DNA from: Nesterenkonia salmonea
GTDB lineage: Bacteria > Actinomycetota > Actinomycetes > Actinomycetales > Micrococcaceae
DNA length: 64,000 nucleotides
Direction of reading: 5' to 3'
NCBI RefSeq assembly: GCF_005771525.1
Contig: NZ_VAVZ01000017.1
Coordinates: 1 to 64,000, forward strand
Position 1 is the stretch's first letter, and every line of letters starts with the position of its first letter. The translations under genes and the position numbers were made by a program. Positions 1 through 64,000 of this stretch are shown here, piece by piece. The notes beneath the pieces were generated by a model, which searched no databases, was not told the DNA's origin, and worked only from the letters and a program-made list of their open reading frames with translations.

Positions 1-40
1 CTGGAGCAGACATACTCCATTCTATCCCCAGACGGCCTAA

Positions 41-199
41 CTATTTACGAGACACACCACTAGGTTCTTCGGTCTCTGTCTGTGTCGTGCCATTCGGGTC
101 AGACTCGGGCGCAGCGTCGTCGTTCCCGTTGCAGGCAGCCAGGGCCAGCAGCGACAGAGAACTCAGCGAGGTTATTGTGATTAGTCGACTTCTGCGCAT
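41..199 (-). CDS. Very short lipoprotein, possibly a gene remnant
   Basis: Reading leftward from an ATG at 199, a 52-residue frame begins with a textbook lipoprotein signal: basic MRRSR, a hydrophobic stretch and the lipobox LALAAC (Cys at residue 23), followed by an acidic Asn/Asp/Glu/Thr-rich tether. It then meets TAG at 41-43. Signal and tether resemble the start of the SurA_N lipoprotein at 1463, but there is no folded domain after them. Either this is a genuine small lipoprotein or the 5' stub of a gene cut off by a premature stop. The window ends 40 bases further on, so the rest cannot be seen. No strong ribosome binding site is visible. Confidence 0.45.
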   Translation of the reverse strand: MRRSRLITITSLSSLSLLALAACNGNDDAAPESDPNGTTQTETEEPSGVSRK

Positions 200-301
200 G
201 ATTCAGGGTCTTTCAGCGTCGCTTCCATCAGCCTTCCCCAGACTGCGAACTCCAACTGAACATGGGCTCAATTCTCGGTATCAACTCGGTATCGAAATGG
301 A

Positions 302-1054
302 CTAGTAGGTGGTTCGCGACTTCTTATGGAACCCGACAAGGACGGCGCCGTAGAGGACACCTGCCACGGCGAGGAGGATCGTGAAGCCGTCCGCCTCCGC
401 GATGATGAGGGGCACTACGGAGAGAACAGCCACAAAGACACCCGTGGCGGGAACCAGGCGTGACCGGGTAATCGTTGCTAGTCCACTCTGGTGGTCATCT
501 GCCTCACCGGACTCCCTCTCCCGGATTTCTTGTCGACGCTGACTGATGATGATGCCGAGCACGATGATGACGGTAAGGGGCGCGGCGAGTCCTAATCCCA
601 GGATCGCCCCCACCGTGAGAGCGTTTTGGAGCTCCTCACCGACGACCTCAAAAGTTACTGTCATGTGCCAGAGCCCCTGGCCGTAGTAGGCCCGGTACAC
701 CAGGGCAGCGCAGGTTCCGAACAGAAGCAGCGCCTGGATGCATACCCAGCCCAGTGTCTTCGTAAGAGGGCCGCAGGCAAGAATCCTGTACGTGCTCACT
801 CCGCGACGGGCCGCGAACCACTGGGCACCGAGTGCCGGCACAACCGGTGCCACGATCAGTGCCAGTGAGGCCCCCACGTGTCCGGTGGCCGCCACAACGA
901 GGGCTCCCAGCCAACACATGAGGAACGAGAGCTGCATGCCGAATGCCTGAGCCTCCAGGTATACCGATCGTTCGCGTTCGTCGGCGTAGTTCGCATTGTC
1001 GATGTTCACCAACTGTTCAGCAGCTGAATCGATGACATTGCCCCTGCGTTTCAT
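302..1054 (-). CDS. Multi-pass membrane protein paired with an XRE regulator
   Basis: A 250-residue protein with about six to seven hydrophobic segments between residues 40 and 245, a cytosolic-looking acidic N terminus and a short charged loop (RRQEIRERE) near residue 175. Its ATG overlaps the stop of the upstream XRE regulator gene by four bases (ATGA), so the two are translationally coupled. Small XRE repressors followed by a polytopic membrane protein of unknown role are common in Gram-positive bacteria. I recognise no enzymatic motif and assign no function. It may sense or respond to membrane stress, but that is speculation. Confidence 0.7.
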
Positions 1055-1317
1055 GTTCGCCTTTCTGACTTCTCAGGAACCGGCTCCCCTGCGCCGAAGA
1101 GCACCTCTACGGTGGTGCCCAGCAGCCGAGCTATGCGCAACGCTAAAAACACTGACGGTGCGTAGTCGCCTTGCTCGACTGCCACGATGGTCTGTCTGCT
1201 CACGCCCACTGACCCTGCCAGTTCCGCCTGGGTCATCCGCAGATCTTTCCGGAGAACTCGCACCGGGTGATCGCGAGTCCCCGCTGCGGCAGGAGGGCTT
1301 GCCTTGCGAGACATCAT
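1051..1317 (-). CDS. XRE-family (Cro/CI-type) transcriptional regulator
   Basis: A single helix-turn-helix protein of about 88 residues. The core shows the HTH_3 pattern: [19 protein letters not shown], then [15 protein letters not shown] and [17 protein letters not shown]. This is the whole domain with little else, as in the small YozG/YgzD-like regulators. The start is taken at the ATG at 1317 (MMSRK); a longer TTG-start reading to 1353 would run through the inverted repeat upstream and has no ribosome binding site. It is cotranscribed with the membrane protein and probably represses its own operon through that repeat. Confidence 0.8.
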
Positions 1318-1336
1318 CACCACATGACAACTTAAC

Positions 1337-1353
1337 TTGACATAGAAAGTCAA
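1337..1353. promoter_or_regulatory. Inverted repeat, candidate operator of the XRE regulator
   Basis: TTGAC at 1337-1341 and GTCAA at 1349-1353 form a perfect inverted repeat with a 7-base spacer, directly upstream of the XRE start. A further TGTCA half-site lies nearby at 1325-1329 read on the minus strand. Position and symmetry suit autoregulation; binding is inferred. Confidence 0.4.
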
Positions 1354-1462
1354 GGATATTTGTCACTCTTGATCTTGTATTTTGCTGGTGAAGGGCTGAG
1401 TGCATCGTTGTGGCTGGACTGCTACCCTGCGGTTTCGTCCGCAATTAGGAGGTACTCGGCAA

Positions 1463-2284
1463 ATGGACATGACCCATAGCATGAAACTGGTCACTTCGGT
1501 GGCTGCGGCTGCGCTGCTCTTCGGGCTCGCTGCCTGCGATAACGACGATGCCGACGCGCCTGATAACGGTGGAGATGCGGCCGAACAGACTGAGAACGGA
1601 GACGCCGCCGCTGAGGGCGCAGAACCTGGCGAAGACCCCGAGCAGCCCGAGATGCCAGAGCCAGACCTTGAGGACGTCCCAGACGTGGTGGCTGAGGTCA
1701 ATGGTGAGGACATCAGTGGCGAGGAATACAGCACCGCCTATGAGCAGCAGTTCATGCAGATGGCCATGCAGGCTCAGATGTCGGGTCAGTCCGTGGATGA
1801 GGAAGTACTCCAGGAGCAGATTCTGGACAGTCTCATCGGAGTGGAGCTGCTGAGCCAGGATGCAGAGGATTCGGGCTACGCTGCGAGCGAGGACGAAGTC
1901 GACGAAGAGCTGGAAGCCCTTGCTGAGCGAAACGATCTCGAGACCGTGGAGGAAATCCTCGATCTTGCTGAAGAGCAGGGCATCAGCGAAGAGGAACTCC
2001 GCGAAGAGGTATCCCAGGAAGTGATGATCAACCAGCTCATCGAATCCAAAGACGTTGAAGAGCCTTCAGAGGATGAGATCGAAGAAGCTTACGAGCAGCA
2101 GGTCGCTCAGCAGGAAGCCATGCAGGAGATGGAAGGTGAGGACGGTGAGGAGACCGAGGTCCCATCCCTTGAGGATCTGCGTCCGCAGATTGAGGAGGAA
2201 CTGTCCACCCAGAAGGAGAATGAGGCGATTCTCGCTCATATCGATGACCTGCGCGAAGACGCCGATGTTGAAGTCCACATCTAA
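1463..2284 (+). CDS. SurA_N-type lipoprotein chaperone
   Basis: A 273-residue exported lipoprotein. The signal peptide ends in the lipobox FGLAAC, followed by a long Asp/Glu/Gly-rich linker (to about residue 70). The folded part begins at VVAEVNGEDISGEEY, the characteristic opening of the SurA N-terminal/trigger-factor-like domain, and continues as acidic amphipathic helices. No parvulin PPIase domain follows, so it should be a holding chaperone rather than an isomerase, acting outside the membrane. The ATG at 1463 is chosen because AGGAGG lies at 1447-1452; an earlier start at 1400 lacks this and would put residues before the signal. The overall acidity is extreme. Confidence 0.8.
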   Translation: MDMTHSMKLVTSVAAAALLFGLAACDNDDADAPDNGGDAAEQTENGDAAAEGAEPGEDPEQPEMPEPDLEDVPDVVAEVNGEDISGEEYSTAYEQQFMQMAMQAQMSGQSVDEEVLQEQILDSLIGVELLSQDAEDSGYAASEDEVDEELEALAERNDLETVEEILDLAEEQGISEEELREEVSQEVMINQLIESKDVEEPSEDEIEEAYEQQVAQQEAMQEMEGEDGEETEVPSLEDLRPQIEEELSTQKENEAILAHIDDLREDADVEVHI

Positions 2285-2333
2285 AACGCCGTAGCAAGCA
2301 CGCCGCACCAGCTAGCTGAGGGATAATCTCCAT

Positions 2334-3032
2334 GTGACCAAAGCACCGGAAACGGCGGCACTGCCCTGGCAATCCTCTCAGGTTGCTAGGGCAGTCCATG
2401 CTGGGGTGGCGTTGCTCTGCGCAGCTGGTCTGCTCAGCTCGCTGTACCTGGGGTGGACCGCAGGTACAGAGTTGCCCGACGGTGTCGGCTATGCCGGAGG
2501 ATTTTCGGCAGGGTGGCCACATCTCGTCAACCAGCCGGCGTACTTCACTTTTCTCTCTGCGCTTCTGGTGTGTGTCACCTCGGCCTTGTTGGCTATTCAG
2601 CCAGTTCGCACATCCTGGCTATTCAGCACCTTGCGTTTGGCGGGTGTCGTCCAAGTGATCATCACTGGGGTGGTTTTCAACCTTTTGCTGCGCTCTGGCG
2701 CAGAACTTAGCGGTGTGTGGCTGTTCAATGACAAGGTTCTGCACATCATCGTTCCGGTGTTGGTGCCCATTGTCTGGCTCATTTTCGGCCCGCACGGCAG
2801 GGTCACCGCCCGAATCGTCGCTGGCTCCACAGTCCTGCCTCTGCTGTGGCTGGCGGTGACCCTTGTGCGCGGTCCCATGCTGGACTGGTACCCGTACACA
2901 ATCCTTGATGTTCCAGGCATGGGTGCTGCCGGAGTTGCGCCCTATGTGGCGTCCATACTGCTGGCCTTTGTGGCCATCGCAGGTGTGATGTGGGGGATAG
3001 ACCGGGTCATCTACCGCTCAGTTAGCCGGTAG
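2334..3032 (+). CDS. Pr6Pr-family membrane protein
   Basis: A 232-residue protein with six hydrophobic segments. The second half carries features of the bacterial Pr6Pr family (FAR-17a/AIG1-like): VLHIIVPVLVPIVWLIFGPHG, a loop with RGPMLDWYPY and ILDVPGMGAAGV, then a final helix with a basic tail. The family has no firmly known biochemical role in bacteria. Translation starts at GTG 2334, with GAGGG about 12 bases upstream; the overlapping ATG at 2332 is followed at once by a stop. It lies 49 bases after the SurA_N lipoprotein gene and may be cotranscribed with it. Confidence 0.75.
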   Translation: MTKAPETAALPWQSSQVARAVHAGVALLCAAGLLSSLYLGWTAGTELPDGVGYAGGFSAGWPHLVNQPAYFTFLSALLVCVTSALLAIQPVRTSWLFSTLRLAGVVQVIITGVVFNLLLRSGAELSGVWLFNDKVLHIIVPVLVPIVWLIFGPHGRVTARIVAGSTVLPLLWLAVTLVRGPMLDWYPYTILDVPGMGAAGVAPYVASILLAFVAIAGVMWGIDRVIYRSVSR

Positions 3033-3100
3033 GTATTCCCTTCTGGGCCAGATCGAGATCAGACTGGGCGTGACAGCATACCTTTGGATGAGGAACGACG

Positions 3101-3526
3101 ATGGCACTTGGAATGACCCCGTATCTCATGTTCGACGGCACCGCCCGTGATGCGGTGACATATTACGCCTCTATTTTCGGTGGTGAAACGGAGTTGCTCA
3201 CCTATGAGGAGGGTATGAATGAACAAGGAGAGGCGCGGGACCGCATTATGCACAGCTCTGTGTACCTTGAGCGAGGTGCTCAAATCATGGCTGCAGACGT
3301 GTTTCCTGGTCAGCAGTCCAACGGACTGGGCACGTTGGCCCTCAGCGCAAGTGAGGACGATCCGGAAGAGAACAGCCGCATTGTCGGCTGGTGGCATCAG
3401 CTGCTGCCCGAATCGGAGGTAGTCGTTCCGCTGGACGCCGCACCATGGGACCCTTCCTCAAAATACGGTCAGCTGAAGGACCAGTTTGGTGTGGAGTGGA
3501 TGTTCCTGGTGGCCGCGACAGACTGA
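3101..3526 (+). CDS. VOC-superfamily (PhnB/glyoxalase-like) protein
   Basis: A 141-residue protein with the PhnB-type opening MTPYLMFDGTARDAVTYYASIFGG, the MHSSVYLERGAQIMAAD strand and the closing KYGQLKDQFGVEWMF. These define the vicinal-oxygen-chelate proteins often annotated as PhnB or 3-demethylubiquinone methyltransferase-like. Substrate cannot be told from sequence; most family members are orphans that bind small metabolites or antibiotics. A GAGGAA ribosome binding site precedes the ATG. It converges with the acetyltransferase gene with only six bases between the stops. Confidence 0.8.
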   Translation: MALGMTPYLMFDGTARDAVTYYASIFGGETELLTYEEGMNEQGEARDRIMHSSVYLERGAQIMAADVFPGQQSNGLGTLALSASEDDPEENSRIVGWWHQLLPESEVVVPLDAAPWDPSSKYGQLKDQFGVEWMFLVAATD

Positions 3527-3532
3527 GAGCTG

Positions 3533-4117
3533 TCAGCCCAACTCTTTGACCACCCGTGCCGGGTTGCCGACTGCCACCACGTTCGCAGGAATGTCTCGAG
3601 TGACGACCGCACCTGCCCCAATGACCGAGTTTTCTCCGACCGTCACGCCGGGGCAGATGATCACACCCCCGCCGAGCCACACATTGTCCTCAAGAGTGAT
3701 CGGTTCGGCGGACTCCCATTTGTCGCGCCGGAGACTTGGCTCCAGAGGGTGGGTTGGTGTGAGCAGCTGACAGTTGGGTCCGATCAGACAATCTGAGCCA
3801 ATGACGATCTGGGCGACGTCGAGCGCCACGAGCCCGGTGTTGACGAAGGTTCGGTCACCGATCGACAGGTGTGCCCCGTAGTCCACTCGCAGTGGCGGGC
3901 GGATCTGCACGTCCTGTCCCAGCTGGCCGATCAGCTCGGCCAGCAGTGCCTGGGCCTCGCCTATGCGCCCCTCATGGGCATGCGTGTTGTATCGGTGTGC
4001 CAGCTGCTGGGCTGCGAACGCCTTGTTGAGGATCTCGGAATCAGCTTGGTACCAGTCCCCGTCGCGCAACCTCTGGTAGTTGCTCCGCCGGTTGTGTGTG
4101 TAAGGGCTGGAGCTCAA
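3533..4117 (-). CDS. Maltose/galactoside-type sugar O-acetyltransferase
   Basis: A 194-residue left-handed beta-helix acetyltransferase of the Maa/LacA/NodL family. It has the N-terminal maltose-acetyltransferase helix domain (LRDGDWYQADSEI), hexapeptide repeats (RPPLRVDYGAHLSIGDRTF), the insertion TPTHPLEPSLRR containing the catalytic-type His, and the terminal VWLGGGVIICPGVTVGENSVIGAGAVVTRDIP. It should transfer acetyl from acetyl-CoA to a sugar hydroxyl in the cytosol. The only plausible start is TTG at 4117, which overlaps the purB stop (TTGA). This implies reinitiation after purB translation and low expression. Confidence 0.88.
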   Translation of the reverse strand: MSSSPYTHNRRSNYQRLRDGDWYQADSEILNKAFAAQQLAHRYNTHAHEGRIGEAQALLAELIGQLGQDVQIRPPLRVDYGAHLSIGDRTFVNTGLVALDVAQIVIGSDCLIGPNCQLLTPTHPLEPSLRRDKWESAEPITLEDNVWLGGGVIICPGVTVGENSVIGAGAVVTRDIPANVVAVGNPARVVKELG

Positions 4118-5532
4118 GCTGCACCATACTGCTGCGCGAGCGTTGCCGCGAGACCGGTGTACCCGGATGGTGTGAGATTCTTCAGCCTCTCCTCGGCGGC
4201 CGCAGAAAGTCCCAAACCGGCAACAAAGTCCTTGAGCTTCTCCGCATCGACACGGCGCCCCCGCGTCAGCTCCTTGAGCCGCTCGTACGGATTCTCCATT
4301 CCGTCCACGCCGGCGACAGCCTCAGCCCGCATCACCGTCTGTATGGCCTCACCGAGGACCTCCCAGTTGGAGTCTAGATCTGCGGCAATGGTTTCCTCAG
4401 CGACGTCGAGCTGTTTGAGTCCTTTAGTCACATTGTTCAACGCCAAGACCGAGTGCCCCAGGGCAGTGCCGATGTTCCGCTGGCCGGAGGAGTCAGTGAG
4501 GTCTCGCTGCCAGCGGGATTCCACCAGCGTCGACCCCAGAGAGTCCAACAAGGCGTTGGAAATCTCCAGGTTAGCCTCCGCGTTCTCGAAGCGGATCGGA
4601 TTGACCTTATGCGGCATGGTGGAGGAACCTGTGGCTCCGGCCACGGGTATCTGCCGGAAGAAGCCGATGCTGATGTAACTCCAGATATCGACGCACAGCC
4701 CGTGCAGGATCCGGTTGAACCTGGCGATATCGGCGTAGAGCTCCGCCTGATAGTCATGAGATTCGATCTGCGTGGTCAGCGGGTTGAACGTCAGCCCGAG
4801 GTGCTCGACGAAGGACTTCGCCACACTCGGCCAATCGACGTCCGGGGCGGCAGCCAAATGAGCCGCGTAGGTGCCGGTGGCGCCATTGATCTTGCCCAGG
4901 AACTCCTGCTTCCCAATGCGGTCCAGCTGCCGGTTCAGCCGGTGAACGAACACGGCGATCTCTTTGCCCAGCGTGGTGGGCGTGGCGGGCTGTCCATGGG
5001 TGCGCGACAGCATTGGTGTCGCGGCGGCGTCCTCGGCGAGGGTGGTGAGACTATGCAGCGTCTGGCGAGCTGCGGGCTCCCAGACACTGCTGACGGCGTC
5101 ACGGATTCCCACCGCGTAGGCGAGGTTGTTGATGTCCTCTGAAGTGCAGGCGAAATGCACCAGCGGCGCAAGGTTGCCCAGGCTCAGAGCGTCCAGTCGG
5201 CGCGCGATGAAGTACTCTACAGCTTTCACGTCGTGGACAGTCTCAGCCTCGATGGCCGCTAATTCGGCAATCTCCTCCGAGCCGAAGGTTTCCACAATGT
5301 CCCTCAGTCCAGCGCACTGCTGCTGAGCGAGGACCGGCAGTCCAGGCAGGACCTGCTCCTGGCAGAGGTGGATGAACCACTCGACCTCCACGTGGATTCG
5401 GTTGCGGTTCAACGCAGCCTCGGAGAGATGATCCACCAGGCCCGATACGGCCGACCGGTAACGGCCGTCCAGGGCTCCGAGGGCGATTGCAGGTTCAGCA
5501 GAGGCAAGAGAAACACGGGTCATGACCGTCAT
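4114..5532 (-). CDS. purB: Adenylosuccinate lyase
   Basis: A 472-residue fumarase/aspartase-superfamily enzyme acting in IMP synthesis (SAICAR cleavage) and in AMP synthesis from adenylosuccinate. Family landmarks are FACTSEDINNLAYA, SRTHGQPATPTTLGKE (catalytic-base His region) and the signature GSSTMPHKVNPIRFENAE. Length and C-terminal domain are normal for the longer proteobacterial/actinobacterial PurB type. The start MTVMTRVSLA has GGAAG just upstream; the second Met at 5523 is an alternative. It shares an operon with the overlapping acetyltransferase and lies far from purSQL at the other end of the window. Confidence 0.95.
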   Translation of the reverse strand: MTVMTRVSLASAEPAIALGALDGRYRSAVSGLVDHLSEAALNRNRIHVEVEWFIHLCQEQVLPGLPVLAQQQCAGLRDIVETFGSEEIAELAAIEAETVHDVKAVEYFIARRLDALSLGNLAPLVHFACTSEDINNLAYAVGIRDAVSSVWEPAARQTLHSLTTLAEDAAATPMLSRTHGQPATPTTLGKEIAVFVHRLNRQLDRIGKQEFLGKINGATGTYAAHLAAAPDVDWPSVAKSFVEHLGLTFNPLTTQIESHDYQAELYADIARFNRILHGLCVDIWSYISIGFFRQIPVAGATGSSTMPHKVNPIRFENAEANLEISNALLDSLGSTLVESRWQRDLTDSSGQRNIGTALGHSVLALNNVTKGLKQLDVAEETIAADLDSNWEVLGEAIQTVMRAEAVAGVDGMENPYERLKELTRGRRVDAEKLKDFVAGLGLSAAAEERLKNLTPSGYTGLAATLAQQYGAA

Positions 5533-5710
5533 TCTTCCACGGCTGGAGGAGCAGAGTTATCCCCACACTCGTGCGGTGATGACTGACACGCCGGAGGGTA
5601 CACACCATGTTTTTGGGTTGCGCAGCGGGGGATACGCACTCCATAGGCTCGCTACCTGAGCCCACAGCTCTGCAGCAGGTCACCATGCAGGAACGACTCG
5701 AGAAGGCACC

Positions 5711-6223
5711 ATGATCCTTAACCCACACACGGTATTCCACGCCGGAACTGTCCCCATTGAGCTGGAAAGAGCCGCCGAGGCCTACGACGCCGCCGCAGGG
5801 AGGCTGCGCGGAGTGCTCGCCCGGTTGCCCGACTACCTGGGGGAGCTAGACCGTGCGGAGGACGTCAACTGGGACTCCATGGCCAGTGACGCATACCGCG
5901 CTGTGCTGGGTCTACTCCGGCTACCTGCAGAAGTGATGATCGTAGAGGTCTCTACCCTGGCAGCACAGGCTAACGCGATCGCCGCAGACCTCAGGTATTA
6001 CGCCCAGCAAGCTCGGACTCTATTGACGCTGCTCAGCGCCGGGTCCGGGATTCCTCTAGGAGACGCGGCCTCAGGGGCTGCAGACCAGTTCACAGGGCTC
6101 TGGCATGAGGCCAGGGGCGCGTTGGAAGGTCACGCTTCACGCTTCACAGAATTCATCGATCGGCACGGAGGTATTCCGTCACTTCTCCACGAAGACCTCC
6201 GAGGCTCCATTCTGCCCGGTTAA
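5711..6223 (+). CDS. WXG100-like helical protein
   Basis: A 170-residue, almost entirely alpha-helical protein. Two long helices (about residues 15-50 and 58-105) are separated by a turn containing VNWDSMASDAYR, which resembles the Trp-containing hairpin of WXG100/ESAT-6 proteins. A third helical part follows (residues 115-160). Such proteins are usually substrates or partners of type VII (ESX) secretion. There is no signal peptide. It sits 24 bases upstream of the alpha/beta-hydrolase gene and is surely cotranscribed with it, which suggests the two proteins interact. No secretion machinery is visible in the window. GAGAAGG precedes the ATG. Confidence 0.6.
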   Translation: MILNPHTVFHAGTVPIELERAAEAYDAAAGRLRGVLARLPDYLGELDRAEDVNWDSMASDAYRAVLGLLRLPAEVMIVEVSTLAAQANAIAADLRYYAQQARTLLTLLSAGSGIPLGDAASGAADQFTGLWHEARGALEGHASRFTEFIDRHGGIPSLLHEDLRGSILPG

Positions 6224-6247
6224 CCACATCAGGAGGACCCGCACACC

Positions 6248-7759
6248 ATGCCACTGAACAACATTTGGGACGTTCCGGTCGTGGGAGGGGGCCAAGGTAA
6301 CAACGCATCAGCTCTGATCGACTCCGCGAACCACGGGCCGCGCACCCCGCCCTTTCGGATTCGCACGTCAGGCGGACCTACTCGGATCAACTTCGAATGG
6401 GAGTCGCTGAGAGAATCCACTATGCACGTCCAGCGGGCATCGGAGACCTTCTCCCAACTGCGGCGGGAGGTCATCAGCGTTTACGAGGAGTTCTCCGCAA
6501 GCGGTTTCGCCCATTTGCACTGGGAGGTCCCAGCCTGGCACATACGACTGGGCCAGGTGGTGCTCACGGCCACTGCGACAGAGCAAAGCCTGCTCCACGG
6601 AACCGTAGGGATCGAACGTGCACATGAGGCCTACCGAAACATGGAGACCACTGTGCACCAATGGTTCCACCTTGGAGTTCGCACCGCAGAAGGAAGCATC
6701 GCTGTGGAGCATTTGGTTCACCCTGACGGAGACCGAAGCTTCACCTACGATTGGTTCGCCACCACGCTGGTCACCGGAGGCGCCCAGGGCATTGAACATG
6801 TGCTGAAGAAGTACCCTGCATTGGACGTCATCCTCAGCACCATCATTGCCGTAGATAAGCACGCGGGACTGATGCCGGCGCTGATGGGACGCCACGAACA
6901 AGTCATCGATCCGCACATTGCCTCTACACATGTCCTCCAACCAGATGGAACGCTTGCGAACTACTTCGAGCATGTGGGCCAAACAGCTGAGCACGGAGAC
7001 ATCGCGGTCTCAGTGATTCCTCGTCCCAATATGGAGCCGGCGTACGCGGTGCACCTACCAGGGATCGATGTGGATGGTTTTGAGGTCGAACACGGTCGCA
7101 GCCCGATGAGCCTGGTGGATGGGCTCACCAACGAGTCAGCTCATATGACCAGTGCTGTTGAGGATGCGCTGGCAGAAGTGGGGGCACCGGAACGTGCGGA
7201 AGTTTTCATGACAGGATTCAGTCTCGGAGGGCTGCACGCTACCAATATCGCGAAGAATAGGGATTTCCGGCAGAAGTACACTCTGCGTGCCGTGACCACT
7301 GTGGCTAGCCCCATCACAGGGGGCGCTACTGCTCCAGGAGTCAAAGTGACCCACTTTGAAGACGCCCGCGACCCGGTGCCGCATATCACCGGGGAGCGAC
7401 CCGAGCTCTCCGCCGACCGGATGGTCATCGAGTACAGCCACCTGGATCCAGACATCGAGGTCGAGTCCATTGCGGGATCAGCGCATACCTGGGAGCACAA
7501 TGTGGATGCCATAGAGCTGCTGGAAGACAACGATGCCGAATGGCTGGATATCGCTGAACGAAACCACGTCGACGAACTTCGGGCCCAACTCATGTTTGGC
7601 GAGGAGATTGAGACCTACGTCTTTGATTCACACTGGCAACCTATGGAAACCCCTGAGCACGTTTTGCCGTGGGAAGCGGAGAACATCGAAGACCTTGAAT
7701 ACCTCTATGACGCGCTCAAGGACGGAGCTCAGGAGTTGCGGCGGCTACCCCTAGACTGA
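6248..7759 (+). CDS. WXG-like helical domain fused to an alpha/beta hydrolase
   Basis: A 503-residue protein. Residues about 50-140 form two helices around a Trp-containing turn (HWEVPAWHIRLG), WXG100-like, as in the preceding gene. Residues about 215-420 look like a lipase-type alpha/beta hydrolase: nucleophile elbow GFSLGG (Ser about 325), a candidate acid in EDARDPVP (Asp about 375) and candidate histidines in SAHTWEHNV (413/417). A roughly 80-residue acidic C-terminal tail follows. There is no signal peptide, so export, if any, would be by a type VII-like route. The start has AGGAGG ten bases upstream. A secreted lipase or esterase effector is plausible but unproven. Confidence 0.6.
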   Translation: MPLNNIWDVPVVGGGQGNNASALIDSANHGPRTPPFRIRTSGGPTRINFEWESLRESTMHVQRASETFSQLRREVISVYEEFSASGFAHLHWEVPAWHIRLGQVVLTATATEQSLLHGTVGIERAHEAYRNMETTVHQWFHLGVRTAEGSIAVEHLVHPDGDRSFTYDWFATTLVTGGAQGIEHVLKKYPALDVILSTIIAVDKHAGLMPALMGRHEQVIDPHIASTHVLQPDGTLANYFEHVGQTAEHGDIAVSVIPRPNMEPAYAVHLPGIDVDGFEVEHGRSPMSLVDGLTNESAHMTSAVEDALAEVGAPERAEVFMTGFSLGGLHATNIAKNRDFRQKYTLRAVTTVASPITGGATAPGVKVTHFEDARDPVPHITGERPELSADRMVIEYSHLDPDIEVESIAGSAHTWEHNVDAIELLEDNDAEWLDIAERNHVDELRAQLMFGEEIETYVFDSHWQPMETPEHVLPWEAENIEDLEYLYDALKDGAQELRRLPLD

Positions 7760-7761
7760 GG

Positions 7762-8151
7762 CTACGCCCGCTGGGGAGAGACCACGAACTGGTTCAGTAA
7801 AGCAGAGACCAGTGAGACAACGATTGCGCCCAGCACTGCATCCCAGAAGAAGCTCTCCACCACAAACGTCACCGGAGTGAAGGTGGTCAGCCAAGCGGTG
7901 AGCATGAGCATCAGACCATTGATGACAATGGCGAACAACCCGAGGGTCAAGCAGGTGATCGGCAAGGAGAGGGTCGCGACGATCGGCTTGATGACCACAT
8001 TCACCACCCCGAAAACTGCGCCAACGATCACGTAGGCCAACACAACCGCTGCGAGCCCATCGCCCCAGCCTTCGAGCCGGATGCCGGGGACCAACAAAGC
8101 GGCAGCTGCAAGGGCCAGTGCATTCAGCAAAATCGCCAGTAGGATTCTCAC
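7762..8151 (-). CDS. Four-helix phage-holin-family (YvlD-like) membrane protein
   Basis: A 129-residue membrane protein with four hydrophobic segments and the family pattern VNVVIKPIVATLSLPITCLTLGLFAIVINGLMLML. Actinobacterial members are annotated as mycobacterial 4-TMS phage holin, but they are chromosomal housekeeping-type proteins of unknown role. The GTG at 8151 is preferred (GAGAAG eight bases upstream, and the protein then begins with the first membrane helix); a longer reading to 8211 would run into the divergent aminotransferase gene. It converges with the hydrolase gene, with two bases between. Confidence 0.8.
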   Translation of the reverse strand: MRILLAILLNALALAAAALLVPGIRLEGWGDGLAAVVLAYVIVGAVFGVVNVVIKPIVATLSLPITCLTLGLFAIVINGLMLMLTAWLTTFTPVTFVVESFFWDAVLGAIVVSLVSALLNQFVVSPQRA

Positions 8152-8195
8152 AGAATGAATCTTCTCACGGCCCACTGGACAGCGAGGAATTAAGC

Positions 8196-9302
8196 GTGAA
8201 CACAACACCACCCATTACGCCGCGTGAGGCGGTCGCCGCCCTACCGGCATACAGCGCGGGCAAACCGCCTCAGGCTGCTGAAGGGTTTACTCCCTACAAG
8301 CTCTCCTCCAACGAGAACCCGCTGGGGCCCGTACCGGCAGCGGCTCAGGCGCTGCGCGACGTGTCCACTCTCCACCGGTACCCCAACCCCGGAGCCGAAT
8401 CACTCCGTGAAGCGCTGGCTGACCAGCTGCAGGTTCCGTTCAGCGACATCGTCACCGGCGCCGGAAGCCTCGGGGCGCTGACCCAATTGATCAGTGCATT
8501 CGCCGGCACAGGACAGAACGGGCAGAAAGATGAGGTCATCTACGCCTGGCGTTCCTTCGAGGCCTACCCGATTGTGGTGCGAACAGCGGGAGCCCAAGAC
8601 GTAGCCGTGCCAGTGGCCGAAGACGGTCGGCACGACCTGGCCGCTATGACCGAGGCAGTGACCGACCGCACCAAAACCATCCTGCTGTGCACCCCCAATA
8701 ACCCCACCGGGCCCGCGTTGACTCACACAGAGGTCACCGAGTTCCTGAAGACCATTCCGCAGAACATTGTGGTCGTCATCGACGAGGCATACTTCGAATT
8801 CGTTCGTTCGGCGGACCCGGTGGATGCTCTGGCGCTCTACCGGGAGCACTCCAACGTTGTGGTTCTGAGAACATTCTCCAAAGCTCACGGCCTGGCCGGA
8901 CTGAGAGTGGGCTACGCCATCGCCCAGCCTGCGGTAACAGACCACCTCCGCAAGGTGGCTGTCCCCTTCGCCGTCAGCGCGGTCGCTGAAGCTGCGGCAA
9001 TGGCCTCGTTGAGCCACATCGATGAGGTGCACCAGCGGGTGGAAACCATCGTTCAAGAGCGTGATCGTGTCGCTTCAGCTCTGGCTGACGCCGGATGGGC
9101 GATCCCCGAAACTCAAGGAAACTTCGTGTGGCTTCCGCTGGGCAGCGCCTCGGTCGACTTCGCCCAGGCAGCCGGCGCCCAGGCCCTGGCCGTGCGCCCC
9201 TTCGATGGAGAAGGCGTTCGAGTCAGCGTCGGAGAACCTGAAGCCAATGACCGTTTCATCCAGTTGTGCAGAACCTACAGCGGCCGACCAGGACTCTCCT
9301 GA
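8196..9302 (+). CDS. Histidinol-phosphate/aromatic aminotransferase (HisC/Pat family)
   Basis: A 368-residue class I/II PLP aminotransferase. It shows SSNENPLGPVPAA near the start, the cofactor-contact segment TPNNPTGPALT, the aspartate in VIDEAYFEF and the Schiff-base lysine region RTFSKAHGLAGLRVGYA. HisC transfers the amino group to imidazole-acetol phosphate; in actinobacteria close paralogs (Pat) act on phenylpyruvate. Sequence alone does not separate them. No other his gene is nearby and the next operon is the 2-oxoacid dehydrogenase, as seen around pat/hisC2 in other actinobacteria. GTG 8196 is chosen for its GAGGAA at 8183-8188. Confidence 0.85.
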   Translation: MNTTPPITPREAVAALPAYSAGKPPQAAEGFTPYKLSSNENPLGPVPAAAQALRDVSTLHRYPNPGAESLREALADQLQVPFSDIVTGAGSLGALTQLISAFAGTGQNGQKDEVIYAWRSFEAYPIVVRTAGAQDVAVPVAEDGRHDLAAMTEAVTDRTKTILLCTPNNPTGPALTHTEVTEFLKTIPQNIVVVIDEAYFEFVRSADPVDALALYREHSNVVVLRTFSKAHGLAGLRVGYAIAQPAVTDHLRKVAVPFAVSAVAEAAAMASLSHIDEVHQRVETIVQERDRVASALADAGWAIPETQGNFVWLPLGSASVDFAQAAGAQALAVRPFDGEGVRVSVGEPEANDRFIQLCRTYSGRPGLS

Positions 9303-9332
9303 AACAATGACCCCATGGGAGACGTGGATCAC

Positions 9333-10472
9333 ATGAGCGATATTAGGCTGGCAGATCCAACTCCGGTGCAGTTACTCGCAGAGGATGGAACGCTCACTGA
9401 GCACCCGATCTTCAGCAAGTACATCGAGGACCTCGACGAGGAGATTCTCCGTGAGCTGTACCGGCATATGGTGCTCGAACGCCGATTCGATACGGAGGCG
9501 ACGTCGCTACAGAGACAGGGCTTGTTGGCTCTGTGGGTGCCGGCCTTAGGACAAGAAGCGGCACAGATCGGCGCGATCGCTGCCTTGGAACCGACGGACC
9601 GAGTGTTCCCGACTTATCGGGAGCATGCCATGGCGCTTTACCGTGGGATCACCCCTGAGGAGTTGATGGGCACCTTCCGGGCGACACGGCACACCGGTTG
9701 GGACCCACACGCCTACAATTTCAACGCCTACTCCGTGGTCTTGGCATCCCAGGTGATGCATGCTGCTGGGTGGGGCATGGGCATCAAGCAAGACGTCGCA
9801 ACGGGGACTCTCGCAGAGGGCCGTCCAGAAAACGAGCTCGTCTTGGCCTGCCTCGGTGACGGTGCCACCAGCCAGGGGGACGCCCATGAATCCATGGTGT
9901 TCGCAAGTTCCTACGAGCTGCCGATGCTCTACTTCATCCAAAACAATCACTGGGCCATCTCAGTGCCTCAGGAGACCCAGTCGCGGGTGCCACTGGCGCA
10001 TCGCGCCGCTGGATACGGGTTTGAAGGTCTGCGGGTAGACGGCAACGATGTCTTGGCCACTTTCGCAGTGACCCGCTACATGGCGGAGCAGATTCGCTCG
10101 GGGTCCGGACCGAAACTGGTGGAGGCTGTGACCTACCGGATTGGGGCACATACCACCGCGGATGATCCGACGAAGTACCGCAGCAAAGAAGAACTCGAAG
10201 TGTGGAAGAGCCGGGATCCGATTGCGCGCTACCGGGCATGGTTGGAATCCACGTCGGTCATTGATGCGGCCTTCACCGACAAGGTGGATCAGGAGGCCGC
10301 GGAACTTGCCAAGCAACTCCGGAAAGCTGTCCACACCATGGAGCCGGTGCAGCTTGAACGCGTCTTTGACACCGTCTACGCCGAACCGCACCGCCAGGTT
10401 GAGATGGAGAAAGCGTGGCTGAAGGACTATGAGGCGGGCTTCGCTGAAGAAGGGCAGGTGGCCGACAAGTGA
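9333..10472 (+). CDS. bkdA: 2-oxoacid dehydrogenase E1 component, alpha subunit
   Basis: A 379-residue thiamine-diphosphate enzyme subunit: LERRFDTEATSLQRQG, then GQEAAQIGAIAAL, and the TPP motif running from GDGATSQGDAHE to QNNHWAIS. With the beta subunit it decarboxylates branched-chain 2-oxoacids (or pyruvate) and passes the acyl group to E2. The length and YRHM/TYREHA features fit the BkdA/PdhA-type alpha subunit of actinobacteria, and nearby valine-pathway genes favour branched-chain substrates. ATG 9333 has GGGAG upstream; ATG 9315 is possible. The stop overlaps the next start by four bases (GTGA). Confidence 0.88.
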   Translation: MSDIRLADPTPVQLLAEDGTLTEHPIFSKYIEDLDEEILRELYRHMVLERRFDTEATSLQRQGLLALWVPALGQEAAQIGAIAALEPTDRVFPTYREHAMALYRGITPEELMGTFRATRHTGWDPHAYNFNAYSVVLASQVMHAAGWGMGIKQDVATGTLAEGRPENELVLACLGDGATSQGDAHESMVFASSYELPMLYFIQNNHWAISVPQETQSRVPLAHRAAGYGFEGLRVDGNDVLATFAVTRYMAEQIRSGSGPKLVEAVTYRIGAHTTADDPTKYRSKEELEVWKSRDPIARYRAWLESTSVIDAAFTDKVDQEAAELAKQLRKAVHTMEPVQLERVFDTVYAEPHRQVEMEKAWLKDYEAGFAEEGQVADK

Positions 10473-11512
10473 GTGCTGAACCTGCAGTACAAGCCGAGCC
10501 GAAGGAAGCTGTGACCACTCCCGCCCCTATGCCGCTTGCCAAAGCCATCAACCGAGCTTTAGCTGACGAGTTGGCAGCCGATGTGAAGACCCTGCTCATT
10601 GGAGAAGACATTGGCGCTCTTGGCGGTGTCTTCCGAGTCACCGACAAGTTGCAGGCGCAATTCGGCCCCGATCGTGTCATCGACTCGCCACTGGCCGAAT
10701 CCGGGATCATTGGTGCCTGCATAGGGTTGGCGATGCGTGGTTATCGCCCGGTCGCTGAGATCCAGTTCGACGGATTCGTCTTCCCCGCGTTCAACCAGAT
10801 CACTACTCAGCTGGCTAAAGTGCACAACCGCACCGATGGTGCCGTGACAGTGCCCGTCACCATTCGGTTGCCCTACGGTGGTCACATCGGCTCGATCGAG
10901 CATCACTCCGAGTCCCCTGAGGCATTGTTCGCCCACACAGCAGGGCTGCGCATCATCGCACCGTCGAGCCCTCACGATGCCTACTGGATGACGCGTCAAG
11001 CCATCAACAGCGTCGATCCGGTGATCGTGCTCGAGCCGAAGCGCCGGTACTGGCTCAAGGGCCCCGTCGACTTCGACACACCCGCGCCCGACGCCTTCAC
11101 CGCTCAAGTGCTCAGAGAAGGTACCGATGTCACACTTGCCACCTATGGTCCGCTGGTTCCCGTCGCACTGGCCGCAGCTGAAGTGGCCGCTGACCAGGGC
11201 AGAAGCGTGGAAGTAGTCGACGTTCGTTCCATCAGCCCACTTGATGATGAGACCATCGCCCGGTCTGCGGCGAAAACCCAACGCCTCGTCGTCGCCCACG
11301 AAGCACCAACCTTCGGCGGTTTCGGAGCGGAGATTGCTGCCAGAGTTTCCGAACGTGCTTACCACAGGTTGCAGGCTCCCGTGCTGAGAGTCGGAGGGTT
11401 CCACATGCCGTACCCGCCTTCAGGACAGGAACACCGGTACTTGCCAGACATCGATCGAATGCTCGAAGCCCTGGAACGCAGTTTTGTCTACGAGAACGCA
11501 GGAGGTCACTGA
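10469..11512 (+). CDS. bkdB: 2-oxoacid dehydrogenase E1 component, beta subunit
   Basis: A 347-residue partner of the alpha subunit. It shows GEDIGALGGVFRVTD, SPLAESGIIGACIGLAMRG and AEIQFDGFVFPAFNQI, then the C-terminal transketolase domain with VEVVDVRSISPLD and HEAPTFGGFGAEIAA. The beta subunit completes the TPP site and docks the heterotetramer on E2. The GTG start lies inside the end of the alpha-subunit gene, and the stop overlaps the E2 start by one base (TGATG), so all three genes form a tightly coupled operon. Confidence 0.9.
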   Translation: MSAEPAVQAEPKEAVTTPAPMPLAKAINRALADELAADVKTLLIGEDIGALGGVFRVTDKLQAQFGPDRVIDSPLAESGIIGACIGLAMRGYRPVAEIQFDGFVFPAFNQITTQLAKVHNRTDGAVTVPVTIRLPYGGHIGSIEHHSESPEALFAHTAGLRIIAPSSPHDAYWMTRQAINSVDPVIVLEPKRRYWLKGPVDFDTPAPDAFTAQVLREGTDVTLATYGPLVPVALAAAEVAADQGRSVEVVDVRSISPLDDETIARSAAKTQRLVVAHEAPTFGGFGAEIAARVSERAYHRLQAPVLRVGGFHMPYPPSGQEHRYLPDIDRMLEALERSFVYENAGGH

Positions 11513-12939
11513 TGAGCCAGACCTTCAATCTTCCTGATGTGGGCGAAGGGCTCACAGAAGCAGAAATCGTGTCATGGCGCGTCTCCCAGGGCGACACAGT
11601 TGACGTCAACGACGTCGTCTGCGAGATCGAGACCGCGAAATCTCTCGTCGAGCTTCCTATTCCTTTCGCCGGCACTGTCCAAGAACTTGTAGCCGGTGAG
11701 GGCGAGACGATCGAGGTCGGGCAACCCCTCATCAGAATCAGCGCGGCCGATTCCGGTGGAGCCCCGCCGCCAGATTCGGCGGACTCCAATGCAGAGTCCG
11801 CCTCATCCGCAGCCCCAGCTTCGGAGAAGCCCTCAGTGGCACCCGCCGAGGAACACCAGCAAGAGCAGGAGCAGTCACCACGGGGATCGGGCGAGGAGCA
11901 GAACCGGGCGCTGGTCGGATCAGGACCCAAGGCTGACGCGCCCAAAGCGCGGCCCCGCACACGACCTGCAGCTCTAGACCTCGTTGATGTCTCAGACTTG
12001 GGGGTCCGCGGCGGAAACGGCCGCAAAGACGGACGAAGTCCTGCTTCAGCGTTGGGGCACTCCGCGGCGGAGGTGGTCCGCAGGGCTGCCCCGCCGGTAC
12101 GAGCTCTGGCGAAGAGGTTCGGTCTGGACGTTGTCCAACTGGTGGGGACTGGGAGGGACGGCCGGATCACCCGTGAAGACGTTGAGGCCCAGGCGCAGCA
12201 ATTTTCCGGCTCTCAGCAGAGCCCTGAAAGCGTCTCCCTCTACGAAGGGCCGCGGGAAGAGCAGGTACAAGTTCGAGGCGTGCGCAAAGCAACTGCGCTC
12301 AACGTCTCTGCCTCCGCCTCAGAGGTGCCACACGTCTCGGTGTTCAAAGAGGTTGATGTCACCCGCATGATGGAGCTCCGGGCGGCGCTGCGCAATGACC
12401 CTGCCTATGAGAACCTAAGCGTTTCTCCTATGCTGTTCGCCGCTCAGGCGATCATCCGGGCTGCGAGGAAAAACCCTCAGGTCAACGCGACGTGGCACGG
12501 ATCTCACTACACGCTGTGCAATTACGTGAATCTCGGAATCGCCGCGGCAACACCTCGAGGGTTGGTCGTCCCGGTCATCCATGATGCTCAGGCTTACACT
12601 CCCCTCGGTCTGGCAGCAGCCCTCACTGCGTTGACTGCGGAGGCCAGGGAAGGCAAAACAACACCGGCCCAAATGCAGGGAGGGACGGTCTCGATCACCA
12701 ACATCGGATCTCTGGGTCTTGATTTCGGTACTCCGATCCTCCCGCCAGGGCAAGCCTCGATCGTTGTCCTCGGAGCAGTGCGGACAAAACCGTGGGTCGT
12801 GGGGGGCCAGATTGCTCCGCGGCAGATCATGACCATTGGCGGATCCTTCGACCATCGCCTGATCGATGGGGACCTCGCCGGGGCGTTCATCTCAGATGTC
12901 GCTGCCGTGATGGAACAACCAGGGCTGCTCATGGCCTAA
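11512..12939 (+). CDS. bkdC: Dihydrolipoamide acyltransferase (E2)
   Basis: A 475-residue E2 with one lipoyl domain (residues 1-78, lipoylated Lys about 43 in EIETAKSLVE), a long Ser/Ala/Pro/Glu linker, a peripheral-subunit-binding domain near residues 185-225 (PPVRALAKRFGLDVVQLVGT), a second linker and the catalytic domain from about residue 245. The active-site His is in SFDHRLIDGDLAG. Acyl groups are moved from E1 to CoA; E3 (lipoamide dehydrogenase) is not in this window. The ribosome binding site GGAGGT is at 11501-11506. The single lipoyl domain fits branched-chain-type complexes. Confidence 0.92.
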   Translation: MSQTFNLPDVGEGLTEAEIVSWRVSQGDTVDVNDVVCEIETAKSLVELPIPFAGTVQELVAGEGETIEVGQPLIRISAADSGGAPPPDSADSNAESASSAAPASEKPSVAPAEEHQQEQEQSPRGSGEEQNRALVGSGPKADAPKARPRTRPAALDLVDVSDLGVRGGNGRKDGRSPASALGHSAAEVVRRAAPPVRALAKRFGLDVVQLVGTGRDGRITREDVEAQAQQFSGSQQSPESVSLYEGPREEQVQVRGVRKATALNVSASASEVPHVSVFKEVDVTRMMELRAALRNDPAYENLSVSPMLFAAQAIIRAARKNPQVNATWHGSHYTLCNYVNLGIAAATPRGLVVPVIHDAQAYTPLGLAAALTALTAEAREGKTTPAQMQGGTVSITNIGSLGLDFGTPILPPGQASIVVLGAVRTKPWVVGGQIAPRQIMTIGGSFDHRLIDGDLAGAFISDVAAVMEQPGLLMA

Positions 12940-12962
12940 TGGGCGGATAAGCGAAAGTACTC

Positions 12963-13649
12963 TTAGTCCAGGCTGTGGATTGTCAACGGGGTGGTGTCCT
13001 CTAAACCCAATTGGGCAGCCAGGGGCACGTCATCGAGGACAATGTCAGCCTGTTGAGCACCAGTTGCGGCTCGAGCCGTCGTCTCAATCTGTTTCAGAAT
13101 CTGCCATGACTGGCACTGATCGGTGCTTCCTGCGAAGCCGGTGAGATTCACTGTGACGGTGTCGTTGTCCTGCTCGACTCCTGTGACCTCCAGGCCAGAG
13201 GATGCCAACGGATTCAGGAAGGCCGGACTGCCGTGCTGAGATGTGTCCATAGAGATCAGGTACTCCAACGCTGACTCTGTGGGATTCTCTGTGACCATCG
13301 GAACGCTGTGCATGACGGAGATGTAGTCCTGGCAGCCGAACATTTCCGTCCGAGCGACCTGGTGGCTGTGAGGTTGATCCGGTTGGAATTCGTCATCGGA
13401 GCTGTAGATCTCCCAGTCATATCCGGGGGGGCTGACAAGGCCCAGGGGGAGCGCGACAGTCTCATCGTCGCCGAATTCTGGTTCAGGGAGAGGATTATCC
13501 GGAATCTCTTCCTCCGCAGCCTCCTGCGCGGGATCTGGGGCCCCACCTGCGTCATCGTCACCGGAGTCCCCATTGCACGCTGAGAGGCCGAAGAGCGCCA
13601 AAACGGCGAACGCGGAGAAGACACCGCGGAAGGTAGGGACAGATGTCAT
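12963..13649 (-). CDS. Lipoprotein, possibly with a GerMN-like domain
   Basis: A 228-residue lipoprotein: signal peptide with lipobox FGLSAC, a tether rich in Asp, Glu and Pro to about residue 55, then a globular part. The last 80 residues (DTVTVNLTGF, then ILKQIETTARAATGA and ADIVLDDVPL) resemble GerMN domains, in which a VDLS-like strand precedes a helix and a second strand. That assignment is tentative. ATG 13649 is chosen because it places the signal peptide at the very N terminus. It is convergent with the E2 gene, with 23 bases between stops. Confidence 0.6.
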   Translation of the reverse strand: MTSVPTFRGVFSAFAVLALFGLSACNGDSGDDDAGGAPDPAQEAAEEEIPDNPLPEPEFGDDETVALPLGLVSPPGYDWEIYSSDDEFQPDQPHSHQVARTEMFGCQDYISVMHSVPMVTENPTESALEYLISMDTSQHGSPAFLNPLASSGLEVTGVEQDNDTVTVNLTGFAGSTDQCQSWQILKQIETTARAATGAQQADIVLDDVPLAAQLGLEDTTPLTIHSLD

Positions 13650-13826
13650 GGAGACAGGATACGAGCCTCTGCTGAATGAGTCCGAATCGGGGGCGGCTCT
13701 GAGCCGGATCGCTGTCGACCTCGTGCCGGACGTGTAGCTTGCATCGGGCGCGGAGTGCTTCCTGGATCGCTGCCGCAAATCGTCCTTCATCATCTTGTCA
13801 GAGCTCCACTCGGGTAGGCTGAGTTC

Positions 13827-14672
13827 ATGCCTATCAGGAACCGTCGAGCCGCTGCGCTGCCCGCCAAGCTCTCCCGCTCTTGGCTGCTTATCAACGCCGC
13901 CAAGGAAGAGGATTTCGCCCCCGGTTTGGCCAGTGAGGCCGACTCTGTGATCTTCGATCTTGAGGCCTCCGTCCCGGACTCGCTGAAGGCTTCGGCGCGT
14001 GAGTCGGTGATGAGCGCACTCAACGGCGGCATGACGGCTTGGGTGCGGATCAGCCCCACTACCAGTGAGCACTGGGAAGATGATGTGGCTGCCCTGTCGA
14101 AAGCTGACGGGCTGCGCGGTGTCATGTTGGCCGAAACTGAGCGCCCTGATCAGGTGACTTACACCGCGATGCGCCTGCGTGCCGGCACACCGGTGATCGC
14201 GCTCCTCGAGTCAGCTCTCGGGGTTGAAAACGCCACTCAGATCGCATCGGCCCCAGGCACTTTTCGGCTGGCGTTCGGCACCAATGACTTCCGCAAAGAC
14301 GTAGGCGTCTCTGCGGACCCCATGGCGCTGGCATATGCGCGCTCGCGGCTCGTGGTGGCTTCACGGGTCGGTGGGCTGCCAGGTGCCATTGATGGCCCTA
14401 CCGAGGTCAACGCTGACGAGACTGCGATCGCTCAAGCATGCCAAGTGACTGCAGATATGGGCATGACGGGCAAGCTCTCGCTCAACCGTGCGCAGGTCGA
14501 ACTGGTCAATCAGGGCTTGAGCCCCTCTGACGATGAGGTCTCCTGGGCGTTGGAGCTCATCGCTGCTCATGAAAGTGGCGCTTCGATAGGTGACGGATCG
14601 TATTTGCCACGCTTGGCACGGGCGCAGAAGATCGCCTCATTGGCTGACTCCTACGGGCTGTGGAACGCCTAA
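13827..14672 (+). CDS. CitE-like HpcH/HpaI aldolase (CoA-ester lyase)
   Basis: A 281-residue TIM-barrel protein of the citrate-lyase beta/malyl-CoA lyase family: SRSWLLINAAKEED, VIFDLEASVPDSLKA (metal- and substrate-binding strand), then VIALLESALGVENA and LAFGTNDFRKDVG. Relatives cleave or form citryl-, malyl- or methylmalyl-CoA. The usual FDLEDAV motif is FDLEASV here. The gene ends 49 bases before the 3-hydroxyisobutyryl-CoA hydrolase gene in the same direction, which points to a CoA-ester step in branched-chain or propionate metabolism. Exact substrate unknown. Confidence 0.8.
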   Translation: MPIRNRRAAALPAKLSRSWLLINAAKEEDFAPGLASEADSVIFDLEASVPDSLKASARESVMSALNGGMTAWVRISPTTSEHWEDDVAALSKADGLRGVMLAETERPDQVTYTAMRLRAGTPVIALLESALGVENATQIASAPGTFRLAFGTNDFRKDVGVSADPMALAYARSRLVVASRVGGLPGAIDGPTEVNADETAIAQACQVTADMGMTGKLSLNRAQVELVNQGLSPSDDEVSWALELIAAHESGASIGDGSYLPRLARAQKIASLADSYGLWNA

Positions 14673-14721
14673 ACTTACGCATCAAGTGGATGTGAGCTGA
14701 CCAGAGAACAAGGAGGTTCTG

Positions 14722-15825
14722 ATGGGAAGAGAAACCTTTACGGGCGACGTCGCATTCGAGGTGCGGGGCCACCTGGGGATCATCACGCTCAACCGCCCTA
14801 AGTCGCTGAACTCTCTGACTGGGCTCATGTGTGATTCTATCCGTGTGCAGTTGGAGGACTGGGCAGACGACCCCGCAGTGGCTCAGGTGCTCATTCGTGG
14901 CGCCGGTGACCGAGGCCTCTGCGCTGGGGGTGATGTGGCCAGCGTCTATCGAGAGATGGTGGAGCTTCAAGACCAAGACGGCGGCGGCTCTCTGCCAGAT
15001 GGTCGCCCCGAATATCGGGCAAATTTCACGGCGGAAGGCTTCTTCGCCTCAGAGTATGGGATGAATCAGTACATCGCTCGGTATTCCAAGCCGTACATCG
15101 CTCTCATGGATGGTGTAGTTCTCGGAGGCGGTGTGGGGGTTTCCGCCCATGGCTCTCACCGTATTGTCACCGAGCGCAGCCGAATCGGAATGCCCGAGAC
15201 CACCATCGGTTTCTCCCCAGATGTTGGTGGCACCTACCTCCTAGGCCGTGCCCCGGGACAGCTAGGCGTCCACGCAGGATTGACTGGGGTGCACTTATCA
15301 GCCGCTGACGCGATTCACCTCGGTCTGGCAGATTCACTCATAGCATCCGACTCGATTGACGCGTTGATACACGAATTGACCGTGGAGGATGTGGAGCGCG
15401 TCTTGCCCGAATTTCTCCGCGAACCCGAACCCTCCGCGTTGGAAGGTGCCGAATGGGTTAATGAGGCATACTCCCAGGAGAGCGTCGTCGAGGTTCTCCG
15501 GGTGCTGGATGACCTCGGTGAGCGTGTGCCGGAGGCAGCAGAGACGGCCCGCACCCTGCGCACTAAATCGCCCACTATGGTTCGTGTGGCATTCCGTGCG
15601 ATCCGTGGGGCGCGGGAACTGGGATTGGAAGGTGCCCTCAGTCAGGAGTACACGATCGCTGTCCACGCGCTGCGCTCACACGACTTCCGAGAAGGAATCC
15701 GCGCTCAACTCATTGACAAGGACCGCTCACCCTCGTGGAGTCCGAGTTCGTTGGAGGCTGTTGATGAAGAGCTGGTCGACCATTACTTCACTCCTGTTCC
15801 GTCAAAAATTTTGACCTTTTCCTGA
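14722..15825 (+). CDS. 3-hydroxyisobutyryl-CoA hydrolase (crotonase fold)
   Basis: A 367-residue crotonase-superfamily protein whose length and motifs match 3-hydroxyisobutyryl-CoA hydrolase rather than a 260-residue enoyl-CoA hydratase: GLCAGGDVASVYREM, then KPYIALMDGVVLGGGVGVS and the catalytic-loop region SRIGMPETTIGFSPDVGGTY. It removes CoA in valine breakdown. An excellent ribosome binding site (AAGGAGGT) precedes the ATG. Proximity to the bkd-type dehydrogenase, three genes upstream, supports the valine role, although the gene order is not a single operon. Confidence 0.85.
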   Translation: MGRETFTGDVAFEVRGHLGIITLNRPKSLNSLTGLMCDSIRVQLEDWADDPAVAQVLIRGAGDRGLCAGGDVASVYREMVELQDQDGGGSLPDGRPEYRANFTAEGFFASEYGMNQYIARYSKPYIALMDGVVLGGGVGVSAHGSHRIVTERSRIGMPETTIGFSPDVGGTYLLGRAPGQLGVHAGLTGVHLSAADAIHLGLADSLIASDSIDALIHELTVEDVERVLPEFLREPEPSALEGAEWVNEAYSQESVVEVLRVLDDLGERVPEAAETARTLRTKSPTMVRVAFRAIRGARELGLEGALSQEYTIAVHALRSHDFREGIRAQLIDKDRSPSWSPSSLEAVDEELVDHYFTPVPSKILTFS

Positions 15826-15954
15826 GCATCTACGGGTCCACTCTCAGGCCACGCATGCAACGTGGGGCCGCGAAGCTGGATATGATCTGGTCAGCGGTGT
15901 TTCTGCGCAGCGCCGCACGCAGTGGACTTGCTGCCAGAATCTGAGAGGACTCGT

Positions 15955-16725
15955 ATGGAAGGCAGGGACGAACCCGCCCGCTCTGAGCCTGCCCAGCCGC
16001 TGCGCATTAGCTCTCCTGTGCTCATTCTTGGTGGGCCTTCCCCTGCGAGGAACGAACTGACCCAACGGTTGCGGAGTCTCGACGTCAAAGTGCTTCAGTC
16101 GGCCAGCGGCGCTGAGGCCCGACAGCTCCATGCCGAAGAGTCCCCGAGCCTATTGGTCGTTGATGCCAGGTTAGCCAGACGGGCCCCGGCGCTGGAGGAT
16201 GCGGTCGATGACCTCCGATCGGGAAATGACGACACTGCCGTCTTGGCCTGGTTCGACGCCGACGCTCCCCAGGAGGACATCCTGACGCTTTGTCACCCCA
16301 TTGATGACCATATGGTCGGTTCAATCGCAGTGGAGGAGTCCTTGAGGCGGCTGCATTTCCTCACCGGAAGGCTCCCCGCTCAACGGGATGGAGAACGACT
16401 CATTGTCGGAGATTTGGAACTCAATACTTCCGTCCGCACTGTGACTCGAGCCGGAAGAGACATTGACTTATCAGATACCGAATTTCGGCTACTGCGGCTC
16501 TTGATGCGTCATGCGCGCACAGTGCTTCCCAAATCTCAGATCCTCCAGGAGGTGTGGGAGTACGAGTTCGCCGGACAGGCCAATATTGTGGAGCTCTACG
16601 TCAGCTACGTGCGTAAGAAAATTGAAGCGGGCATGCCTCGCATGATTCACACAGTCCGTGGAGCAGGCTATGTGCTGCGTCCGGCACGACCAGCCGAAGC
16701 GACCGGAGAAGCGTCGGATTCTTAG
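15955..16725 (+). CDS. OmpR/PhoB-type regulator with a degenerate receiver domain
   Basis: A 256-residue protein with a receiver-like domain (residues 20-128) and a winged-helix DNA-binding domain (residues 138-237; DLSDTEFRLLRLLMRHARTV, HTVRGAGYVLRP). The receiver keeps an aspartate at the phosphoacceptor place (LLVVD, residue 70). It lacks the acidic pair after the first strand (ILGGPS) and the conserved lysine (DDHMVGS). It therefore probably does not take part in normal phosphotransfer. No histidine kinase gene is adjacent. ATG 15955 is chosen for GAGAGGA just upstream; GTG 15922 is an alternative. Confidence 0.85.
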   Translation: MEGRDEPARSEPAQPLRISSPVLILGGPSPARNELTQRLRSLDVKVLQSASGAEARQLHAEESPSLLVVDARLARRAPALEDAVDDLRSGNDDTAVLAWFDADAPQEDILTLCHPIDDHMVGSIAVEESLRRLHFLTGRLPAQRDGERLIVGDLELNTSVRTVTRAGRDIDLSDTEFRLLRLLMRHARTVLPKSQILQEVWEYEFAGQANIVELYVSYVRKKIEAGMPRMIHTVRGAGYVLRPARPAEATGEASDS

Positions 16726-16747
16726 TTCACGCTTGCGCGCAGGAACA

Positions 16748-17866
16748 TTAGCGTAGTCGGCGAGAAGTGAAGAGAACACTCGCGCCCAGCGCAACAGCCA
16801 GTCCACCCAGCGCCGCAGCGCTGAATGCCGCACCGGTGCCGGTCCGCGCCAGAGAACCCTGCTCATTGCCGCTTTCCGCTTCAGGGGAGGGGTCCGTTTC
16901 CTCTGCACCAGCCGACGGGCCGGATCCGACCGCTCCATCCGATGGTGGAATGATGAGTTCGATCAGTCCAGGCATCCCCGGCACCGGGAGCAGCATAGAA
17001 CCGGCGGGGGTCTGCTCTTCAACTGTGGCCGGCGCCCCAGGTGGTTGGACCGTGACTGTGGGCTGGCCGGAAGTGTTACCAGGCGCCGCCGAAGGTGTTT
17101 GAGCCGGATCCGCCTCCTCGAGCCCTGACTCCTGGGTCGGTGAGTCATCCGCTTCTGGCACGTTGTCCGCGCCTTCACCGTTTTCCGGTGTGGCGCTGTC
17201 ATCCTCATCCGCAGGTGATGTTGTGGTTTGGGGGGGAGTGGGGGAGGTCTCAGCCGAGTCGGCGGCTGGTTCGACAGTGAAGGTCACCTGGGCCGTTCCA
17301 TTTTCGTGGTCCGGTGCACTCGCGATGACGGTGAAGTCATCGGTTGTGGTTGTGGCCACTTCGGCAGGGGCTTCATAGACAAGCTGATTGCCATTGGTAG
17401 TGAGGTTTCCGCCGATCTGCGAGACGGAGTTTACCGACAGAGTCGCGCTGGACGGGTCCGTGTTGCAGGTGACAGTTGTGCTTTGGCCTGCTGTCACCGT
17501 GGCGTTGTAGCAGTTCACGGCCACGCCTTCAGGTGGCGGCGGTGTGGTCTCCCCACCAATATCTGTCTCGCCGTTATTCAGTTCGCGGTCCGGATCCGTC
17601 TCCGTAGGGGTCGGAGTAGGTTCGGAGGTGGCCGTCTCAGTGGGCGAAGGAGTGGGGCTTGAGTCTTCAACGTCCTCGTCGATCTCAACCTCGGCATCCT
17701 CGTCTTGGGTGCCTTTTGCGTCCTCGGTAGGTACTTCTGTTCCGTCCGGTTCAGGGGAGGCCAAAGCGACACTGGTAGTGCCCAGCATGAGCCCGACCGC
17801 TAGGGCTAGGGCAGAAAAAATGCGCACGGGAGAGCAAGTGGGTCCCCCTGCCTTTCCAGAAACCAC
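16748..17866 (-). CDS. LAXTG-anchored, Pro/Thr/Glu-rich surface protein
   Basis: A 372-residue exported protein. A signal peptide (residues 1-36) is followed by a low-complexity Thr/Pro/Glu/Asp linker, an Ig-like beta domain (about 108-205; NCYNATVTAGQSTTVTC), a second Pro/Thr-rich linker and a sorting signal: LARTG at 339-343, a hydrophobic stretch and the tail SRRLR. LAXTG is the motif used by class E sortases in actinobacteria. The protein should be covalently attached to peptidoglycan as a stalked surface protein. No sortase gene is visible in the window. Confidence 0.85.
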   Translation of the reverse strand: MVSGKAGGPTCSPVRIFSALALAVGLMLGTTSVALASPEPDGTEVPTEDAKGTQDEDAEVEIDEDVEDSSPTPSPTETATSEPTPTPTETDPDRELNNGETDIGGETTPPPPEGVAVNCYNATVTAGQSTTVTCNTDPSSATLSVNSVSQIGGNLTTNGNQLVYEAPAEVATTTTDDFTVIASAPDHENGTAQVTFTVEPAADSAETSPTPPQTTTSPADEDDSATPENGEGADNVPEADDSPTQESGLEEADPAQTPSAAPGNTSGQPTVTVQPPGAPATVEEQTPAGSMLLPVPGMPGLIELIIPPSDGAVGSGPSAGAEETDPSPEAESGNEQGSLARTGTGAAFSAAALGGLAVALGASVLFTSRRLR

Positions 17867-17928
17867 AGAACCTAGTGTAGGGCATGCTTCAAACCGCCAG
17901 GTCAGCGGCGTCGCGAGTGGTTTGTGCT

Positions 17929-18939
17929 TTAGGTGAGGCGCTCTTCTGGTGAAGTAGTCAGAGCTGGGTCGTCCTGAGCCAGGTGGCCTACTACTGCGTC
18001 GATCGATTCCATGGCAGCCGAGTCCAAGGTGACGCCGGCAGCGGCAACGTTGGAGGCTATTTGGCCGGGCCGGGAGGCACCGACCAGAGCGGATGCCACA
18101 TTGGGGTTCTGCAGTACCCAGGCGATAGCCAGCTGTGCCAAAGTCAGGTCGTGATCCTCAGCAATGGGCTTAAGTTTCTGGACCGCCTCGAGGATATCTT
18201 CGTTGAGATACCGCTCAATGAACCACGCGCCCCCTTCGGAGTCAGAGGCACGGGAGCCTTCTGGGAACGGCTCACCGGGCAGGTACTTGCCAGTGAGGGC
18301 TCCCTGCGCGATGGGGGACCAGACGATCTGGCTGATGCCCAACTCCTCAGAAGCTGGGACGACTTCAGGTTCGATGACTCGCCACAGCATGTTGTACTGC
18401 GGCTGGTTGGAGATGAGCTGGAATCCCAATTCCTTGGCGAGGGCGTGACCTGCCCGGAGCTGCTCGGCTGTCCATTCGGAGACACCAATGTAGAGAGCCT
18501 TTCCTGAGCGCACCACATCAGCGAAGGCTTGCATGGTCTCTTCCAGAGGGGTCTCATAGTCGAACCGGTGGGCCTGGTAGAGGTCCACATAGTCGGTTTG
18601 CAACCGCTTCAGCGAGGCGTTGACGGACTCCATAATATGCTTTCGGGAAAGCCCTGTGTCGTTGGGGCCACTCGGGCCGGTGGGGAAGTACACCTTGGTA
18701 AAGATCTCCAAGGACTCCCGTCGCTGACCACGCAGGGCGTCACCAAGAACCTGCTCGGCGACTGTGTTGGCGTAAACATCGGCAGTGTCAAAAGTCGTGA
18801 TGCCAGCGTCTAGAGCGGCGTGAACACACTCGGTGGCGACGTCGTTCTCAATCTGTGACCCGTGGGTGAGCCAATTGCCGTAGGTGATTTCCGAGATCTT
18901 CAGTCCGCTGTTGCCCAAGTATCGAAATTTCATCTCCAT
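17929..18939 (-). CDS. Aldo/keto reductase (voltage-channel beta/YghZ-like group)
   Basis: A 336-residue NADPH-dependent reductase: KFRYLGNSGLKISEITYGNW at the N terminus, DTADVYANTVAEQVLG with the catalytic Asp and Tyr, then YFPTGPSGPNDTGLSRKHI, YVDLYQAHRFD and the C-terminal GASRPGQIASNV cofactor site. It reduces carbonyls in the cytosol; the natural substrate is unknown. It starts with ATG at 18939; a second in-frame ATG lies two codons on. It is divergent from the BTAD regulator gene, with 41 bases between starts, so the promoters overlap. Confidence 0.9.
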   Translation of the reverse strand: MEMKFRYLGNSGLKISEITYGNWLTHGSQIENDVATECVHAALDAGITTFDTADVYANTVAEQVLGDALRGQRRESLEIFTKVYFPTGPSGPNDTGLSRKHIMESVNASLKRLQTDYVDLYQAHRFDYETPLEETMQAFADVVRSGKALYIGVSEWTAEQLRAGHALAKELGFQLISNQPQYNMLWRVIEPEVVPASEELGISQIVWSPIAQGALTGKYLPGEPFPEGSRASDSEGGAWFIERYLNEDILEAVQKLKPIAEDHDLTLAQLAIAWVLQNPNVASALVGASRPGQIASNVAAAGVTLDSAAMESIDAVVGHLAQDDPALTTSPEERLT

Positions 18940-18980
18940 ACCCTATCGGTGCCTAGTGACCAGAACCATACAATCGAATC

Positions 18981-21900
18981 ATGAGGATTGATGTGCTGGG
19001 CCCGGTGAGGCTTCGGGACGACGCCGGAGGCATCGTTGACGTGCCCGAGCGCAAGGTCCGTGCACTGCTGGTGTCTCTAGCAGCTTCCGTTGGAGAAACA
19101 GTCTCTGTCGATACTCTGATCGATCGGGTTTGGGGTGAGGACCTGCCCGCCAACCCGCGAAGGGTCCTGCAGGCCAAGCTGTCTCAGTTGCGGTCACTGC
19201 TGGATGCGGCCACTCCGGCTGGTCACAAGATATTGGTTCGAGAGCCAGGCGGTTACCGCCTCCGCGTTTCAGAAGAGAAGCTCGACGCCGCCGATTTCCG
19301 TCGCTTGGTCCGTAAGGCCCTGAGCTTGCCTGCTGATCAGAATCGGGTCCGTGCGTTGAAGGAGGCTCTGCAGTTATGGCGAGGGACGCCTTACGGCGAG
19401 TTTCGTGACGAGCTGTGGCTCGCATCTGATGTTGCTGAGTTGATGGAGGTTCGCCTGCAGGCGGTTGAGTTCTGCGCCGAAGCTCTGACCGCGGTGGGTG
19501 AAGCTGAGCAGGCTGTCTCTTTGGGGGTTCCACATGTGGCCGAGAACCCAGCCAGGGAAAGGCTCGTGGCCGCTCTGATGCTGGCCTATTACCGCAGTCG
19601 TCGCCAACCGGAAGCATTGGCCGCCTACGAACGGATGCGCAGTCACCTGGCAGAGGAGTACGGGGTCGACCCTGCCCCGGAGGTTCGGGAGCTCCACACA
19701 AGAATCCTTCAGCAGGATTCAGGACTAGACCCGCTGGCAGGTCAGGGCAGTAGCCCGGAATCGGCAGCACCTTCAGCGGCTGAACAGGACTCACCTGCAA
19801 CACTTGGCGTTAGACGCCTGCCTGCCTACGCCTCGCCGTTCCTCGGGCGCGCTGAAGAAATCAAGACTGTTGGTGAGCTGCTTGCTGAACACCGATTGGT
19901 CACCTTGCTGGGCATCGGCGGTATCGGCAAGACCCGTTTGGCGGTCCAGGCCGCTCACACCGCCGCGGATCACCGCGCTGCTGAAGCATGGTTTGTGGAC
20001 CTCTCCGAGGTCCCAGAGCGCACCTCTGAGTCGGTGCGCGAACCCGGGGATCGAATTGCACGCGTGGTGGCGGCTGCGCTGGACCTCTCAACGCCACGGC
20101 AGGGCGGTGGCGATCTCACAGAACGCATTGCCGCCGCGCTGGAGGCCAGGGATGTACTGCTGATCTTTGACAATTGCGAGCATGTGATCGATGAGGCCTC
20201 GATTCTCGTGAGCCAACTGCTGGTGCGGGTTCCCACCCTCCGCGTACTTGCCACCAGTCGGGAACCGATGGCTTTGCCGGAAGAACAGCGCTACGTAGTG
20301 CCGCGTCTGCCGGTCAACGGAGGTGCCAGTCCGGCTGTAGGTTTTTTCATCTCACGGGCGCGCACAGTGAACCCGGAACTGGAAGTCGACGAGGCCGCTC
20401 TCGAGGCTGTAGCAGAGTTGTGCCGCCGCTTGGACGGACTGCCCCTAGCTTTGGAGCTGGCTGCAGCCCGCACCAATGTCCTCTCCGTGGCTGAGCTCCT
20501 AGAACGGATCACAGACAGACTGGACCTGCTGTCCCGGCCAGGCCGCGCGGCTCCACGCCGACAGCAGACTCTCCGGGGCATGTTGGACTGGAGCTGGTCT
20601 TTGTTGGATGATCAGGAGCGCATCCTGATGCGCCGACTCTCCGTTCACCCGGTCACGTGGAAGCTCGATGTGATGGAGTCGATCTGCGCTGATTCTCCGC
20701 GACAGCCTGCGCCGCTGAAGGAAGCTCCCGGCGCGTGGAGTGCCGCTAAGGATTCGAGCCCTCGTGACTTCTTGTCGCGTGGGCGCGTTCTGCCGATTCT
20801 GGCACGCCTGGTGGAACGCAGTCTGGTGTCCACGGTGAACGTCGATGGCGAGATCAGGTACCGGCTGCTGGAGACCGTGGGAACCTACGCTTCTGAAAAG
20901 TTGGCTGAGGCCGGGGAGCGTGAAGCAGTGGAGCTGCGACACCTGTCCTACTATCGGAACCAGGTCGAGTGCGCCAGAGAATACCTCTTTGGCCCCCGCG
21001 CTCGAGACTGGGTGCGTTCCCTCGGCGAAGCTCGTCCGCACCTGTCACACGCACTACATGTGGCGCTGCACCGAGGGGACGGCGCTGACGCCGTAGCCCT
21101 CGTCCTGAACACGTTCTGGTACCGATGGATGACCGGCCACATCGACTCCATCATCGAAGAACTGCCTGCAGTGGTGGCCTGCGCCCAGCCCGGGGAAACG
21201 CCTGCTGACCAACACGCCTATGCTCAAGTGGCGGTGCTCGCCACGGTGCTGGAAGACCAGCAACTGGAAGGGCATATCGAGCGCGTTCTTGCCTCTTTGG
21301 ACGGTTTCGCCGACGACGAGTCCGGGCTGCTAGCCAAAATGCAGGTCCAATGGTTCGCAGCCACTTGTCTGCTTGCCGAGGAGGAGTATCGGACACCCGG
21401 TGAGCGCCTGGCTGACGAAGCAATTCAACACCTGCTAGACGTGGGTGAGCTCGCAGGGGCAGCCTTCGCCTCCACCCAGCGGGACTGGTTTCTGTTGGAG
21501 TACTGGGGGATTTCGCCGAAAGGGTTACCCGACGGCCACGACGCGGAGCGCATTCTCCGGGACCACGGCGATGCCTACGGGCTGACCCAGGTGCTTGCAG
21601 TCCAGCATCTGTTGGCGGAGACCGAAGGCCGAACTGAGAATGCCCTCGAGCTCACCAATCAGGCCGCCGCGCTCAGTGCTGATCTTGGGCTCAACGGGGA
21701 GGTCGCCTATTGGCGATCGGTGCAGGCGGTCAATGCGCTTCGCAAGGGAGATCTCACAACGGCCGAATCACACCTGGAGAGTGCACGTGAACTGGCTCAA
21801 CGCACCGCATTTGTCTTCGCTACCGCCTCAATCGAGGCAATGGAAGCTGTCGTGGCGCACACCAGGGGAGACTATGAGCGCGCTGCGGAACTCCTGGAAG

Positions 21901-21998
21901 GGTTCTCCGCCGAGGATCGTGCTGTTGCCAGCCGGGGGCTTGCTCGGTTCCTCGGCGAAGAGTCCCTTCCGACTGGCCTGCAATTCAGCCGATCCTGA
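18981..21998 (+). CDS. BTAD-domain AfsR/SARP-type regulator with NB-ARC ATPase
   Basis: A 1005-residue regulator. Residues 1-90 form an OmpR-like winged helix (MRIDVLGPVRLRDD, then TLIDRVWGEDLPANPRRVLQ and GGYRL). Residues about 95-245 are the bacterial transcriptional activation domain. Residues about 290-560 are a STAND/NB-ARC ATPase with P-loop GIGGIGKTRL (about 311-320), LLIFDNCEHV and RVLATSREP. The rest is TPR-like helical. These large AfsR-like proteins usually activate secondary-metabolite or transport genes. Here the convergent neighbour is a DHA2 drug exporter, and the 3' ends overlap by 14 bases. Confidence 0.9.
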   Translation: MRIDVLGPVRLRDDAGGIVDVPERKVRALLVSLAASVGETVSVDTLIDRVWGEDLPANPRRVLQAKLSQLRSLLDAATPAGHKILVREPGGYRLRVSEEKLDAADFRRLVRKALSLPADQNRVRALKEALQLWRGTPYGEFRDELWLASDVAELMEVRLQAVEFCAEALTAVGEAEQAVSLGVPHVAENPARERLVAALMLAYYRSRRQPEALAAYERMRSHLAEEYGVDPAPEVRELHTRILQQDSGLDPLAGQGSSPESAAPSAAEQDSPATLGVRRLPAYASPFLGRAEEIKTVGELLAEHRLVTLLGIGGIGKTRLAVQAAHTAADHRAAEAWFVDLSEVPERTSESVREPGDRIARVVAAALDLSTPRQGGGDLTERIAAALEARDVLLIFDNCEHVIDEASILVSQLLVRVPTLRVLATSREPMALPEEQRYVVPRLPVNGGASPAVGFFISRARTVNPELEVDEAALEAVAELCRRLDGLPLALELAAARTNVLSVAELLERITDRLDLLSRPGRAAPRRQQTLRGMLDWSWSLLDDQERILMRRLSVHPVTWKLDVMESICADSPRQPAPLKEAPGAWSAAKDSSPRDFLSRGRVLPILARLVERSLVSTVNVDGEIRYRLLETVGTYASEKLAEAGEREAVELRHLSYYRNQVECAREYLFGPRARDWVRSLGEARPHLSHALHVALHRGDGADAVALVLNTFWYRWMTGHIDSIIEELPAVVACAQPGETPADQHAYAQVAVLATVLEDQQLEGHIERVLASLDGFADDESGLLAKMQVQWFAATCLLAEEEYRTPGERLADEAIQHLLDVGELAGAAFASTQRDWFLLEYWGISPKGLPDGHDAERILRDHGDAYGLTQVLAVQHLLAETEGRTENALELTNQAAALSADLGLNGEVAYWRSVQAVNALRKGDLTTAESHLESARELAQRTAFVFATASIEAMEAVVAHTRGDYERAAELLEGFSAEDRAVASRGLARFLGEESLPTGLQFSRS

Positions 21999-23532
21999 CG
22001 AAACGGCGCAGCAGCAACACCATCGACACCAGAACAGCGCTGGAGACGGCGTAGACCAGGTACCCGGACTGAGTTGTGGTCGTGAACGCGGTCTCCGCCG
22101 CTGATACCAGCAGGGCCCCCTCGTTCAGGCTGAGGTCTCGAACCACAGATGTGGGAACGCCGAAGTTCTCACCTGCGGCGGTCACGGCCTCTGCGGGCAC
22201 CTCGCCGTCGACTTGGGCGGTGAGAACTCTCCGGTAGATCACCAGCGCGCCGGCGCCGAGGAAAGCCAGCGAGGAGGCCATACCAAGCCCGGCTGTGACA
22301 TCTTGTACAGCCGTGGCTGAACCGGTTTTCTCTTCTGGGACTGCACTGATGAGCATCTGGGATACCAGGGTCATGAAGGGTGCGCCCGCAATCGAGATCA
22401 AGGTCAGTGCCGCAATGATGCTCAGCAAGCTCCCGCCAGGCAGCAGCAAGACCAGGAATCCTGAAGCTGTTCCAGCGATCGCGACTGTCGCCGCCAAGGG
22501 TAGCGCCTTCCTCCGCGCTCCCGCCAGAATCGGAGTGAGCATCGTGCCCGCAGTAGCACCCAAGGCCGGAGCCAGTAGCAACAATCCCGTCTGCAGCGGA
22601 CTCATCCCACGGACCAACTGGAGGTACTGAGGCAGCAGCATATCGGCCATCGTCATGCCGAACATGGCGGTGAAGATCAGTATGAGCATGAGCCGGAAGG
22701 TGCGGTTGCGGAACAGCGCTAAGTCCAGCAGTGGGTTCGAGCTGGTGCGCTGGCGGCGGATGAATAGCAGCAGCAACCCAACTCCTAGACCTGCGGAGCC
22801 CAGGGGCAGACCGGCGAAGCCACCAGCTGCCAGCTCCTGCAAGCCGTAGACCAGGGCCAGGATCATCGCAATGGAGAGAACCACTGAGAGCATATCGATG
22901 CGCACGTGGCGATCAGCATGATTGCGTTCCAGAAGGAACGGCCCTCCGATGAATAGCACCGCTGCGATGGGTACGTTGATGAGGAAGACGGCGCCCCACC
23001 AGAAGTACTCTAAGACCAGTCCGCCGAAGGGTGGTCCGGCTGCCATGCCGCCGGCGAATGCTGCCATGTAGGCAGCGAAGGCCACGTTGTACTGCTTGGG
23101 GTTTCTAAAGGCCCTGCGGATCAGCACCATCCCCGCAGGAGTAAATGCTGCAGCAGCGACCCCCAGTAGCGCGCGACCCATGATGAGCATCTCTGCGTTG
23201 AGGGCGTACGCTGCGATCAGTGACGCCGCACCGTAGACCGCGACTGCCCCCAGCAACAGTCGGCGCGCCCCTATGCGTCTGGCCAGTAGGCCGAAGGTAA
23301 TAATGGTTGCTGCACTGAGGAACTCGCCGATGTGCAAGATCCACAGCGACTGTGCCCCCACGGGCATGAGGTCGGAAACAATCGCGGGCATCGCTAGGTA
23401 CAGGACAGTGATATCCGTGGAGAGCATAAACAGTGGAATGACCATAATGATCAATCCGGCCCACTGTCTCTTAGATGCTCGGGGCGCGTGACTACCAGAG
23501 GCATCCTGGTGATCGTCTGTCAGGTTGCCCAT
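21985..23532 (-). CDS. DHA2-family MFS drug exporter
   Basis: A 515-residue transporter with about 14 hydrophobic helices, typical of the DHA2 proton-antiport family (SmvA/QacA-like). It shows LSTDITVLYLAMPAIVSDL in helix 1 with the conserved acidic residue, RRIGARRLLLGAVAVYG for motif A, and GRALLGVAAAAFTPAGMVLI. It probably expels lipophilic cations or antibiotics. ATG 23532 (MGNLTDD) is chosen for AGGAG seven bases upstream; a longer reading to 23628 lacks one. The start overlaps the end of the FMN reductase gene by 13 bases, so the two form an operon. Confidence 0.9.
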   Translation of the reverse strand: MGNLTDDHQDASGSHAPRASKRQWAGLIIMVIPLFMLSTDITVLYLAMPAIVSDLMPVGAQSLWILHIGEFLSAATIITFGLLARRIGARRLLLGAVAVYGAASLIAAYALNAEMLIMGRALLGVAAAAFTPAGMVLIRRAFRNPKQYNVAFAAYMAAFAGGMAAGPPFGGLVLEYFWWGAVFLINVPIAAVLFIGGPFLLERNHADRHVRIDMLSVVLSIAMILALVYGLQELAAGGFAGLPLGSAGLGVGLLLLFIRRQRTSSNPLLDLALFRNRTFRLMLILIFTAMFGMTMADMLLPQYLQLVRGMSPLQTGLLLLAPALGATAGTMLTPILAGARRKALPLAATVAIAGTASGFLVLLLPGGSLLSIIAALTLISIAGAPFMTLVSQMLISAVPEEKTGSATAVQDVTAGLGMASSLAFLGAGALVIYRRVLTAQVDGEVPAEAVTAAGENFGVPTSVVRDLSLNEGALLVSAAETAFTTTTQSGYLVYAVSSAVLVSMVLLLRRFVRIG

Positions 23533-24158
23533 GCCGGAATCTCCTGATGCTGCTCTGCGGGTACCACGTCGAAGTCCATACCTGGGTAGGGGCGGTTTTC
23601 TCGGGCGTCGCGCAGCATTGGGGCCCACCAGGAGAGTTCATCCAGCACCTCGGTGGCTGGTGTGCGCAGTGCCGCGGAGTCCACCGGCCGTCCGTCGTGA
23701 TCGAAGGTCTTCCAGAAGTTCGCCAGCGCAATGAAGCTCTTGGTGGTGACCGCAGGGAACTCAGGAAAGATGCCTCGTAGGTGTTCTATGGACGTGAGGC
23801 CGCCAGTGAAACCGCCGTAAGAGATGAACGACACCGGCCGCAGCGCCCATTCGCCGTAGAACCAGTCGATGGCGGTTTTCAGCGCGGCTGAGTAACTGCG
23901 GTTGTAGACCGGTGTGACGAGTACGAAGGCGTCGGCTGCTGCCAAGCGCTTGCCGAGTGCAGTAACGGCGGTTGGAGGCTCTCCGTCGGGGTCGTTGCCG
24001 CCGAGTTCCATGGGCAGGTCATAATCTGCCAGATCGATGAGATCGACCTTGAAGGTGCCGTGGCGTTCGGCTTCGGCGGCGAACCAGCGTGCTGGGGTGG
24101 GGCCGAAGCGGTCCGGGCGGATGCTTCCGACGACGATTGCGAGAGTAGGCGTGTTCAT
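23520..24158 (-). CDS. NADPH-dependent FMN reductase
   Basis: A 212-residue flavodoxin-fold reductase: LAIVVGSIRPDRFGP (phosphate-binding loop), then FVLVTPVYNRSYSAALKTAI and the glycine loop SYGGFTGGLTSIEHL. Such enzymes reduce FMN, quinones or azo compounds with NADPH. ATG 24158 is chosen because the GGAG of the preceding ATGGAG codons (24170) serves as its ribosome binding site. It is the first gene of a two-gene operon with the DHA2 exporter, suggesting a joint response to redox-active drugs. Confidence 0.88.
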   Translation of the reverse strand: MNTPTLAIVVGSIRPDRFGPTPARWFAAEAERHGTFKVDLIDLADYDLPMELGGNDPDGEPPTAVTALGKRLAAADAFVLVTPVYNRSYSAALKTAIDWFYGEWALRPVSFISYGGFTGGLTSIEHLRGIFPEFPAVTTKSFIALANFWKTFDHDGRPVDSAALRTPATEVLDELSWWAPMLRDARENRPYPGMDFDVVPAEQHQEIPAWAT

Positions 24159-24359
24159 GAGTTTCTCCATTCGGCGCTTATTATGTGCTCTCTGATGATT
24201 GGTCGACGCCGTTCCGAAAAAGCTTTACAAAAGCTCCGGTAAGGGTTCGCTCCTAAGATGAGCCCATGCGTCTGCCTGCCGTTTACTCCGTGGACCGGTG
24301 CGAACAACTCGTGACTTGGGGAGAAGAGATGGTCGTTCGACACCAGAAGGTCGTGTTTC

Positions 24360-25091
24360 ATGCCCCGTGACTTTCTCCGTGGGTTTACGCAGACTCCGCA
24401 AAAGGTGCTGGAGATCGCCAATGGGGACGCCGTCGAACCTGTCTGGCGCAATGAGCTGGGTGGTCTCACATTCCGGCTGCAGGGCAGTGGAAGCACCCGT
24501 TTCGTGAAGTGGCAGCCGCACTCTGGGGTACATCCCGCCCGCCGACAAGATGTCGATCTCACAGCGGAAGCCGAGAAACTCTCCTGGGCAGGACATTTCA
24601 TCCGGGTACCACGAGTCGAAGATCAGGGTGAGAACGACGACGCCGCGTGGCTTGTCACCGAGGGAATCGACGGTGAGTCAGCTCATGCCAGGCGTTGGCG
24701 CGCGGACCCGGAGACCGCAGTCGTGGCAATCGCTGCGGGCCTGCGCCAGCTCCACGACACAGTTCCGGTCAAGTATTGCCCCTATATAGGCACATGGTTG
24801 GCCTCGAAACTGGATCGAGCCCCGGAGCCAGATCACTTGGTGGTCTGTCACGGTGACCCATGTGTGCCCAACACACTCATTGCCGAGGACGGGTGCTTTG
24901 CCGGACTTGTAGACCTGGCCCAGCTAGGGGTCGCTGACCGATGGGCTGACCTAGCCATCGCTACCTACAGCATCAGCTGGGACATCAACTTTGGCCGCAG
25001 CTACGACGAGCTTTTCTTCGAGGCTTATGGCCTCGAGGCTGATACGGAGCGCATCCGCGCCTATCGTCGTCTCTGGGACGAGCCGGACTAA
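24360..25091 (+). CDS. APH(3')-like aminoglycoside phosphotransferase, internally shortened
   Basis: A 243-residue kinase-fold protein. It keeps the N-terminal lobe (FVKWQPHSG for the ATP-contacting Lys), the catalytic-loop motif CHGDPCVPNTL and the metal-binding region GLVDLAQLGVADRWADLA, all typical of aminoglycoside 3'-phosphotransferases. Compared with APH(3')-II, about 33 residues are missing between LHDTVPVKYCPY and the helix before HGD, with the frame kept. That segment normally forms part of the helical core around the substrate cleft. It may be an inactive or altered-substrate form. AAGG lies about 12 bases before ATG 24360. Confidence 0.8.
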   Translation: MPRDFLRGFTQTPQKVLEIANGDAVEPVWRNELGGLTFRLQGSGSTRFVKWQPHSGVHPARRQDVDLTAEAEKLSWAGHFIRVPRVEDQGENDDAAWLVTEGIDGESAHARRWRADPETAVVAIAAGLRQLHDTVPVKYCPYIGTWLASKLDRAPEPDHLVVCHGDPCVPNTLIAEDGCFAGLVDLAQLGVADRWADLAIATYSISWDINFGRSYDELFFEAYGLEADTERIRAYRRLWDEPD

Positions 25092-25153
25092 GCAGCTCTC
25101 CTGTGGGCTGATCAAACCTTAAAAGCTCTGGCAGGTTATCCAATGGGTCCTTG

Positions 25154-25660
25154 TCACAGTGCCAGCGTCATAAACACGCTGTTGGGGTCCTCGGTGTAGT
25201 CACCGAATGGAGGGCACTCCGTGAAGCCGTGGGCATAGTAAAGAGACCGAGCGGGAGAGAAAAAGTCTTGGCTGCCGGTTTCCAGACTCACTCGTGAAAA
25301 ATTCCGAGCGCGTGCCTGGCTGATGATGTGTTCAAGCATGAGGCGTGCCACGCCCCGGCCTCGCATGACCGGTACAGTCCGCATGGTCTTGATCTCGCCT
25401 TCTCCGTCCAAATCCTTGAGCGCTCCGCAGCCAGCGAGTCGCTCGTCAGCGTCGCTATGTGCCCAGACCGTCCAGAAAGACAGTCTTGGGTCACGCATTT
25501 TCGTGAGGTCGAGGGCGTGAACGCTGCACGCGGGGGAAGTGGCCCGCATTTCTTGAAGGTGGTCGGAGATAAGAGACCGGACTTCAGGAGATTCAAAGTC
25601 GCCAGGGGTAATCCGCATGAAACTATGATCTCGCGCGATTGTTACGGCGGAATCACGCAT
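25154..25660 (-). CDS. GNAT-family N-acetyltransferase
   Basis: A protein of about 168 residues with the GNAT acetyl-CoA site: MRTVPVMRGRGVARLMLEHI (the R/Q-x-x-G-x-G/A pattern), LETGSQDFFSPARSLYYAHGF and a closing strand. Many relatives begin at the MRITPGDFE methionine (25618), which would give 154 residues; the ATG at 25660 is given here as the outer boundary because neither has a clear ribosome binding site. Substrate unknown. It is divergent from the DUF4031-HD gene and converges with the phosphotransferase gene. Confidence 0.8.
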   Translation of the reverse strand: MRDSAVTIARDHSFMRITPGDFESPEVRSLISDHLQEMRATSPACSVHALDLTKMRDPRLSFWTVWAHSDADERLAGCGALKDLDGEGEIKTMRTVPVMRGRGVARLMLEHIISQARARNFSRVSLETGSQDFFSPARSLYYAHGFTECPPFGDYTEDPNSVFMTLAL

Positions 25661-25717
25661 GTCGCCATATGAGGCGTGAATCCTTTTGTTGGGTGAGGTG
25701 CTTTGTACTCTGTATGC

Positions 25718-26641
25718 ATGGCCATCTTTATCGACCCCCCGGTCTGGCCGGCGCATGAGACCGTGTTTTCGCACGTGATCTCAGATGTCTCGCTCCAAGA
25801 ACTGCACCTGTTCGCCCGCAATGCAGCAATCAGCGACCGCGCCTTCGACCGCGACCACTACGATGTTCCGGCTCACCGGTTTGATGACCTCATCGCGTTG
25901 GGTGCAATACCAGTCAGCGGCCATGAGTTGGCGCGTCGGCTGTCAGGATCCGGGCTGCGGGTCAAGGCACGGGAACGCCCGGAGAAGGTGCGCCGCGGTC
26001 TGCTTCATCGTTGGCAGAAGCTTTCAGGACATGCCAATGACGACGCCGCCCGTGAGGCCTGGGAAACTGTGGGCCGCGACCTCTTGGCCCGTTGGAGTGA
26101 ACCGCACCGGCACTACCACGCGTTGCCCCATCTTGTCTCAGTGCTTCGGGTCAGCAGCCTCCTGGAACGATCTGGTGAAGTGGGTGAGGTAGAGAGTCGG
26201 CTGGTGGCGCTGGCTGGATGGTTTCACGATGCTGTCTACGCCGGGGCGGCCGGACAAGATGAAGAGGACTCAGCGCAGTTAGCTCAGCAGCGTTTGGACA
26301 CACTGCTGCCCGATGTGGAGATCTCTGAGGTCACTCGGCTGGTGAGGCTCACCGCCACTCATACCCCGCGGGCAGGCGACGTCGCCGGAGCGGTGCTGAG
26401 CGACGCGGATCTGGAGGTGCTTGGCCGCGATCGCGCTGAATATCGCCGCTACGCCACTCAAGTTCGCGCGGACTATGCTCATGTCCCAGAAGAGAACTTC
26501 TCTGCTGGTCGAGTACATGTGCTGCAGGGGCTCTTGAGCTCCACGAAGCTCTTCCACACTTCCACCGGCTACTCCCTGTGGGAGGCCGCTGCCAGACGCA
26601 ATGTCGAGGCTGAACTGAACGAGCTCGAACGGGGTGGGTAA
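25718..26641 (+). CDS. DUF4031 domain fused to an HD phosphohydrolase-like domain
   Basis: A 307-residue protein. Residues 1-85 match DUF4031 (MAIFIDPPVWPAHETVFSHV, DHYDVPAHRFDDLIALGA). Residues about 125-215 form an HD-like metal phosphohydrolase: HRHYHALPHLVSVL, WFHDAVY and a later ATHTPR. The C-terminal helices are usual for this HD subgroup. Both parts are found as separate genes elsewhere; fusing them suggests a shared substrate, perhaps a nucleotide. The ATG at 25718 matches the normal DUF4031 start; TTG 25703 lies too close to the GAGGTG. Confidence 0.78.
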   Translation: MAIFIDPPVWPAHETVFSHVISDVSLQELHLFARNAAISDRAFDRDHYDVPAHRFDDLIALGAIPVSGHELARRLSGSGLRVKARERPEKVRRGLLHRWQKLSGHANDDAAREAWETVGRDLLARWSEPHRHYHALPHLVSVLRVSSLLERSGEVGEVESRLVALAGWFHDAVYAGAAGQDEEDSAQLAQQRLDTLLPDVEISEVTRLVRLTATHTPRAGDVAGAVLSDADLEVLGRDRAEYRRYATQVRADYAHVPEENFSAGRVHVLQGLLSSTKLFHTSTGYSLWEAAARRNVEAELNELERGG

Positions 26642-26649
26642 CTCCATGA

Positions 26650-27222
26650 CTGAGGCGGGACGGCGTAACCCACCTGCGAGCAGGCGGTCATAGGGTACTT
26701 GAATCTGATCTCTACGCAATGGACTGGAACCCTGTGGTTCAACGTGCGGACGCTGACATTCCCGACGAGGAGCGGTTCCATGTGACGGAGGATGTGAGGC
26801 AGGCCTACCGGGAAGGGAAGCTGCCCGCTGATGTGGTGACGGAGCAGGAGAAGCTGAGCCGGGCGGATGCCGTTATAGTGCAATTCCCCTTGTGGTGGTA
26901 CGGAATGCCCGCGATCCTCAAGGGATGGTTCGACCGGATCTTCGTCAATGGCTTCGCCTTCGGCAAGGATGTAGAGACCGGGCAACGTCTCCGCTACGAA
27001 CAGGGCCCTTTCACAGGAAAGCGCGCGTTGGTCGCAGTGACTCTGGGGGACCGTCCTGCTTCGATCGGCCCTCGAGGGAAAAGCGGAGAGATCGATGAGC
27101 TGCTGTTCGGCCTTCTGCACGGCACTTTCGCCTACACCGGGATGAGTGCCCTGGAACCGTGGGCGCTACTTACCATATCGCCTGGAGAAACTGGACTTTC
27201 TATCCACCGCGAAGATGGTTAG
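26650..27222 (+). pseudogene. 5'-truncated NAD(P)H quinone oxidoreductase (flavodoxin-like)
   Basis: The frame encodes most of an NQO1/MdaB-type flavoprotein: HLRAGGHRVLESDLYAMDWNP, then ADAVIVQFPLWWYGMPAILK and GWFDRIFVNGFAFG. The homologous frame is open only from 26650, just after a TGA at 26647-26649, and contains no start codon before ATG 26719. The first strand and the FMN-phosphate loop (about 22 residues) are missing. The C terminus also diverges: after GMSALEPW the reading ends in an atypical short tail, possibly from a frameshift near 27160. I read it as a decayed gene; a product from ATG 26719 would lack the cofactor loop. Confidence 0.7.
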
Positions 27223-27273
27223 CCACACCGCCGATCTCACTCTCGAATCAGTTCTTTTGACCTCTCCGAGACG

Positions 27274-28014
27274 CTATTGCTCCGCGCGGCGAATAGTGGT
27301 CTCCAACCCGTCCAAAAGCAGCTGTAGCCCGAATTCGAAGCTCTCTTCCCAGGTGCTGTTGAACGTCTCGTTATCAAGGGCGGCCATCATCGGGAACCGT
27401 CCTGAGGTCATTTCTCTCTCAAGCGTGGGGACCTGGTAACCCCAGAACTCATCGTCGGTCATTCCGCTTTCCGAGGCCGCGTTGATCCACATCATCTCTT
27501 GGCGGACCGTCCCCTGGGCATATGAGTCCAAGACGGTGGCCAGGTCCATCTTGCGCTGGTCGCTTAGCGGCAGATCCTTCACTCCCGCCATAAACAGTTC
27601 TAGGTCTGCGACGCTATTGGGACCCAGGACGGGCCGGCTCCAATTGGCCTGCAGAGTCCACGGGTGATTCAAGTAGAGCCGCCGCCCCTCGTGCACCGTG
27701 GCGGTGAGGAACGTTCGCCAGTCTCCGCCGACCAACGAGAGCCGGTGCTGTGAGGGGCCGACCACGGAGTCGAGCATGAGGTTCAAAAGCTCAGTCTTGG
27801 ACGGGACGTACCGGTACAGCGACATTGTTCCCACATCCAAGACACGTGCCAGTCTGCGCATGGACAGTGCTTCTAATCCTTCGGCGTCCGCTAAGGCGAC
27901 TCCTGCTTCAACAATCTGGTCAAGCCTCAGCTTGGGCTTCGGGCCCTTTTCCGGCTCGGGGAGTCCGTTCCAGAGCAGCTGCAAGCTCCTCGTCAAAGGG
28001 TTCTGATCGTTCAT
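27274..28014 (-). CDS. TetR-family repressor (TetR_C_1 type)
   Basis: A 246-residue regulator. The HTH is near residues 35-80 (ALADAEGLEALSMRRLARVL, VGTMSLYRYVPSKTELL), followed by a ligand domain of the tetracycline-repressor C-terminal type. The ATG at 28014 is chosen for GGAGG upstream. It is divergent from an ABC export operon across a 105-base region containing an inverted repeat. This arrangement is classic for a drug-responsive repressor controlling its own gene and the exporter. Confidence 0.88.
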   Translation of the reverse strand: MNDQNPLTRSLQLLWNGLPEPEKGPKPKLRLDQIVEAGVALADAEGLEALSMRRLARVLDVGTMSLYRYVPSKTELLNLMLDSVVGPSQHRLSLVGGDWRTFLTATVHEGRRLYLNHPWTLQANWSRPVLGPNSVADLELFMAGVKDLPLSDQRKMDLATVLDSYAQGTVRQEMMWINAASESGMTDDEFWGYQVPTLEREMTSGRFPMMAALDNETFNSTWEESFEFGLQLLLDGLETTIRRAEQ

Positions 28015-28077
28015 TGCGCCTCCAGGAATTACACCCTTGTCTATTGCGCACACTGTACGCTAGTATTCTGCGTGCAC

Positions 28078-28097
28078 AGTACGACGTACGGCGTACT
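28078..28097. promoter_or_regulatory. Inverted repeat, candidate TetR operator
   Basis: AGTACG at 28078-28083 and CGTACT at 28092-28097 are exact reverse complements with an 8-base spacer that itself contains CGTAC. The repeat lies between the divergent TetR gene and the ABC exporter, just upstream of the exporter's ribosome binding site. Regulator binding is inferred. Confidence 0.5.
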
Positions 28098-28119
28098 AAG
28101 ATATTGGAGAGGCGCGCAG

Positions 28120-29088
28120 ATGACAGAACAACCAGCTGTGGTGGCACAAGGACTCATCAAGAGGTACAAGAGCAGCACAGCACTCGACGGTGTGGATTTG
28201 GAAGTTCCGCGCGGCACGGTCCACGGCCTGCTCGGACCCAATGGCGCCGGCAAAACCACCACTGTGCGAATACTGACCACATTGACCCACGCGGACGGCG
28301 GTAGTGCACGTGTGGCGGGCTGGGACGTTCAAACCCAGGCCCGAGAGGTTCGGCGGCGCATCGGCTTGACGGGTCAGCAGACAGCCGTTGATGACCTGAT
28401 GACTGCTCGACAAAACCTCACGATGTTCGGCCGGCTTTTCCGCCTGAGCACTGCTGATGCTCAGCGCCGTGCCGACGAGCTCTTGAACACTTTCGGTTTG
28501 ACCGACGCCTCCGGCCGGACCCCCAAGAAATTCTCAGGGGGGATGCGCCGCCGGTTGGACCTGGCGGCATCCATGATTCTGGCACCCGAGGTGCTGTTCC
28601 TCGACGAACCGACCACCGGCTTGGATCCAGCAGGGCGTCGGGAAGTATGGGAAGCGATCCGGCACCTTGCAGCACAGGGGACCACCGTCCTGCTGACGAC
28701 CCACTACCTGGACGAGGCCGACAAGCTCTGTGACCGCATCAGCGTGATCAATCACGGTAAGAACTTCGTGGAAGACACTCCTGCAGGGCTTAAACGCAGG
28801 ATCGGCGACGAGTGGCTCGAGCTTGTCGCCACAGATCCTTCCGAGGTGGAGCAGCTTGAACAGCTCATTAGGCGTGTCCTCGGTGCCGAGCCTGTCCTCG
28901 AGGACGCCGAGGCGCGGCTCAGTGTCTCCGTAAAAGACGGAGTGGCGGCACTGACTGCGGTAGCTGCGGAGATCAGTGCCCAACAGCTCGACATCGCTGA
29001 TATTGGACTTCGGCGCCCAACTCTTGACGAAGCGTTTCTGCACCTCACCGCCCCTGCCGCGGAGACCACCCTGGAGGAGACCCGATGA
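28120..29088 (+). CDS. DrrA-like ABC exporter, ATP-binding subunit
   Basis: A 322-residue ATPase: Walker A GPNGAGKTTTVRIL, signature KFSGGMRRRLDLA, Walker B VLFLDEPTTGLDP and the H-loop LLTTHYLDEAD. The C-terminal extension with GVAALTAVAAEI is typical of daunorubicin-resistance (DrrA) ATPases. It energises export by the permease encoded next. ATG 28120 is chosen for GGAGAGG upstream. The stop overlaps the permease start by four bases. Confidence 0.9.
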   Translation: MTEQPAVVAQGLIKRYKSSTALDGVDLEVPRGTVHGLLGPNGAGKTTTVRILTTLTHADGGSARVAGWDVQTQAREVRRRIGLTGQQTAVDDLMTARQNLTMFGRLFRLSTADAQRRADELLNTFGLTDASGRTPKKFSGGMRRRLDLAASMILAPEVLFLDEPTTGLDPAGRREVWEAIRHLAAQGTTVLLTTHYLDEADKLCDRISVINHGKNFVEDTPAGLKRRIGDEWLELVATDPSEVEQLEQLIRRVLGAEPVLEDAEARLSVSVKDGVAALTAVAAEISAQQLDIADIGLRRPTLDEAFLHLTAPAAETTLEETR

Positions 29089-29954
29089 CAACAACCCCAA
29101 CGACGACGCAAAAGGCTCATCACAAAGCCACGGGAGAGACATCCAGATCCAGGATGCTCTGGGGGATTCGCGACTGCTGGACCATTGTTCTTCAGGAGTT
29201 CACTCATCTGTTCCGCCAACCCTCGACCTTCGCCTGGCAGATCGGCTTCCCTGTGGTGATGGTGCTCATGTTCGTCTATGTCTTCGGCTCCGCAATGGAC
29301 GTCACGGGTCAAGGGGCTGGTGAAGGATATGTGGACTTCGCTATGCCGGGCATGTTTGCGATGACGATGGCGCTTGGGTTCATGGACACTGCCTACGCTG
29401 TGACGCACAACAAGGAGAAAGGTTTCACGGACCGTTTTCGGTCTATGCCGATGTCTTCCTCAGCGCCGGTGACCGGACGGGCGGTTTCGGATGTGATTCG
29501 CGCAGGTATCGACCTGGTGGTCATTGCCGGGGTTGCCCTGTTGATCGGGTGGCGCTCAGGTGGCAGTCTCGGTGCCACTCTGGCAGCTTTCGCTCTATTG
29601 CTGTGGCTTCGCTTGGCGCTCATTTTTGTGGGCATCTTCCTTGGGCTGTGCATTAGGAACACCGAGACGGCGGGGATGCTCTTTGCCGTTGCATTTCCCC
29701 TGGGCTTCATCTCATCGGTCTTCACCCCACCAGAGATGATGCCCGGCTGGTTAGGAGCCATCGCCGCATGGAATCCAGTTTCATCAACAGCTACTGCGAT
29801 CCGCGAGCTGTTCAATACTCCAGGCATCGAATATTTGGAACCTGCCTATTGGATTGACGGGCATGCCTTAGCGGCGGCGATCATCTGGCCTGCGGTGGTC
29901 ATGGCGATCTTCGTGCCGCTGGCTGTGCGCCAGTTCAAGAGTCTCAGTCGATAG
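29085..29954 (+). CDS. DrrB-like ABC-2 exporter permease
   Basis: A 289-residue ABC-2 type permease with a cytosolic N-terminal segment and six membrane helices; AVTHNKEKGFTDRFRSMPMS is the usual coupling region and SSVFTPPEMMPGWLGAIAAWNP is the signature of the DrrB/Wzm-like family. It forms a homodimer with the DrrA-like ATPase. Substrate unknown; drugs or lipids are usual. Expression should be governed by the divergent TetR protein. Confidence 0.9.
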   Translation: MTTTPTTTQKAHHKATGETSRSRMLWGIRDCWTIVLQEFTHLFRQPSTFAWQIGFPVVMVLMFVYVFGSAMDVTGQGAGEGYVDFAMPGMFAMTMALGFMDTAYAVTHNKEKGFTDRFRSMPMSSSAPVTGRAVSDVIRAGIDLVVIAGVALLIGWRSGGSLGATLAAFALLLWLRLALIFVGIFLGLCIRNTETAGMLFAVAFPLGFISSVFTPPEMMPGWLGAIAAWNPVSSTATAIRELFNTPGIEYLEPAYWIDGHALAAAIIWPAVVMAIFVPLAVRQFKSLSR

Positions 29955-30106
29955 TGCCTCACGGGGAGATTGCGCTCAATGCCGTGCCAGGCGGGTGGCG
30001 TTTAGATGGTCGAAGGTTCGGCGGCATATTTCACGTAGTGTCCTCAGTGCTCTGAAGACCCAGCCCGCGTGTAGTACCGATTGCTACTCCGTAGTAACCT
30101 GGCCGT

Positions 30107-30664
30107 ATGCATGTGATCTTCCGTACTCTGCTGATTCTGCTCAAGGCTCGACGCCGTCGCCGCACCACGCCTTGGGAAGCTGCGGAGATCACCCTGCGCG
30201 CTCTACCCACCGATGTCGACATTCTGATGCATATCAACAATGGTCAGTACTTCAGCCTGTTCGATCTAGGCCGTTTCGACATGATGGTCCGCTCCGGGTT
30301 GTGGGCAGGAGCCAAGCGACGGGGATGGAATCCGGTGGTCCAGGCCGAGCAGATCACGTTCCGCAAGTCAGTGAACTTCTGGACCAAATTCCAGATCTAC
30401 ACAAAGTTCATAGGTGTTGACGACCGCTGCTTCTATATTGAACACCGTGTGGTGGTGGACGGGGAGATCTACGTCCGGGCTCATGTAGCCGGCAGGCTCA
30501 TCGGCAAGAACGGACCTGTGCCAATGGAGGAGATCTTGGAAATGGCGGCGGAAACCGGGCACCCCGTTCCAGAGAATTTCCAAGTGAGTGACGACCTCAA
30601 GGCATGGCGTCAAGACTTTGCGCTCCCTGCGTCCCGCAAGCCCGCACCACATATCAGTTTCTAA
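30107..30664 (+). CDS. Hotdog-fold acyl-CoA thioesterase
   Basis: A 185-residue protein with a basic N terminus (LLKARRRRR) and a 4HBT/THEM6-like hotdog domain: DVDILMHINNGQYFSLFDLGRFD carries the catalytic Asp/Asn region, and QAEQITFRKSVNFWTKFQIY and FIEHR-like strands follow. It should hydrolyse acyl-CoA thioesters. It stands alone, preceded by a 150-base region in which I recognise no further feature. Confidence 0.82.
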   Translation: MHVIFRTLLILLKARRRRRTTPWEAAEITLRALPTDVDILMHINNGQYFSLFDLGRFDMMVRSGLWAGAKRRGWNPVVQAEQITFRKSVNFWTKFQIYTKFIGVDDRCFYIEHRVVVDGEIYVRAHVAGRLIGKNGPVPMEEILEMAAETGHPVPENFQVSDDLKAWRQDFALPASRKPAPHISF

Positions 30665-30729
30665 GCGGACGTTTCACGAGGGATCACGAAAGCCGTGCGC
30701 TGAAGCGATCGTTTGGCTAATGTTGAGCC

Positions 30730-31455
30730 ATGGAGCTCACCGTCATCTCAATCCGCCGATACCCGGTCAAGGCCATGGGCGGAGAATCCTTGCCTTTCGT
30801 CGAATTGGACAAGCGAGGACTCGTTGGGGATCGCTGGTACGCGGTGACGGACCAGGACGGAAAACTCGCTTCTGGGAAGGACGGTTCCCGTTTCCGCCGC
30901 CACGACGCCGTTTTTGACTATCGTGCACAGACCGAGGACACCACGGTAAGAGTCACGGGACCCCGCGGCACTTGGGCAGTCGATGAGCCCAAGCTGCGTG
31001 AGGACCTGTCCGCAGTCATAGGCGCTCCAGTGTCAGTGAGTGGTGAAACTGAGGTACCCCACTATGACGGCGGGGCTGTCTCGATCATAGGGAGTGCAAC
31101 TCTCGCCTGGATGGCACAGCAGTGGGGGATCAACGCTGACCCTCGGCGTCTGCGCGTCAATGTGGTCCTGCAGACGCAGAAACCCTTCATTGAGGAATCA
31201 TGGACGGGTCAGAGCCTTGACATTGGGCAAGGCCCTGACGGTGCCGTGCGCCTGTCAGTTCAGCGACGAATTCCGCGCTGCCGAACTATTGACCTTGACC
31301 AAGATGGAGCTCAGGCGAAGGGTCGGCTTCTGAAACTTTTGGGCCAACACCGCGAGATGTGTGCTGCCGTTTACGCCGGCGTCGTCGTTCCCGGTCGCGT
31401 TACCGTCGGTGATTCAGTCCGGGTGGGTCATCCCACCCCGCAGGTACAATCATGA
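30730..31455 (+). CDS. MOSC-domain protein
   Basis: A 241-residue protein with the N-terminal MOSC beta-barrel (IRRYPVKAMGGESL, then LVGDRWYAVTDQDGK) and the MOSC core with the conserved Cys 164 in RIPRCRTIDLDQDG. MOSC proteins bind molybdenum cofactor or transfer sulfur and relate to mARC-type N-oxide reductases. The stop overlaps the NERD-protein start by four bases, so the two are translationally coupled. Confidence 0.88.
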   Translation: MELTVISIRRYPVKAMGGESLPFVELDKRGLVGDRWYAVTDQDGKLASGKDGSRFRRHDAVFDYRAQTEDTTVRVTGPRGTWAVDEPKLREDLSAVIGAPVSVSGETEVPHYDGGAVSIIGSATLAWMAQQWGINADPRRLRVNVVLQTQKPFIEESWTGQSLDIGQGPDGAVRLSVQRRIPRCRTIDLDQDGAQAKGRLLKLLGQHREMCAAVYAGVVVPGRVTVGDSVRVGHPTPQVQS

Positions 31456-32369
31456 CGACGATGATGTGGCTGCTTGTCGCAGTTTTTGCCGCCGTGCTGG
31501 TTGGTGGTGGTCTCCTGGCCCGTCGCAGAGAAGTTCGCATCAGAGAAGCCCACTCAGCAGCGCTGGAATGCAGAGATCAGGAACTCAGCCAGGTGAGGGA
31601 GGAATCGACGCAGCGAGCTGAGTCGAGCAACCATCAGCTCACTCTCGTTGAGCAGACCGCCAAGGCACGGGAGCAGGCGCTTTCCGGATACCTGGCGAAG
31701 GCCCTGGACTATGACCTGCGATCCCGCCACAGCATTCTGAATGCCTGCCATAGCGAACAGCTCGACGGCGTCCTGTTGAGCAACGTGGTCTTCCTGAGAA
31801 AGAACCGGGCCGTTGGGGGAGACCTCTACCGGAGGCAGATCGACCACGTGGTGGTCACGTCCGAGAAGGTGCTCCTGCTTGAGAACAAGGGATGGAAAGG
31901 GCTGGTCTTCGACGGGGTGCCTCCCGGAACCATACATCCGGATCTGGGGGCCGTAGTGGGTCCGTTGCCTTCGAAAGACACGTTCGCGGTTCATATCGGA
32001 GGCCAGGACCGGTCCATTCGTATTGCGGAGGAGGCTCCTATTGACCAAGCCGCGAAACAAGCCCGGGACCTGAAGAACATTGCAGCCGAAAGCGGCGTCG
32101 ATGCAGGTTTCGTGGAGATCTGCGTGCTCTACTCGCACCCCCAAGTTCGCCTACATGCGCTGAGCCGTCAGGTCTCCAGAGGATGGCACGGACGAGTCAT
32201 CGACCTACCCCAATTGGATCAGGTCCTCAGGGCTGGCTCCGGCGAGCGGCGGGTCGACGTCGAGCAGCTCACGGGCCTGTTGGAACCGCTAGCGGGTGAC
32301 ATTGCGGGCTTCGGGTCCTATGAGTCCACCTGGCCCTCACGTTTAGCGCCCCGGGTTCAAGTCAGTTGA
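31452..32369 (+). CDS. Membrane-anchored coiled-coil NERD-domain protein
   Basis: A 305-residue protein: one membrane helix (residues 5-23), a charged coiled coil (25-80) and a NERD nuclease-related domain (about 120-235) with RQIDHVVVTSEKVLLLENKGWKG-like strands at 128-150. The acidic residue of the usual EIDHLVV motif is Gln here, while the ENKGW segment keeps its catalytic-type Glu and Lys. NERD proteins are thought to act in DNA processing, but few have been tested. Its overlap with the MOSC gene is unusual. Confidence 0.75.
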   Translation: MTTMMWLLVAVFAAVLVGGGLLARRREVRIREAHSAALECRDQELSQVREESTQRAESSNHQLTLVEQTAKAREQALSGYLAKALDYDLRSRHSILNACHSEQLDGVLLSNVVFLRKNRAVGGDLYRRQIDHVVVTSEKVLLLENKGWKGLVFDGVPPGTIHPDLGAVVGPLPSKDTFAVHIGGQDRSIRIAEEAPIDQAAKQARDLKNIAAESGVDAGFVEICVLYSHPQVRLHALSRQVSRGWHGRVIDLPQLDQVLRAGSGERRVDVEQLTGLLEPLAGDIAGFGSYESTWPSRLAPRVQVS

Positions 32370-32412
32370 TAGGGGGACGGAGCAGTTCAGAGGCCCGACG
32401 CTGCGTGATCAA

Positions 32413-33102
32413 CTAGACCTGACGGTCGCTGCGCCAACGGTGGTAAGCCATCACGGTCAGTATGCCCACCGCAACCCACCCGATGGCCACTGCGGCGCCA
32501 GTCATGATTGATGGGTCGGCGATGAAAGCTCCAATTGCCACTAGGGAGAACTGACCTGGGATGCAGGAAACCAAGCTCGCCAGCACATACGGAGTGTGTC
32601 TGACGCCGAACGAACCACTCCCATAATTGACCGGCCAGTAAGGGATACCCGGTATTAGCCGCAGCGTCGCTACTGCGTAGAATCCAGAGTCTCGAAGATG
32701 CTGCTCGACAGTGGCGCGATGCCTGCCCAGCAGCTTGATCATGGTGTGTTTGCCCAGGCCGCGGGCCACCCAATAAGCAATCCAGCAGCCCAACATGACT
32801 CCGACAACAGACAGAATGGTCCCTGCTGCCACGTCGAAGAGAATCCCACCAGCCACTGCCATGATTGTCACCGGGATAGGTGTGGTGGCTACCAACGCGT
32901 AGAGGCCAACGAAAGCAATCCATCCGGCCCATCCCAGAGCTTCGATGTTCCGCTGTATCACGTGAACAGGGGGGAGTTCCACATTGAATACGACCCACAG
33001 AAGCCCAAGCACCACGGCGCCTAGAGCTGTGTTGCGCAGAACTGAGACCCACCGCTCCTGATCATGGGCCGGGTCCTGCGGCTCATTGGGTTCGCTGGTC
33101 AT
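32413..33102 (-). CDS. TVP38/TMEM64 (VTT-domain) membrane protein
   Basis: A 229-residue protein with about six hydrophobic segments and the VTT core: GGILFDVAAGTILSVVGVMLG, then LRLIPGIPYWPVNYGSG and ASLVSCIPGQFSLVAIGAF. DedA-related VTT proteins act in lipid scrambling or membrane homeostasis. It converges with the NERD gene. Confidence 0.88.
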   Translation of the reverse strand: MTSEPNEPQDPAHDQERWVSVLRNTALGAVVLGLLWVVFNVELPPVHVIQRNIEALGWAGWIAFVGLYALVATTPIPVTIMAVAGGILFDVAAGTILSVVGVMLGCWIAYWVARGLGKHTMIKLLGRHRATVEQHLRDSGFYAVATLRLIPGIPYWPVNYGSGSFGVRHTPYVLASLVSCIPGQFSLVAIGAFIADPSIMTGAAVAIGWVAVGILTVMAYHRWRSDRQV

Positions 33103-33180
33103 GCAGGCCAGGCTACAGACGTGACAGAAGAGTCCACGGATTTCGGTTCCGTTGCGCAGCCGGGGGAACGGCGCGGTTGA

Positions 33181-33414
33181 TCAGAACCCCAGAGCTCGTT
33201 TCCGGTTCACTTTCCGGGTTGCCCGTCTAATGGTGAACAGGGAGATGATCGTGCCTATGTAGAGGAATCCGATGGTGATGAGAAACAGAAAACCCTTGAG
33301 GAACTTGCCGAGATAGAAGTACTGCAGGCCAGCGAGGAAGAAGAACCCCAGTAAAGCCAGCACGAACGCCAGGCCGGGATCCTTCTGTGGGCCGTCAAAG
33401 TCTCGGTATGCCAT
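33181..33414 (-). CDS. TM2-domain small membrane protein
   Basis: A 77-residue protein with two membrane helices: LAFVLALLGFFFLAGLQYFYLGKF and LKGFLFLITIGFLYIGTIISLF, joined by a short loop. The GLQYFYLGK turn matches TM2 domains, whose role is unknown. A highly basic tail (RRATRKVNRKR) follows. The gene lies 19 bases downstream of the ABC permease gene on the other side and may share its transcript. Confidence 0.8.
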   Translation of the reverse strand: MAYRDFDGPQKDPGLAFVLALLGFFFLAGLQYFYLGKFLKGFLFLITIGFLYIGTIISLFTIRRATRKVNRKRALGF

Positions 33415-33433
33415 GGCGTGAGTCTACCCCTGC

Positions 33434-35062
33434 TCAGGCGCGGTTGATCTCACGTAGGTGCCAGCCGAGCAGTCCCACCAGAATACCGGTCACGCCCATC
33501 CCCGTGAGAATCACGACAGAAGTCCATGACACGGCCTCGACGGGGTAGGGAGACAGGTGGCCGAAGATATTGAGTTCATGAAAGAACTGCGGAAGTTCCA
33601 GTAACTGGCCGAAATTGGCCATGATCGCTGAGTACCCGACGATGGCCCAACCCACACTGCCCGAGGCGCGAGGCAGCCAACCGAAGAACGCGACGACGAT
33701 GCCCACCACTGCTAGGACGGCAGGTGCCTGATGGACACATGCTGCCAACAACTCGACGAAGAATCCCTCGCTATTGCCCTGCAGGACCGCAACTGCCCCT
33801 ACCCCCATCAGTGACCCGACGGCAACAAGTACGGTGGCGATGCCCAGAAGGAGGACGGTGACATGGGCTCCCAGCCAGGTGACTCGGCTCATTGGTGTGG
33901 ACAGTCCCAGCTCAGCCCTTCCATGGGTCTCCTCGTTGCGCAGTTGCTGCATTGCGCCGACCACCATAGCCGCCACGAACACGGCGACGAATAGCGCAGC
34001 GTACGCCAGATAACCCTTGACCATGTCTTCGCCAGCGAAAATCTGCGCCATCTCTTGGGGAAGATCATCAGCGGCATCGACCATAGTCTGGGCGAAGCTG
34101 CCAAACATGAGCCCGGTCAGGATCAGTGCGATACCCCACCCGCGCAGGGTGCCCTTGAGTGTGTGGAAGGCCAATCCCAAGGGAGATCCCAAAGTCGGGC
34201 GAGCGTTCGGCCGACCCGGTCGGGTAGGCAACAGGCTGGCTCCCAGATCGCGTCGAGCAGAGAGTGAAAAGCTCAACCACAACAGCAGAATGGTCCCGCC
34301 GACCGTGAGGAGCAGCGGCCACCAACGATCGTCTACATAGGGGGCGGTCTGTTGGGACCAAGCAAGAGGTGAAAACCAGGAGGCCGCGCTGCCACCAGGC
34401 TCTGCTGCGTCCCCTCCCATTCGTATGAGGAAAGCAACGCCAATAGCGCCACCTGCTGTTGCTGCAGCCCCCCGCGAGGTTTCACACAGTTGGCTGGTGA
34501 CCGCGGCTACGCCGGCGAAGAACAAACCGACGACGAAGCCTCCGAGGGCCACCAGAGCGGAACCGATAGCGGCGTATCCCGCTGTGAAGGCAGCCATCCA
34601 TACCAATGCTGCCACCACTGCGTTCGCTGCACCTGTCAGGACCAGTGTTGCCGTCAGCGTCGAATGTCTGCCCACAACGTTTGCCCTGATCAGCTCTGCC
34701 CTACCGGTCTGCTCTTCCATCCTGGTATGGCGGACCACGGTGAAGGCGCTCATGAGCGCGATCAGGATATAGAGGTACAGAACGTAACCGCTGGCGAAGA
34801 ACCGTTCATGAGTAGGCTCTTCCATCCCAAATCCGGGTCCCGACATCATTCTTCCGACTGGATCGGCGAACATGATGGTCAGGGAGCGGAGCTCATCGGC
34901 TGACTCGGCGATGACTTGGATGGCGTGGGCGAAGTAGAAGGCCGCCACTCCGATGCCCACCACCCACGCGTTGGTGCGAATGCGGTCCCGGCGGAGCATG
35001 AATCGTAAGAGGGCACCGGTGCCGGAGAGCGTGTGGTCATGCTTGAGCTCGATCGCCGTCAT
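33434..35062 (-). CDS. Large ABC-exporter permease
   Basis: A 542-residue polytopic permease with about twelve membrane helices in two similar halves, each containing a GRAEL motif (TGRAELIRANVVG and HGRAELGLSTPM), as in the fused-type actinobacterial antibiotic exporters of the TipC/LmbY-like ABC class. Its start overlaps the end of the ATPase gene by four bases. It should export a toxic compound, with expression set by the TetR gene at the head of the operon. Confidence 0.85.
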   Translation of the reverse strand: MTAIELKHDHTLSGTGALLRFMLRRDRIRTNAWVVGIGVAAFYFAHAIQVIAESADELRSLTIMFADPVGRMMSGPGFGMEEPTHERFFASGYVLYLYILIALMSAFTVVRHTRMEEQTGRAELIRANVVGRHSTLTATLVLTGAANAVVAALVWMAAFTAGYAAIGSALVALGGFVVGLFFAGVAAVTSQLCETSRGAAATAGGAIGVAFLIRMGGDAAEPGGSAASWFSPLAWSQQTAPYVDDRWWPLLLTVGGTILLLWLSFSLSARRDLGASLLPTRPGRPNARPTLGSPLGLAFHTLKGTLRGWGIALILTGLMFGSFAQTMVDAADDLPQEMAQIFAGEDMVKGYLAYAALFVAVFVAAMVVGAMQQLRNEETHGRAELGLSTPMSRVTWLGAHVTVLLLGIATVLVAVGSLMGVGAVAVLQGNSEGFFVELLAACVHQAPAVLAVVGIVVAFFGWLPRASGSVGWAIVGYSAIMANFGQLLELPQFFHELNIFGHLSPYPVEAVSWTSVVILTGMGVTGILVGLLGWHLREINRA

Positions 35063-35967
35063 GAGGGCACCTCATGGGAGTAGTGCCGCATGAGCAGCTG
35101 CTCAAGTGTGGGCGGATGCGCCACAATCGACTGCGTCTGCAGCCTGGTCAGGCGAGCCATCACATCCTGAATATGTTCGGCATCGACTTCGAAGAGACTG
35201 CGCGCGCCCGATGTGCGGATGTTGTGAACGTAGCTCAGGCCAACTAGGGCTTCGACAGAATGCGTAGTCTCCACCTCAAAGGTAGTCCTTGTCATATGCC
35301 GCAACTCTGCGAGTGTTCCCGATTCCACTACGCGGCCTGCGCGGATGATGGAGAGCCGGTCCGACAACGCCTCTACCTGGGCAAGTATGTGGCTGGAGAG
35401 CAGCACTGACCGCCCCTTCAGACGCTCCTCCTTGATGATTTCTTGGAATTCGGCCTCCATAAGCGGATCCAAACCTGAGGTCGGTTCGTCGAGGAGCAGC
35501 AGATCGACATCCGATGCCAGCGCCGAGATCAGTGCGACTTTCTGACGATTGCCTTTGGAGTAGGTGCGTGTCTTCTTCCGCGGGTCCAGGTCGAATCGTT
35601 CTACGAGCTCGTTTCGGCGCGTTCTGGTGTGTGCATACTGACCGCGCAACCGCAGGAACATGTCGATGACCTCACCTCCGGTGAGGTTCGGCCACAATTC
35701 AACATCCCCCGGAACGTACGCCAAGCGCCGGTGCAATGCGACCGCGTCATGCCATGGATCGCGGTTGAAGATTCGCACCGTTCCAGAGTCTTGGCGCATG
35801 AGCCCGAGCAGGATGCGCATCGTCGTTGATTTGCCGGAGCCGTTGGGCCCCAGGAAACCGTGCACTTCGCCGGGTGCGATTTCGAGGCTGAGATCGTCTA
35901 ATGCTCTGACTGCGCCGAAGGTCTTCACCACGTTGTGCGCAGAGATGACGGAATTCTGATTGCTCAT
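35059..35967 (-). CDS. ABC-exporter ATP-binding subunit
   Basis: A 302-residue ATPase with Walker A GPNGSGKSTTMRIL, signature YSKGNRQKVALI (Gly-Asn in place of the usual Gly-Gly), Walker B LLLLDEPTSGLDP and LSSHILAQVEALS. The YSKGNRQK variant of the C-loop is common in actinobacterial exporter ATPases. It is the second gene of the tetR-ATPase-permease operon and overlaps both neighbours by four bases. Confidence 0.9.
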   Translation of the reverse strand: MSNQNSVISAHNVVKTFGAVRALDDLSLEIAPGEVHGFLGPNGSGKSTTMRILLGLMRQDSGTVRIFNRDPWHDAVALHRRLAYVPGDVELWPNLTGGEVIDMFLRLRGQYAHTRTRRNELVERFDLDPRKKTRTYSKGNRQKVALISALASDVDLLLLDEPTSGLDPLMEAEFQEIIKEERLKGRSVLLSSHILAQVEALSDRLSIIRAGRVVESGTLAELRHMTRTTFEVETTHSVEALVGLSYVHNIRTSGARSLFEVDAEHIQDVMARLTRLQTQSIVAHPPTLEQLLMRHYSHEVPS

Positions 35968-36737
35968 CGGTCTGTTCCGCTTCTCTGTGGAGTCGCTGGG
36001 ACTGCTGACTCGGCCCCGGGAGCGTCTTCGGGCACATCATTGTGGATGTCCCGGTCGAATGCTTCTTGGGACTCCATCAGCTCGCGGTACTTCTCCGCAT
36101 TGATGACCGGCTGGGTGTGTACCTCCAGCACGGCGGCCATATAGGGCAGAAGATCCTTGGGGTCCCCATCCAGGGGGCTGACGCCGAACTCACGTTCCAT
36201 CTGCTTGTGCAACATGAGGGCGCCGAAGGAATGTAGGAAAATCACCACAGCTCGATGCCTGGGATTTTTGCTTGGGTGGACCAGTCCTAGGCTCTCAGCC
36301 TCCGCCAGGTAGTCGAGTGAATCTTCGATCATCCGGTCGAAAAGCTCGTCCATGTTCGGACCACCGGCGGCGAACGCCTGGATCATGTATTTCAGCAGAT
36401 GCCGATTGGCGTAAATGGCATCCAGGGCATAGTTGCGCGGCATGGGGCCTTTGAAGCGGACAGACTCTGTTTTTGATTTCCGGAATTCCTCGGCGACATG
36501 GCGATCACACGCGGTACGGAGTCCAGCCTTGGACTGGTAGTGGTGGATGACCAGCGGAGCGGAAACACCAGCATGTGCGGCGATGGCTTTGAGGCTGACC
36601 TCTTGGAAACCGTGTTCGCCGAAGAGATCTATAGCGGACTCGAGGATTCTGGATCTGGCATCCGCTGCCGGAGGACCAGCGTTGCCTCCGGCACTGTGTC
36701 CTTGCGATCCGCGTGATGCTCCGTACTTGTAGACCAC
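35964..36737 (-). CDS. TetR-family regulator of the ABC exporter operon
   Basis: A regulator of about 257 residues: HTH at about 30-75 (LFGEHGFQEVSLKAIAAHAG, SAPLVIHHYQSKAGL) and a C-terminal ligand domain (FLHSFGALMLHKQMER). GTG 36737 is the favoured start (GGGG eight bases upstream); a TTG at 36767 would add ten residues. It leads an operon with the exporter genes and faces two perfect palindromes in its upstream region, the likely operators. Confidence 0.85.
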   Translation of the reverse strand: MVYKYGASRGSQGHSAGGNAGPPAADARSRILESAIDLFGEHGFQEVSLKAIAAHAGVSAPLVIHHYQSKAGLRTACDRHVAEEFRKSKTESVRFKGPMPRNYALDAIYANRHLLKYMIQAFAAGGPNMDELFDRMIEDSLDYLAEAESLGLVHPSKNPRHRAVVIFLHSFGALMLHKQMEREFGVSPLDGDPKDLLPYMAAVLEVHTQPVINAEKYRELMESQEAFDRDIHNDVPEDAPGAESAVPATPQRSGTDR

Positions 36738-36774
36738 CAGAGTGACCCCATTCCGCAGACGAGACAATGGGCGT

Positions 36775-36790
36775 CTGAACGGTTGTTCAG
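36775..36790. promoter_or_regulatory. Palindrome CTGAAC-N4-GTTCAG, TetR operator 1
   Basis: A perfect 6-4-6 inverted repeat with the spacer GGTT, upstream of the TetR gene. The same half-sites recur 35 bp away (centre to centre) at 36810-36825. A repeated, position-specific palindrome ahead of a TetR gene is a strong operator candidate. Confidence 0.65.
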
Positions 36791-36809
36791 TCCGTACTAA
36801 GAACGGTAG

Positions 36810-36825
36810 CTGAACGGGTGTTCAG
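36810..36825. promoter_or_regulatory. Palindrome CTGAAC-N4-GTTCAG, TetR operator 2
   Basis: The second copy of the 6-4-6 palindrome, with the spacer GGGT. Centre-to-centre distance of 35 bp from the first copy is between three and three and a half helical turns. Confidence 0.65.
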
Positions 36826-36835
36826 GCCACAATAG

Positions 36836-36865
36836 GGCTGAACACCAGGGGTTTGATGTTCAGCC
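36836..36865. promoter_or_regulatory. Wider inverted repeat sharing the GTTCAG half-site
   Basis: GGCTGAAC at 36836-36843 and GTTCAGCC at 36858-36865 form a perfect 8-bp inverted repeat around a 14-base spacer. It overlaps the stop codon of the GntR gene. It could end the GntR transcript as a hairpin (no T run follows) or provide further half-sites for the TetR protein. Confidence 0.35.
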
Positions 36866-37549
36866 GTGGGTGGCAGCGTCCGCGCTGCGTCCTCCGGGTA
36901 TCAGCCGGTCGAGGGCCTCCTGCATGTGCTCCTCAATGGCACCAGCGAAAGCATCAGAGTCCCCTGAGGCGATGGCCTCGGTGATGCGACGGTGTTCTGC
37001 CACCTGGTCCTCGGGATCCCGGTATGTCCCCTGCAGCGCTGTCAGGCACATGCGGGTCTCTACCATGAGTGTCTGGTGCATCCGCTGCAGCCGTGGACTG
37101 CCCGCGCTGCTGACCAAGACCTCGTGAAAATGCAGGTCAGCGTCTGAGAGGTCGTCCAGCGCGCCGCTTTCGGCAGCGGACTGCATGGCCTCATAGGCGG
37201 ACCTGAGTGCAAGCACTGCCCGTTGTTGGCGTTGTCGGATGATGGTGCGCCCCGCCGCAGTTTCAATGGCGGTGCGGGCTGCGTAGAGGTCCCGGACCTC
37301 ATGCGCATCCAGTTCTTTGACGAAGAGGCCGCGGTGCGGTTCGGCACGCACCAGTCCCTCCTGTACTAGGCGCTGGGTAGCCTCACGAAGTGGGCCGCGG
37401 CTGACCCCGAACTCGGCCGCAAGGGTCGCCTCAGACAATTGAGTGCCGGGTCCCAGCCTGCCGAACATAATGGCCTCGCGCAGTTGGCGGGTGATGAGTC
37501 CGGCGGTGGACTCCCGGTTGACCCGCTTGAACGGCTGAGGGCTGGACAT
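36860..37549 (-). CDS. GntR-family regulator (FCD/FadR subgroup)
   Basis: A 229-residue regulator. The winged helix (residues 10-78) includes LSEATLAAEFGVSRGPLREA and GLVRAEPHRGLFVKEL. The all-helical FCD ligand domain (85-215) shows metal-binding-type residues (DADLHFHEVLVSSAG, EHRRITEAI). FCD regulators usually sense carboxylates and repress catabolic operons. The gene is the last of three on this strand, after the racemase paralogs, and a candidate operator lies directly in front of it. Confidence 0.9.
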   Translation of the reverse strand: MSSPQPFKRVNRESTAGLITRQLREAIMFGRLGPGTQLSEATLAAEFGVSRGPLREATQRLVQEGLVRAEPHRGLFVKELDAHEVRDLYAARTAIETAAGRTIIRQRQQRAVLALRSAYEAMQSAAESGALDDLSDADLHFHEVLVSSAGSPRLQRMHQTLMVETRMCLTALQGTYRDPEDQVAEHRRITEAIASGDSDAFAGAIEEHMQEALDRLIPGGRSADAATHG

Positions 37550-37566
37550 TCATGCTCCGATCGATG

Positions 37567-37580
37567 GATTGTTGACAATC
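37567..37580. promoter_or_regulatory. GntR operator copy 1 (GATTGTTGACAATC)
   Basis: A near-palindrome, ATTGT-TG-ACAAT with flanking G and C, in the 35-base gap between racemase 1 and the GntR gene. The identical 14-mer occurs at 39281-39294. ATTGT-N2-ACAAT fits the operator pattern of FCD-type GntR proteins. Confidence 0.7.
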
Positions 37581-37584
37581 GATT

Positions 37585-38355
37585 CTAGACGGCCCGCGGC
37601 TGCGCTGCGTTCAACGGGTCGAAAAGTGATCCCAGTCCCGGCAGCGTGGGCTGTTCCACTCCAGCGATTCGCATACCCTCCCATATGGTGACCTGGTTGG
37701 CCGTGAGTACGGGTTTACCCAGTGATTGTTCAAGGTCCGCTACCCATGCAAGCGAGTGCATAGCGGTATCCGGAACGAGTATTGCCTGGGCTTGTGGCAG
37801 ATCCACGTTTCGGATCATCGCGAGGAGATCCTCACGGGCCATGTGGCCTACCGCGGCGGCGGTGAACACTCCTTGGGCTTGGAAGTTCACCACTTCGATG
37901 CCACCGGCACGAAGGAATTCTTGAAAATGTGCAGCGAGAGTCTCTGGGTAGGAGGCGGCCACGGCCACCCGTTGCACTCCGAGTGTGTCCACGGCCCGGG
38001 CAAAGGCCAGCGACGTTGATGAGACGGGCCGTCCAGTCGCTTCAGCCAATTGGTCCACCTGTCGATGTGCGCCGTGCCACCCGTAGACGAAACTGCCTGA
38101 TGTGCAGGCCCACATCACCGAATCGACCTCGTGTTCGGCCAGCAGTCGTTCAGCTCCCTCACTCAACCGGGCGTGTGAGCCCGTTTCGAACAGAGCTTCA
38201 GGTGTGTGTTCGTCCACGCCGATGGTCGTAATAGTGACGGGCAGCCTCACAGACGCGCTGGCGGCGTCGTCCCTCAACCTGGCTTCAAGGGCAGGGTAAT
38301 CATCCTCTGCCGCGTGGCCCGGATAGAGAATGCCGACCGTTACTGCGTCGCTCAT
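37585..38355 (-). CDS. Asp/Glu-racemase/maleate-isomerase family protein, single-Cys variant
   Basis: A 256-residue member of the Asp/Glu/hydantoin racemase-maleate isomerase-arylmalonate decarboxylase superfamily. The first catalytic Cys is present (MWACTSGSF, Cys 84), but the site of the second Cys holds VPDTAMHSL (Asp 196). The segment LGKPVLTANQVTIWEGMR is typical of maleate isomerase-like members. Two-cysteine enzymes use both residues for racemisation or addition, so this protein should catalyse a different or one-sided reaction. It overlaps the next paralog by four bases. Confidence 0.85.
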   Translation of the reverse strand: MSDAVTVGILYPGHAAEDDYPALEARLRDDAASASVRLPVTITTIGVDEHTPEALFETGSHARLSEGAERLLAEHEVDSVMWACTSGSFVYGWHGAHRQVDQLAEATGRPVSSTSLAFARAVDTLGVQRVAVAASYPETLAAHFQEFLRAGGIEVVNFQAQGVFTAAAVGHMAREDLLAMIRNVDLPQAQAILVPDTAMHSLAWVADLEQSLGKPVLTANQVTIWEGMRIAGVEQPTLPGLGSLFDPLNAAQPRAV

Positions 38356-39242
38356 ACCGGAGGCGCTCCTTCCCGGTCCGCTGTGTCAACTGGTTCTGGG
38401 GTCACGTTCGCACACGCCCGGAGTGCTGACCCGGGTCCGAAGTAGTCCCGTTGAGCACGTCTGAGTGCAGCCCAGATGGTCGCCTGGTTAGCCGAGATCA
38501 CTGGTTTGCCGAGATCCTGCTCCAGCTGGTCGAGAATTTCATACGTCGGCAGATTTGTGCAGGAGACCACGACCGCTTCAGCGTCATCGGAATCCGCACG
38601 CCGAACCAGGTCGTACGTGGTCTGCCAGGGCACGGTCCAAATGCGACCAGTGAGCCCAAGATTGGCCGTGTGCACTAGCTTGACCCCAGCCTCGGCAAAA
38701 AACTGGCCAAACAGTGCCCCAATAGCCTCGTCATAAGGAGTTGCAGCGGCGATTGTAGTGATCCCCAGAGCGTGAACGGCCTCTAGGAGAGCTCCTGAAG
38801 TTGTCACCGCGCTCGGAGTCCGCTTACGCACAGGAACGGGGTGCTCCTGTGGGTAGACATGCGCTGACTCCACCGCGTAGGCCGCATCTGATGCTGCTTT
38901 CCTGCCGGCTTCGGCTATGGCGTGCAACAACCGACGTTCACCAGCCAGACCTCGGACAAAACTGCCGGATGTGCAGCCGTACACGTACCCAGAAGGGTCA
39001 GTCGCTGACACGGCCTGCACCGCAGCGGTAATCAATTCTGGGCGGGAAATCTCGCGAGCCTGCTGCACAGTGACAGCCAGGGGTTCGAACGGCGTTCGGG
39101 TGAACAGCAGGTCAAGCTGGTCGAACCCAAAAGTGTCCCGGGAGAACTGCCGCAGCTCACGGTCCAAAGCCATGTCATAGGGCACGACGACGCCCATGGG
39201 AACCGCCAGTGGAGACTGTTGAGGTTGGTGTGCCGGTGTCAT
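38352..39242 (-). CDS. Maleate-isomerase-like Asp/Glu-racemase family protein, two-Cys form
   Basis: A 296-residue paralog of the preceding protein with both catalytic cysteines: YGCTSGSFVRG (Cys 90) and VVVSCTNLPTYEILDQL (Cys 218), then LGKPVISANQATIWAALR. Such proteins isomerise maleate to fumarate or racemise acidic substrates. A roughly 20-residue insertion rich in Pro and basic residues (HPVPVRKRTPS) lies near residue 130. ATG 39242 is chosen for AAGGGG upstream. It is the first gene of the leftward operon and is divergent from the dehydrogenase. Confidence 0.87.
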   Translation of the reverse strand: MTPAHQPQQSPLAVPMGVVVPYDMALDRELRQFSRDTFGFDQLDLLFTRTPFEPLAVTVQQAREISRPELITAAVQAVSATDPSGYVYGCTSGSFVRGLAGERRLLHAIAEAGRKAASDAAYAVESAHVYPQEHPVPVRKRTPSAVTTSGALLEAVHALGITTIAAATPYDEAIGALFGQFFAEAGVKLVHTANLGLTGRIWTVPWQTTYDLVRRADSDDAEAVVVSCTNLPTYEILDQLEQDLGKPVISANQATIWAALRRAQRDYFGPGSALRACANVTPEPVDTADREGAPPV

Positions 39243-39280
39243 GTATACCCCTTGAATGACGGCGACAACGATCACTGCAG

Positions 39281-39294
39281 GATTGTTGACAATC
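39281..39294. promoter_or_regulatory. GntR operator copy 2 (GATTGTTGACAATC)
   Basis: Identical to the 14-mer at 37567-37580 and flanked by CTGCAG and TGCAG, which extends the dyad. It lies in the 80-base gap between the divergent starts of racemase 2 (39242) and the D-2-hydroxyacid dehydrogenase (39323), so one site can control both arms of the locus. Confidence 0.7.
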
Positions 39295-39322
39295 TGCAGA
39301 TTGAGTTCCTAATGTAGCACCC

Positions 39323-40324
39323 ATGTCAGAGTCTCGTCCGGTCATCACAGTTCTTCGCCCCTCCGACCCGGATTCTCCGGCTCACGAACCCCCCGGACTT
39401 GAGCAGATTTCCGACAGGGCAGATATCCGCCTTACCGACGCCGACCACATTGTCGAGGACATCGCGGGGTCGGACGCGCTCTTCCTCTGGGACTTCTTCT
39501 CCGGTGCCCTGCAAAAGGCATGGCCGTCAGCGGACCGCTTGAAATGGATCCATGTCGCCGCTGCCGGGGTGGACAAGCTGCTCTTCGATGAGCTGAACGA
39601 CTCAGATGTGATGGTGACCAATGCGCAGGGCATTTTCGACCGACCCATCGCGGAGTGGGTCCTCGGAGCAGTTCTGGCAGAAGCCAAAGATTTCGCTGGA
39701 AACTACCGCCTCAAAACCACCAAAACCTGGGACCACCGGGAGACCAAACGCGTACAAGGTTCCCGAGCCATGGTGATCGGCACAGGTGCCATCGGTCGCG
39801 AAATCGCGCGCCTGCTCAGCGCAGTGGGTATCGAAGTGACTGGGGCAGGCCGCACAGAACGCGAGAACGACGAGGACTTCGGCGTCGTCGTGCCCTCAGA
39901 AACTCTCGAAGAGCACATCGGTGATTACGACATCATCGTCAACGCCGCCCCACTGACCCCCGCTACAACCGGTCTCATAGGTGCCACAACCTTAGCTGCG
40001 ATGAAGCCCGGAGCGCATCTGATCAATATTGGGCGTGGAGCCTCGGTGGACCAGCAAGCGCTGGTGGCTGCACTGCATGACGGGCCGCTGGGGTTCGCGT
40101 CATTGGATGTCTTCGATGAAGAGCCTCTGCCCCAAGATTCCGACCTCTGGGGCCTGGAGAACGTAATGATCGCAGCCCATATGTCAGGAGACGTCCACGG
40201 GTGGCGTGACTCCTTGGCTGAGCTGTTCATCGATAACGCTCAACGATGGTTGGATGGAAAAGACTTGGTCAACGTGGTTGACAAAGACAAGGGATACGTC
40301 CCAGGAAAGAGGAGCGCATCATGA
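39323..40324 (+). CDS. D-2-hydroxyacid dehydrogenase
   Basis: A 333-residue NAD(P)-dependent enzyme: cofactor fold VIGTGAIGREIARLL, then catalytic Arg in INIGRGASVDQQAL, Glu in DVFDEEPLPQDS and His in IAAHMSGDVHGW. It interconverts a D-2-hydroxy acid and a 2-oxo acid. The N-terminal substrate domain (HVAAAGVDKLLFDEL) is normal. The stop overlaps the amidase start by four bases. The regulator and racemase neighbours suggest an acidic substrate. Confidence 0.9.
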   Translation: MSESRPVITVLRPSDPDSPAHEPPGLEQISDRADIRLTDADHIVEDIAGSDALFLWDFFSGALQKAWPSADRLKWIHVAAAGVDKLLFDELNDSDVMVTNAQGIFDRPIAEWVLGAVLAEAKDFAGNYRLKTTKTWDHRETKRVQGSRAMVIGTGAIGREIARLLSAVGIEVTGAGRTERENDEDFGVVVPSETLEEHIGDYDIIVNAAPLTPATTGLIGATTLAAMKPGAHLINIGRGASVDQQALVAALHDGPLGFASLDVFDEEPLPQDSDLWGLENVMIAAHMSGDVHGWRDSLAELFIDNAQRWLDGKDLVNVVDKDKGYVPGKRSAS

Positions 40325-41742
40325 GGGATCTGGTTGAGCTGACTGCCGCCGAACTGCTCGAGGGCTACGCCGCGGGTAGTTTCACACCCGTGGACGCCAC
40401 GGAGTCCGCCCTGAGACGTATCGACGAGTGCGACGGTGATCTTAACGCCTTTGTGCTGGTGGACCGTGAGTCCGCCATCTCCTCTGCTGAAGCGTCAGCC
40501 GCCCGGTGGAAGGCTGGTGAGACCTTGGGCATTGGCGACGGCGTACCGACCTCTATCAAAGACATGTTCATCACAGCAGGCTGGCCTACCCTGCGCGGGT
40601 CGACCCTTATTGACGACGCCGGCCCATGGGACGCTGACGCCCCCTGCGTAGCCCGGCTCCGTGAGACCGGTGCGGTGCTGCTAGGCAAAGTCACCACCCC
40701 GGAGTTCGCCTGGAAGGGCACCACGGACAGTGAGCGGTACGGTGCCACCGGAAACCCCTGGGACCCCGCCACCACGGCCGGCGGCTCGTCCGGAGGCTCC
40801 TCAGCTGCAGTCGGAGCGGGCATGGGGGCTTGGTCGGTGGGTACCGATGCAGGCGGCTCGGTCCGGATCCCCGCGGCATTCACGGGCACAGTAGCGCTGA
40901 AGCCGACGTTCGGAACAGTGCCGATGTTCCCCGCCTCGCCGTTCGGAACCCTGGCACACGCCGGACCGATGACTAGGACTGTGGCGGACGCCGCCATGTT
41001 GATGGACATCGTCTCAGGCTTCGATTCACGGGACTGGGCTGCGCTGCCCACCCCTGCCGGATCGTTTACAGACGGGCTGGAGGACGGAATTGCTGGCCTG
41101 CGGATCGCTTATTCACCGACTCTCGGATTCGGAGAGAACGCCCCGGACATCGATCGACTGGTGCGGCAGGCAGTGGGGGAGCTTGAGGCCATGGGCGCGG
41201 TTGTCGAGGAGGTCGATCCGGGGTTTGCGGACCCGGTGGAGGCCTTCCACGTGCTGTGGTTCACCGGTGCCGCCAAGGTGGTTGCGGCCTACGGGCCGGA
41301 GGCGCTGGCCAAAGTGGACCCGGGCCTCCGGGAAGGAATAGAGCAGTACGCCGACGCCACCGCACAGGACTACCTTGACGCCACCGCTGTGCGGATGGAA
41401 CTGGGAGTGCTGATGGGAGCCTTTCACCAGAATTATGACCTTCTGGTGACTCCGACGATGCCTATCACCGCTTTCGACCGCACCCGCCAGGCTCCCGAGG
41501 GGTGGAAGTCAGACCTATGGACCTCCTGGACGCCCTACACCTACCCGTTCAACATGACCCAGCAGCCTGCGGCTTCTGTGCCGTGCGGGGTGGCCGACAA
41601 CGGGCTTCCCGTAGGACTTCAGATCGTGGCTGCCCGAACGCAGGATCAGCTTGTACTGCGTGCCGCTCGAGCATATGAGAAGGCATCAGGGGAGAAGTTC
41701 TCCCGCCCGGTATCTGTACCCGCGGGGCAGGGAACGGCTTAA
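40321..41742 (+). CDS. Amidase-signature-family hydrolase
   Basis: A 473-residue amidase with the full Ser-cisSer-Lys triad: Lys 80 (TSIKDMF), cis-Ser about 156 in GGSSGGSSA and nucleophile Ser 180 in GTDAGGSVRIPAAF. The whole length is typical of stand-alone amidases rather than the GatA subunit, since gatB and gatC are absent. It should release ammonia or an amine from an amide. It is the middle gene of the rightward operon. Confidence 0.92.
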   Translation: MRDLVELTAAELLEGYAAGSFTPVDATESALRRIDECDGDLNAFVLVDRESAISSAEASAARWKAGETLGIGDGVPTSIKDMFITAGWPTLRGSTLIDDAGPWDADAPCVARLRETGAVLLGKVTTPEFAWKGTTDSERYGATGNPWDPATTAGGSSGGSSAAVGAGMGAWSVGTDAGGSVRIPAAFTGTVALKPTFGTVPMFPASPFGTLAHAGPMTRTVADAAMLMDIVSGFDSRDWAALPTPAGSFTDGLEDGIAGLRIAYSPTLGFGENAPDIDRLVRQAVGELEAMGAVVEEVDPGFADPVEAFHVLWFTGAAKVVAAYGPEALAKVDPGLREGIEQYADATAQDYLDATAVRMELGVLMGAFHQNYDLLVTPTMPITAFDRTRQAPEGWKSDLWTSWTPYTYPFNMTQQPAASVPCGVADNGLPVGLQIVAARTQDQLVLRAARAYEKASGEKFSRPVSVPAGQGTA

Positions 41743-41744
41743 GC

Positions 41745-42266
41745 GTGGCCAGATACATTACGGTCACGCTAGAAAAGCGGGGCGTGACGTGCCTGGCCAA
41801 ACTGCTCGACGATGCCGCCCCCCGCACCTGTGCGGCCGTATGGGACGCGCTGCCGCAATCAGGACAGGTCTATCACGGCAAGTACGCACGCAATGAGATC
41901 TATCACCTCGTTGAGGCCTTCGCCGCGCAAGAGCCCGGAAAGGAGAATACAACCGTGACGCCGATACCGGGGGACCTGTGTTACTTCGCCTTCGATTCCG
42001 ATGACCTGGGCAACCCCGCCTACGGGTATGACTCAGGCGCAGATGTGCGCGCTGAGGAGCCGACTCAAGCCAAGCCGATTATTGACCTGGCGGTGTTCTA
42101 CGGCAGGAACAATCTGCTGATCAACGGTGACCAGGGCTGGATCCCCGGAAACGTATTCGGCACGATCGTTGAGGGTCTAGAGGATTTGGCAGAGGCTTGT
42201 CAATCCATCTGGATGGACGGTGCGCGGGGAGAGACGTTGACCTTCGCCCGGTCCCACGAAGACTGA
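41745..42266 (+). CDS. DUF3830 (cyclophilin-like) protein
   Basis: A 173-residue protein matching DUF3830: RYITVTLEKRGVTCLAKLLDDAAP, the WDALPQSGQVYHGKYARNEIY segment and a core of beta strands ending in TIVEGLEDLAEACQSIWMDG. The fold is cyclophilin-like, but the function is unknown; family members repeatedly sit beside amidases and maleate-isomerase-like genes. The GTG start is three bases after the amidase stop. Confidence 0.82.
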   Translation: MARYITVTLEKRGVTCLAKLLDDAAPRTCAAVWDALPQSGQVYHGKYARNEIYHLVEAFAAQEPGKENTTVTPIPGDLCYFAFDSDDLGNPAYGYDSGADVRAEEPTQAKPIIDLAVFYGRNNLLINGDQGWIPGNVFGTIVEGLEDLAEACQSIWMDGARGETLTFARSHED

Positions 42267-42303
42267 CCCATCAACCGGCTAAACGGTAAAGGGCCAGTTC
42301 GGC

Positions 42304-42729
42304 TCACAGGCGCGATGCGAGTTCACGGATCCGCGCAGAGAGATCCTCGCGAATCATCACCATGCGCTCATGCCCTTCAACCCCTTGCTCAGACGGTTCC
42401 ACTGTTTCCCAGCGTTCTACAGTGACGCCGTCCAGCCCCGGAACCTGAGCTTCAGCGCCGATCACAATCACGTGGCCGGCTGAGCGCATCGCTTCCTCCG
42501 TCAACTGGGTCGGCGACTGGTCAGAGATGTCAACGCCCACATCGCTCAGCACAGCAGCTGAGAGCGGATTGACCTGCTTTCCAGCCTGGGTTCCCACTGA
42601 GGTGACGGTCACGGCGTCGAGCTTTCCGGCTTCCTGCAATTCCTTGCGCAACAGGCCGGCGGCCATCTGAGACTTCCCGCCGTTCTTCACGCAGACGAAC
42701 AGCACACCGGAAGAAGGGACAGACATCAT
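42304..42729 (-). CDS. arsC: Low-molecular-weight phosphatase-fold arsenate reductase (mycothiol type)
   Basis: A 141-residue LMW-PTP-fold protein with P-loop CVKNGGKS (Cys 13, Lys 19 in place of the PTP Arg), then [11 protein letters not shown] and [15 protein letters not shown]. The C-X5-K variant is known in the actinobacterial arsenate-mycothiol transferases of the Corynebacterium ArsC1 group. The start overlaps the pstB stop by four bases, so it is translated together with the phosphate transporter, through which arsenate enters. A small phosphatase role is the alternative. Confidence 0.75.
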
Positions 42730-43505
42730 CCGAACTTGCCGGATACATAGCGTTCCGTTTGCTGGTTTGTTGGATTGTTGAAGATTGTTGATGTCTCCGC
42801 GTACTCGATCATCTTGCCGGGCTTTCCGGTGCCAGCAATGTTGAAGAATGCGGTCTTCTGGCTCACTCGGGCTGCTTGCTGCATATTGTGCGTCACGATC
42901 ACGATCGTGTATTCCTTTTGCAGCTCAGAGATGAGGTCTTCGATGGCGAGAGTGGAGATCGGATCGAGAGCAGAACAGGGTTCGTCCATGAGGATCACCT
43001 CAGGCTTCACCGCCACAGTCCTGGCAATGCACAGGCGCTGCTGCTGTCCTCCTGAAAGACCGGAACCTGGTTTGTCGAGACGGTCCTTCACCTCATTCCA
43101 CAGGTTTGCTCCCCGCAGAGCGCCTTCGACGATGCCGTCTGCCTGGGACTTGGACATTCTCGCCCCGTTGAGTCGGTATCCGGCGAGCACGTTGTCCCGA
43201 ATGCTCATTGTGGGGAATGGGTTGGGACGTTGGAAGACCATGCCAACCATGGAGCGTACGGTCACGGGGTCAACGCCGGGTCCGTAAATGTCGTCATCGT
43301 CGAGAAGCAGCTGGCCCTCGACGCGCGCCCCTGGAAGAACCTCATGCATACGGTTGAGGCTCCGCAGAAACGTTGTCTTTCCACAGCCAGACGGACCGAT
43401 GAAGGCCGTGACAGAACGTGCCGCGATTTCGATATTGACGCCTTCGACGGCGAGAAAATCTCCGTAATACACATTGAGATCTTTGGCGGTGATGCTCTTA
43501 GACAT
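42726..43505 (-). CDS. pstB: Phosphate ABC transporter ATP-binding protein PstB
   Basis: A 259-residue ATPase: Walker [18 protein letters not shown], signature [13 protein letters not shown], Walker [17 protein letters not shown] and the terminal [16 protein letters not shown] tail that is diagnostic of PstB. It drives high-affinity phosphate uptake. It follows pstA after 38 bases and overlaps arsC by four bases. Confidence 0.97.
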
Positions 43506-43543
43506 GGCTTAAGCTCAATCTTTCGTGAGGTTCCGTTGGGTTG

Positions 43544-44752
43544 TCAGCGGCCGGTCTTCTTCGGCGCGAAGATAGTCGCGATAATGCGTGCGGTGAGGTT
43601 GAGGCCCATGACAATGATGATGAGGACAAGTGCAGCTGCCCATGCCCGCTGATGCGACGGGTCTGAAAAGTTTGGTGACGTCGGGTTCTGAAACTGTCGG
43701 AAGATATACACCGGTAGTGCCGTCATCCACCCTTGGAACAGATTCCAGTTATTGCTGACGACGAATCCAGCCGTGACCAGGATGGGTGCTGTCTCACCGA
43801 TGACACGGGCGATTGCGAGAGTAACGCCTGCGGCGATTCCGGAAATTGCGGTCGGGATCACCACTTTGAGGATCGTCCGCCATTTGCGCACTCCCAGAGC
43901 GTAGGATGCTTCGCGAAGCTCATTCGGGACCACACGGAGCATCTCCTCGGTGGTTCGGACCACAACGGGGATCATGAGGACAGAGAGAGCAATGGCGGCG
44001 GTAATGCCCATAGTGGATCGGCTTGGCAGAGGAAGGCCCAGGCTGTTCCCTACGCCCAAGAACCACCCCATGGCTGCTGCGCCGAAAAGTCCCGCCACAA
44101 TGGAAGGGATACCTGTCATTACGTCCACAAAGAAGGTAATCGCCCGGGAGAGTTTGCCTCCACGAGCATACTCAACCAAGTAAATGGATGTCATGAGTCC
44201 GATTGGTACAGAAATGAACGTTGCGGTGAGAGTTATGAGAAGTGATCCCACCAGAGCGTGCCGGATTCCCCCCAGTACTGGTGCCCCCTCTTCCTGACTA
44301 CGTTGGTCAGTTGTTCCGTCGATTCCCTGCATGTCGGATGCAAGGAAACCAGGTTCCAGAAGTCCAGGAATTCCGATGGATGTCACTGACCATATGACGG
44401 AAAACAAGGGAAGAAGAGCGATGATGAAAGCCAAATACACCAGGTTCTTCCACATCTTGTCTCTGGCTTGGCGTCGGTTCACCTTGGCTCGGGTGACGGC
44501 ATAACTGATCATTACATAGAGAACTGCAGTGAACACGAACCACAGTGCAAAATTGAATGAGATAAGGGAACTCAGCGCTGCTCCGAACAGTGCAGAGACA
44601 GCGAGGACGGCCAGACCGGTCCACCATGGCATTCGGTTCTGCGTCAAGGAGGTTGGTCGGAGGATGGAGGAAGGGTCAAAGTCGTTTTGCCTCGCCGGCC
44701 CAGCTGGTCCCTCGACCGATGCTGACGTTAGTTGTTGCTGTGTCTGGCTCAT
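43544..44752 (-). CDS. pstA: Phosphate ABC transporter permease PstA
   Basis: A 402-residue permease. The N-terminal 150 residues hold extra hydrophobic segments, making it about 100 residues longer than E. coli PstA; actinobacterial PstA proteins often have this extension. The core carries GLMTSIYLVEYARGGKLSR, DVMTGIPSIVAGLFG and the EAA-type loop ELREASYALGVRKWRTILKVVIP. It starts on the last base of the pstC stop. Confidence 0.95.
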   Translation of the reverse strand: MSQTQQQLTSASVEGPAGPARQNDFDPSSILRPTSLTQNRMPWWTGLAVLAVSALFGAALSSLISFNFALWFVFTAVLYVMISYAVTRAKVNRRQARDKMWKNLVYLAFIIALLPLFSVIWSVTSIGIPGLLEPGFLASDMQGIDGTTDQRSQEEGAPVLGGIRHALVGSLLITLTATFISVPIGLMTSIYLVEYARGGKLSRAITFFVDVMTGIPSIVAGLFGAAAMGWFLGVGNSLGLPLPSRSTMGITAAIALSVLMIPVVVRTTEEMLRVVPNELREASYALGVRKWRTILKVVIPTAISGIAAGVTLAIARVIGETAPILVTAGFVVSNNWNLFQGWMTALPVYIFRQFQNPTSPNFSDPSHQRAWAAALVLIIIVMGLNLTARIIATIFAPKKTGR

Positions 44753-45750
44753 CAGTTAGCTCCAGAGAAGTCTTTGTGACGGTTGACGATCCAGCGGGCT
44801 GTCATGTTGACGATCAGGGTGATCACAAACAGCACCAAACCGATCGCGATGAGCTGTGCCTGCCGTTCAGATCCTGGGGGCGCTTCGGGGAATCCGAGAG
44901 CTATTTCCGCAGGGATAGTGCTGTTGCCGGAGGAGATGAGCGATGCCGTGAGCAGACCGGGCGAAAGCACCAGTGCCACCGCCATCGTTTCTCCAAGAGC
45001 TCGGCCCAGACCCAGCATGACGCCCGAGATGATGCCGGCCCGGGCGAAAGGGAAGACCGCCATGGTGATCATTTCCCATCTCGTCGCCCCAAGTGCCAAG
45101 GCTGCCTCTTCATGGAGCTTCGGTGTCTGGATAAAGATCTCTCGGCAGACTGAGGTGATGATCGGAAGAATCATGACTCCCAGCACAACGCCTGCTGTAA
45201 AGATGGTCCGCCCTGTCTGTGAGGGGTTACCTGCAAATAGGGGAATGAATCCGAGGTGCTGGTGGAGCCAGCCGTAAACGGGGACGAGCGCGGGTCCCAG
45301 AAAGCTCATTCCCCAGGCGCCGTAGACCACAGAAGGAATCGCAGCAAGCAGGTCAATCAGGTAACCAATGGATTTGCTCAACCTGGGCGGGGAGAAGTGT
45401 GAGATGTAGAGTGCCACTCCCACCGCCACTGGAGTCGCCAGCACTAGGGCAATCAGCGAGGCTATGAGCGTGCCGATGACCAATGGGTAGGCGTACTCCA
45501 GGAACTGCCGAAGAATGAGCCCTTCCTCTTCGCGGTATACGGCGCCCACTGAGTTGAAGCTTAGGAAGATGGCGACGAAAGCCAGGGTGATGAGGATTGC
45601 CACACCGGCGAGGAGCGCAAGCCCGGAGAATACTCTGTCGCCCATGACTCCACCGGAGTCTGAGGTCGTCAGTGCGTTGTGAGAGGGCTCTTGGCGGTTG
45701 GATGGTTCTGTCGCCTTAGCTGGGGAGTGAGACTCACCAGGACTGGTCAC
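44752..45750 (-). CDS. pstC: Phosphate ABC transporter permease PstC
   Basis: A 332-residue permease with a cytosolic Ser/Pro/Glu-rich N terminus (about 35 residues), six membrane helices, IDLLAAIPSVVYGAWG and the coupling loop HEEAALALGATRWEMITMAVFP. It starts with GTG at 45750, preceded by GGGAG. It is separated from pstS by 134 bases that contain a long stem-loop. Confidence 0.95.
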   Translation of the reverse strand: MTSPGESHSPAKATEPSNRQEPSHNALTTSDSGGVMGDRVFSGLALLAGVAILITLAFVAIFLSFNSVGAVYREEEGLILRQFLEYAYPLVIGTLIASLIALVLATPVAVGVALYISHFSPPRLSKSIGYLIDLLAAIPSVVYGAWGMSFLGPALVPVYGWLHQHLGFIPLFAGNPSQTGRTIFTAGVVLGVMILPIITSVCREIFIQTPKLHEEAALALGATRWEMITMAVFPFARAGIISGVMLGLGRALGETMAVALVLSPGLLTASLISSGNSTIPAEIALGFPEAPPGSERQAQLIAIGLVLFVITLIVNMTARWIVNRHKDFSGAN

Positions 45751-45800
45751 GGGGGCTCCCTGCCTCGATACGTGTGCGTGTGATGGTCAGAAGTGTGGTT

Positions 45801-45863
45801 CTGGCGGATACCGAGTTCTGGAGAGCGGCACGAAGCACGGTCTTTAGTCTCGGTATCCGCCAG
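45801..45863 (-). other. 15-bp perfect inverted repeat between pstS and pstC
   Basis: CTGGCGGATACCGAG at 45801-45815 is the exact reverse complement of 45849-45863, with a 33-base loop. It lies just after the pstS stop on the transcribed strand and has no T run. It probably stabilises the pstS message or makes transcription partly stop, giving more binding protein than permease. Confidence 0.6.
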
Positions 45864-45884
45864 GCGTTCGGAAGAGGGTCGCTG

Positions 45885-47018
45885 CTACTCGGCGACAGTG
45901 ATTTCAGAGATGGCGTCCATCGCGGTATTGCGGAGGTCCTCTGACATCGGAGCGTTGCCTGCGGCGGATTCAGCGGTTTGCTGTCCATCTTCAGAGACGA
46001 GGTACTCAGCAAATGCGACTGCAAGGTCCGCGGTCTCCTGGTCCGGATATTCGTTACAGAAGATGTTGTATGCGGCCAGGACGATCGGGTAGGCGCCTTC
46101 TTCCTCCGTATCGCGGTCAAGCTCGACAGCCATGTTGTTCGATGCCTGGCCTTCGACCGGAGTTGAGGAGGCTACTGCCTGCGATGCCGCTTCGGCGTTG
46201 TGTTCAACATAGTCGTTGCCAACCCACACTGCTACCGAGTTCAATCCACCGATTTGGGAAGCATCTGCGTAGGTGATCGCGCCATTGGTCTGCGAAGTCA
46301 GGTCAACCACACCAGAGTTCTGCTGTGCGGATTCAGCGGAGATGTCTGCTGGCCATGCATCGCTGGCTTCCCATTCCCAGGTGCTTGCAGCCGCCTCGAG
46401 GTATTCGGTGAAGTTGTCGGTGGTGCCGGAGTCATCGGCGCGGTGAACAACAGTGATAGGCGTGTCGGGCAGGTCGACGTCTTCGTTGTGTTCGGCGATG
46501 GCTTCGTCGTCCCAAGTGGTGATCTCCCCAGCGAAAATGCTCCCGATAGTATCGCCGTCGAGGTTGAGGGTGTCGTCGATGCCCTCAACGTTGAACGCGA
46601 CAGCAATAGGAGAGATGTACGCGGGAATATGGAATGCCCCATCAGGCCCGCAAATCTCCTTGGACTGCTCCCACTCATCATCGTCCATGGCTGAGTCGGA
46701 GCCGGCCCAGTCGTACTCTCCGCCGAGGAAGCCGTCGCGCCCGGCTCCAGAGCCTACTGACGCGTAGTTGACCTGCGCCTCAGGCGCTACAGAAGTAAAA
46801 CCGTTCGTCCAGGCGGTCATGGCTGCCTCTTGGGAGGACGCGCCGCCTCCGACCAGGGTGCCCTGCACCTCACTGGTCTCGGCGCCCCCGTTGGCCTCCC
46901 CATTGCCGTTGCCATCGCCGTTCTCAGCGCCCGGGTTGTTGGCCTCGCCGCAGGCAACAAGTGCCAAGGATGCGACGGATAGGACGGCCGCTGCGCGACC
47001 GAAACTTGCTAGCTTCAC
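45885..47018 (-). CDS. pstS: Phosphate-binding lipoprotein PstS
   Basis: A 377-residue substrate-binding lipoprotein: signal with lipobox LALVAC, a Gly/Asn/Glu tether, then the phosphate-binding motifs GGGASSQEAAM, SVGSGAGRDGFL and VHRADDSGTTDNFTEYL. It delivers phosphate to PstCAB. The GTG start has AGAGAGGG upstream. A PHO box lies about 150 bases upstream, so phosphate starvation should induce it. Confidence 0.96.
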   Translation of the reverse strand: MKLASFGRAAAVLSVASLALVACGEANNPGAENGDGNGNGEANGGAETSEVQGTLVGGGASSQEAAMTAWTNGFTSVAPEAQVNYASVGSGAGRDGFLGGEYDWAGSDSAMDDDEWEQSKEICGPDGAFHIPAYISPIAVAFNVEGIDDTLNLDGDTIGSIFAGEITTWDDEAIAEHNEDVDLPDTPITVVHRADDSGTTDNFTEYLEAAASTWEWEASDAWPADISAESAQQNSGVVDLTSQTNGAITYADASQIGGLNSVAVWVGNDYVEHNAEAASQAVASSTPVEGQASNNMAVELDRDTEEEGAYPIVLAAYNIFCNEYPDQETADLAVAFAEYLVSEDGQQTAESAAGNAPMSEDLRNTAMDAISEITVAE

Positions 47019-47168
47019 GTTGTCCCTCTCTGAGGATTTGTCATCAGCGCTATCGAAGATACGCCGCGTTGCAAACTGCTGTGGCTCGTAAGGCTCACGC
47101 GCATGAATTCGGACATGGTCGCGCGGCCGAGTGTCACGCTAGGGAGGCCAGGTGACAGAAAGTTGCTG

Positions 47169-47190
47169 TGGGAGTGAACGCAGGGTGAAC
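47169..47190 (-). promoter_or_regulatory. PHO box (PhoP-binding direct repeats)
   Basis: Read on the minus strand the bases are GTTCACCCTGC followed at once by GTTCACTCCCA. These are two 11-base direct repeats that match the actinobacterial PhoP box (GTTCACC-N4 units). A TAGCGT that could serve as a -10 element lies about 23 bases downstream, towards pstS. Confidence 0.75.
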
Positions 47191-47253
47191 AGCTGAAGGC
47201 TAAAGAGTTTAGTTCCCGCGCTTGTTGCCGTACGGCGTATTTGGGACGATACA

Positions 47254-47307
47254 TTGACATTCTTCGATTTACGCCACAAGCTACTGGTATATATCGAAAT
47301 GTATCAA
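47254..47307. promoter_or_regulatory. Imperfect inverted repeat upstream of the ArsO-like gene
   Basis: TTGACATTCTTCGAT (47254-47268) and ATCGAAATGTATCAA (47293-47307) are imperfect reverse complements, agreeing at the outer TTGA/TCAA and the inner TTCGAT/ATCGAA. The repeat sits at the flavoprotein promoter and could be a regulator site, for example for an ArsR protein encoded elsewhere. Confidence 0.3.
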
Positions 47308-47310
47308 TGA

Positions 47311-48699
47311 ATGGCGGACCTGATGGCGAGTAGTGCACACACTGTCAACGAACTTCCCGTGATCGTGATTGGCGCAGGCCCTGTGGGTTTGGCAGCCGCC
47401 GCCCACCTGGTGGAGCAGGGGCTCGACCCACTCGTACTCGAAGCCGGTGATCAGCCAGGCGCCGCCATTCACAACTGGGGTCACATCAAGCTGTTCTCAC
47501 CGTGGCGGTTCAATATCGACGACGCCTGCCGCCGACTCCTTGAGCCCACCGGGTGGAATGCCCCTAGCCCCACAAGGCTGCCCACTGGAGAACAGCTCGT
47601 CAGTGAATATCTGTTTCCGCTGGCGTTTAGCACCGTGTTGAAGGACAAGATCAGGTTCCAAACGCAAGTCACAGGCGTAAGTCGTGGTGATAGGGACAAA
47701 ACCCACACTGCGGCGAGGCAGGGTACTGCCTACACGGTGCGCGTGGAGGCAGACGGCACAGCATCTGACCTGCACGCTCGGGCTGTGATCGATGCTTCCG
47801 GCACATGGTCACAACCCAACCCGATGGGAGCTTCAGGACTCCCCGCGCTGGGAGAAGAGGATCCTGCTTTAGGTCAGTACCTGACGGGAGCACTGCCCGA
47901 TGTCCTCGGCGCGGAGCACAATCGTGCGGCTGGCAAGCGCGTGCTGGTGGTCGGCGCGGGACATAGTGCCACCAATACGCTCCTGAACCTCACGGCGCTG
48001 AAGCGGGAAGACACGCAGACCCAGGTGGTGTGGGCCGTTCGTGGTGAGAGCGCCGAGCGCAGCTTCGGCGGTGGTGACCGCGATGGCCTACCCGAACGTG
48101 GTGCACTGGGGGAGCGGTTGCGCCGACTCGTCGAGGCCGGTCACATCCAGGTGATGACGTCTGCGGCCGTCCGCCGACTATCAGAAGCGGAATCCGGAGG
48201 CGTCGTCGTGGAATTCAGTGATGGCCGGATGATCAACGTCGATGCTGTGGCCGCTGCTACCGGCTTCCGACCAGATCTGGAGATGCTGCGTGAACTGCGG
48301 CTGGACTTGGATCCTGGTGTGGAGTCGCCATCCCGGCTAGCACCTCTCATCGATCCTGAGTTCCACTCCTGCGGGACCGTGAAGGCACACGGAACGGAGG
48401 TGCTCGCACACCCTGAGGATGGGTTTTTCCTCGCTGGTATGAAGTCCTATGGAAGAGCGCCCACCTTCCTCCTGGCCACAGGATATGAGCAAGTGCGCTC
48501 TATCGCTGCGCACTTGGCAGGAAACGACGCCGAGCCAATCGATCTTCAGCTGCCCGAAACTGGGGTCTGCAGCGTTGCTGATCCAGAGCACGCGGAGACT
48601 CCAGATGAGCTCGCAGAGGAACCCTGTACGGACAACGGTCTCGAACCGGCTGTCATCGGTGTCCCGACCGGTGTAGAGCACGGGCGGAGAGGTCACTGA
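47311..48699 (+). CDS. ArsO-like FAD/NAD(P)-dependent flavoprotein
   Basis: A 462-residue two-dinucleotide-fold flavoprotein: FAD motif VIGAGPVGLAAAAHL (Gly 21-26), then WGHIKLFSPWRFNID and a second Rossmann site VLVVGAGHSATNTLL (about residue 212). The NWGHIKLFSPWRFNID block and LPETGVCS tail are, as I recall, typical of flavoproteins in actinobacterial arsenic islands (ArsO). It is divergent from pstS. No ribosome binding site stands out; ATG 47323 is an alternative start. The arsenic role is inference. Confidence 0.65.
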   Translation: MADLMASSAHTVNELPVIVIGAGPVGLAAAAHLVEQGLDPLVLEAGDQPGAAIHNWGHIKLFSPWRFNIDDACRRLLEPTGWNAPSPTRLPTGEQLVSEYLFPLAFSTVLKDKIRFQTQVTGVSRGDRDKTHTAARQGTAYTVRVEADGTASDLHARAVIDASGTWSQPNPMGASGLPALGEEDPALGQYLTGALPDVLGAEHNRAAGKRVLVVGAGHSATNTLLNLTALKREDTQTQVVWAVRGESAERSFGGGDRDGLPERGALGERLRRLVEAGHIQVMTSAAVRRLSEAESGGVVVEFSDGRMINVDAVAAATGFRPDLEMLRELRLDLDPGVESPSRLAPLIDPEFHSCGTVKAHGTEVLAHPEDGFFLAGMKSYGRAPTFLLATGYEQVRSIAAHLAGNDAEPIDLQLPETGVCSVADPEHAETPDELAEEPCTDNGLEPAVIGVPTGVEHGRRGH

Positions 48700-48776
48700 G
48701 CAGCTTCCCTCCTCATGTCAGAAGAAGAGCCGTCTCAATAGTGTCCACCGCGGGCCCCTGCGGCTACGGTTAGTGA

Positions 48777-49480
48777 ATGAGGGTATGGAATAACCGGGCG
48801 GCCTATGAGAGGTGGACTCGCCTCACTGAGTGGCCCATGGTCCTTGTTGCAGTTGCTTTTCTTGGAGTCTATTCGTATGTGGTGATCTTCGGGAATCCCA
48901 AGTCACCTGGCCCTTCTGGGTCATCAATATCGTCTGGGTCCTCTTTGCAGTGGACAATGTGGTGACACTCGTACTTGTTCCCCACACCAAGCGATGGTTC
49001 GTGAGGCATCTGCACGAACTGGCCATTGTTCTTCTCCCCGCTCTGAGGCCCCTGAGGCTGCTGAGACTCATCACCGCAGTCTCAGTTCTGCAACGCTCGG
49101 CCGGCACAGCACAGCACTGAGGAAAAGTCATCCTCTATGTGGCCTTTACCTCACTTCTCATGGTGGTGATGGCCTCGCTCGCCATGCTCGACGCCGAGCA
49201 GAATGCTCCGGGTGCGAACAGCACCAGTTTCGGCGACGCTATGTGGTGGTCCATGGTCACCATCACCACCGTGGGCTATGGCGACTACTACCCGGTGACC
49301 GGGCTCGGCCGCGGTATCGCCGCCGTACTCATGATCTGCGGGCTGGGGCTGTTGGGCACTATCACCGCAACACTGGCCAGTTGGTTTGTCGAGAGGGTGG
49401 AGGAGACCGTTGGGACAAAACGGGACGACGCCGCCGACACGCCAGGTGGTCCAAAGGACGGTTCCACGCCGGATAACTGA
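48777..49480 (+). pseudogene. Disrupted potassium channel (two-TM or voltage-gated-like)
   Basis: The parts of a K+ channel lie in order but not in one frame. MRVWNNRAAYERW to about 48881 is in one frame; SQVTWPFWVINIVWVLFAVD and ALRPLRLLRLITAV follow in another, so one or two bases were lost near 48881-48885. An in-frame TGA at 49118-49120, next to a CAGCA duplication, then breaks the chain before KVILYVAFTSLLMV. The selectivity filter TVGYGD and C-terminal helix remain intact. If the sequence is right, the gene is dead; a sequencing error could mimic one of the two lesions but hardly both. Confidence 0.75.
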
Positions 49481-49678
49481 TCAGTCAGATTGCGGCACTG
49501 ACGAGTTCTGCGTATCATGGAGCGTTGTCTGCTTGGCTGAGTTGCGCCTTCTCACAGGGTGCAGCGCCGGAAACAGTTCAAGCGCCGCCAAACTTTGCAC
49601 CGTCCACGTGGTTCCCGCGTGTCCGTAGGCAACTTCGGTTGGATCTCACCCAGCCTGGTCGTCCTCGTACCGGTGTCA

Positions 49679-49692
49679 GTGAAACGGTTCAC
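49679..49692. promoter_or_regulatory. Palindrome upstream of rpmB
   Basis: GTGAA at 49679-49683 and TTCAC at 49688-49692 form a 5-4-5 inverted repeat, with GGTGT and ACACC extending it imperfectly. It lies about 55 bases upstream of rpmB in a 264-base stretch in which I see no gene. It does not match the usual actinobacterial Zur box (TGA-N-AAT-N-ATT-N-TCA). Confidence 0.3.
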
Positions 49693-49744
49693 ACCAGTGG
49701 GCCTTCAAACAGCATCTACGTACAGAAACTCAAGAGGAGTGATC

Positions 49745-49981
49745 ATGGCAGCACGTTGCCAAGTGACGGGAGTGGTGCCGCAATTCGGCAACCAGATCTC
49801 CCACTCGCACCGCCGTACCAAGCGCCGGTTCGACCCCAACATCCAGAAGAAGACCTACTGGGTTCCTTCGCTGGGACGCAAAGTCACCCTGAACCTCTCG
49901 GTTAAGGGCATCAAAACTATCGACGTGCGCGGCATTGACGCGGTCGTCGCCGATATGCTGAAGCGGGGTGAGAAGCTCTAA
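49745..49981 (+). CDS. rpmB: 50S ribosomal protein L28
   Basis: A 78-residue protein: [20 protein letters not shown], then [13 protein letters not shown] and [13 protein letters not shown]. Only one cysteine is present, so it is the zinc-free (C-minus) type. It starts at ATG 49745 after AGAGGAG; the open frame extends further upstream without a start signal. Its stop overlaps the rpmG start by one base. Confidence 0.95.
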
Positions 49982-50148
49982 TGGCAAAAGACAAGGACGT
50001 ACGTCCGATCATCAAGCTGAAGTCGACTGCCGGCACGGGTTTCACCTACGTGACGCGCAAGAACCGCCGAAACAACCCTGACCGCATCGTGCTGAAGAAG
50101 TACGACCCGGTCGTCCGCAAGCACGTCGACTTCCGAGAGGAGCGCTGA
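49981..50148 (+). CDS. rpmG: 50S ribosomal protein L33
   Basis: A 55-residue protein ([20 protein letters not shown], then [20 protein letters not shown]). It has no cysteine at all, so it is the zinc-free L33 form. It overlaps rpmB by one base and precedes rpsN by two bases. Confidence 0.94.
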
Positions 50149-50150
50149 TC

Positions 50151-50456
50151 ATGGCCAAGACCTCCAAGATCGTAAAGAACGAAAAGCGTAAGGTCATCGT
50201 CGAGCGCTACGCCGAAAAGCGTGCCCAGTTGAAGAAGACGCTCGTTGATCCCAAAGCCTCTGATGAGGACCGCGAGGCCGCGCGAGTGGGCCTGCAGAAG
50301 CTGCCCCGCGACGCATCCCCGATCCGTGTGCGTAACCGCGATGCCATCGATGGTCGTCCCCGCGGTACTTTCCAGAAGTTCGGAATTTCCCGTATCCGGT
50401 TCCGCGATATGGCTCACCGTGGTGAGCTTCCGGGTATCACGAAGAGCTCCTGGTAA
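50151..50456 (+). CDS. rpsN: 30S ribosomal protein S14, long zinc-free form
   Basis: A 101-residue S14 with no CxxC pairs ([19 protein letters not shown], then [20 protein letters not shown] and [19 protein letters not shown]), unlike the 61-residue zinc-binding S14Z. With rpmB and rpmG it forms the C-minus ribosomal protein operon that is Zur-controlled in some actinobacteria. Confidence 0.95.
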
Positions 50457-50482
50457 CCAGCACACGCTGAACTCAAGAATTT

Positions 50483-50515
50483 GCGGGGTCTTCCTTCGGG
50501 AAGGCCCCGCTTTTT
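50483..50515 (+). terminator. Rho-independent terminator after rpsN
   Basis: A 12-bp stem (GCGGGGTCTTCC/GGAAGGCCCCGC, one G-U pair) with a TTCG tetraloop is followed by TTTTT. This ends the rpmB-rpmG-rpsN operon. Confidence 0.93.
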
Positions 50516-50695
50516 CGTACGCTGACAGGCGAAACTCCTGGGAACACGCTGTAAAACTGCCGTTTCATGCCCAGTTCAGGGCTTGTGCGTGGTAAGTTGC
50601 CACACTGAAAGCCCTTACGCGGCCGCAGATCCGCAGAATGACGCGGAAGTTCGGCCTCAAGGGACAGGAACAAATCAGTCCAGGAGGACAAACAC

Positions 50696-50980
50696 ATGGC
50701 ACTGAACCGTAGCGAGCTCGTTGCAGCAGTCGCAGAGAAGTCCGGTAACTCCCAGGCAGCCGTCAACGGCGTGCTTGATTCCGTCTTCGAGGTCTTCACC
50801 GAGCAGGTCTCCAAGGGCGAGAAGGTCTCCATCCCAGGTTGGCTGTCCGTGGAGCGCACTGAGCGCGCCGCGCGCACCGGCCGCAACCCACAGACCGGCG
50901 AGACCATCCAGATCCCCGCCGGTTACTCCGTGAAGCTCTCCGCAGGGTCCAAGCTGAAGGCTGCCGCAACCGGCAAATGA
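50696..50980 (+). CDS. hup: DNA-binding protein HU
   Basis: A 94-residue histone-like protein with the HU pattern: MALNRSELVAAVAEKSGNSQ, then VLDSVFEVFTEQVSKGEKVS and GRNPQTGETIQIPAGYSVKL. It lacks the long Lys/Ala-rich tail of mycobacterial HU. GGAGG precedes the ATG at 50696. A terminator hairpin follows at 51058. Confidence 0.95.
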   Translation: MALNRSELVAAVAEKSGNSQAAVNGVLDSVFEVFTEQVSKGEKVSIPGWLSVERTERAARTGRNPQTGETIQIPAGYSVKLSAGSKLKAAATGK

Positions 50981-51057
50981 GCCCAAGGCTTACCATTGCA
51001 GTTCCATGAGCTGCACTGAGCGAGCGTCATCGTATGCTCAGCTCAAAACTTCATAGT

Positions 51058-51096
51058 CGACGACCCCCTAGCCTCAGCCGAGGCAGGGGGTCGTCG
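51058..51096 (+). terminator. Terminator-like hairpin after hup
   Basis: A very stable hairpin with arms CGACGACCCCCT and AGGGGGTCGTCG and an inner GCCTC/GAGGC stem, followed by GTGTTTTC. The T run is short, but position and stability fit a terminator for hup. Confidence 0.8.
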
Positions 51097-51126
51097 GTGT
51101 TTTCGACAACTTGTAGAATTTGTCCT

Positions 51127-51324
51127 ATGTCATGGTTCCGCATACAGCAGCTGCTCGTTCAGCCCGACCTTGAGGTGGATGCTCCGGGATGGGCACCGAT
51201 AGTCTTCGCAGGCGGTGCGTTCATCGTCGTCGCTCTTGTGTTGATCTTGATGTGGAAGAAACTCCGACAGTCTGAGCAGTGGCGTGGCGAGCAAGAACCA
51301 CCGGATGACTACGAGAATCGCTGA
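51127..51324 (+). CDS. Small single-helix membrane protein
   Basis: A 65-residue protein: MSWFRIQQLLVQPDLE, one membrane helix (APIVFAGGAFIVVALVLILMW) and a charged tail. It overlaps the start of the CopD-CtaG gene by 20 bases, so the two are coupled. I do not recognise the family. It could assist the copper-handling membrane protein, but there is no direct evidence. Confidence 0.6.
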   Translation: MSWFRIQQLLVQPDLEVDAPGWAPIVFAGGAFIVVALVLILMWKKLRQSEQWRGEQEPPDDYENR

Positions 51325-53377
51325 GCGGCGGACCTGGGCCGCTCCGCTGCCCCTGGCCGCAGCGGCGCTCTCAGCGGGCCTCATAGCGCTGATCGTGGCG
51401 GGTATAGCTACCGGCATAGGGCAAGTGGGTGCAATCTCCGACCCGGGCCTGCTCACCAGGTGGGGACTTCCCACAGCGCGTTATATCCACCACATCGCCA
51501 TGTCAACAACTGTGGCTGCCGCCATTCTGGCCACCGTGGCCATTCCCTTCCGAACGGGGCCCAGAAACAGGCAGGACAGGCAAGCGGGCCAAGAACACCC
51601 TCTCTACACCCGCACGATGCAGATAGCCATGGCCGCGTCGGTCGTGTGGACAGTGGCGGCGATTGCGGTCCTAGTACTCACGTTTTCCTCTTTGGCAGGG
51701 CTCCCCATTTCAGCTGATCAGGGATTCTCAGAAGGGTTCTTTGACTACACACTGAATATTTCAACCGGCCAAGCCTGGCTGACAATCGTGCTCATCGCTG
51801 GCCTGTGTGCCACCCTTCTGGCCGCGGTCCGCCAACCGGCTGGGGTGGGGTTCATCGCAGTCTTGGGCCTGAGCGCGATTGTGCCGATGGCCATGGTGGG
51901 CCACTCTGCATCGGGAGATGATCACACCGCGGCCGTCAACTCACTTGGTCTGCATCTTCTAGGAGTCGTCGTCTGGGTAGGCGGGCTCATCGTCCTGGCC
52001 CTGCTCGCGCCACAGATCGCCGAGACCGCACGAACTCTCAGCTCCAGAGATCAAGGTGGACCGGAAGTCCTCGGGACCGTACTTCGGCGATACTCACTAT
52101 TGGCGGGCCTAGCGCTCATCACTGTTGCCGCCTCTGGTGTCATCAACGCGGAGCTGCGAGTAGAGAACCTCGATCAGCTGTTGGGCACCGACTACGGACG
52201 ACTGCTCGTCCTGAAAACCGTGGCCACAGTGGCCTTGGCCGGTATCGGGTTCGCCCACAGGCGGTGGATCATTCCGCGCATTCTCTCATCAACCCGCCTC
52301 CTGTGGCAGCTGATCATCGTCGAGATCGCACTGATGACGACAGTCATCGGAATCAGCGCGATCCTTGGCCGCACACCGCCGCCAGTACCGGATGATCTTC
52401 CCCCCGACGCCACACCCGCCAGGTTACTGACCGGCTATGACCTGCCGCCCGAGCCCAGCCTGATGAACTTCTTCACCCTGTGGCGTATGGACTGGCTCTG
52501 GATCGCCATCATCCTCTTCCTCGCCATCTGGTACGTGCGCGCCACCGTCAACGTCCGCTCGCGCGGGATCACATGGCCGGTGATGCGTGCGGTCTCCTGG
52601 CTATTCGGCCTAGCCGTGCTGATGTGGATCACGTCCGGGGGTCCTGCTGTCTACGGCATGGTCACCTTCTCGGGGCACATGATCCAGCACATGACGCTGA
52701 CCATGGTCGCCCCCATCTTCCTGGTCATGGGTTCTCCCGTGACTCTCGCCATGCGTGCACTGCCCGTCCGCAGTGACGGCACACGGGGTGCACGGGAATG
52801 GATTCTCTGGCTCGTGCACTCCACGTGGTCGAAGATACTGACCCACCCGATCGTGGCTGCGGTGAACTTCGCAGGCTCTATTCTGCTGTTCTACTACACG
52901 CCGATCTTCGGACTGTCGCTGGAGTATCACCTGGGTCACATCTTCATGACAGTGCACTTCCTGCTCACCGGGTACATCTTTGCGCTCGTGCTCATTGGAC
53001 GGGACCCTCTGCCGTCACGACCGCCCCACTTCGCACGCGTGATCATTCTGCTCGCGACCATGGTCTTCCACGCTTTCTTCGCCGTGGCGCTGATGTCGAC
53101 GGACCAACTGATCCAACCAGAGTGGTTCGGCAACATGGGGCATGGCTGGTTCCCGGCCATCGACGATCAGCACACCGGAAGTGAGTTGATGTGGGGCCTT
53201 GGTGAGATTCCAGCGGTGATATTGGGGGTGATCGTCTGCATCCAATGGGCTAAGGACGATACCCGGGAGATGAAACGGCTTGATAGAGAGGCTGAGCGCA
53301 CCGACCACGCCGAGCTTGAGGCCTATAACCAGATGTTCGAGGAGATGTCCGAGCAGGATACTGCGCCCCGCCGGTAA
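51305..53377 (+). CDS. CopD-CtaG fusion, copper handling and cytochrome oxidase assembly
   Basis: A 690-residue polytopic protein. Residues about 190-330 match CopD (LNSLGLHLLGVVVWVGGLIV, RRYSLLAGLALITVAASGVI). Residues about 385-660 match caa3-type CtaG (SFLLAIWYVRATV-like entry, MVTFSGHMIQHMTLTMVAPI, YHLGHIFMTVHFLLTGYIF). His residues in the CtaG helices suit copper or heme-oxidase assembly. This fused architecture is common in actinobacteria. ATG 51305 is used because a GTG at 51284 lacks a ribosome binding site. Confidence 0.87.
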   Translation: MTTRIAERRTWAAPLPLAAAALSAGLIALIVAGIATGIGQVGAISDPGLLTRWGLPTARYIHHIAMSTTVAAAILATVAIPFRTGPRNRQDRQAGQEHPLYTRTMQIAMAASVVWTVAAIAVLVLTFSSLAGLPISADQGFSEGFFDYTLNISTGQAWLTIVLIAGLCATLLAAVRQPAGVGFIAVLGLSAIVPMAMVGHSASGDDHTAAVNSLGLHLLGVVVWVGGLIVLALLAPQIAETARTLSSRDQGGPEVLGTVLRRYSLLAGLALITVAASGVINAELRVENLDQLLGTDYGRLLVLKTVATVALAGIGFAHRRWIIPRILSSTRLLWQLIIVEIALMTTVIGISAILGRTPPPVPDDLPPDATPARLLTGYDLPPEPSLMNFFTLWRMDWLWIAIILFLAIWYVRATVNVRSRGITWPVMRAVSWLFGLAVLMWITSGGPAVYGMVTFSGHMIQHMTLTMVAPIFLVMGSPVTLAMRALPVRSDGTRGAREWILWLVHSTWSKILTHPIVAAVNFAGSILLFYYTPIFGLSLEYHLGHIFMTVHFLLTGYIFALVLIGRDPLPSRPPHFARVIILLATMVFHAFFAVALMSTDQLIQPEWFGNMGHGWFPAIDDQHTGSELMWGLGEIPAVILGVIVCIQWAKDDTREMKRLDREAERTDHAELEAYNQMFEEMSEQDTAPRR

Positions 53378-53465
53378 TACAGAGTCATACGCGGAACAGA
53401 ACGGTTCTGCGACTGGTTGACTCAACAGACACCGACATCCTGACCTCGTCCGGAGGAAACCACGC

Positions 53466-55412
53466 ATGACAGAGACGATTCGACGCACCAGCCGAGTGCG
53501 CGCATCTGAGCTGCTTGGCCGTAACTGGCTCAACACCGGCGGCAAACAGCTCAGCCTCGAGCAGCTGCGCGGGAAAATCATCATCCTAGACTTCTGGACC
53601 TTCTGCTGCATCAACTGCTTGCACGTGCTGGATGAGCTGAGGCCGTTGGAAGAGAAATATGCAGATGTCTTGGTCACTGTCGGAGTGCACTCCCCGAAGT
53701 TTGAGCATGAGGCCGATCCCGATGCCTTGGCTGCTGCCGTTGAGCGTTACGAGATTGAACACCCAGTGCTCGATGACCCGGAACTGATCACCTGGCAGGC
53801 CTACTCCGCGAGAGCATGGCCCACCTTGGTTGTAGTAGACCCAGAAGGTTACATTGCCGCCTCGCTCTCCGGTGAAGGGCACGTGGCAGGACTGTCCTCG
53901 CTGGTGGATGAACTGGTCGCAGAACATGAGGCGAAAGGCACTCTGCATCGTGGCGATGGTCCCTACGTGGCGCCTGAACCAGTCTCACGCACTCTGCGTT
54001 TCCCCGGTAAGGCACTTCCTGTCAGCCGGGCCCTCAACGGATCAACGGAGGGCTTTCTGGTGGTTGACACAGGGCACCACCGGATCCTGCACCTGGGCTC
54101 TGACCTTGAAACAGTCATCGACGTATGGGGTTCAGGGGAGAAGGGCTACGCCGACGGGGCAGCAACAACGGCCCATTTCAATGAGCCGCAGGGTGTCACG
54201 ATCCTCCCTGAGAAGCTTGCCGAGCAGGTCGGCTACGACGTAGTCGTTGCAGATACGGTCAACCACAGGCTTCGCGGTATCAACGTCGCCACTGGAGCAG
54301 TCACCACGTTGGCCGGCAACGGCGTGCAACGACTCCTTGACGCCGAACGCACACGCGCCACGCAGGTTATCGGGTCACTCGGGACCGATGCGCTCGAGAT
54401 CTCGCTTTCTTCCCCTTGGGACGTGCTGTGGTCGGAGAACTTGGACAGTGTTGTGGTCGCTATGGCAGGCACCCATCAGATCTTTCGCTTCGACCCAGCT
54501 ACCGGCGAACTCTCGGTCTACGCCGGCACTGGACTTGAAGGGTTGACCGACGGGCCGCCAGCAGAAGCCTGGTTCGCACAGACTTCGGGCCTCGCCGAAG
54601 ACTCCAACGGAGACCTCTGGATCGCCGATTCTGAGACCTCGGCCCTGAGAGTCCTCCGCACCTCCGCCAACCGGGGCGCCCCTGAAGTGGAGACTCTCAT
54701 CGGAGAAGGCCTTTTCGACTTCGGTTTCCGCGATGGTCAACCTGCCCAAGCACGTCTACAGCACCCGCTGGGCGTCACGAGCCTTCCTGACGGGTCCATC
54801 CTGGTGGCAGATACCTACAACGGCGCGATTCGGCGTTACAAGGCCGAGCACACCGCCGCAGACGGCACTATTGTTCCCGCCGCGGTGTCCACCGTCGCCC
54901 GGGGGCTCAAGGAGCCTTCAGATGTGCTGCTGGACACCGATGGCACGACCATCCTGGTGGTTGAGACCAACGCCCACCAGCTTGTTCGGATCGCAGTGCC
55001 TGAGGAGTACCTGACCATCGATGAGGGAGCGACCCAGACTCAGCGTCCACGCACCCCGGTGGCATCCGGGGAGTTCGGCCTTAGCGTCAGTTTCCAAGCC
55101 CCCACGGGTCAGAAGCTGGATTACCGATGGGGAGACCCCACGCAGCTGCAGGTCTCCGCCACCCCCACTGAGCTCATCACCTCCGGGGGCGGAACAACGG
55201 AAGGTCTGAGTCGCACCCTGCAGCTGAACCCTGATGTCACCGAAGGTGTTCTGCACATCACTGCCCGTGCAGCAGCCTGCGACGGTGACCCAGGGGAAGA
55301 AATCCCCATGCATGCAGCCTGCCACCTGTACCAGCAGGATTGGGGTATTCCAGTGGTACTCGACGACACCGGAGATCAGGAGCTCACTTTGGACCTCCGG
55401 GGAGTGAAATAG
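53466..55412 (+). CDS. NHLRC2-like thioredoxin/NHL-repeat protein
   Basis: A 648-residue protein: a thioredoxin-like domain (residues 1-160) with active site FCCINCLH (Cys 48 and Cys 51 as the CxxC pair), then an NHL-repeat beta propeller (about 180-500; GFLVVDTGHHRILHL, VVADTVNHRLRGIN, ILVADTYNGAIRRY) and a C-terminal beta domain. The order matches NHLRC2, whose role is uncertain. No signal peptide is seen, so it is cytosolic. It begins at ATG 53466 with GGAGG upstream. Confidence 0.88.
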   Translation: MTETIRRTSRVRASELLGRNWLNTGGKQLSLEQLRGKIIILDFWTFCCINCLHVLDELRPLEEKYADVLVTVGVHSPKFEHEADPDALAAAVERYEIEHPVLDDPELITWQAYSARAWPTLVVVDPEGYIAASLSGEGHVAGLSSLVDELVAEHEAKGTLHRGDGPYVAPEPVSRTLRFPGKALPVSRALNGSTEGFLVVDTGHHRILHLGSDLETVIDVWGSGEKGYADGAATTAHFNEPQGVTILPEKLAEQVGYDVVVADTVNHRLRGINVATGAVTTLAGNGVQRLLDAERTRATQVIGSLGTDALEISLSSPWDVLWSENLDSVVVAMAGTHQIFRFDPATGELSVYAGTGLEGLTDGPPAEAWFAQTSGLAEDSNGDLWIADSETSALRVLRTSANRGAPEVETLIGEGLFDFGFRDGQPAQARLQHPLGVTSLPDGSILVADTYNGAIRRYKAEHTAADGTIVPAAVSTVARGLKEPSDVLLDTDGTTILVVETNAHQLVRIAVPEEYLTIDEGATQTQRPRTPVASGEFGLSVSFQAPTGQKLDYRWGDPTQLQVSATPTELITSGGGTTEGLSRTLQLNPDVTEGVLHITARAAACDGDPGEEIPMHAACHLYQQDWGIPVVLDDTGDQELTLDLRGVK

Positions 55413-55414
55413 CC

Positions 55415-56554
55415 TCAGTCGTTCGAGGTGAACGCGGCTGAGAGCTTCACGCGCTGACCCATCTTCAACAGAGACCGACTGTAGATCTTCGCGGCCAGGG
55501 CCATCACCAGAGCAGTGGTGAGGACCAGCAGTCCCATGGAGACAATGGGTTCGAACCACTCGGCGGCGTCGTCGAAAAGTCGCACAGACATCGACACCGG
55601 TGCGGTGAAGGGGATGTAGGACGTCAAGGTCATCGCGAACTCATTGTCTAAGAAAATCAGCACCACAAAGTAGGGGACCATGACCAGCATCATGGCCGGG
55701 GTCATCACGCTGCCGGAGTCCTCCTGGCGCGATACCAGCGAAGCCGAAGCTGCGAAGACACTGGCGATCAACACGAAGCCCGGGATGAAGAACAGAACGA
55801 ACCACAGCATGGGCCAGGAGAGCATCTGCAGGAAGGCCAACTGACCTGAAAGAGCAAGGCCCAGCGCTGCGGAGCCACCCATGATGAGGGCTTGCAGGAG
55901 AGCCACCACCGAGTTGCCGAGGATCTTGCCCGCCAACAGGGCGCGGGCCGGGATGGCTGAAAGCAGGATCTCGACGATCCGGTTCTGTTTTTCCTGAATG
56001 GTGTTCTGCATGATCATCACGCCGGATCCCATAGCGACGAACATGAAAATCAGTCCGAAGCCTAGCGCGGCGAAGTAACGCATCATCGAGTCAGCACCGT
56101 CGGTTTCAAGAACCTCAACCGTCGGTGTGACTGAGAGTTGTTGCGCGGCGCTGACCGGAGCCTCATCCAGGCCGATCAGGTGGACTCCAATTGGGGAGTC
56201 TTGGTCTTCAGTGATGATAGCTTCCACCTCGCCGTCGCGAAGCAGCTGTTCTGCTTCCTGCATGGAGTCGGCTGAGGTGAGGCTGAACCCTGACTGTTCC
56301 ACCTGCTGTTCGGCGTCCTGGCTGATTCCTGTGGTCACCACGGGAATCTGGTCCTCGTCGTCGCCTCCTCCGAAGAAGCCGGTGGCGACGATTCCTCCCA
56401 CAATGATGACGACTGTGATCAAAGTAGAAATGATGAACGACTTGGAGCGAACCTGCGTGCTGATTTCACGGAGGGCCACTAGGCGGGTGGCGGCGGCAGT
56501 GCTCAGACGGGTCTTAGAGGAAGCGGTAGGTTCCTGCACAGTGGCGGTGCTCAT
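55415..56554 (-). CDS. NatB-like ABC-2 permease
   Basis: A 379-residue ABC-2 permease: a first helix near residues 40-60, a large extracytoplasmic loop (about 65-165), then five or six helices with QNTIQEKQNRIVEILLSAIP and SLVSRQEDSGSVMTPAMMLV. The layout matches NatB-type sodium or antimicrobial exporters. Its start overlaps the ATPase stop by four bases. It ends two bases after the convergent NHLRC2-like gene. Confidence 0.88.
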   Translation of the reverse strand: MSTATVQEPTASSKTRLSTAAATRLVALREISTQVRSKSFIISTLITVVIIVGGIVATGFFGGGDDEDQIPVVTTGISQDAEQQVEQSGFSLTSADSMQEAEQLLRDGEVEAIITEDQDSPIGVHLIGLDEAPVSAAQQLSVTPTVEVLETDGADSMMRYFAALGFGLIFMFVAMGSGVMIMQNTIQEKQNRIVEILLSAIPARALLAGKILGNSVVALLQALIMGGSAALGLALSGQLAFLQMLSWPMLWFVLFFIPGFVLIASVFAASASLVSRQEDSGSVMTPAMMLVMVPYFVVLIFLDNEFAMTLTSYIPFTAPVSMSVRLFDDAAEWFEPIVSMGLLVLTTALVMALAAKIYSRSLLKMGQRVKLSAAFTSND

Positions 56555-57468
56555 CGGGTGGCCTCCTGTGGCAGCGTGGGGGCAGAGTCATTGGTGAAGT
56601 CGCGGAAGATTTCACTCAGGGTGGGCAGCACCGGCACGAAGCGTGTCACGGGGCCGCGTTGGACAGCATCTTGGAGTAGTTGCTGGGCAGCGGACTCTTC
56701 CGCGCGGAAGATGACCCTGTTCTCGGTAGCCTCATCGGTGCGGATGCCGGAATGGTTCTGGACCCAGCTGAGGTCCGCATCAGAGGCGAGTTCATAGCGC
56801 AGTGTCCCGTGGCGGCGTCGTAAATCTTCACGGTCGCCTGCTGCCAGGATCTTGCCGTCTCCAATGATGATGAGGTCATCGCAGAGTCGCTCGACAACGT
56901 CCAACTGATGCGAACTGAACAGCACCACAGCACCGGAGGCTGCTTTCTCCGTGAGCACGTTGAGCACCAAGTCAACAGCGAAGGGGTCCAGACCGGAGAA
57001 AGGCTCGTCCAAGATGAGCACATCCGGCTCATGCACCAAGCTGGCGGCGATCTGCACTCGCTGCTGATTGCCCAGGGAAAGGGCCTCCAACGGGTCCTTG
57101 AGCCGTTCGCTGAGGCCCAGCTGGGTGAGCAGGTCCACGGCGCGGGTCGTGGCCTCGGACTTGCTGTAGCCGTGAAGCCTAGCCAGGTAGGTGATCTGCT
57201 CGGCTACTTTCATTTTGGGGTAAAGGCCACGCTCGGATGGCATGTAGCCGAACCGGGACCGAGCTTGGGATCCCAGTTCTGCACCGTCGAGCCGCATGTG
57301 GCCCGAATCGGCAGCCAGGACGCCCAAGATGATGCGCATCGTGGTGGTCTTACCTGCTCCGTTGCCACCAACGAAGCCAGTCAGCTTGCCTCTCTCGGCG
57401 CTCAGGCTGACATCGTGGAGGACCTGCTTTCCTGAAAAGGATCGGCAAATATCTTGCAACTCCAGCAT
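56551..57468 (-). CDS. NatA-like ABC ATP-binding subunit
   Basis: A 305-residue ATPase with Walker A GGNGAGKTTTMRIILG, signature ALSLGNQQRVQIAAS and Walker B VLILDEPFSGLDPFAV. The C-terminal part resembles NatA-type ATPases. ATG 57468 (MLELQDICRS) is favoured because the fold starts there; ATG 57504 would add a basic 12-residue extension. It is the first gene of a two-gene exporter operon. Confidence 0.88.
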   Translation of the reverse strand: MLELQDICRSFSGKQVLHDVSLSAERGKLTGFVGGNGAGKTTTMRIILGVLAADSGHMRLDGAELGSQARSRFGYMPSERGLYPKMKVAEQITYLARLHGYSKSEATTRAVDLLTQLGLSERLKDPLEALSLGNQQRVQIAASLVHEPDVLILDEPFSGLDPFAVDLVLNVLTEKAASGAVVLFSSHQLDVVERLCDDLIIIGDGKILAAGDREDLRRRHGTLRYELASDADLSWVQNHSGIRTDEATENRVIFRAEESAAQQLLQDAVQRGPVTRFVPVLPTLSEIFRDFTNDSAPTLPQEATR

Positions 57469-57677
57469 GCGGTGGGATCGCCCCTTTAGTTGTGTGAGCC
57501 TCATGAAGTTTCTGTGTCGATGTCACCCTAGCGACGCTCCAACGCGGTGAACATCATCCTCAGGAGGTATTCGAATCATCATCCTTGCGCTCGGGTACTC
57601 CTCAGAGGGCAGAATTGGATAGGCTCAGTCACATACCTTCGACACCCAAGGCATATTGGCGAAAGGCGCGTGAACCT

Positions 57678-58154
57678 ATGACCACTATGGTCGTCGTCGC
57701 GAGCAAGCACGGCTCCACTGCTGAGATTGGCGAGCGAATCGCCTCGATACTGTCCGCCCGAGGGGTGAAAGCGCACGTCAAAGACGTTAGCGAGGCGGAC
57801 AAGTGGCTCTACGAGACAGACAACGTGGTGGTCGGGATTCCGGTGTATCGGCAGAAACTCATGAGTGAAGGTTCCCTCTTCCTCGAGGCTAACCGGACGG
57901 AGTTGGCAGGAAAACCGCTCTTTCTCTTCGCCGTGGGCGGAGGTCCTGTACTGGACCCCAAACTCGTTGACCAGCTCAAAAAGTACCCCCACCGTGAAGT
58001 CACCTATTTCCAGGGTGCAATGGACGAGGCCAAGATGAGCTTCTTCGAGAAGCTCCAGCTCAGAGTGGTCAAGGCCCCCAGCGATGCGGACTTCAGGGAC
58101 TGGCCCGCCATCGAAGACTGGGCCAACGGACTACTGGCCTACGGCGTTAACTGA
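57678..58154 (+). CDS. Flavodoxin-domain protein (HemG-like)
   Basis: A 158-residue protein with the flavodoxin P-loop VVVASKHGSTAEIGERIA, then VVGIPVYRQKLMSEGSLFL and LFLFAVGGGP. It resembles menaquinone-dependent protoporphyrinogen oxidase HemG-like flavodoxins. A role in heme synthesis is uncertain; no other heme gene is nearby. ATG 57678 has AAAGG upstream. Confidence 0.75.
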   Translation: MTTMVVVASKHGSTAEIGERIASILSARGVKAHVKDVSEADKWLYETDNVVVGIPVYRQKLMSEGSLFLEANRTELAGKPLFLFAVGGGPVLDPKLVDQLKKYPHREVTYFQGAMDEAKMSFFEKLQLRVVKAPSDADFRDWPAIEDWANGLLAYGVN

Positions 58155-58166
58155 GCATTGGCCTCC

Positions 58167-59399
58167 ATGCCAGCGTTCGACGTTGCGAGTCTGCGCAGTC
58201 ACTTTCCGTCTCTGGACGCCGGAGTCGCATTCTTCGATGCGCCCGGGGGTACTCAGACTCCGCGTCCGGTGGGCGATGCTATCGCCGCTACCCTGACTGC
58301 GCCGCTATCCAATAGAGGCACCCAATCTGTTTCTGAGTTGAACGCCGAGCGGGTGGTGAGTGAGTTCCGCGGTGCCTTCGCTGATCTGCTGGCCGCTGAT
58401 CCTCGGGGCATTGTCTACGGACGCAGCGCCACCCAGCTCACCTACGACTTCTCCCGGCACCTGTCTAGGGATTGGGGCCCCGGCGATGAAGTGGTGGTGA
58501 CCCGGCTCGATCATGATTCCAATGTGCGCCCCTGGGTTCAGGCAGCAGAACGCACCGGCGCCACGGTGCAGTGGATTGACCTTGACCCCAAGACCGGTGA
58601 ACTGGACACCTCGAGCCTTAGCACCACCATCAACGCGCGCACCCGGCTGGTCGCGGTGACCGCGGCGTCCAACCTCATTGGCACGGTCCCCGATGTTGCT
58701 GCCATTGCGGAGGCCGCTCACAGTGTTGGGGCGCTTGTGTATGTGGATGGAGTGCACTACACCGCACACCGGTTGGTGGATCTCTCCGAGCTCGGTGCTG
58801 ACTTCTTTGTGTGCTCCCCGTACAAGTTCATGGGACCGCACTGCGCTGTCCTTGCCGCTGCACCCCAGCTGCTGGAGTCCATGACACCCGACAAGCTGCT
58901 CCCGTCTCCGAATGCCGTGCCGGAACGCTTTGAGTTTGGCACCCTTCCGTACGAGATCATGGCTGGGGCTACAGCTGCGGTGGACTTCATCGCCGGCGTT
59001 GGCTCCGAATCCGACGGCGGTAGTAGACGAGACATGCTCAATCGTGCCCATCACCTCATTGGTGAACACGAGCACCGGCTCGCTGCCCGCATCCTGAGCA
59101 CTGTCGAGCGCGAACTGGATGGTAGAGCCCTAGTGCACTCAACCGCAGCGGACCGGACTCCGACCTTGTTCCTCAGTTTCCCTGGTAGGGGCTCCCAAGA
59201 GATCTCCCGCGAACTCCACCACGCAGACATTCACGCACCCGCAGGTTCCTTCTACGCCTATGAGACATTCAACAGACTCCGAGTAGAGGACGACGCAGGC
59301 CTGCGTCTCGGTGTGGCTCCCTACACCAGCGAGGGCGAAGTCGACCGCCTCCTCGATGCGCTCATTTCAACAGTGTCGATTGCCCCTAGAAGGAGCTAA
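58167..59399 (+). CDS. Cysteine-desulfurase-like class V aminotransferase
   Basis: A 410-residue PLP protein of the NifS/SufS-like group: PGGTQTPRPVGDAIAATL, YGRSATQLTYDFSRHLS, the PLP-contacting VDGVHYTAHRLVD and the Schiff-base lysine in FFVCSPYKFMGPH. It could release sulfur from cysteine or act on another amino acid; many stand-alone paralogs lack a known role. ATG 58167 follows a TTG at 58158, which is an alternative start. It is four bases ahead of the aldo/keto reductase gene. Confidence 0.85.
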   Translation: MPAFDVASLRSHFPSLDAGVAFFDAPGGTQTPRPVGDAIAATLTAPLSNRGTQSVSELNAERVVSEFRGAFADLLAADPRGIVYGRSATQLTYDFSRHLSRDWGPGDEVVVTRLDHDSNVRPWVQAAERTGATVQWIDLDPKTGELDTSSLSTTINARTRLVAVTAASNLIGTVPDVAAIAEAAHSVGALVYVDGVHYTAHRLVDLSELGADFFVCSPYKFMGPHCAVLAAAPQLLESMTPDKLLPSPNAVPERFEFGTLPYEIMAGATAAVDFIAGVGSESDGGSRRDMLNRAHHLIGEHEHRLAARILSTVERELDGRALVHSTAADRTPTLFLSFPGRGSQEISRELHHADIHAPAGSFYAYETFNRLRVEDDAGLRLGVAPYTSEGEVDRLLDALISTVSIAPRRS

Positions 59400-59403
59400 A
59401 CAC

Positions 59404-60258
59404 ATGTCGGAGACCCCACACACCACCGTAGAATCCACCACGCTGAACGACGGAACGACTCTTCCGATTCTCGGTCTCGGCACCTACCGGCTGCGCGGAC
59501 GAGTCGGTGCTGAGGCAGTGAAGTCAGCAATCGAGTCCGGCTATAGACTGCTCGACTCGGCATACAACTACGAGAATGAAGGTTCAGTCGGCGCCGGGAT
59601 CTCAGCAGCCGGTGTGGACCGGGAAGATCTTCGGGTCACCACCAAGCTGCCTGGGCGCTACCACGAGCGTGATCAGGCCATCGTGGCAGTGGAAGAGTCA
59701 CTTTTCAGGGCAGGCCTGGACTACTTTGACCTCTGCCTGATCCACTGGCCCAATCCCAAGCAGGGAAAGTACGTGGAAGCTTGGAGAGCACTTATTGAAC
59801 TACGCGAACGTGGTCTGGTGCGCTCCATTGGTGTCAGCAATTTCCTCACCGAACATCTGGAGAAGCTGCAGCAGGAGACCGGAGTGCTCCCAAGCGTCAA
59901 CCAATTGGAGATTCACCCGTGGTTCCCTCAGGCGGATGCCATTGAGGCGAATCAAGAGCTGGGAATAGCTGTTGAGGCCTGGAGCCCGGTAGGCCGACAT
60001 TCTGCACTACAGCAGGAACCTATTGTGGCTGAGGTGGCCAGCGAAGTGAATCGCAGCTTGGTGCAGACTCTGCTGCGCTGGCACATCCAACGCGGAACGA
60101 TCCCCATCCCCAAGTCGGCCGACCCGCAGCGCCAACGCGAGAACCTGAACCTCTTCGACTTCGCTCTTACCCAAGAGCAGGTTGACCGAATCTCATCCCT
60201 CGCCCGGTCCGACGGTCGTTTGAAAGGGCAAGACCCGGCGGTCTACGAAGAGTTCTGA
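59404..60258 (+). CDS. Aldo/keto reductase (DkgA-like)
   Basis: A 284-residue NADPH-dependent reductase with GLGTYRLRGRVGAEAVKSAI, the tetrad Asp and Tyr in LLDSAYNYENE, Lys in VTTKLPG and His in LIHWPNP, plus IPIPKSADPQRQRENL at the cofactor site. It reduces aldehydes or 2,5-diketogluconate-like substrates. The ATG has GAAGGAG upstream. It is convergent with purL. Confidence 0.92.
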   Translation: MSETPHTTVESTTLNDGTTLPILGLGTYRLRGRVGAEAVKSAIESGYRLLDSAYNYENEGSVGAGISAAGVDREDLRVTTKLPGRYHERDQAIVAVEESLFRAGLDYFDLCLIHWPNPKQGKYVEAWRALIELRERGLVRSIGVSNFLTEHLEKLQQETGVLPSVNQLEIHPWFPQADAIEANQELGIAVEAWSPVGRHSALQQEPIVAEVASEVNRSLVQTLLRWHIQRGTIPIPKSADPQRQRENLNLFDFALTQEQVDRISSLARSDGRLKGQDPAVYEEF

Positions 60259-60294
60259 GACGACGCGTGAGTGGGCCAGGTCAGCAGGACTGAG

Positions 60295-62622
60295 CTAGGC
60301 CTCAACACGACCGAACTTCGAAGGAATGACTGAGCTCCAAGCCTCTTTGAGCTCGTCGAGGCCGATGCCGAAGCTCCCGTCAGAGAACGGTCCTGCGACT
60401 TCAATGCCCCCGGACTCGGCGTCTACTACTCCCAAGCGCAGCGCGGGGAATCCACGTGCGGTGGTCATATCGGTGAAGCGCAGTTCCTCCGAGCGTGGCA
60501 GCGAGACCAAGACGCGTCCCTGTGACTCACTGAACAGCGCGGTGAAAGGGTCCAAGCCGTCCCGCTCACAGAGTTCATGCACCGAGGTGCGGGACCCCAC
60601 ACCGAAGCGCAAACTCATCTCAGCCAAGGCGGCAGCTAGCCCTCCTTCTGAGAGGTCGTGGGCGGCGTCGATCATCCCATCGCGCGAAGCGTTGATGAGG
60701 ATCTCGCCGAGAACCTTCTCCGCGTTGAGGTCCAACGCAGGTGGCATTCCGCCGAGGTGGCCTCGCTGACGGGCGAACTCAGAACCGTCGAGTTCATCGC
60801 GCGTGGTGCCCAGCAGGTAGATCGCCTGACCGTCAGCCCACCTCTGGAAGCCAGATGGTGTGCGCCGTGAGACGTCGTCGAACTTGCCCAGTACTCCGAC
60901 TACTGGAGTCGGGTGGATGGCCCGTCCAGCGGTCTGGTTGTAGAGGCTCACGTTACCGCCGGTCACCGGGATGCCGAGTTCCATGCAGGCATCGGCTAGA
61001 CCACGAACAGCTTCGGCGAACTGCCACATGACTTCTGGGTCTTCCGGAGAGCCGAAGTTCAGGCAATCGCTGACGGCCAGGGGTACTGCTCCGGCAGTTG
61101 CTACGTTGCGATAGGCCTCCGCCAGAGCTAGCTGTGCACCTGTATAGGGGTCCAGGTAGGCGTAGCGATCATTGCAGTCTGTCGCCAACCCCACACCGAG
61201 GCCGGTTTCCTCATCTACTCGTATGACACCGGAATCGTCGGGCTGGGACAGCGCGGTGTTGCCGCCCACGAACCGATCGAACTGGTCAGTGACCCAAGAC
61301 TTGTCAGCCATATTCGGACTCGACATCAGCTCTAGTACTGCTTCGCCGAGGTCTTCAGCTGTAGCGGGAAGACCCTGTCCGGCTTCTGAGGAGCGGAAGG
61401 TATCTGCCTGGAGCGTATCCTGCCAGGTTGGCCGGTGGTAAGGGCGCTCGTAGACGGGACCGTCGTGGGCGACAGTGCGTGGGTCGACGTCGACAATCGT
61501 CTCGCCGTCCCATTCAATAATGAGTCGTCCGGTGTCCGTCACCTCACCAAGCCAAGAGAACTCAACACCCCATGTGGACATGACGGCTTCGAACGCTTCA
61601 GCGTTTTCTGGTGTCACGACTGCCATCATGCGTTCCTGGGACTCCGACATGAGGATCTCGCCAGGTGTCAGAGTGGGGTCGCGTAGGAGCACGTCCGTCA
61701 GTTCCACATGCATGCCGCCCTCACCATTGGAGGCCAGCTCTGATGTGGCGCAGCTGATGCCGGCTGCGCCGAGGTCTTGGATGCCCTCGACCAAATTGTT
61801 GTGGAACAGCTCCAGGCAGCACTCAATGAGTACCTTCTCAGCGAAGGGGTCGCCAACCTGAACGGCCGGGCGCTTAGAGGGTTTGGTGTCGTCGAATGAC
61901 TCAGAAGCCAGAACGGATGCGCCACCGATGCCGTCACCGCCGGTGCGCGCCCCGAAGAGCACAACTTTATTGCCGACCCCGGAGGCGTTGGCCAGGCGGA
62001 GATCCTCGTGCTTCATCACGCCCACAGCTAGGGCATTGACCAGCGGGTTCTGTTGGTAGACGGAATCGAAGACCACCTCACCGCCAATATTGGGAAGCCC
62101 CAGTGAGTTGCCGTAACCGCCGATTCCGGCAACCACTCCGGGAAGCACACGCTGAGTGTCCGGATGGTCAATATCGCCAAAGCGAAGCGGGTCCATCACC
62201 GCCACCGGACGGGCACCCATAGAGATGATGTCGCGGACAATCCCGCCTATGCCAGTCGCAGCGCCCTGATAGGGCTCCACATAGCTGGGGTGGTTATGTG
62301 ACTCGATCTTAAATGTCACCGCCCAACCATCGCCGAGGTCCGTGACTCCAGCGTTTTCGCCGATTCCCACCATGAGGTCTTTTTTCATCTCTTCGGTGAC
62401 TTTGTCGCCGAACTGACGCAGGTGAACCTTTGACGATTTGTACGAGCAGTGCTCAGACCACATCACCGAGTACATTGCGAGCTCTGCGGCAGTGGGGCGC
62501 CGACCGAGGATATCGAGGATGCGTTCGTACTCATCCGCTTTCAGCCCGAGCTCGGCCCACGGCAGTTCGGTATCCGGAGTGTTCCCGGCGTTTTCTACTG
62601 TGTCAATGTTGAAATCGCTCAC
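60295..62622 (-). CDS. purL: Phosphoribosylformylglycinamidine synthase subunit PurL
   Basis: A 775-residue small-type Pur[21 protein letters not shown], then [12 protein letters not shown]-like, [20 protein letters not shown] and [15 protein letters not shown]; the ATP-binding GNVSLYNQT and [13 protein letters not shown] lie in the second half. It works with PurS and PurQ to make FGAM from FGAR, glutamine and ATP. Its start overlaps the purQ stop by four bases. Confidence 0.97.
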
Positions 62623-63395
62623 GCATTTCCCCCTGTCAGTGACGAGACCACGGAGGTGAAAATCGTCAACCCGTCTGTTCCGTCGCGGAGCCCAGTGGCG
62701 TCGTCCGGACCGTAACCGGCTTCCACAGCGTGCTCCGGATGCGGCATCAGGCCCACCACGTTGCCGCGCTCATTGGTCACTCCAGCAATGTCATTCTTCG
62801 AGCCATTGGGAGATGCGCCCACGTAACGGAAAACTACCCGGCCCTGGTCTTCCAAAGCGTGGAGGGTGGCGTCGTCGACGACGTACTGCCCGTCCTGGTT
62901 CTTCATGGGCACGGTGATGAGCTCATTCTGGGTGAACTGCGAGGTCCATGCAGTCTCGGTGTTCTCAACCCGTAGCACCTGGTCGCGGCAGGTGAACTTG
63001 AGGTGGTCATTCTTGATCATCGAGCCGGGCAGCAGGTGAGCTTCAGTGAGGATCTGGAAGCCATTGCAGATGCCCAGTACAGGTAGAGGTGAACCGGCGA
63101 CTGCGCCAGCCTCGGTGATGATCGTGTTCATCACTGGTGCGAAGCGAGCGATCGCGCCGGCGCGCAGATAGTCGCCGTAGCTAAACCCACCGGGAAGGAT
63201 GACGGCATCCACCCCATGCAGGGCATCCTCGGCGTGCCATAGCGGGACGGGGGTCCCCCCACCTAGACGGACAGCCCGGGCGGCGTCGCGGTCATCGAGC
63301 GTGCCGGGGAAGGTGACGACGCCGATGCGAGCACCGGCAAGCGGAGAGGTTTCAGGAGCGGTGTGATCGCCGATGAGGGGAGTTTCTGCGGTCAT
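62619..63395 (-). CDS. purQ: Phosphoribosylformylglycinamidine synthase subunit PurQ (glutaminase)
   Basis: A 258-residue class I glutamine amidotransferase: [40 protein letters not shown], nucleophile Cys in [13 protein letters not shown] and the His in [11 protein letters not shown]. It supplies ammonia to PurL. The first 25 residues are a short extension before the usual start. Confidence 0.96.
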
Positions 63396-63401
63396 GTGCG
63401 G

Positions 63402-63656
63402 TTACAGGTCCTCAGCTACGGTGACGGAGACGACGTCCTCGATCACCGGGTTGGAGAGCATCTCAGCTGCCGCCGTGCGGGCCGATTCTAGAAGCTCCTC
63501 GGTGACTTCACCGTCGACGGTGAGTTCGAACCGTTTGCCTTGGCGCACACTGGAGAAACCAGTGAATCCAAGGTGGGGGAGTGCGTTGGCGATGGCCTTG
63601 CCCTGCGGATCGAGGATCTCAGGCTTGGGCATGACCTCGACGACGATCGTAGGCAC
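63402..63656 (-). CDS. purS: Phosphoribosylformylglycinamidine synthase subunit PurS
   Basis: An 84-residue protein (PTIVVEVMPKPEILDPQGKA, then LPHLGFTGFSSVRQGKRFEL) that bridges PurL and PurQ. Translation starts at GTG 63656, with CAGGAGAC upstream. It is the first gene of the purSQL operon. Confidence 0.95.
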   Translation of the reverse strand: MPTIVVEVMPKPEILDPQGKAIANALPHLGFTGFSSVRQGKRFELTVDGEVTEELLESARTAAAEMLSNPVIEDVVSVTVAEDL

Positions 63657-63734
63657 GTATGTCTCCTGGGGCTGATGTTCGGAATGGACCAGCTCACAAT
63701 CCTACCTGGGAGCGCCGTGTGCGCGCCTCCAGCC

Positions 63735-63785
63735 GGTTTTCAGGGGGTTATTGAGTCTTCAGCTTTCTATAGACACCTGAAAACC
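63735..63785. promoter_or_regulatory. Inverted repeat in the divergent purS promoter
   Basis: GGTTTTCAGG at 63735-63744 and CCTGAAAACC at 63776-63785 are exact reverse complements 31 bases apart, between purS and the rightward gene at 63826. A paired regulator site is possible; I know of no matching consensus. Confidence 0.4.
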
Positions 63786-63825
63786 CCACACCAACCTGAC
63801 AAGTGAACAGGAGGGGAGGAACCTG

Positions 63826-64000
63826 GTGGTAGACCAAGCGGAGGCCTTGTGGCAGCGCCGTTCGATCCGCCGTGCGCTCGACGCCGTGACTGGCGCGGTG
63901 CTGGGATCCCTCGGCGTGCGGGTGAGCGATAGCGGTACGGGCTTGTATGGGGGAGTCGTTGGACAAAGAAGGGAAATGAGTGATGTCAGCAGAGACAACA
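63826..64000 (+). CDS. Start of an unidentified gene, cut by the window edge
   Basis: A GTG at 63826 follows a strong GAGGGGAGGA ribosome binding site, and the frame stays open for 58 codons to the window end (VDQAEALWQRRSIRRALDAV, then GLYGGVVGQRREMSD). The sequence is rich in Arg and Val, and I recognise no family. Because another ATG with a weak site lies near 63976, the true gene may begin there instead. Confidence 0.4.
   Translation, partial: MVDQAEALWQRRSIRRALDAVTGAVLGSLGVRVSDSGTGLYGGVVGQRREMSDVSRDN

Follow-up and report, generated by a model that had tools for sequence, protein, structure and literature searches.

A candidate actinobacterial catabolic regulon for an ectoine-type solute, combining EutA-like paralogs with a DUF3830 protein under a GntR/FCD-family regulator

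The locus considered here lies at positions 36860..42266 of a 64,000-nt stretch of contig NZ_VAVZ01000017.1 of Nesterenkonia salmonea (GCF_005771525.1), the whole of which is referred to as the window. The ORF list, together with the Pfam and NCBIfam matches, confirmed the six ORFs in two divergent arms and the families assigned to them in a preliminary description (Table 1). The genes for RacA and RacB overlap by 4 nt on the minus strand, the amidase ORF overlaps that of DHDH by 4 nt, and DUF3830 starts 2 nt past the amidase. The regulator reaches no specific NCBIfam cut-off, its best match being TIGR03338 (138.5 versus 271.5 bits), and the EhuR/EnuR model gives just 23.6 versus 480 bits; it is a GntR plus FCD protein and not an EnuR of the MocR type.

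Table 1. Genes and predicted operators of the locus, in window coordinates
Feature	Position	Strand	Remarks
GntR/FCD-family regulator (predicted to repress the regulon)	36860..37549	-	Pfam FCD 90.7 bits, GntR 64.6 bits
Operator 1, perfect inverted repeat (predicted)	37567..37580	.	between RacA stop and GntR start
RacA, Amdase/EutA-like isomerase	37585..38355	-	Pfam Amdase 84.8 bits, cut-off 25.9
RacB, second Amdase/EutA-like isomerase	38352..39275	-	Pfam Amdase 71.5 bits
Operator 2, perfect inverted repeat (predicted)	39281..39294	.	separates the two divergent arms (RacB/DHDH)
DHDH, NAD-dependent D-2-hydroxyacid dehydrogenase	39323..40324	+	Pfam 2-Hacid_dh_C 159.8 bits
Amidase-signature hydrolase	40321..41742	+	NCBIfam NF004815 708 bits, cut-off 506
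DUF3830 protein, long form, cyclophilin-like fold	41745..42266	+	Pfam PF12903 223.3 bits, cut-off 26

The co-occurrence of DUF3830 with both paralogs in related genomes, a check proposed in the preliminary description, proved to be conserved. At least one partner gene is present in all 80 DUF3830 loci from named genomes, and RacA, RacB, DHDH and the amidase are all found within the fetched stretch in 47 of them, some of the stretches being cut by contig or flank ends; these counts are not independent, because many near-identical Amycolatopsis are included. Outside Nesterenkonia the four core partners occur together in 37/69 DUF3830 loci, and in an even sample of the phylum they do so in 15 of 18 long-type loci. 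In a sample of 396 genomes, the long DUF3830 (19 genomes) and RacA (24 genomes) have 18 genomes in common, the two genome draws being taken as identical. Gene calls in unannotated loci came from a crude codon-composition script, and only selected proteins were checked against family models. A plasmid search returned only two distant DUF3830 genes. A chance cluster is ruled out by this co-occurrence across genomes.

At the regulation level, the core of the predicted operator is ATTGT-nn-ACAAT, found in the window as two perfect inverted repeats that the preliminary description does not mention. The position of operator 1 is retained among Nesterenkonia relatives (e.g. L002-L007), and the RacB/DHDH gap is the most frequent operator position in relatives; an alternative ATG start of RacB at 39242 would give 39 nt to operator 2. 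Five exact copies exist in the genome of the organism, all at pathway genes, versus 0.75 expected from base composition and none in the control. Two more one-mismatch matches of a longer operator pattern (C86 and C97) lie in or beside unrelated ORFs of the same genome. Among 98 loci of relatives, 184 of 186 exact sites are close to the 5' ends of pathway genes, with none in the control. No copy was found in the scanned loci L019, L059, L116, L118, L121 and L122, a count from which the short-form loci L132 and L133 are excluded, and a GntR match is likewise missing in all six relatives' loci that are without the operator. In 16 genomes picked for carrying the cluster, pathway genes adjoin 59 of 71 exact sites (hand tally). 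The 12 copies without an explained target belong to G398 (one, L181), G417 (two, L178, within a long ORF, and L179), G403 (three, L192 twice and L207) and G409 (six, L189, L195, L196 twice, L208 and L209). Only exact copies are informative, because a scan of the window with up to two mismatches gave 3 matches versus 1.72 expected from shuffles, which is not above shuffles. Co-occurrence in relatives and the common operator bear out the claim that the genes are a single functional unit. The same genes had also been proposed to form one pathway; they do act as a unit, but they are not the whole of a pathway, with partners that share the operator lying elsewhere in the genome and absent from that description.

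The core has its operator in common with genes at other places in the genome, which encode aminotransferases, an SSADH, an FAD-FeS dehydrogenase and a transporter; among them a divergent pair of class-III aminotransferase and SSADH-family genes has an exact copy. An SSADH with an aminotransferase would also be compatible with GABA-like substrates. In relatives, osmolyte-type transporters are present, namely EhuABCD, ProP-like and BCCT (betaine/proline-type in some), as are ectoine-hydrolase-like genes. The SBF transporter of L007 is no known osmolyte carrier. In Homoserinimonas (L015), where EhuA, B and C are above the curated ectoine cut-offs, a contiguous cluster combines ectoine-type Ehu and EutD-like genes with the same operator and core, and in L204 everything lies within one cluster. 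L081 has a tartrate dehydrogenase, above cut-off, behind the SSADH, and L177 has a RidA-family protein behind an operator site. The organism itself encodes ectoine synthase and a complete Ehu-like cassette, whose EhuB-like protein scores 139 versus the ectoine cut-off of 190.9 bits and departs at two of what we take to be the five ectoine-ligand positions. EutB, EutC and EutE were not seen beside the core. The EutD/DoeA ectoine hydrolase has no match in this genome, which rules out that the organism uses a direct ectoine pathway based on EutD.

The conserved gene set, the shared operator, the genomic partners, the conserved catalytic residues and the homology of DUF3830 to Pictet-Spenglerases are established by computation; the substrate and all of the reactions are inferred. 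With moderate confidence, the locus is read as the core of an actinobacterial GntR/FCD-controlled catabolic regulon for an ectoine-type solute, ectoine/5-hydroxyectoine being the likeliest. A less probable alternative is that the same regulon serves another nitrogenous solute, either a GABA-/diaminobutyrate-like N-acylated amino acid or another zwitterionic osmolyte, in which case the specificity of the Ehu-like proteins would have drifted and the EutD-like genes would mark only those relatives that also use ectoine. In agreement with it, EutD is missing (E<=1e-60) from 28 of the 33 genomes that have the cluster, Ehu-like proteins beyond L015/L058 are distant (31-36% identity), importer families differ among relatives, and the two partner enzymes have GABA-transaminase and SSADH as neighbouring families. 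The EutD-like genes of the other five genomes are all below the curated cut-off, and the EutD-like protein of L009 scores 420 versus 613 bits. However, importers are mostly of osmolyte families, ectoine is made by the organism's own genome, and the Homoserinimonas cluster unites ectoine-type genes with this very operator and core.

The enzymes themselves bear on the pathway first proposed, in which the amidase frees a maleate- or malonate-type acid, RacA/RacB isomerise or decarboxylate it, and DHDH acts on a hydroxy acid. Both paralogs match Pfam PF17645 (Amdase) above its cut-off and have the catalytic Cys, as does the superfamily of arylmalonate decarboxylase, maleate isomerase and EutA. The RacA pair is Cys84/Asp196 (Cys/Asp in 71/75 and Ser/Asp in 4/75 aligned relatives), and RacB has both Cys, 101 and 239 (Cys/Cys in 75/77, the first Cys position being unaligned in the remaining two). 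RacA differs from that superfamily in having Cys/Asp, and both proteins miss the NCBIfam cut-offs of EutA (107.3 and 84.3 versus 318 bits for RacA and RacB) and arylmalonate decarboxylase (84.9 and 61.2 versus 225). DHDH retains Arg238/Glu267/His286 in 74/76 aligned relatives, the other two being unaligned there, and the amidase Lys80/Ser156/Ser180 in 64/70, with five partial and one misaligned; these correspond to the catalytic residues of the D-2-hydroxyacid dehydrogenase family and the catalytic triad of the amidase signature family. The types of reaction first proposed are supported: the families fit hydrolysis of an amide, an isomerisation and a step on a D-2-hydroxyacid, and their catalytic residues are retained by almost every aligned relative. 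Maleamate, malonamate or hydantoin substrates found no backing in genes beside the cluster, its relatives carrying osmolyte transporters and ectoine-hydrolase-like genes instead. Although the amidase and DHDH are intact, and the nearest solved relatives of RacA/RacB include maleate isomerases and arylmalonate decarboxylase, the amide-acid pathway is very improbable: it leaves the co-regulated class-III and class I/II aminotransferases, the SSADH and the osmolyte importers without a role, and the arylmalonate decarboxylase cut-off is missed.

Fold and profile comparison demonstrated that DUF3830 is homologous to Pictet-Spenglerases, with which it has a cyclophilin-like domain in common. It has a conserved His/Glu/Tyr set, with His44, Glu67 and Tyr119 as candidate active-site residues, and an aligned His is common to DUF3830 and its Pictet-Spenglerase relatives. 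Compared with McbB and KslB (3x27, deposited under the name cucumopine synthase, and 9ns6), DUF3830 is without their additional C- or N-terminal part (173 aa versus 317-337 aa) and sits in catabolic rather than biosynthetic loci. By sequence, KslB and DUF3830 match at only E 0.23, and though homologous DUF3830 would not be classed as a Pictet-Spenglerase. The available part of a review covering McbB (PMC7024544) does not name its residues. DUF3830 had no mention in the literature searched, and its solved structure 3kop carries no function name. Short DUF3830 genes adjoin urate oxidase, HIUase, M20 and urease genes, but a ureide or purine-breakdown side branch is the least credible reading of the present locus, as long and short forms are only ~26-32% identical, their neighbours differ, and none of the long form's core partners turned up in the short-form loci L132 and L133.

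Under the ectoine-type reading, the solute would enter through an EhuABCD-type, ProP-like or BCCT importer. Where a EutD-like gene is present, EutD, an M20 deacylase and a class I/II aminotransferase would lead to 4-amino- or 4-acetamido-2-oxobutyrate. In EutD-less genomes such as this one, RacA/RacB might remove the alpha proton (by epimerisation, or with loss of the 5-OH of hydroxyectoine), DUF3830 might hydrolyse the resulting cyclic C=N, comparable to the imine half of the Pictet-Spengler reaction, and the amidase might release the acetyl part. Reduction of the 2-oxo acid by DHDH would then give the (R)-2-hydroxy acid, whose 4-amine would be converted to the carboxylate (D-malate) by the class-III aminotransferase together with SSADH, and the FAD-FeS enzyme or a tartrate/D-malate dehydrogenase would feed D-malate into central metabolism. 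In its most specific version, a EutD-independent 5-hydroxyectoine/ectoine route in Actinomycetota in which RacA/RacB make the cyclic C=N, DUF3830 hydrolyses it and is the first member of the Pictet-Spenglerase fold family with a catabolic role, and the D-2-hydroxyacid leads to D-malate, the proposal is speculative and, as a whole, rather unlikely.

Ectoine/5-hydroxyectoine catabolism in Proteobacteria relies on ehuABCD/uehABC-eutABCDE-ssd-atf and on doe genes (PMC5924519, PMC8739950, PMC5320631). As far as the available parts of these sources go, the systems have in common an importer, a EutA-like protein, a class-III aminotransferase, an SSADH-family dehydrogenase, substrate-type control by the GntR superfamily and, in some relatives, a EutD-like gene. 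They differ in the regulator (FCD-type here, MocR-type in Proteobacteria), in the operator spacing (2 here versus a reported 6, ATTGTnnnnnnACAAT, PMC8739950), in the two EutA-like paralogs and missing EutD, and in the additional DHDH, amidase, DUF3830 and FAD-FeS enzyme. Putative Gram-positive ectoine clusters have been marked by their authors as unvalidated and lacking biochemical proof (PMC13188858). As in those clusters, Actinomycetota here have EutD-like, aminotransferase and importer genes, and no eutE-type deacetylase was seen. That text does not mention an amidase, racemase, hydroxyacid dehydrogenase or DUF, and its accessible portion does not describe EutD-less clusters or a GntR/FCD regulon. 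Ectoine scavenging has been predicted for Arthrobacter Rue61a (PMC3534580), and what is accessible of PMC9608346 mentions ectoine in general terms only. The locus probably serves the breakdown of ectoine-type solutes, by a route involving DUF3830 that has yet to be described.

What began as a set of family assignments becomes a regulon that can be tested, for which an operator, partner genes and a substrate class are predicted. DUF3830 gains a superfamily, a conserved set of residues and two catabolic contexts, and, if the C=N hydrolysis proposed above is true, its short form would perform a kindred C-N cleavage (e.g. of ureidoglycolate) in purine breakdown. At the level of the organisms, the regulon amounts to a proposal for how actinobacteria, many of them halophilic, may recycle ectoines.

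The coordinates and families that the preliminary description had assigned to the six genes, which encode a GntR/FCD regulator, two Amdase/EutA-like isomerase paralogs (RacA and RacB), a D-2-hydroxyacid dehydrogenase (DHDH), an amidase and a long-form DUF3830 protein, agree with the ORF and family-model analysis, and the nearest relatives of the DUF3830 gene belong to Nesterenkonia (94-78% identity), the genus to which the window's genome is accordingly assigned. In RacB, 75 of 77 aligned relatives have two cysteines, and the remaining 2 are unaligned at the first Cys; RacA carries Cys/Asp in 71 of 75 and Ser/Asp in 4. Since these residue pairs differ between the paralogs in a fixed way, it is unlikely that RacA and RacB are redundant copies of one another. 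A low-molecular-weight phosphatase/arsenate-reductase-like gene, under the arsenate reductase cut-offs, is flanked by DUF3830 and a PstB-like phosphate transporter gene.

Coordinates of features in the window
Feature	Position
Predicted operator before the GntR gene	37567-37580
RacA	37585-38355
RacB	38352-39275
Predicted operator between the two arms	39281-39294
Phosphatase/arsenate-reductase-like gene	42304-42729

All 80 DUF3830 loci collected from named genomes, many of them from related Amycolatopsis and several incomplete, carry one or more of RacA, RacB, DHDH, amidase, class-III aminotransferase (AT3) and SSADH. Both paralogs are present in 55, RacA, RacB, DHDH and amidase in 47 (46 with GntR as well), and AT3 with SSADH in 52. 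A fairer test of co-occurrence comes from 396 evenly sampled Actinomycetota genomes, where DUF3830 was detected in 43, its long form (at least 187 bits, the remaining matches reaching at most 114) in 19, and RacA in 24. Long DUF3830 and RacA occur together in 18 genomes (Fisher's test, 4e-25); in the nineteenth long-form genome, G205, the gene lies on a 5-kb contig. RacA, RacB, DHDH and amidase are all found in 15 of the 18 stretches around long DUF3830 (own locus left out of 19), so that the genes, earlier taken for one unit, are indeed kept together in related genomes. Six RacA-only genomes of one family, devoid of DUF3830, show a reduced version of the locus, with EhuBCDA adjoining RacA in every case and DHDH in 4; a luciferase-like monooxygenase ORF was seen by eye in several of these loci (L197-L202). 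In other Actinomycetota, short-form DUF3830 (L101-L111, L132, L133) adjoins urate oxidase, HIUase, urease or allantoate amidohydrolase-like M20 genes, a context that would fit a C-N cleaving step, for example in ureidoglycolate breakdown. On a Caballeronia plasmid (L112, 11992-12474), GntR, DUF3830 and FAD oxidoreductase genes are consecutive and adjoin a class-V aminotransferase and a branched-chain-type ABC importer.

At the regulation level, the perfect inverted repeat GATTGTTGACAATC stands before the GntR gene and again between the arms. Its core, ATTGT-nn-ACAAT, has five exact copies in the 3.28-Mb genome, compared with 0.75 expected from base composition and none for the backwards pattern. 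Outside the window, exact copies are located in the intergenic space of divergent SSADH and AT3 genes (contig C75), immediately before a class I/II aminotransferase gene (C92), and 17 nt before a gene whose 977-aa FAD-FeS product is related to D-2-hydroxyglutarate dehydrogenase (355 bits, under the YdiJ cut-off of 1350). A one-mismatch copy precedes an EhuABCD-like cassette (C72), about 60 nt before a putative start Met that opens a likely lipoprotein signal. The half-sites of the inter-arm copy equal those reported for the MocR-type ectoine regulator EnuR in the portion of PMC8739950 available, although the spacer is 2 here and 6 for EnuR.

The predicted operator is general. Across 98 relatives' loci (80 named-genome and 18 sampled long-form; short-form loci left out), 184 of 186 exact copies lie between -60 and +300 relative to a pathway gene's 5' end; with one mismatch allowed, 198 of 203 do, in 92 loci, and the backwards control gives 0. 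No GntR match was seen in any of the six loci that lack a copy, and some loci with a copy, for example L009, L010, L013 and L014, have no GntR in the stretch either. The 16 whole cluster-bearing genomes contain 71 exact copies, of which 59 lie at pathway genes (hand tally), the backwards control being 0 in 15 and 1 in G409. The same five targets recur in the window's genome, N. haasae and N. ebinurensis, the last with one extra copy. Three Nesterenkonia-type genomes (L155 3492-6072, L180, L184) display tandem class I/II aminotransferase paralogs with the operator immediately before the first.

Genes that are dispersed in Nesterenkonia are neighbours in Homoserinimonas (L204), where 18.6 kb hold DUF3830, RacA, RacB, DHDH, amidase, GntR, SSADH, AT3, FAD-FeS, EhuABCD, M20, class I/II aminotransferase and EutD-like genes together with five exact operator copies. 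Of the Homoserinimonas importer, EhuB (262/191 bits), EhuC (222/197) and EhuA (358/345) were scored, and these three exceed the curated ectoine cut-offs. A EutD-like hydrolase occurs in 12 of the 80 named-genome loci, accompanied by an M20 deacylase in 11 and a class I/II aminotransferase in 10; that of L009 scores under the curated cut-off (420/613 bits). Importers vary among the 80 named-genome and 18 sampled loci: EhuABCD-like (2 and 5), ProP-like MFS (3 and 4), BCCT (0 and 3), and an SBF-family protein in L007. A tartrate dehydrogenase (529/470 bits) lies behind SSADH and an operator in L081, and a RidA-family protein behind an operator in L177. In Segeticoccus (L022, 9540-10520), a threo-3-hydroxy-L-aspartate ammonia-lyase (539/452 bits) directly behind DUF3830 is a single case that would suit hydroxyectoine as substrate.

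These partners are read here as a GntR/FCD regulon for catabolism of an ectoine-type compatible solute. A D-2-hydroxyacid is suggested by the presence of DHDH, the FAD-FeS enzyme and tartrate/D-malate dehydrogenase, and conversion of a terminal amine to a carboxylate by AT3 and SSADH; starting from a four-carbon ectoine skeleton, the outcome would be D-malate. Genes for class I/II aminotransferase, RidA and an amino acid dehydrogenase, each in different relatives, fit formation of a 2-oxo acid. In genomes without EutD, RacA/RacB would act first, on the alpha carbon, followed by ring opening, for which DUF3830 plus amidase is the best candidate. In the portions available of PMC5924519 and PMC8739950, the EutA and EutB steps of R. 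pomeroyi are proposed to yield 2-methyl-1,6-dihydropyrimidine-4-carboxylate, and the EutABC activities are termed unknown; this compound would suit DUF3830 as substrate. The window's genome probably makes ectoine, since a gene for ectoine synthase (PF06339, 185.6 bits; C60:14774-15142; L203, L210) is present beside a class-III aminotransferase-like gene. Against an ectoine-type substrate count the absence of a EutD match in this genome and in 28 of the 33 genomes bearing the cluster (threshold for the latter E<=1e-60), RacA/RacB scores far under the EutA cut-off, and the score of the own EhuB-like protein (139/190.9 bits); the substrate may be GABA-like rather than ectoine. At five ligand positions of EhuB, the own protein keeps Glu, two aromatics and Arg, with Ser replacing one aromatic; all three aromatics are kept in the more distant relatives.

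With regard to previous work on ectoine-type catabolism, no mention of DUF3830 was found in the literature searched, and an actinobacterial GntR ectoine regulon appears in no title among the best 8 of 43 literature matches. The accessible text of PMC13188858 describes unvalidated Gram-positive clusters identified via EutD, and names no amidase, racemase, hydroxyacid dehydrogenase or DUF; that of PMC5320631 covers a MocR-type EutR regulon of Proteobacteria. The system is read here as osmolyte catabolism under another regulator, with extra enzymes and probably a different chemistry.
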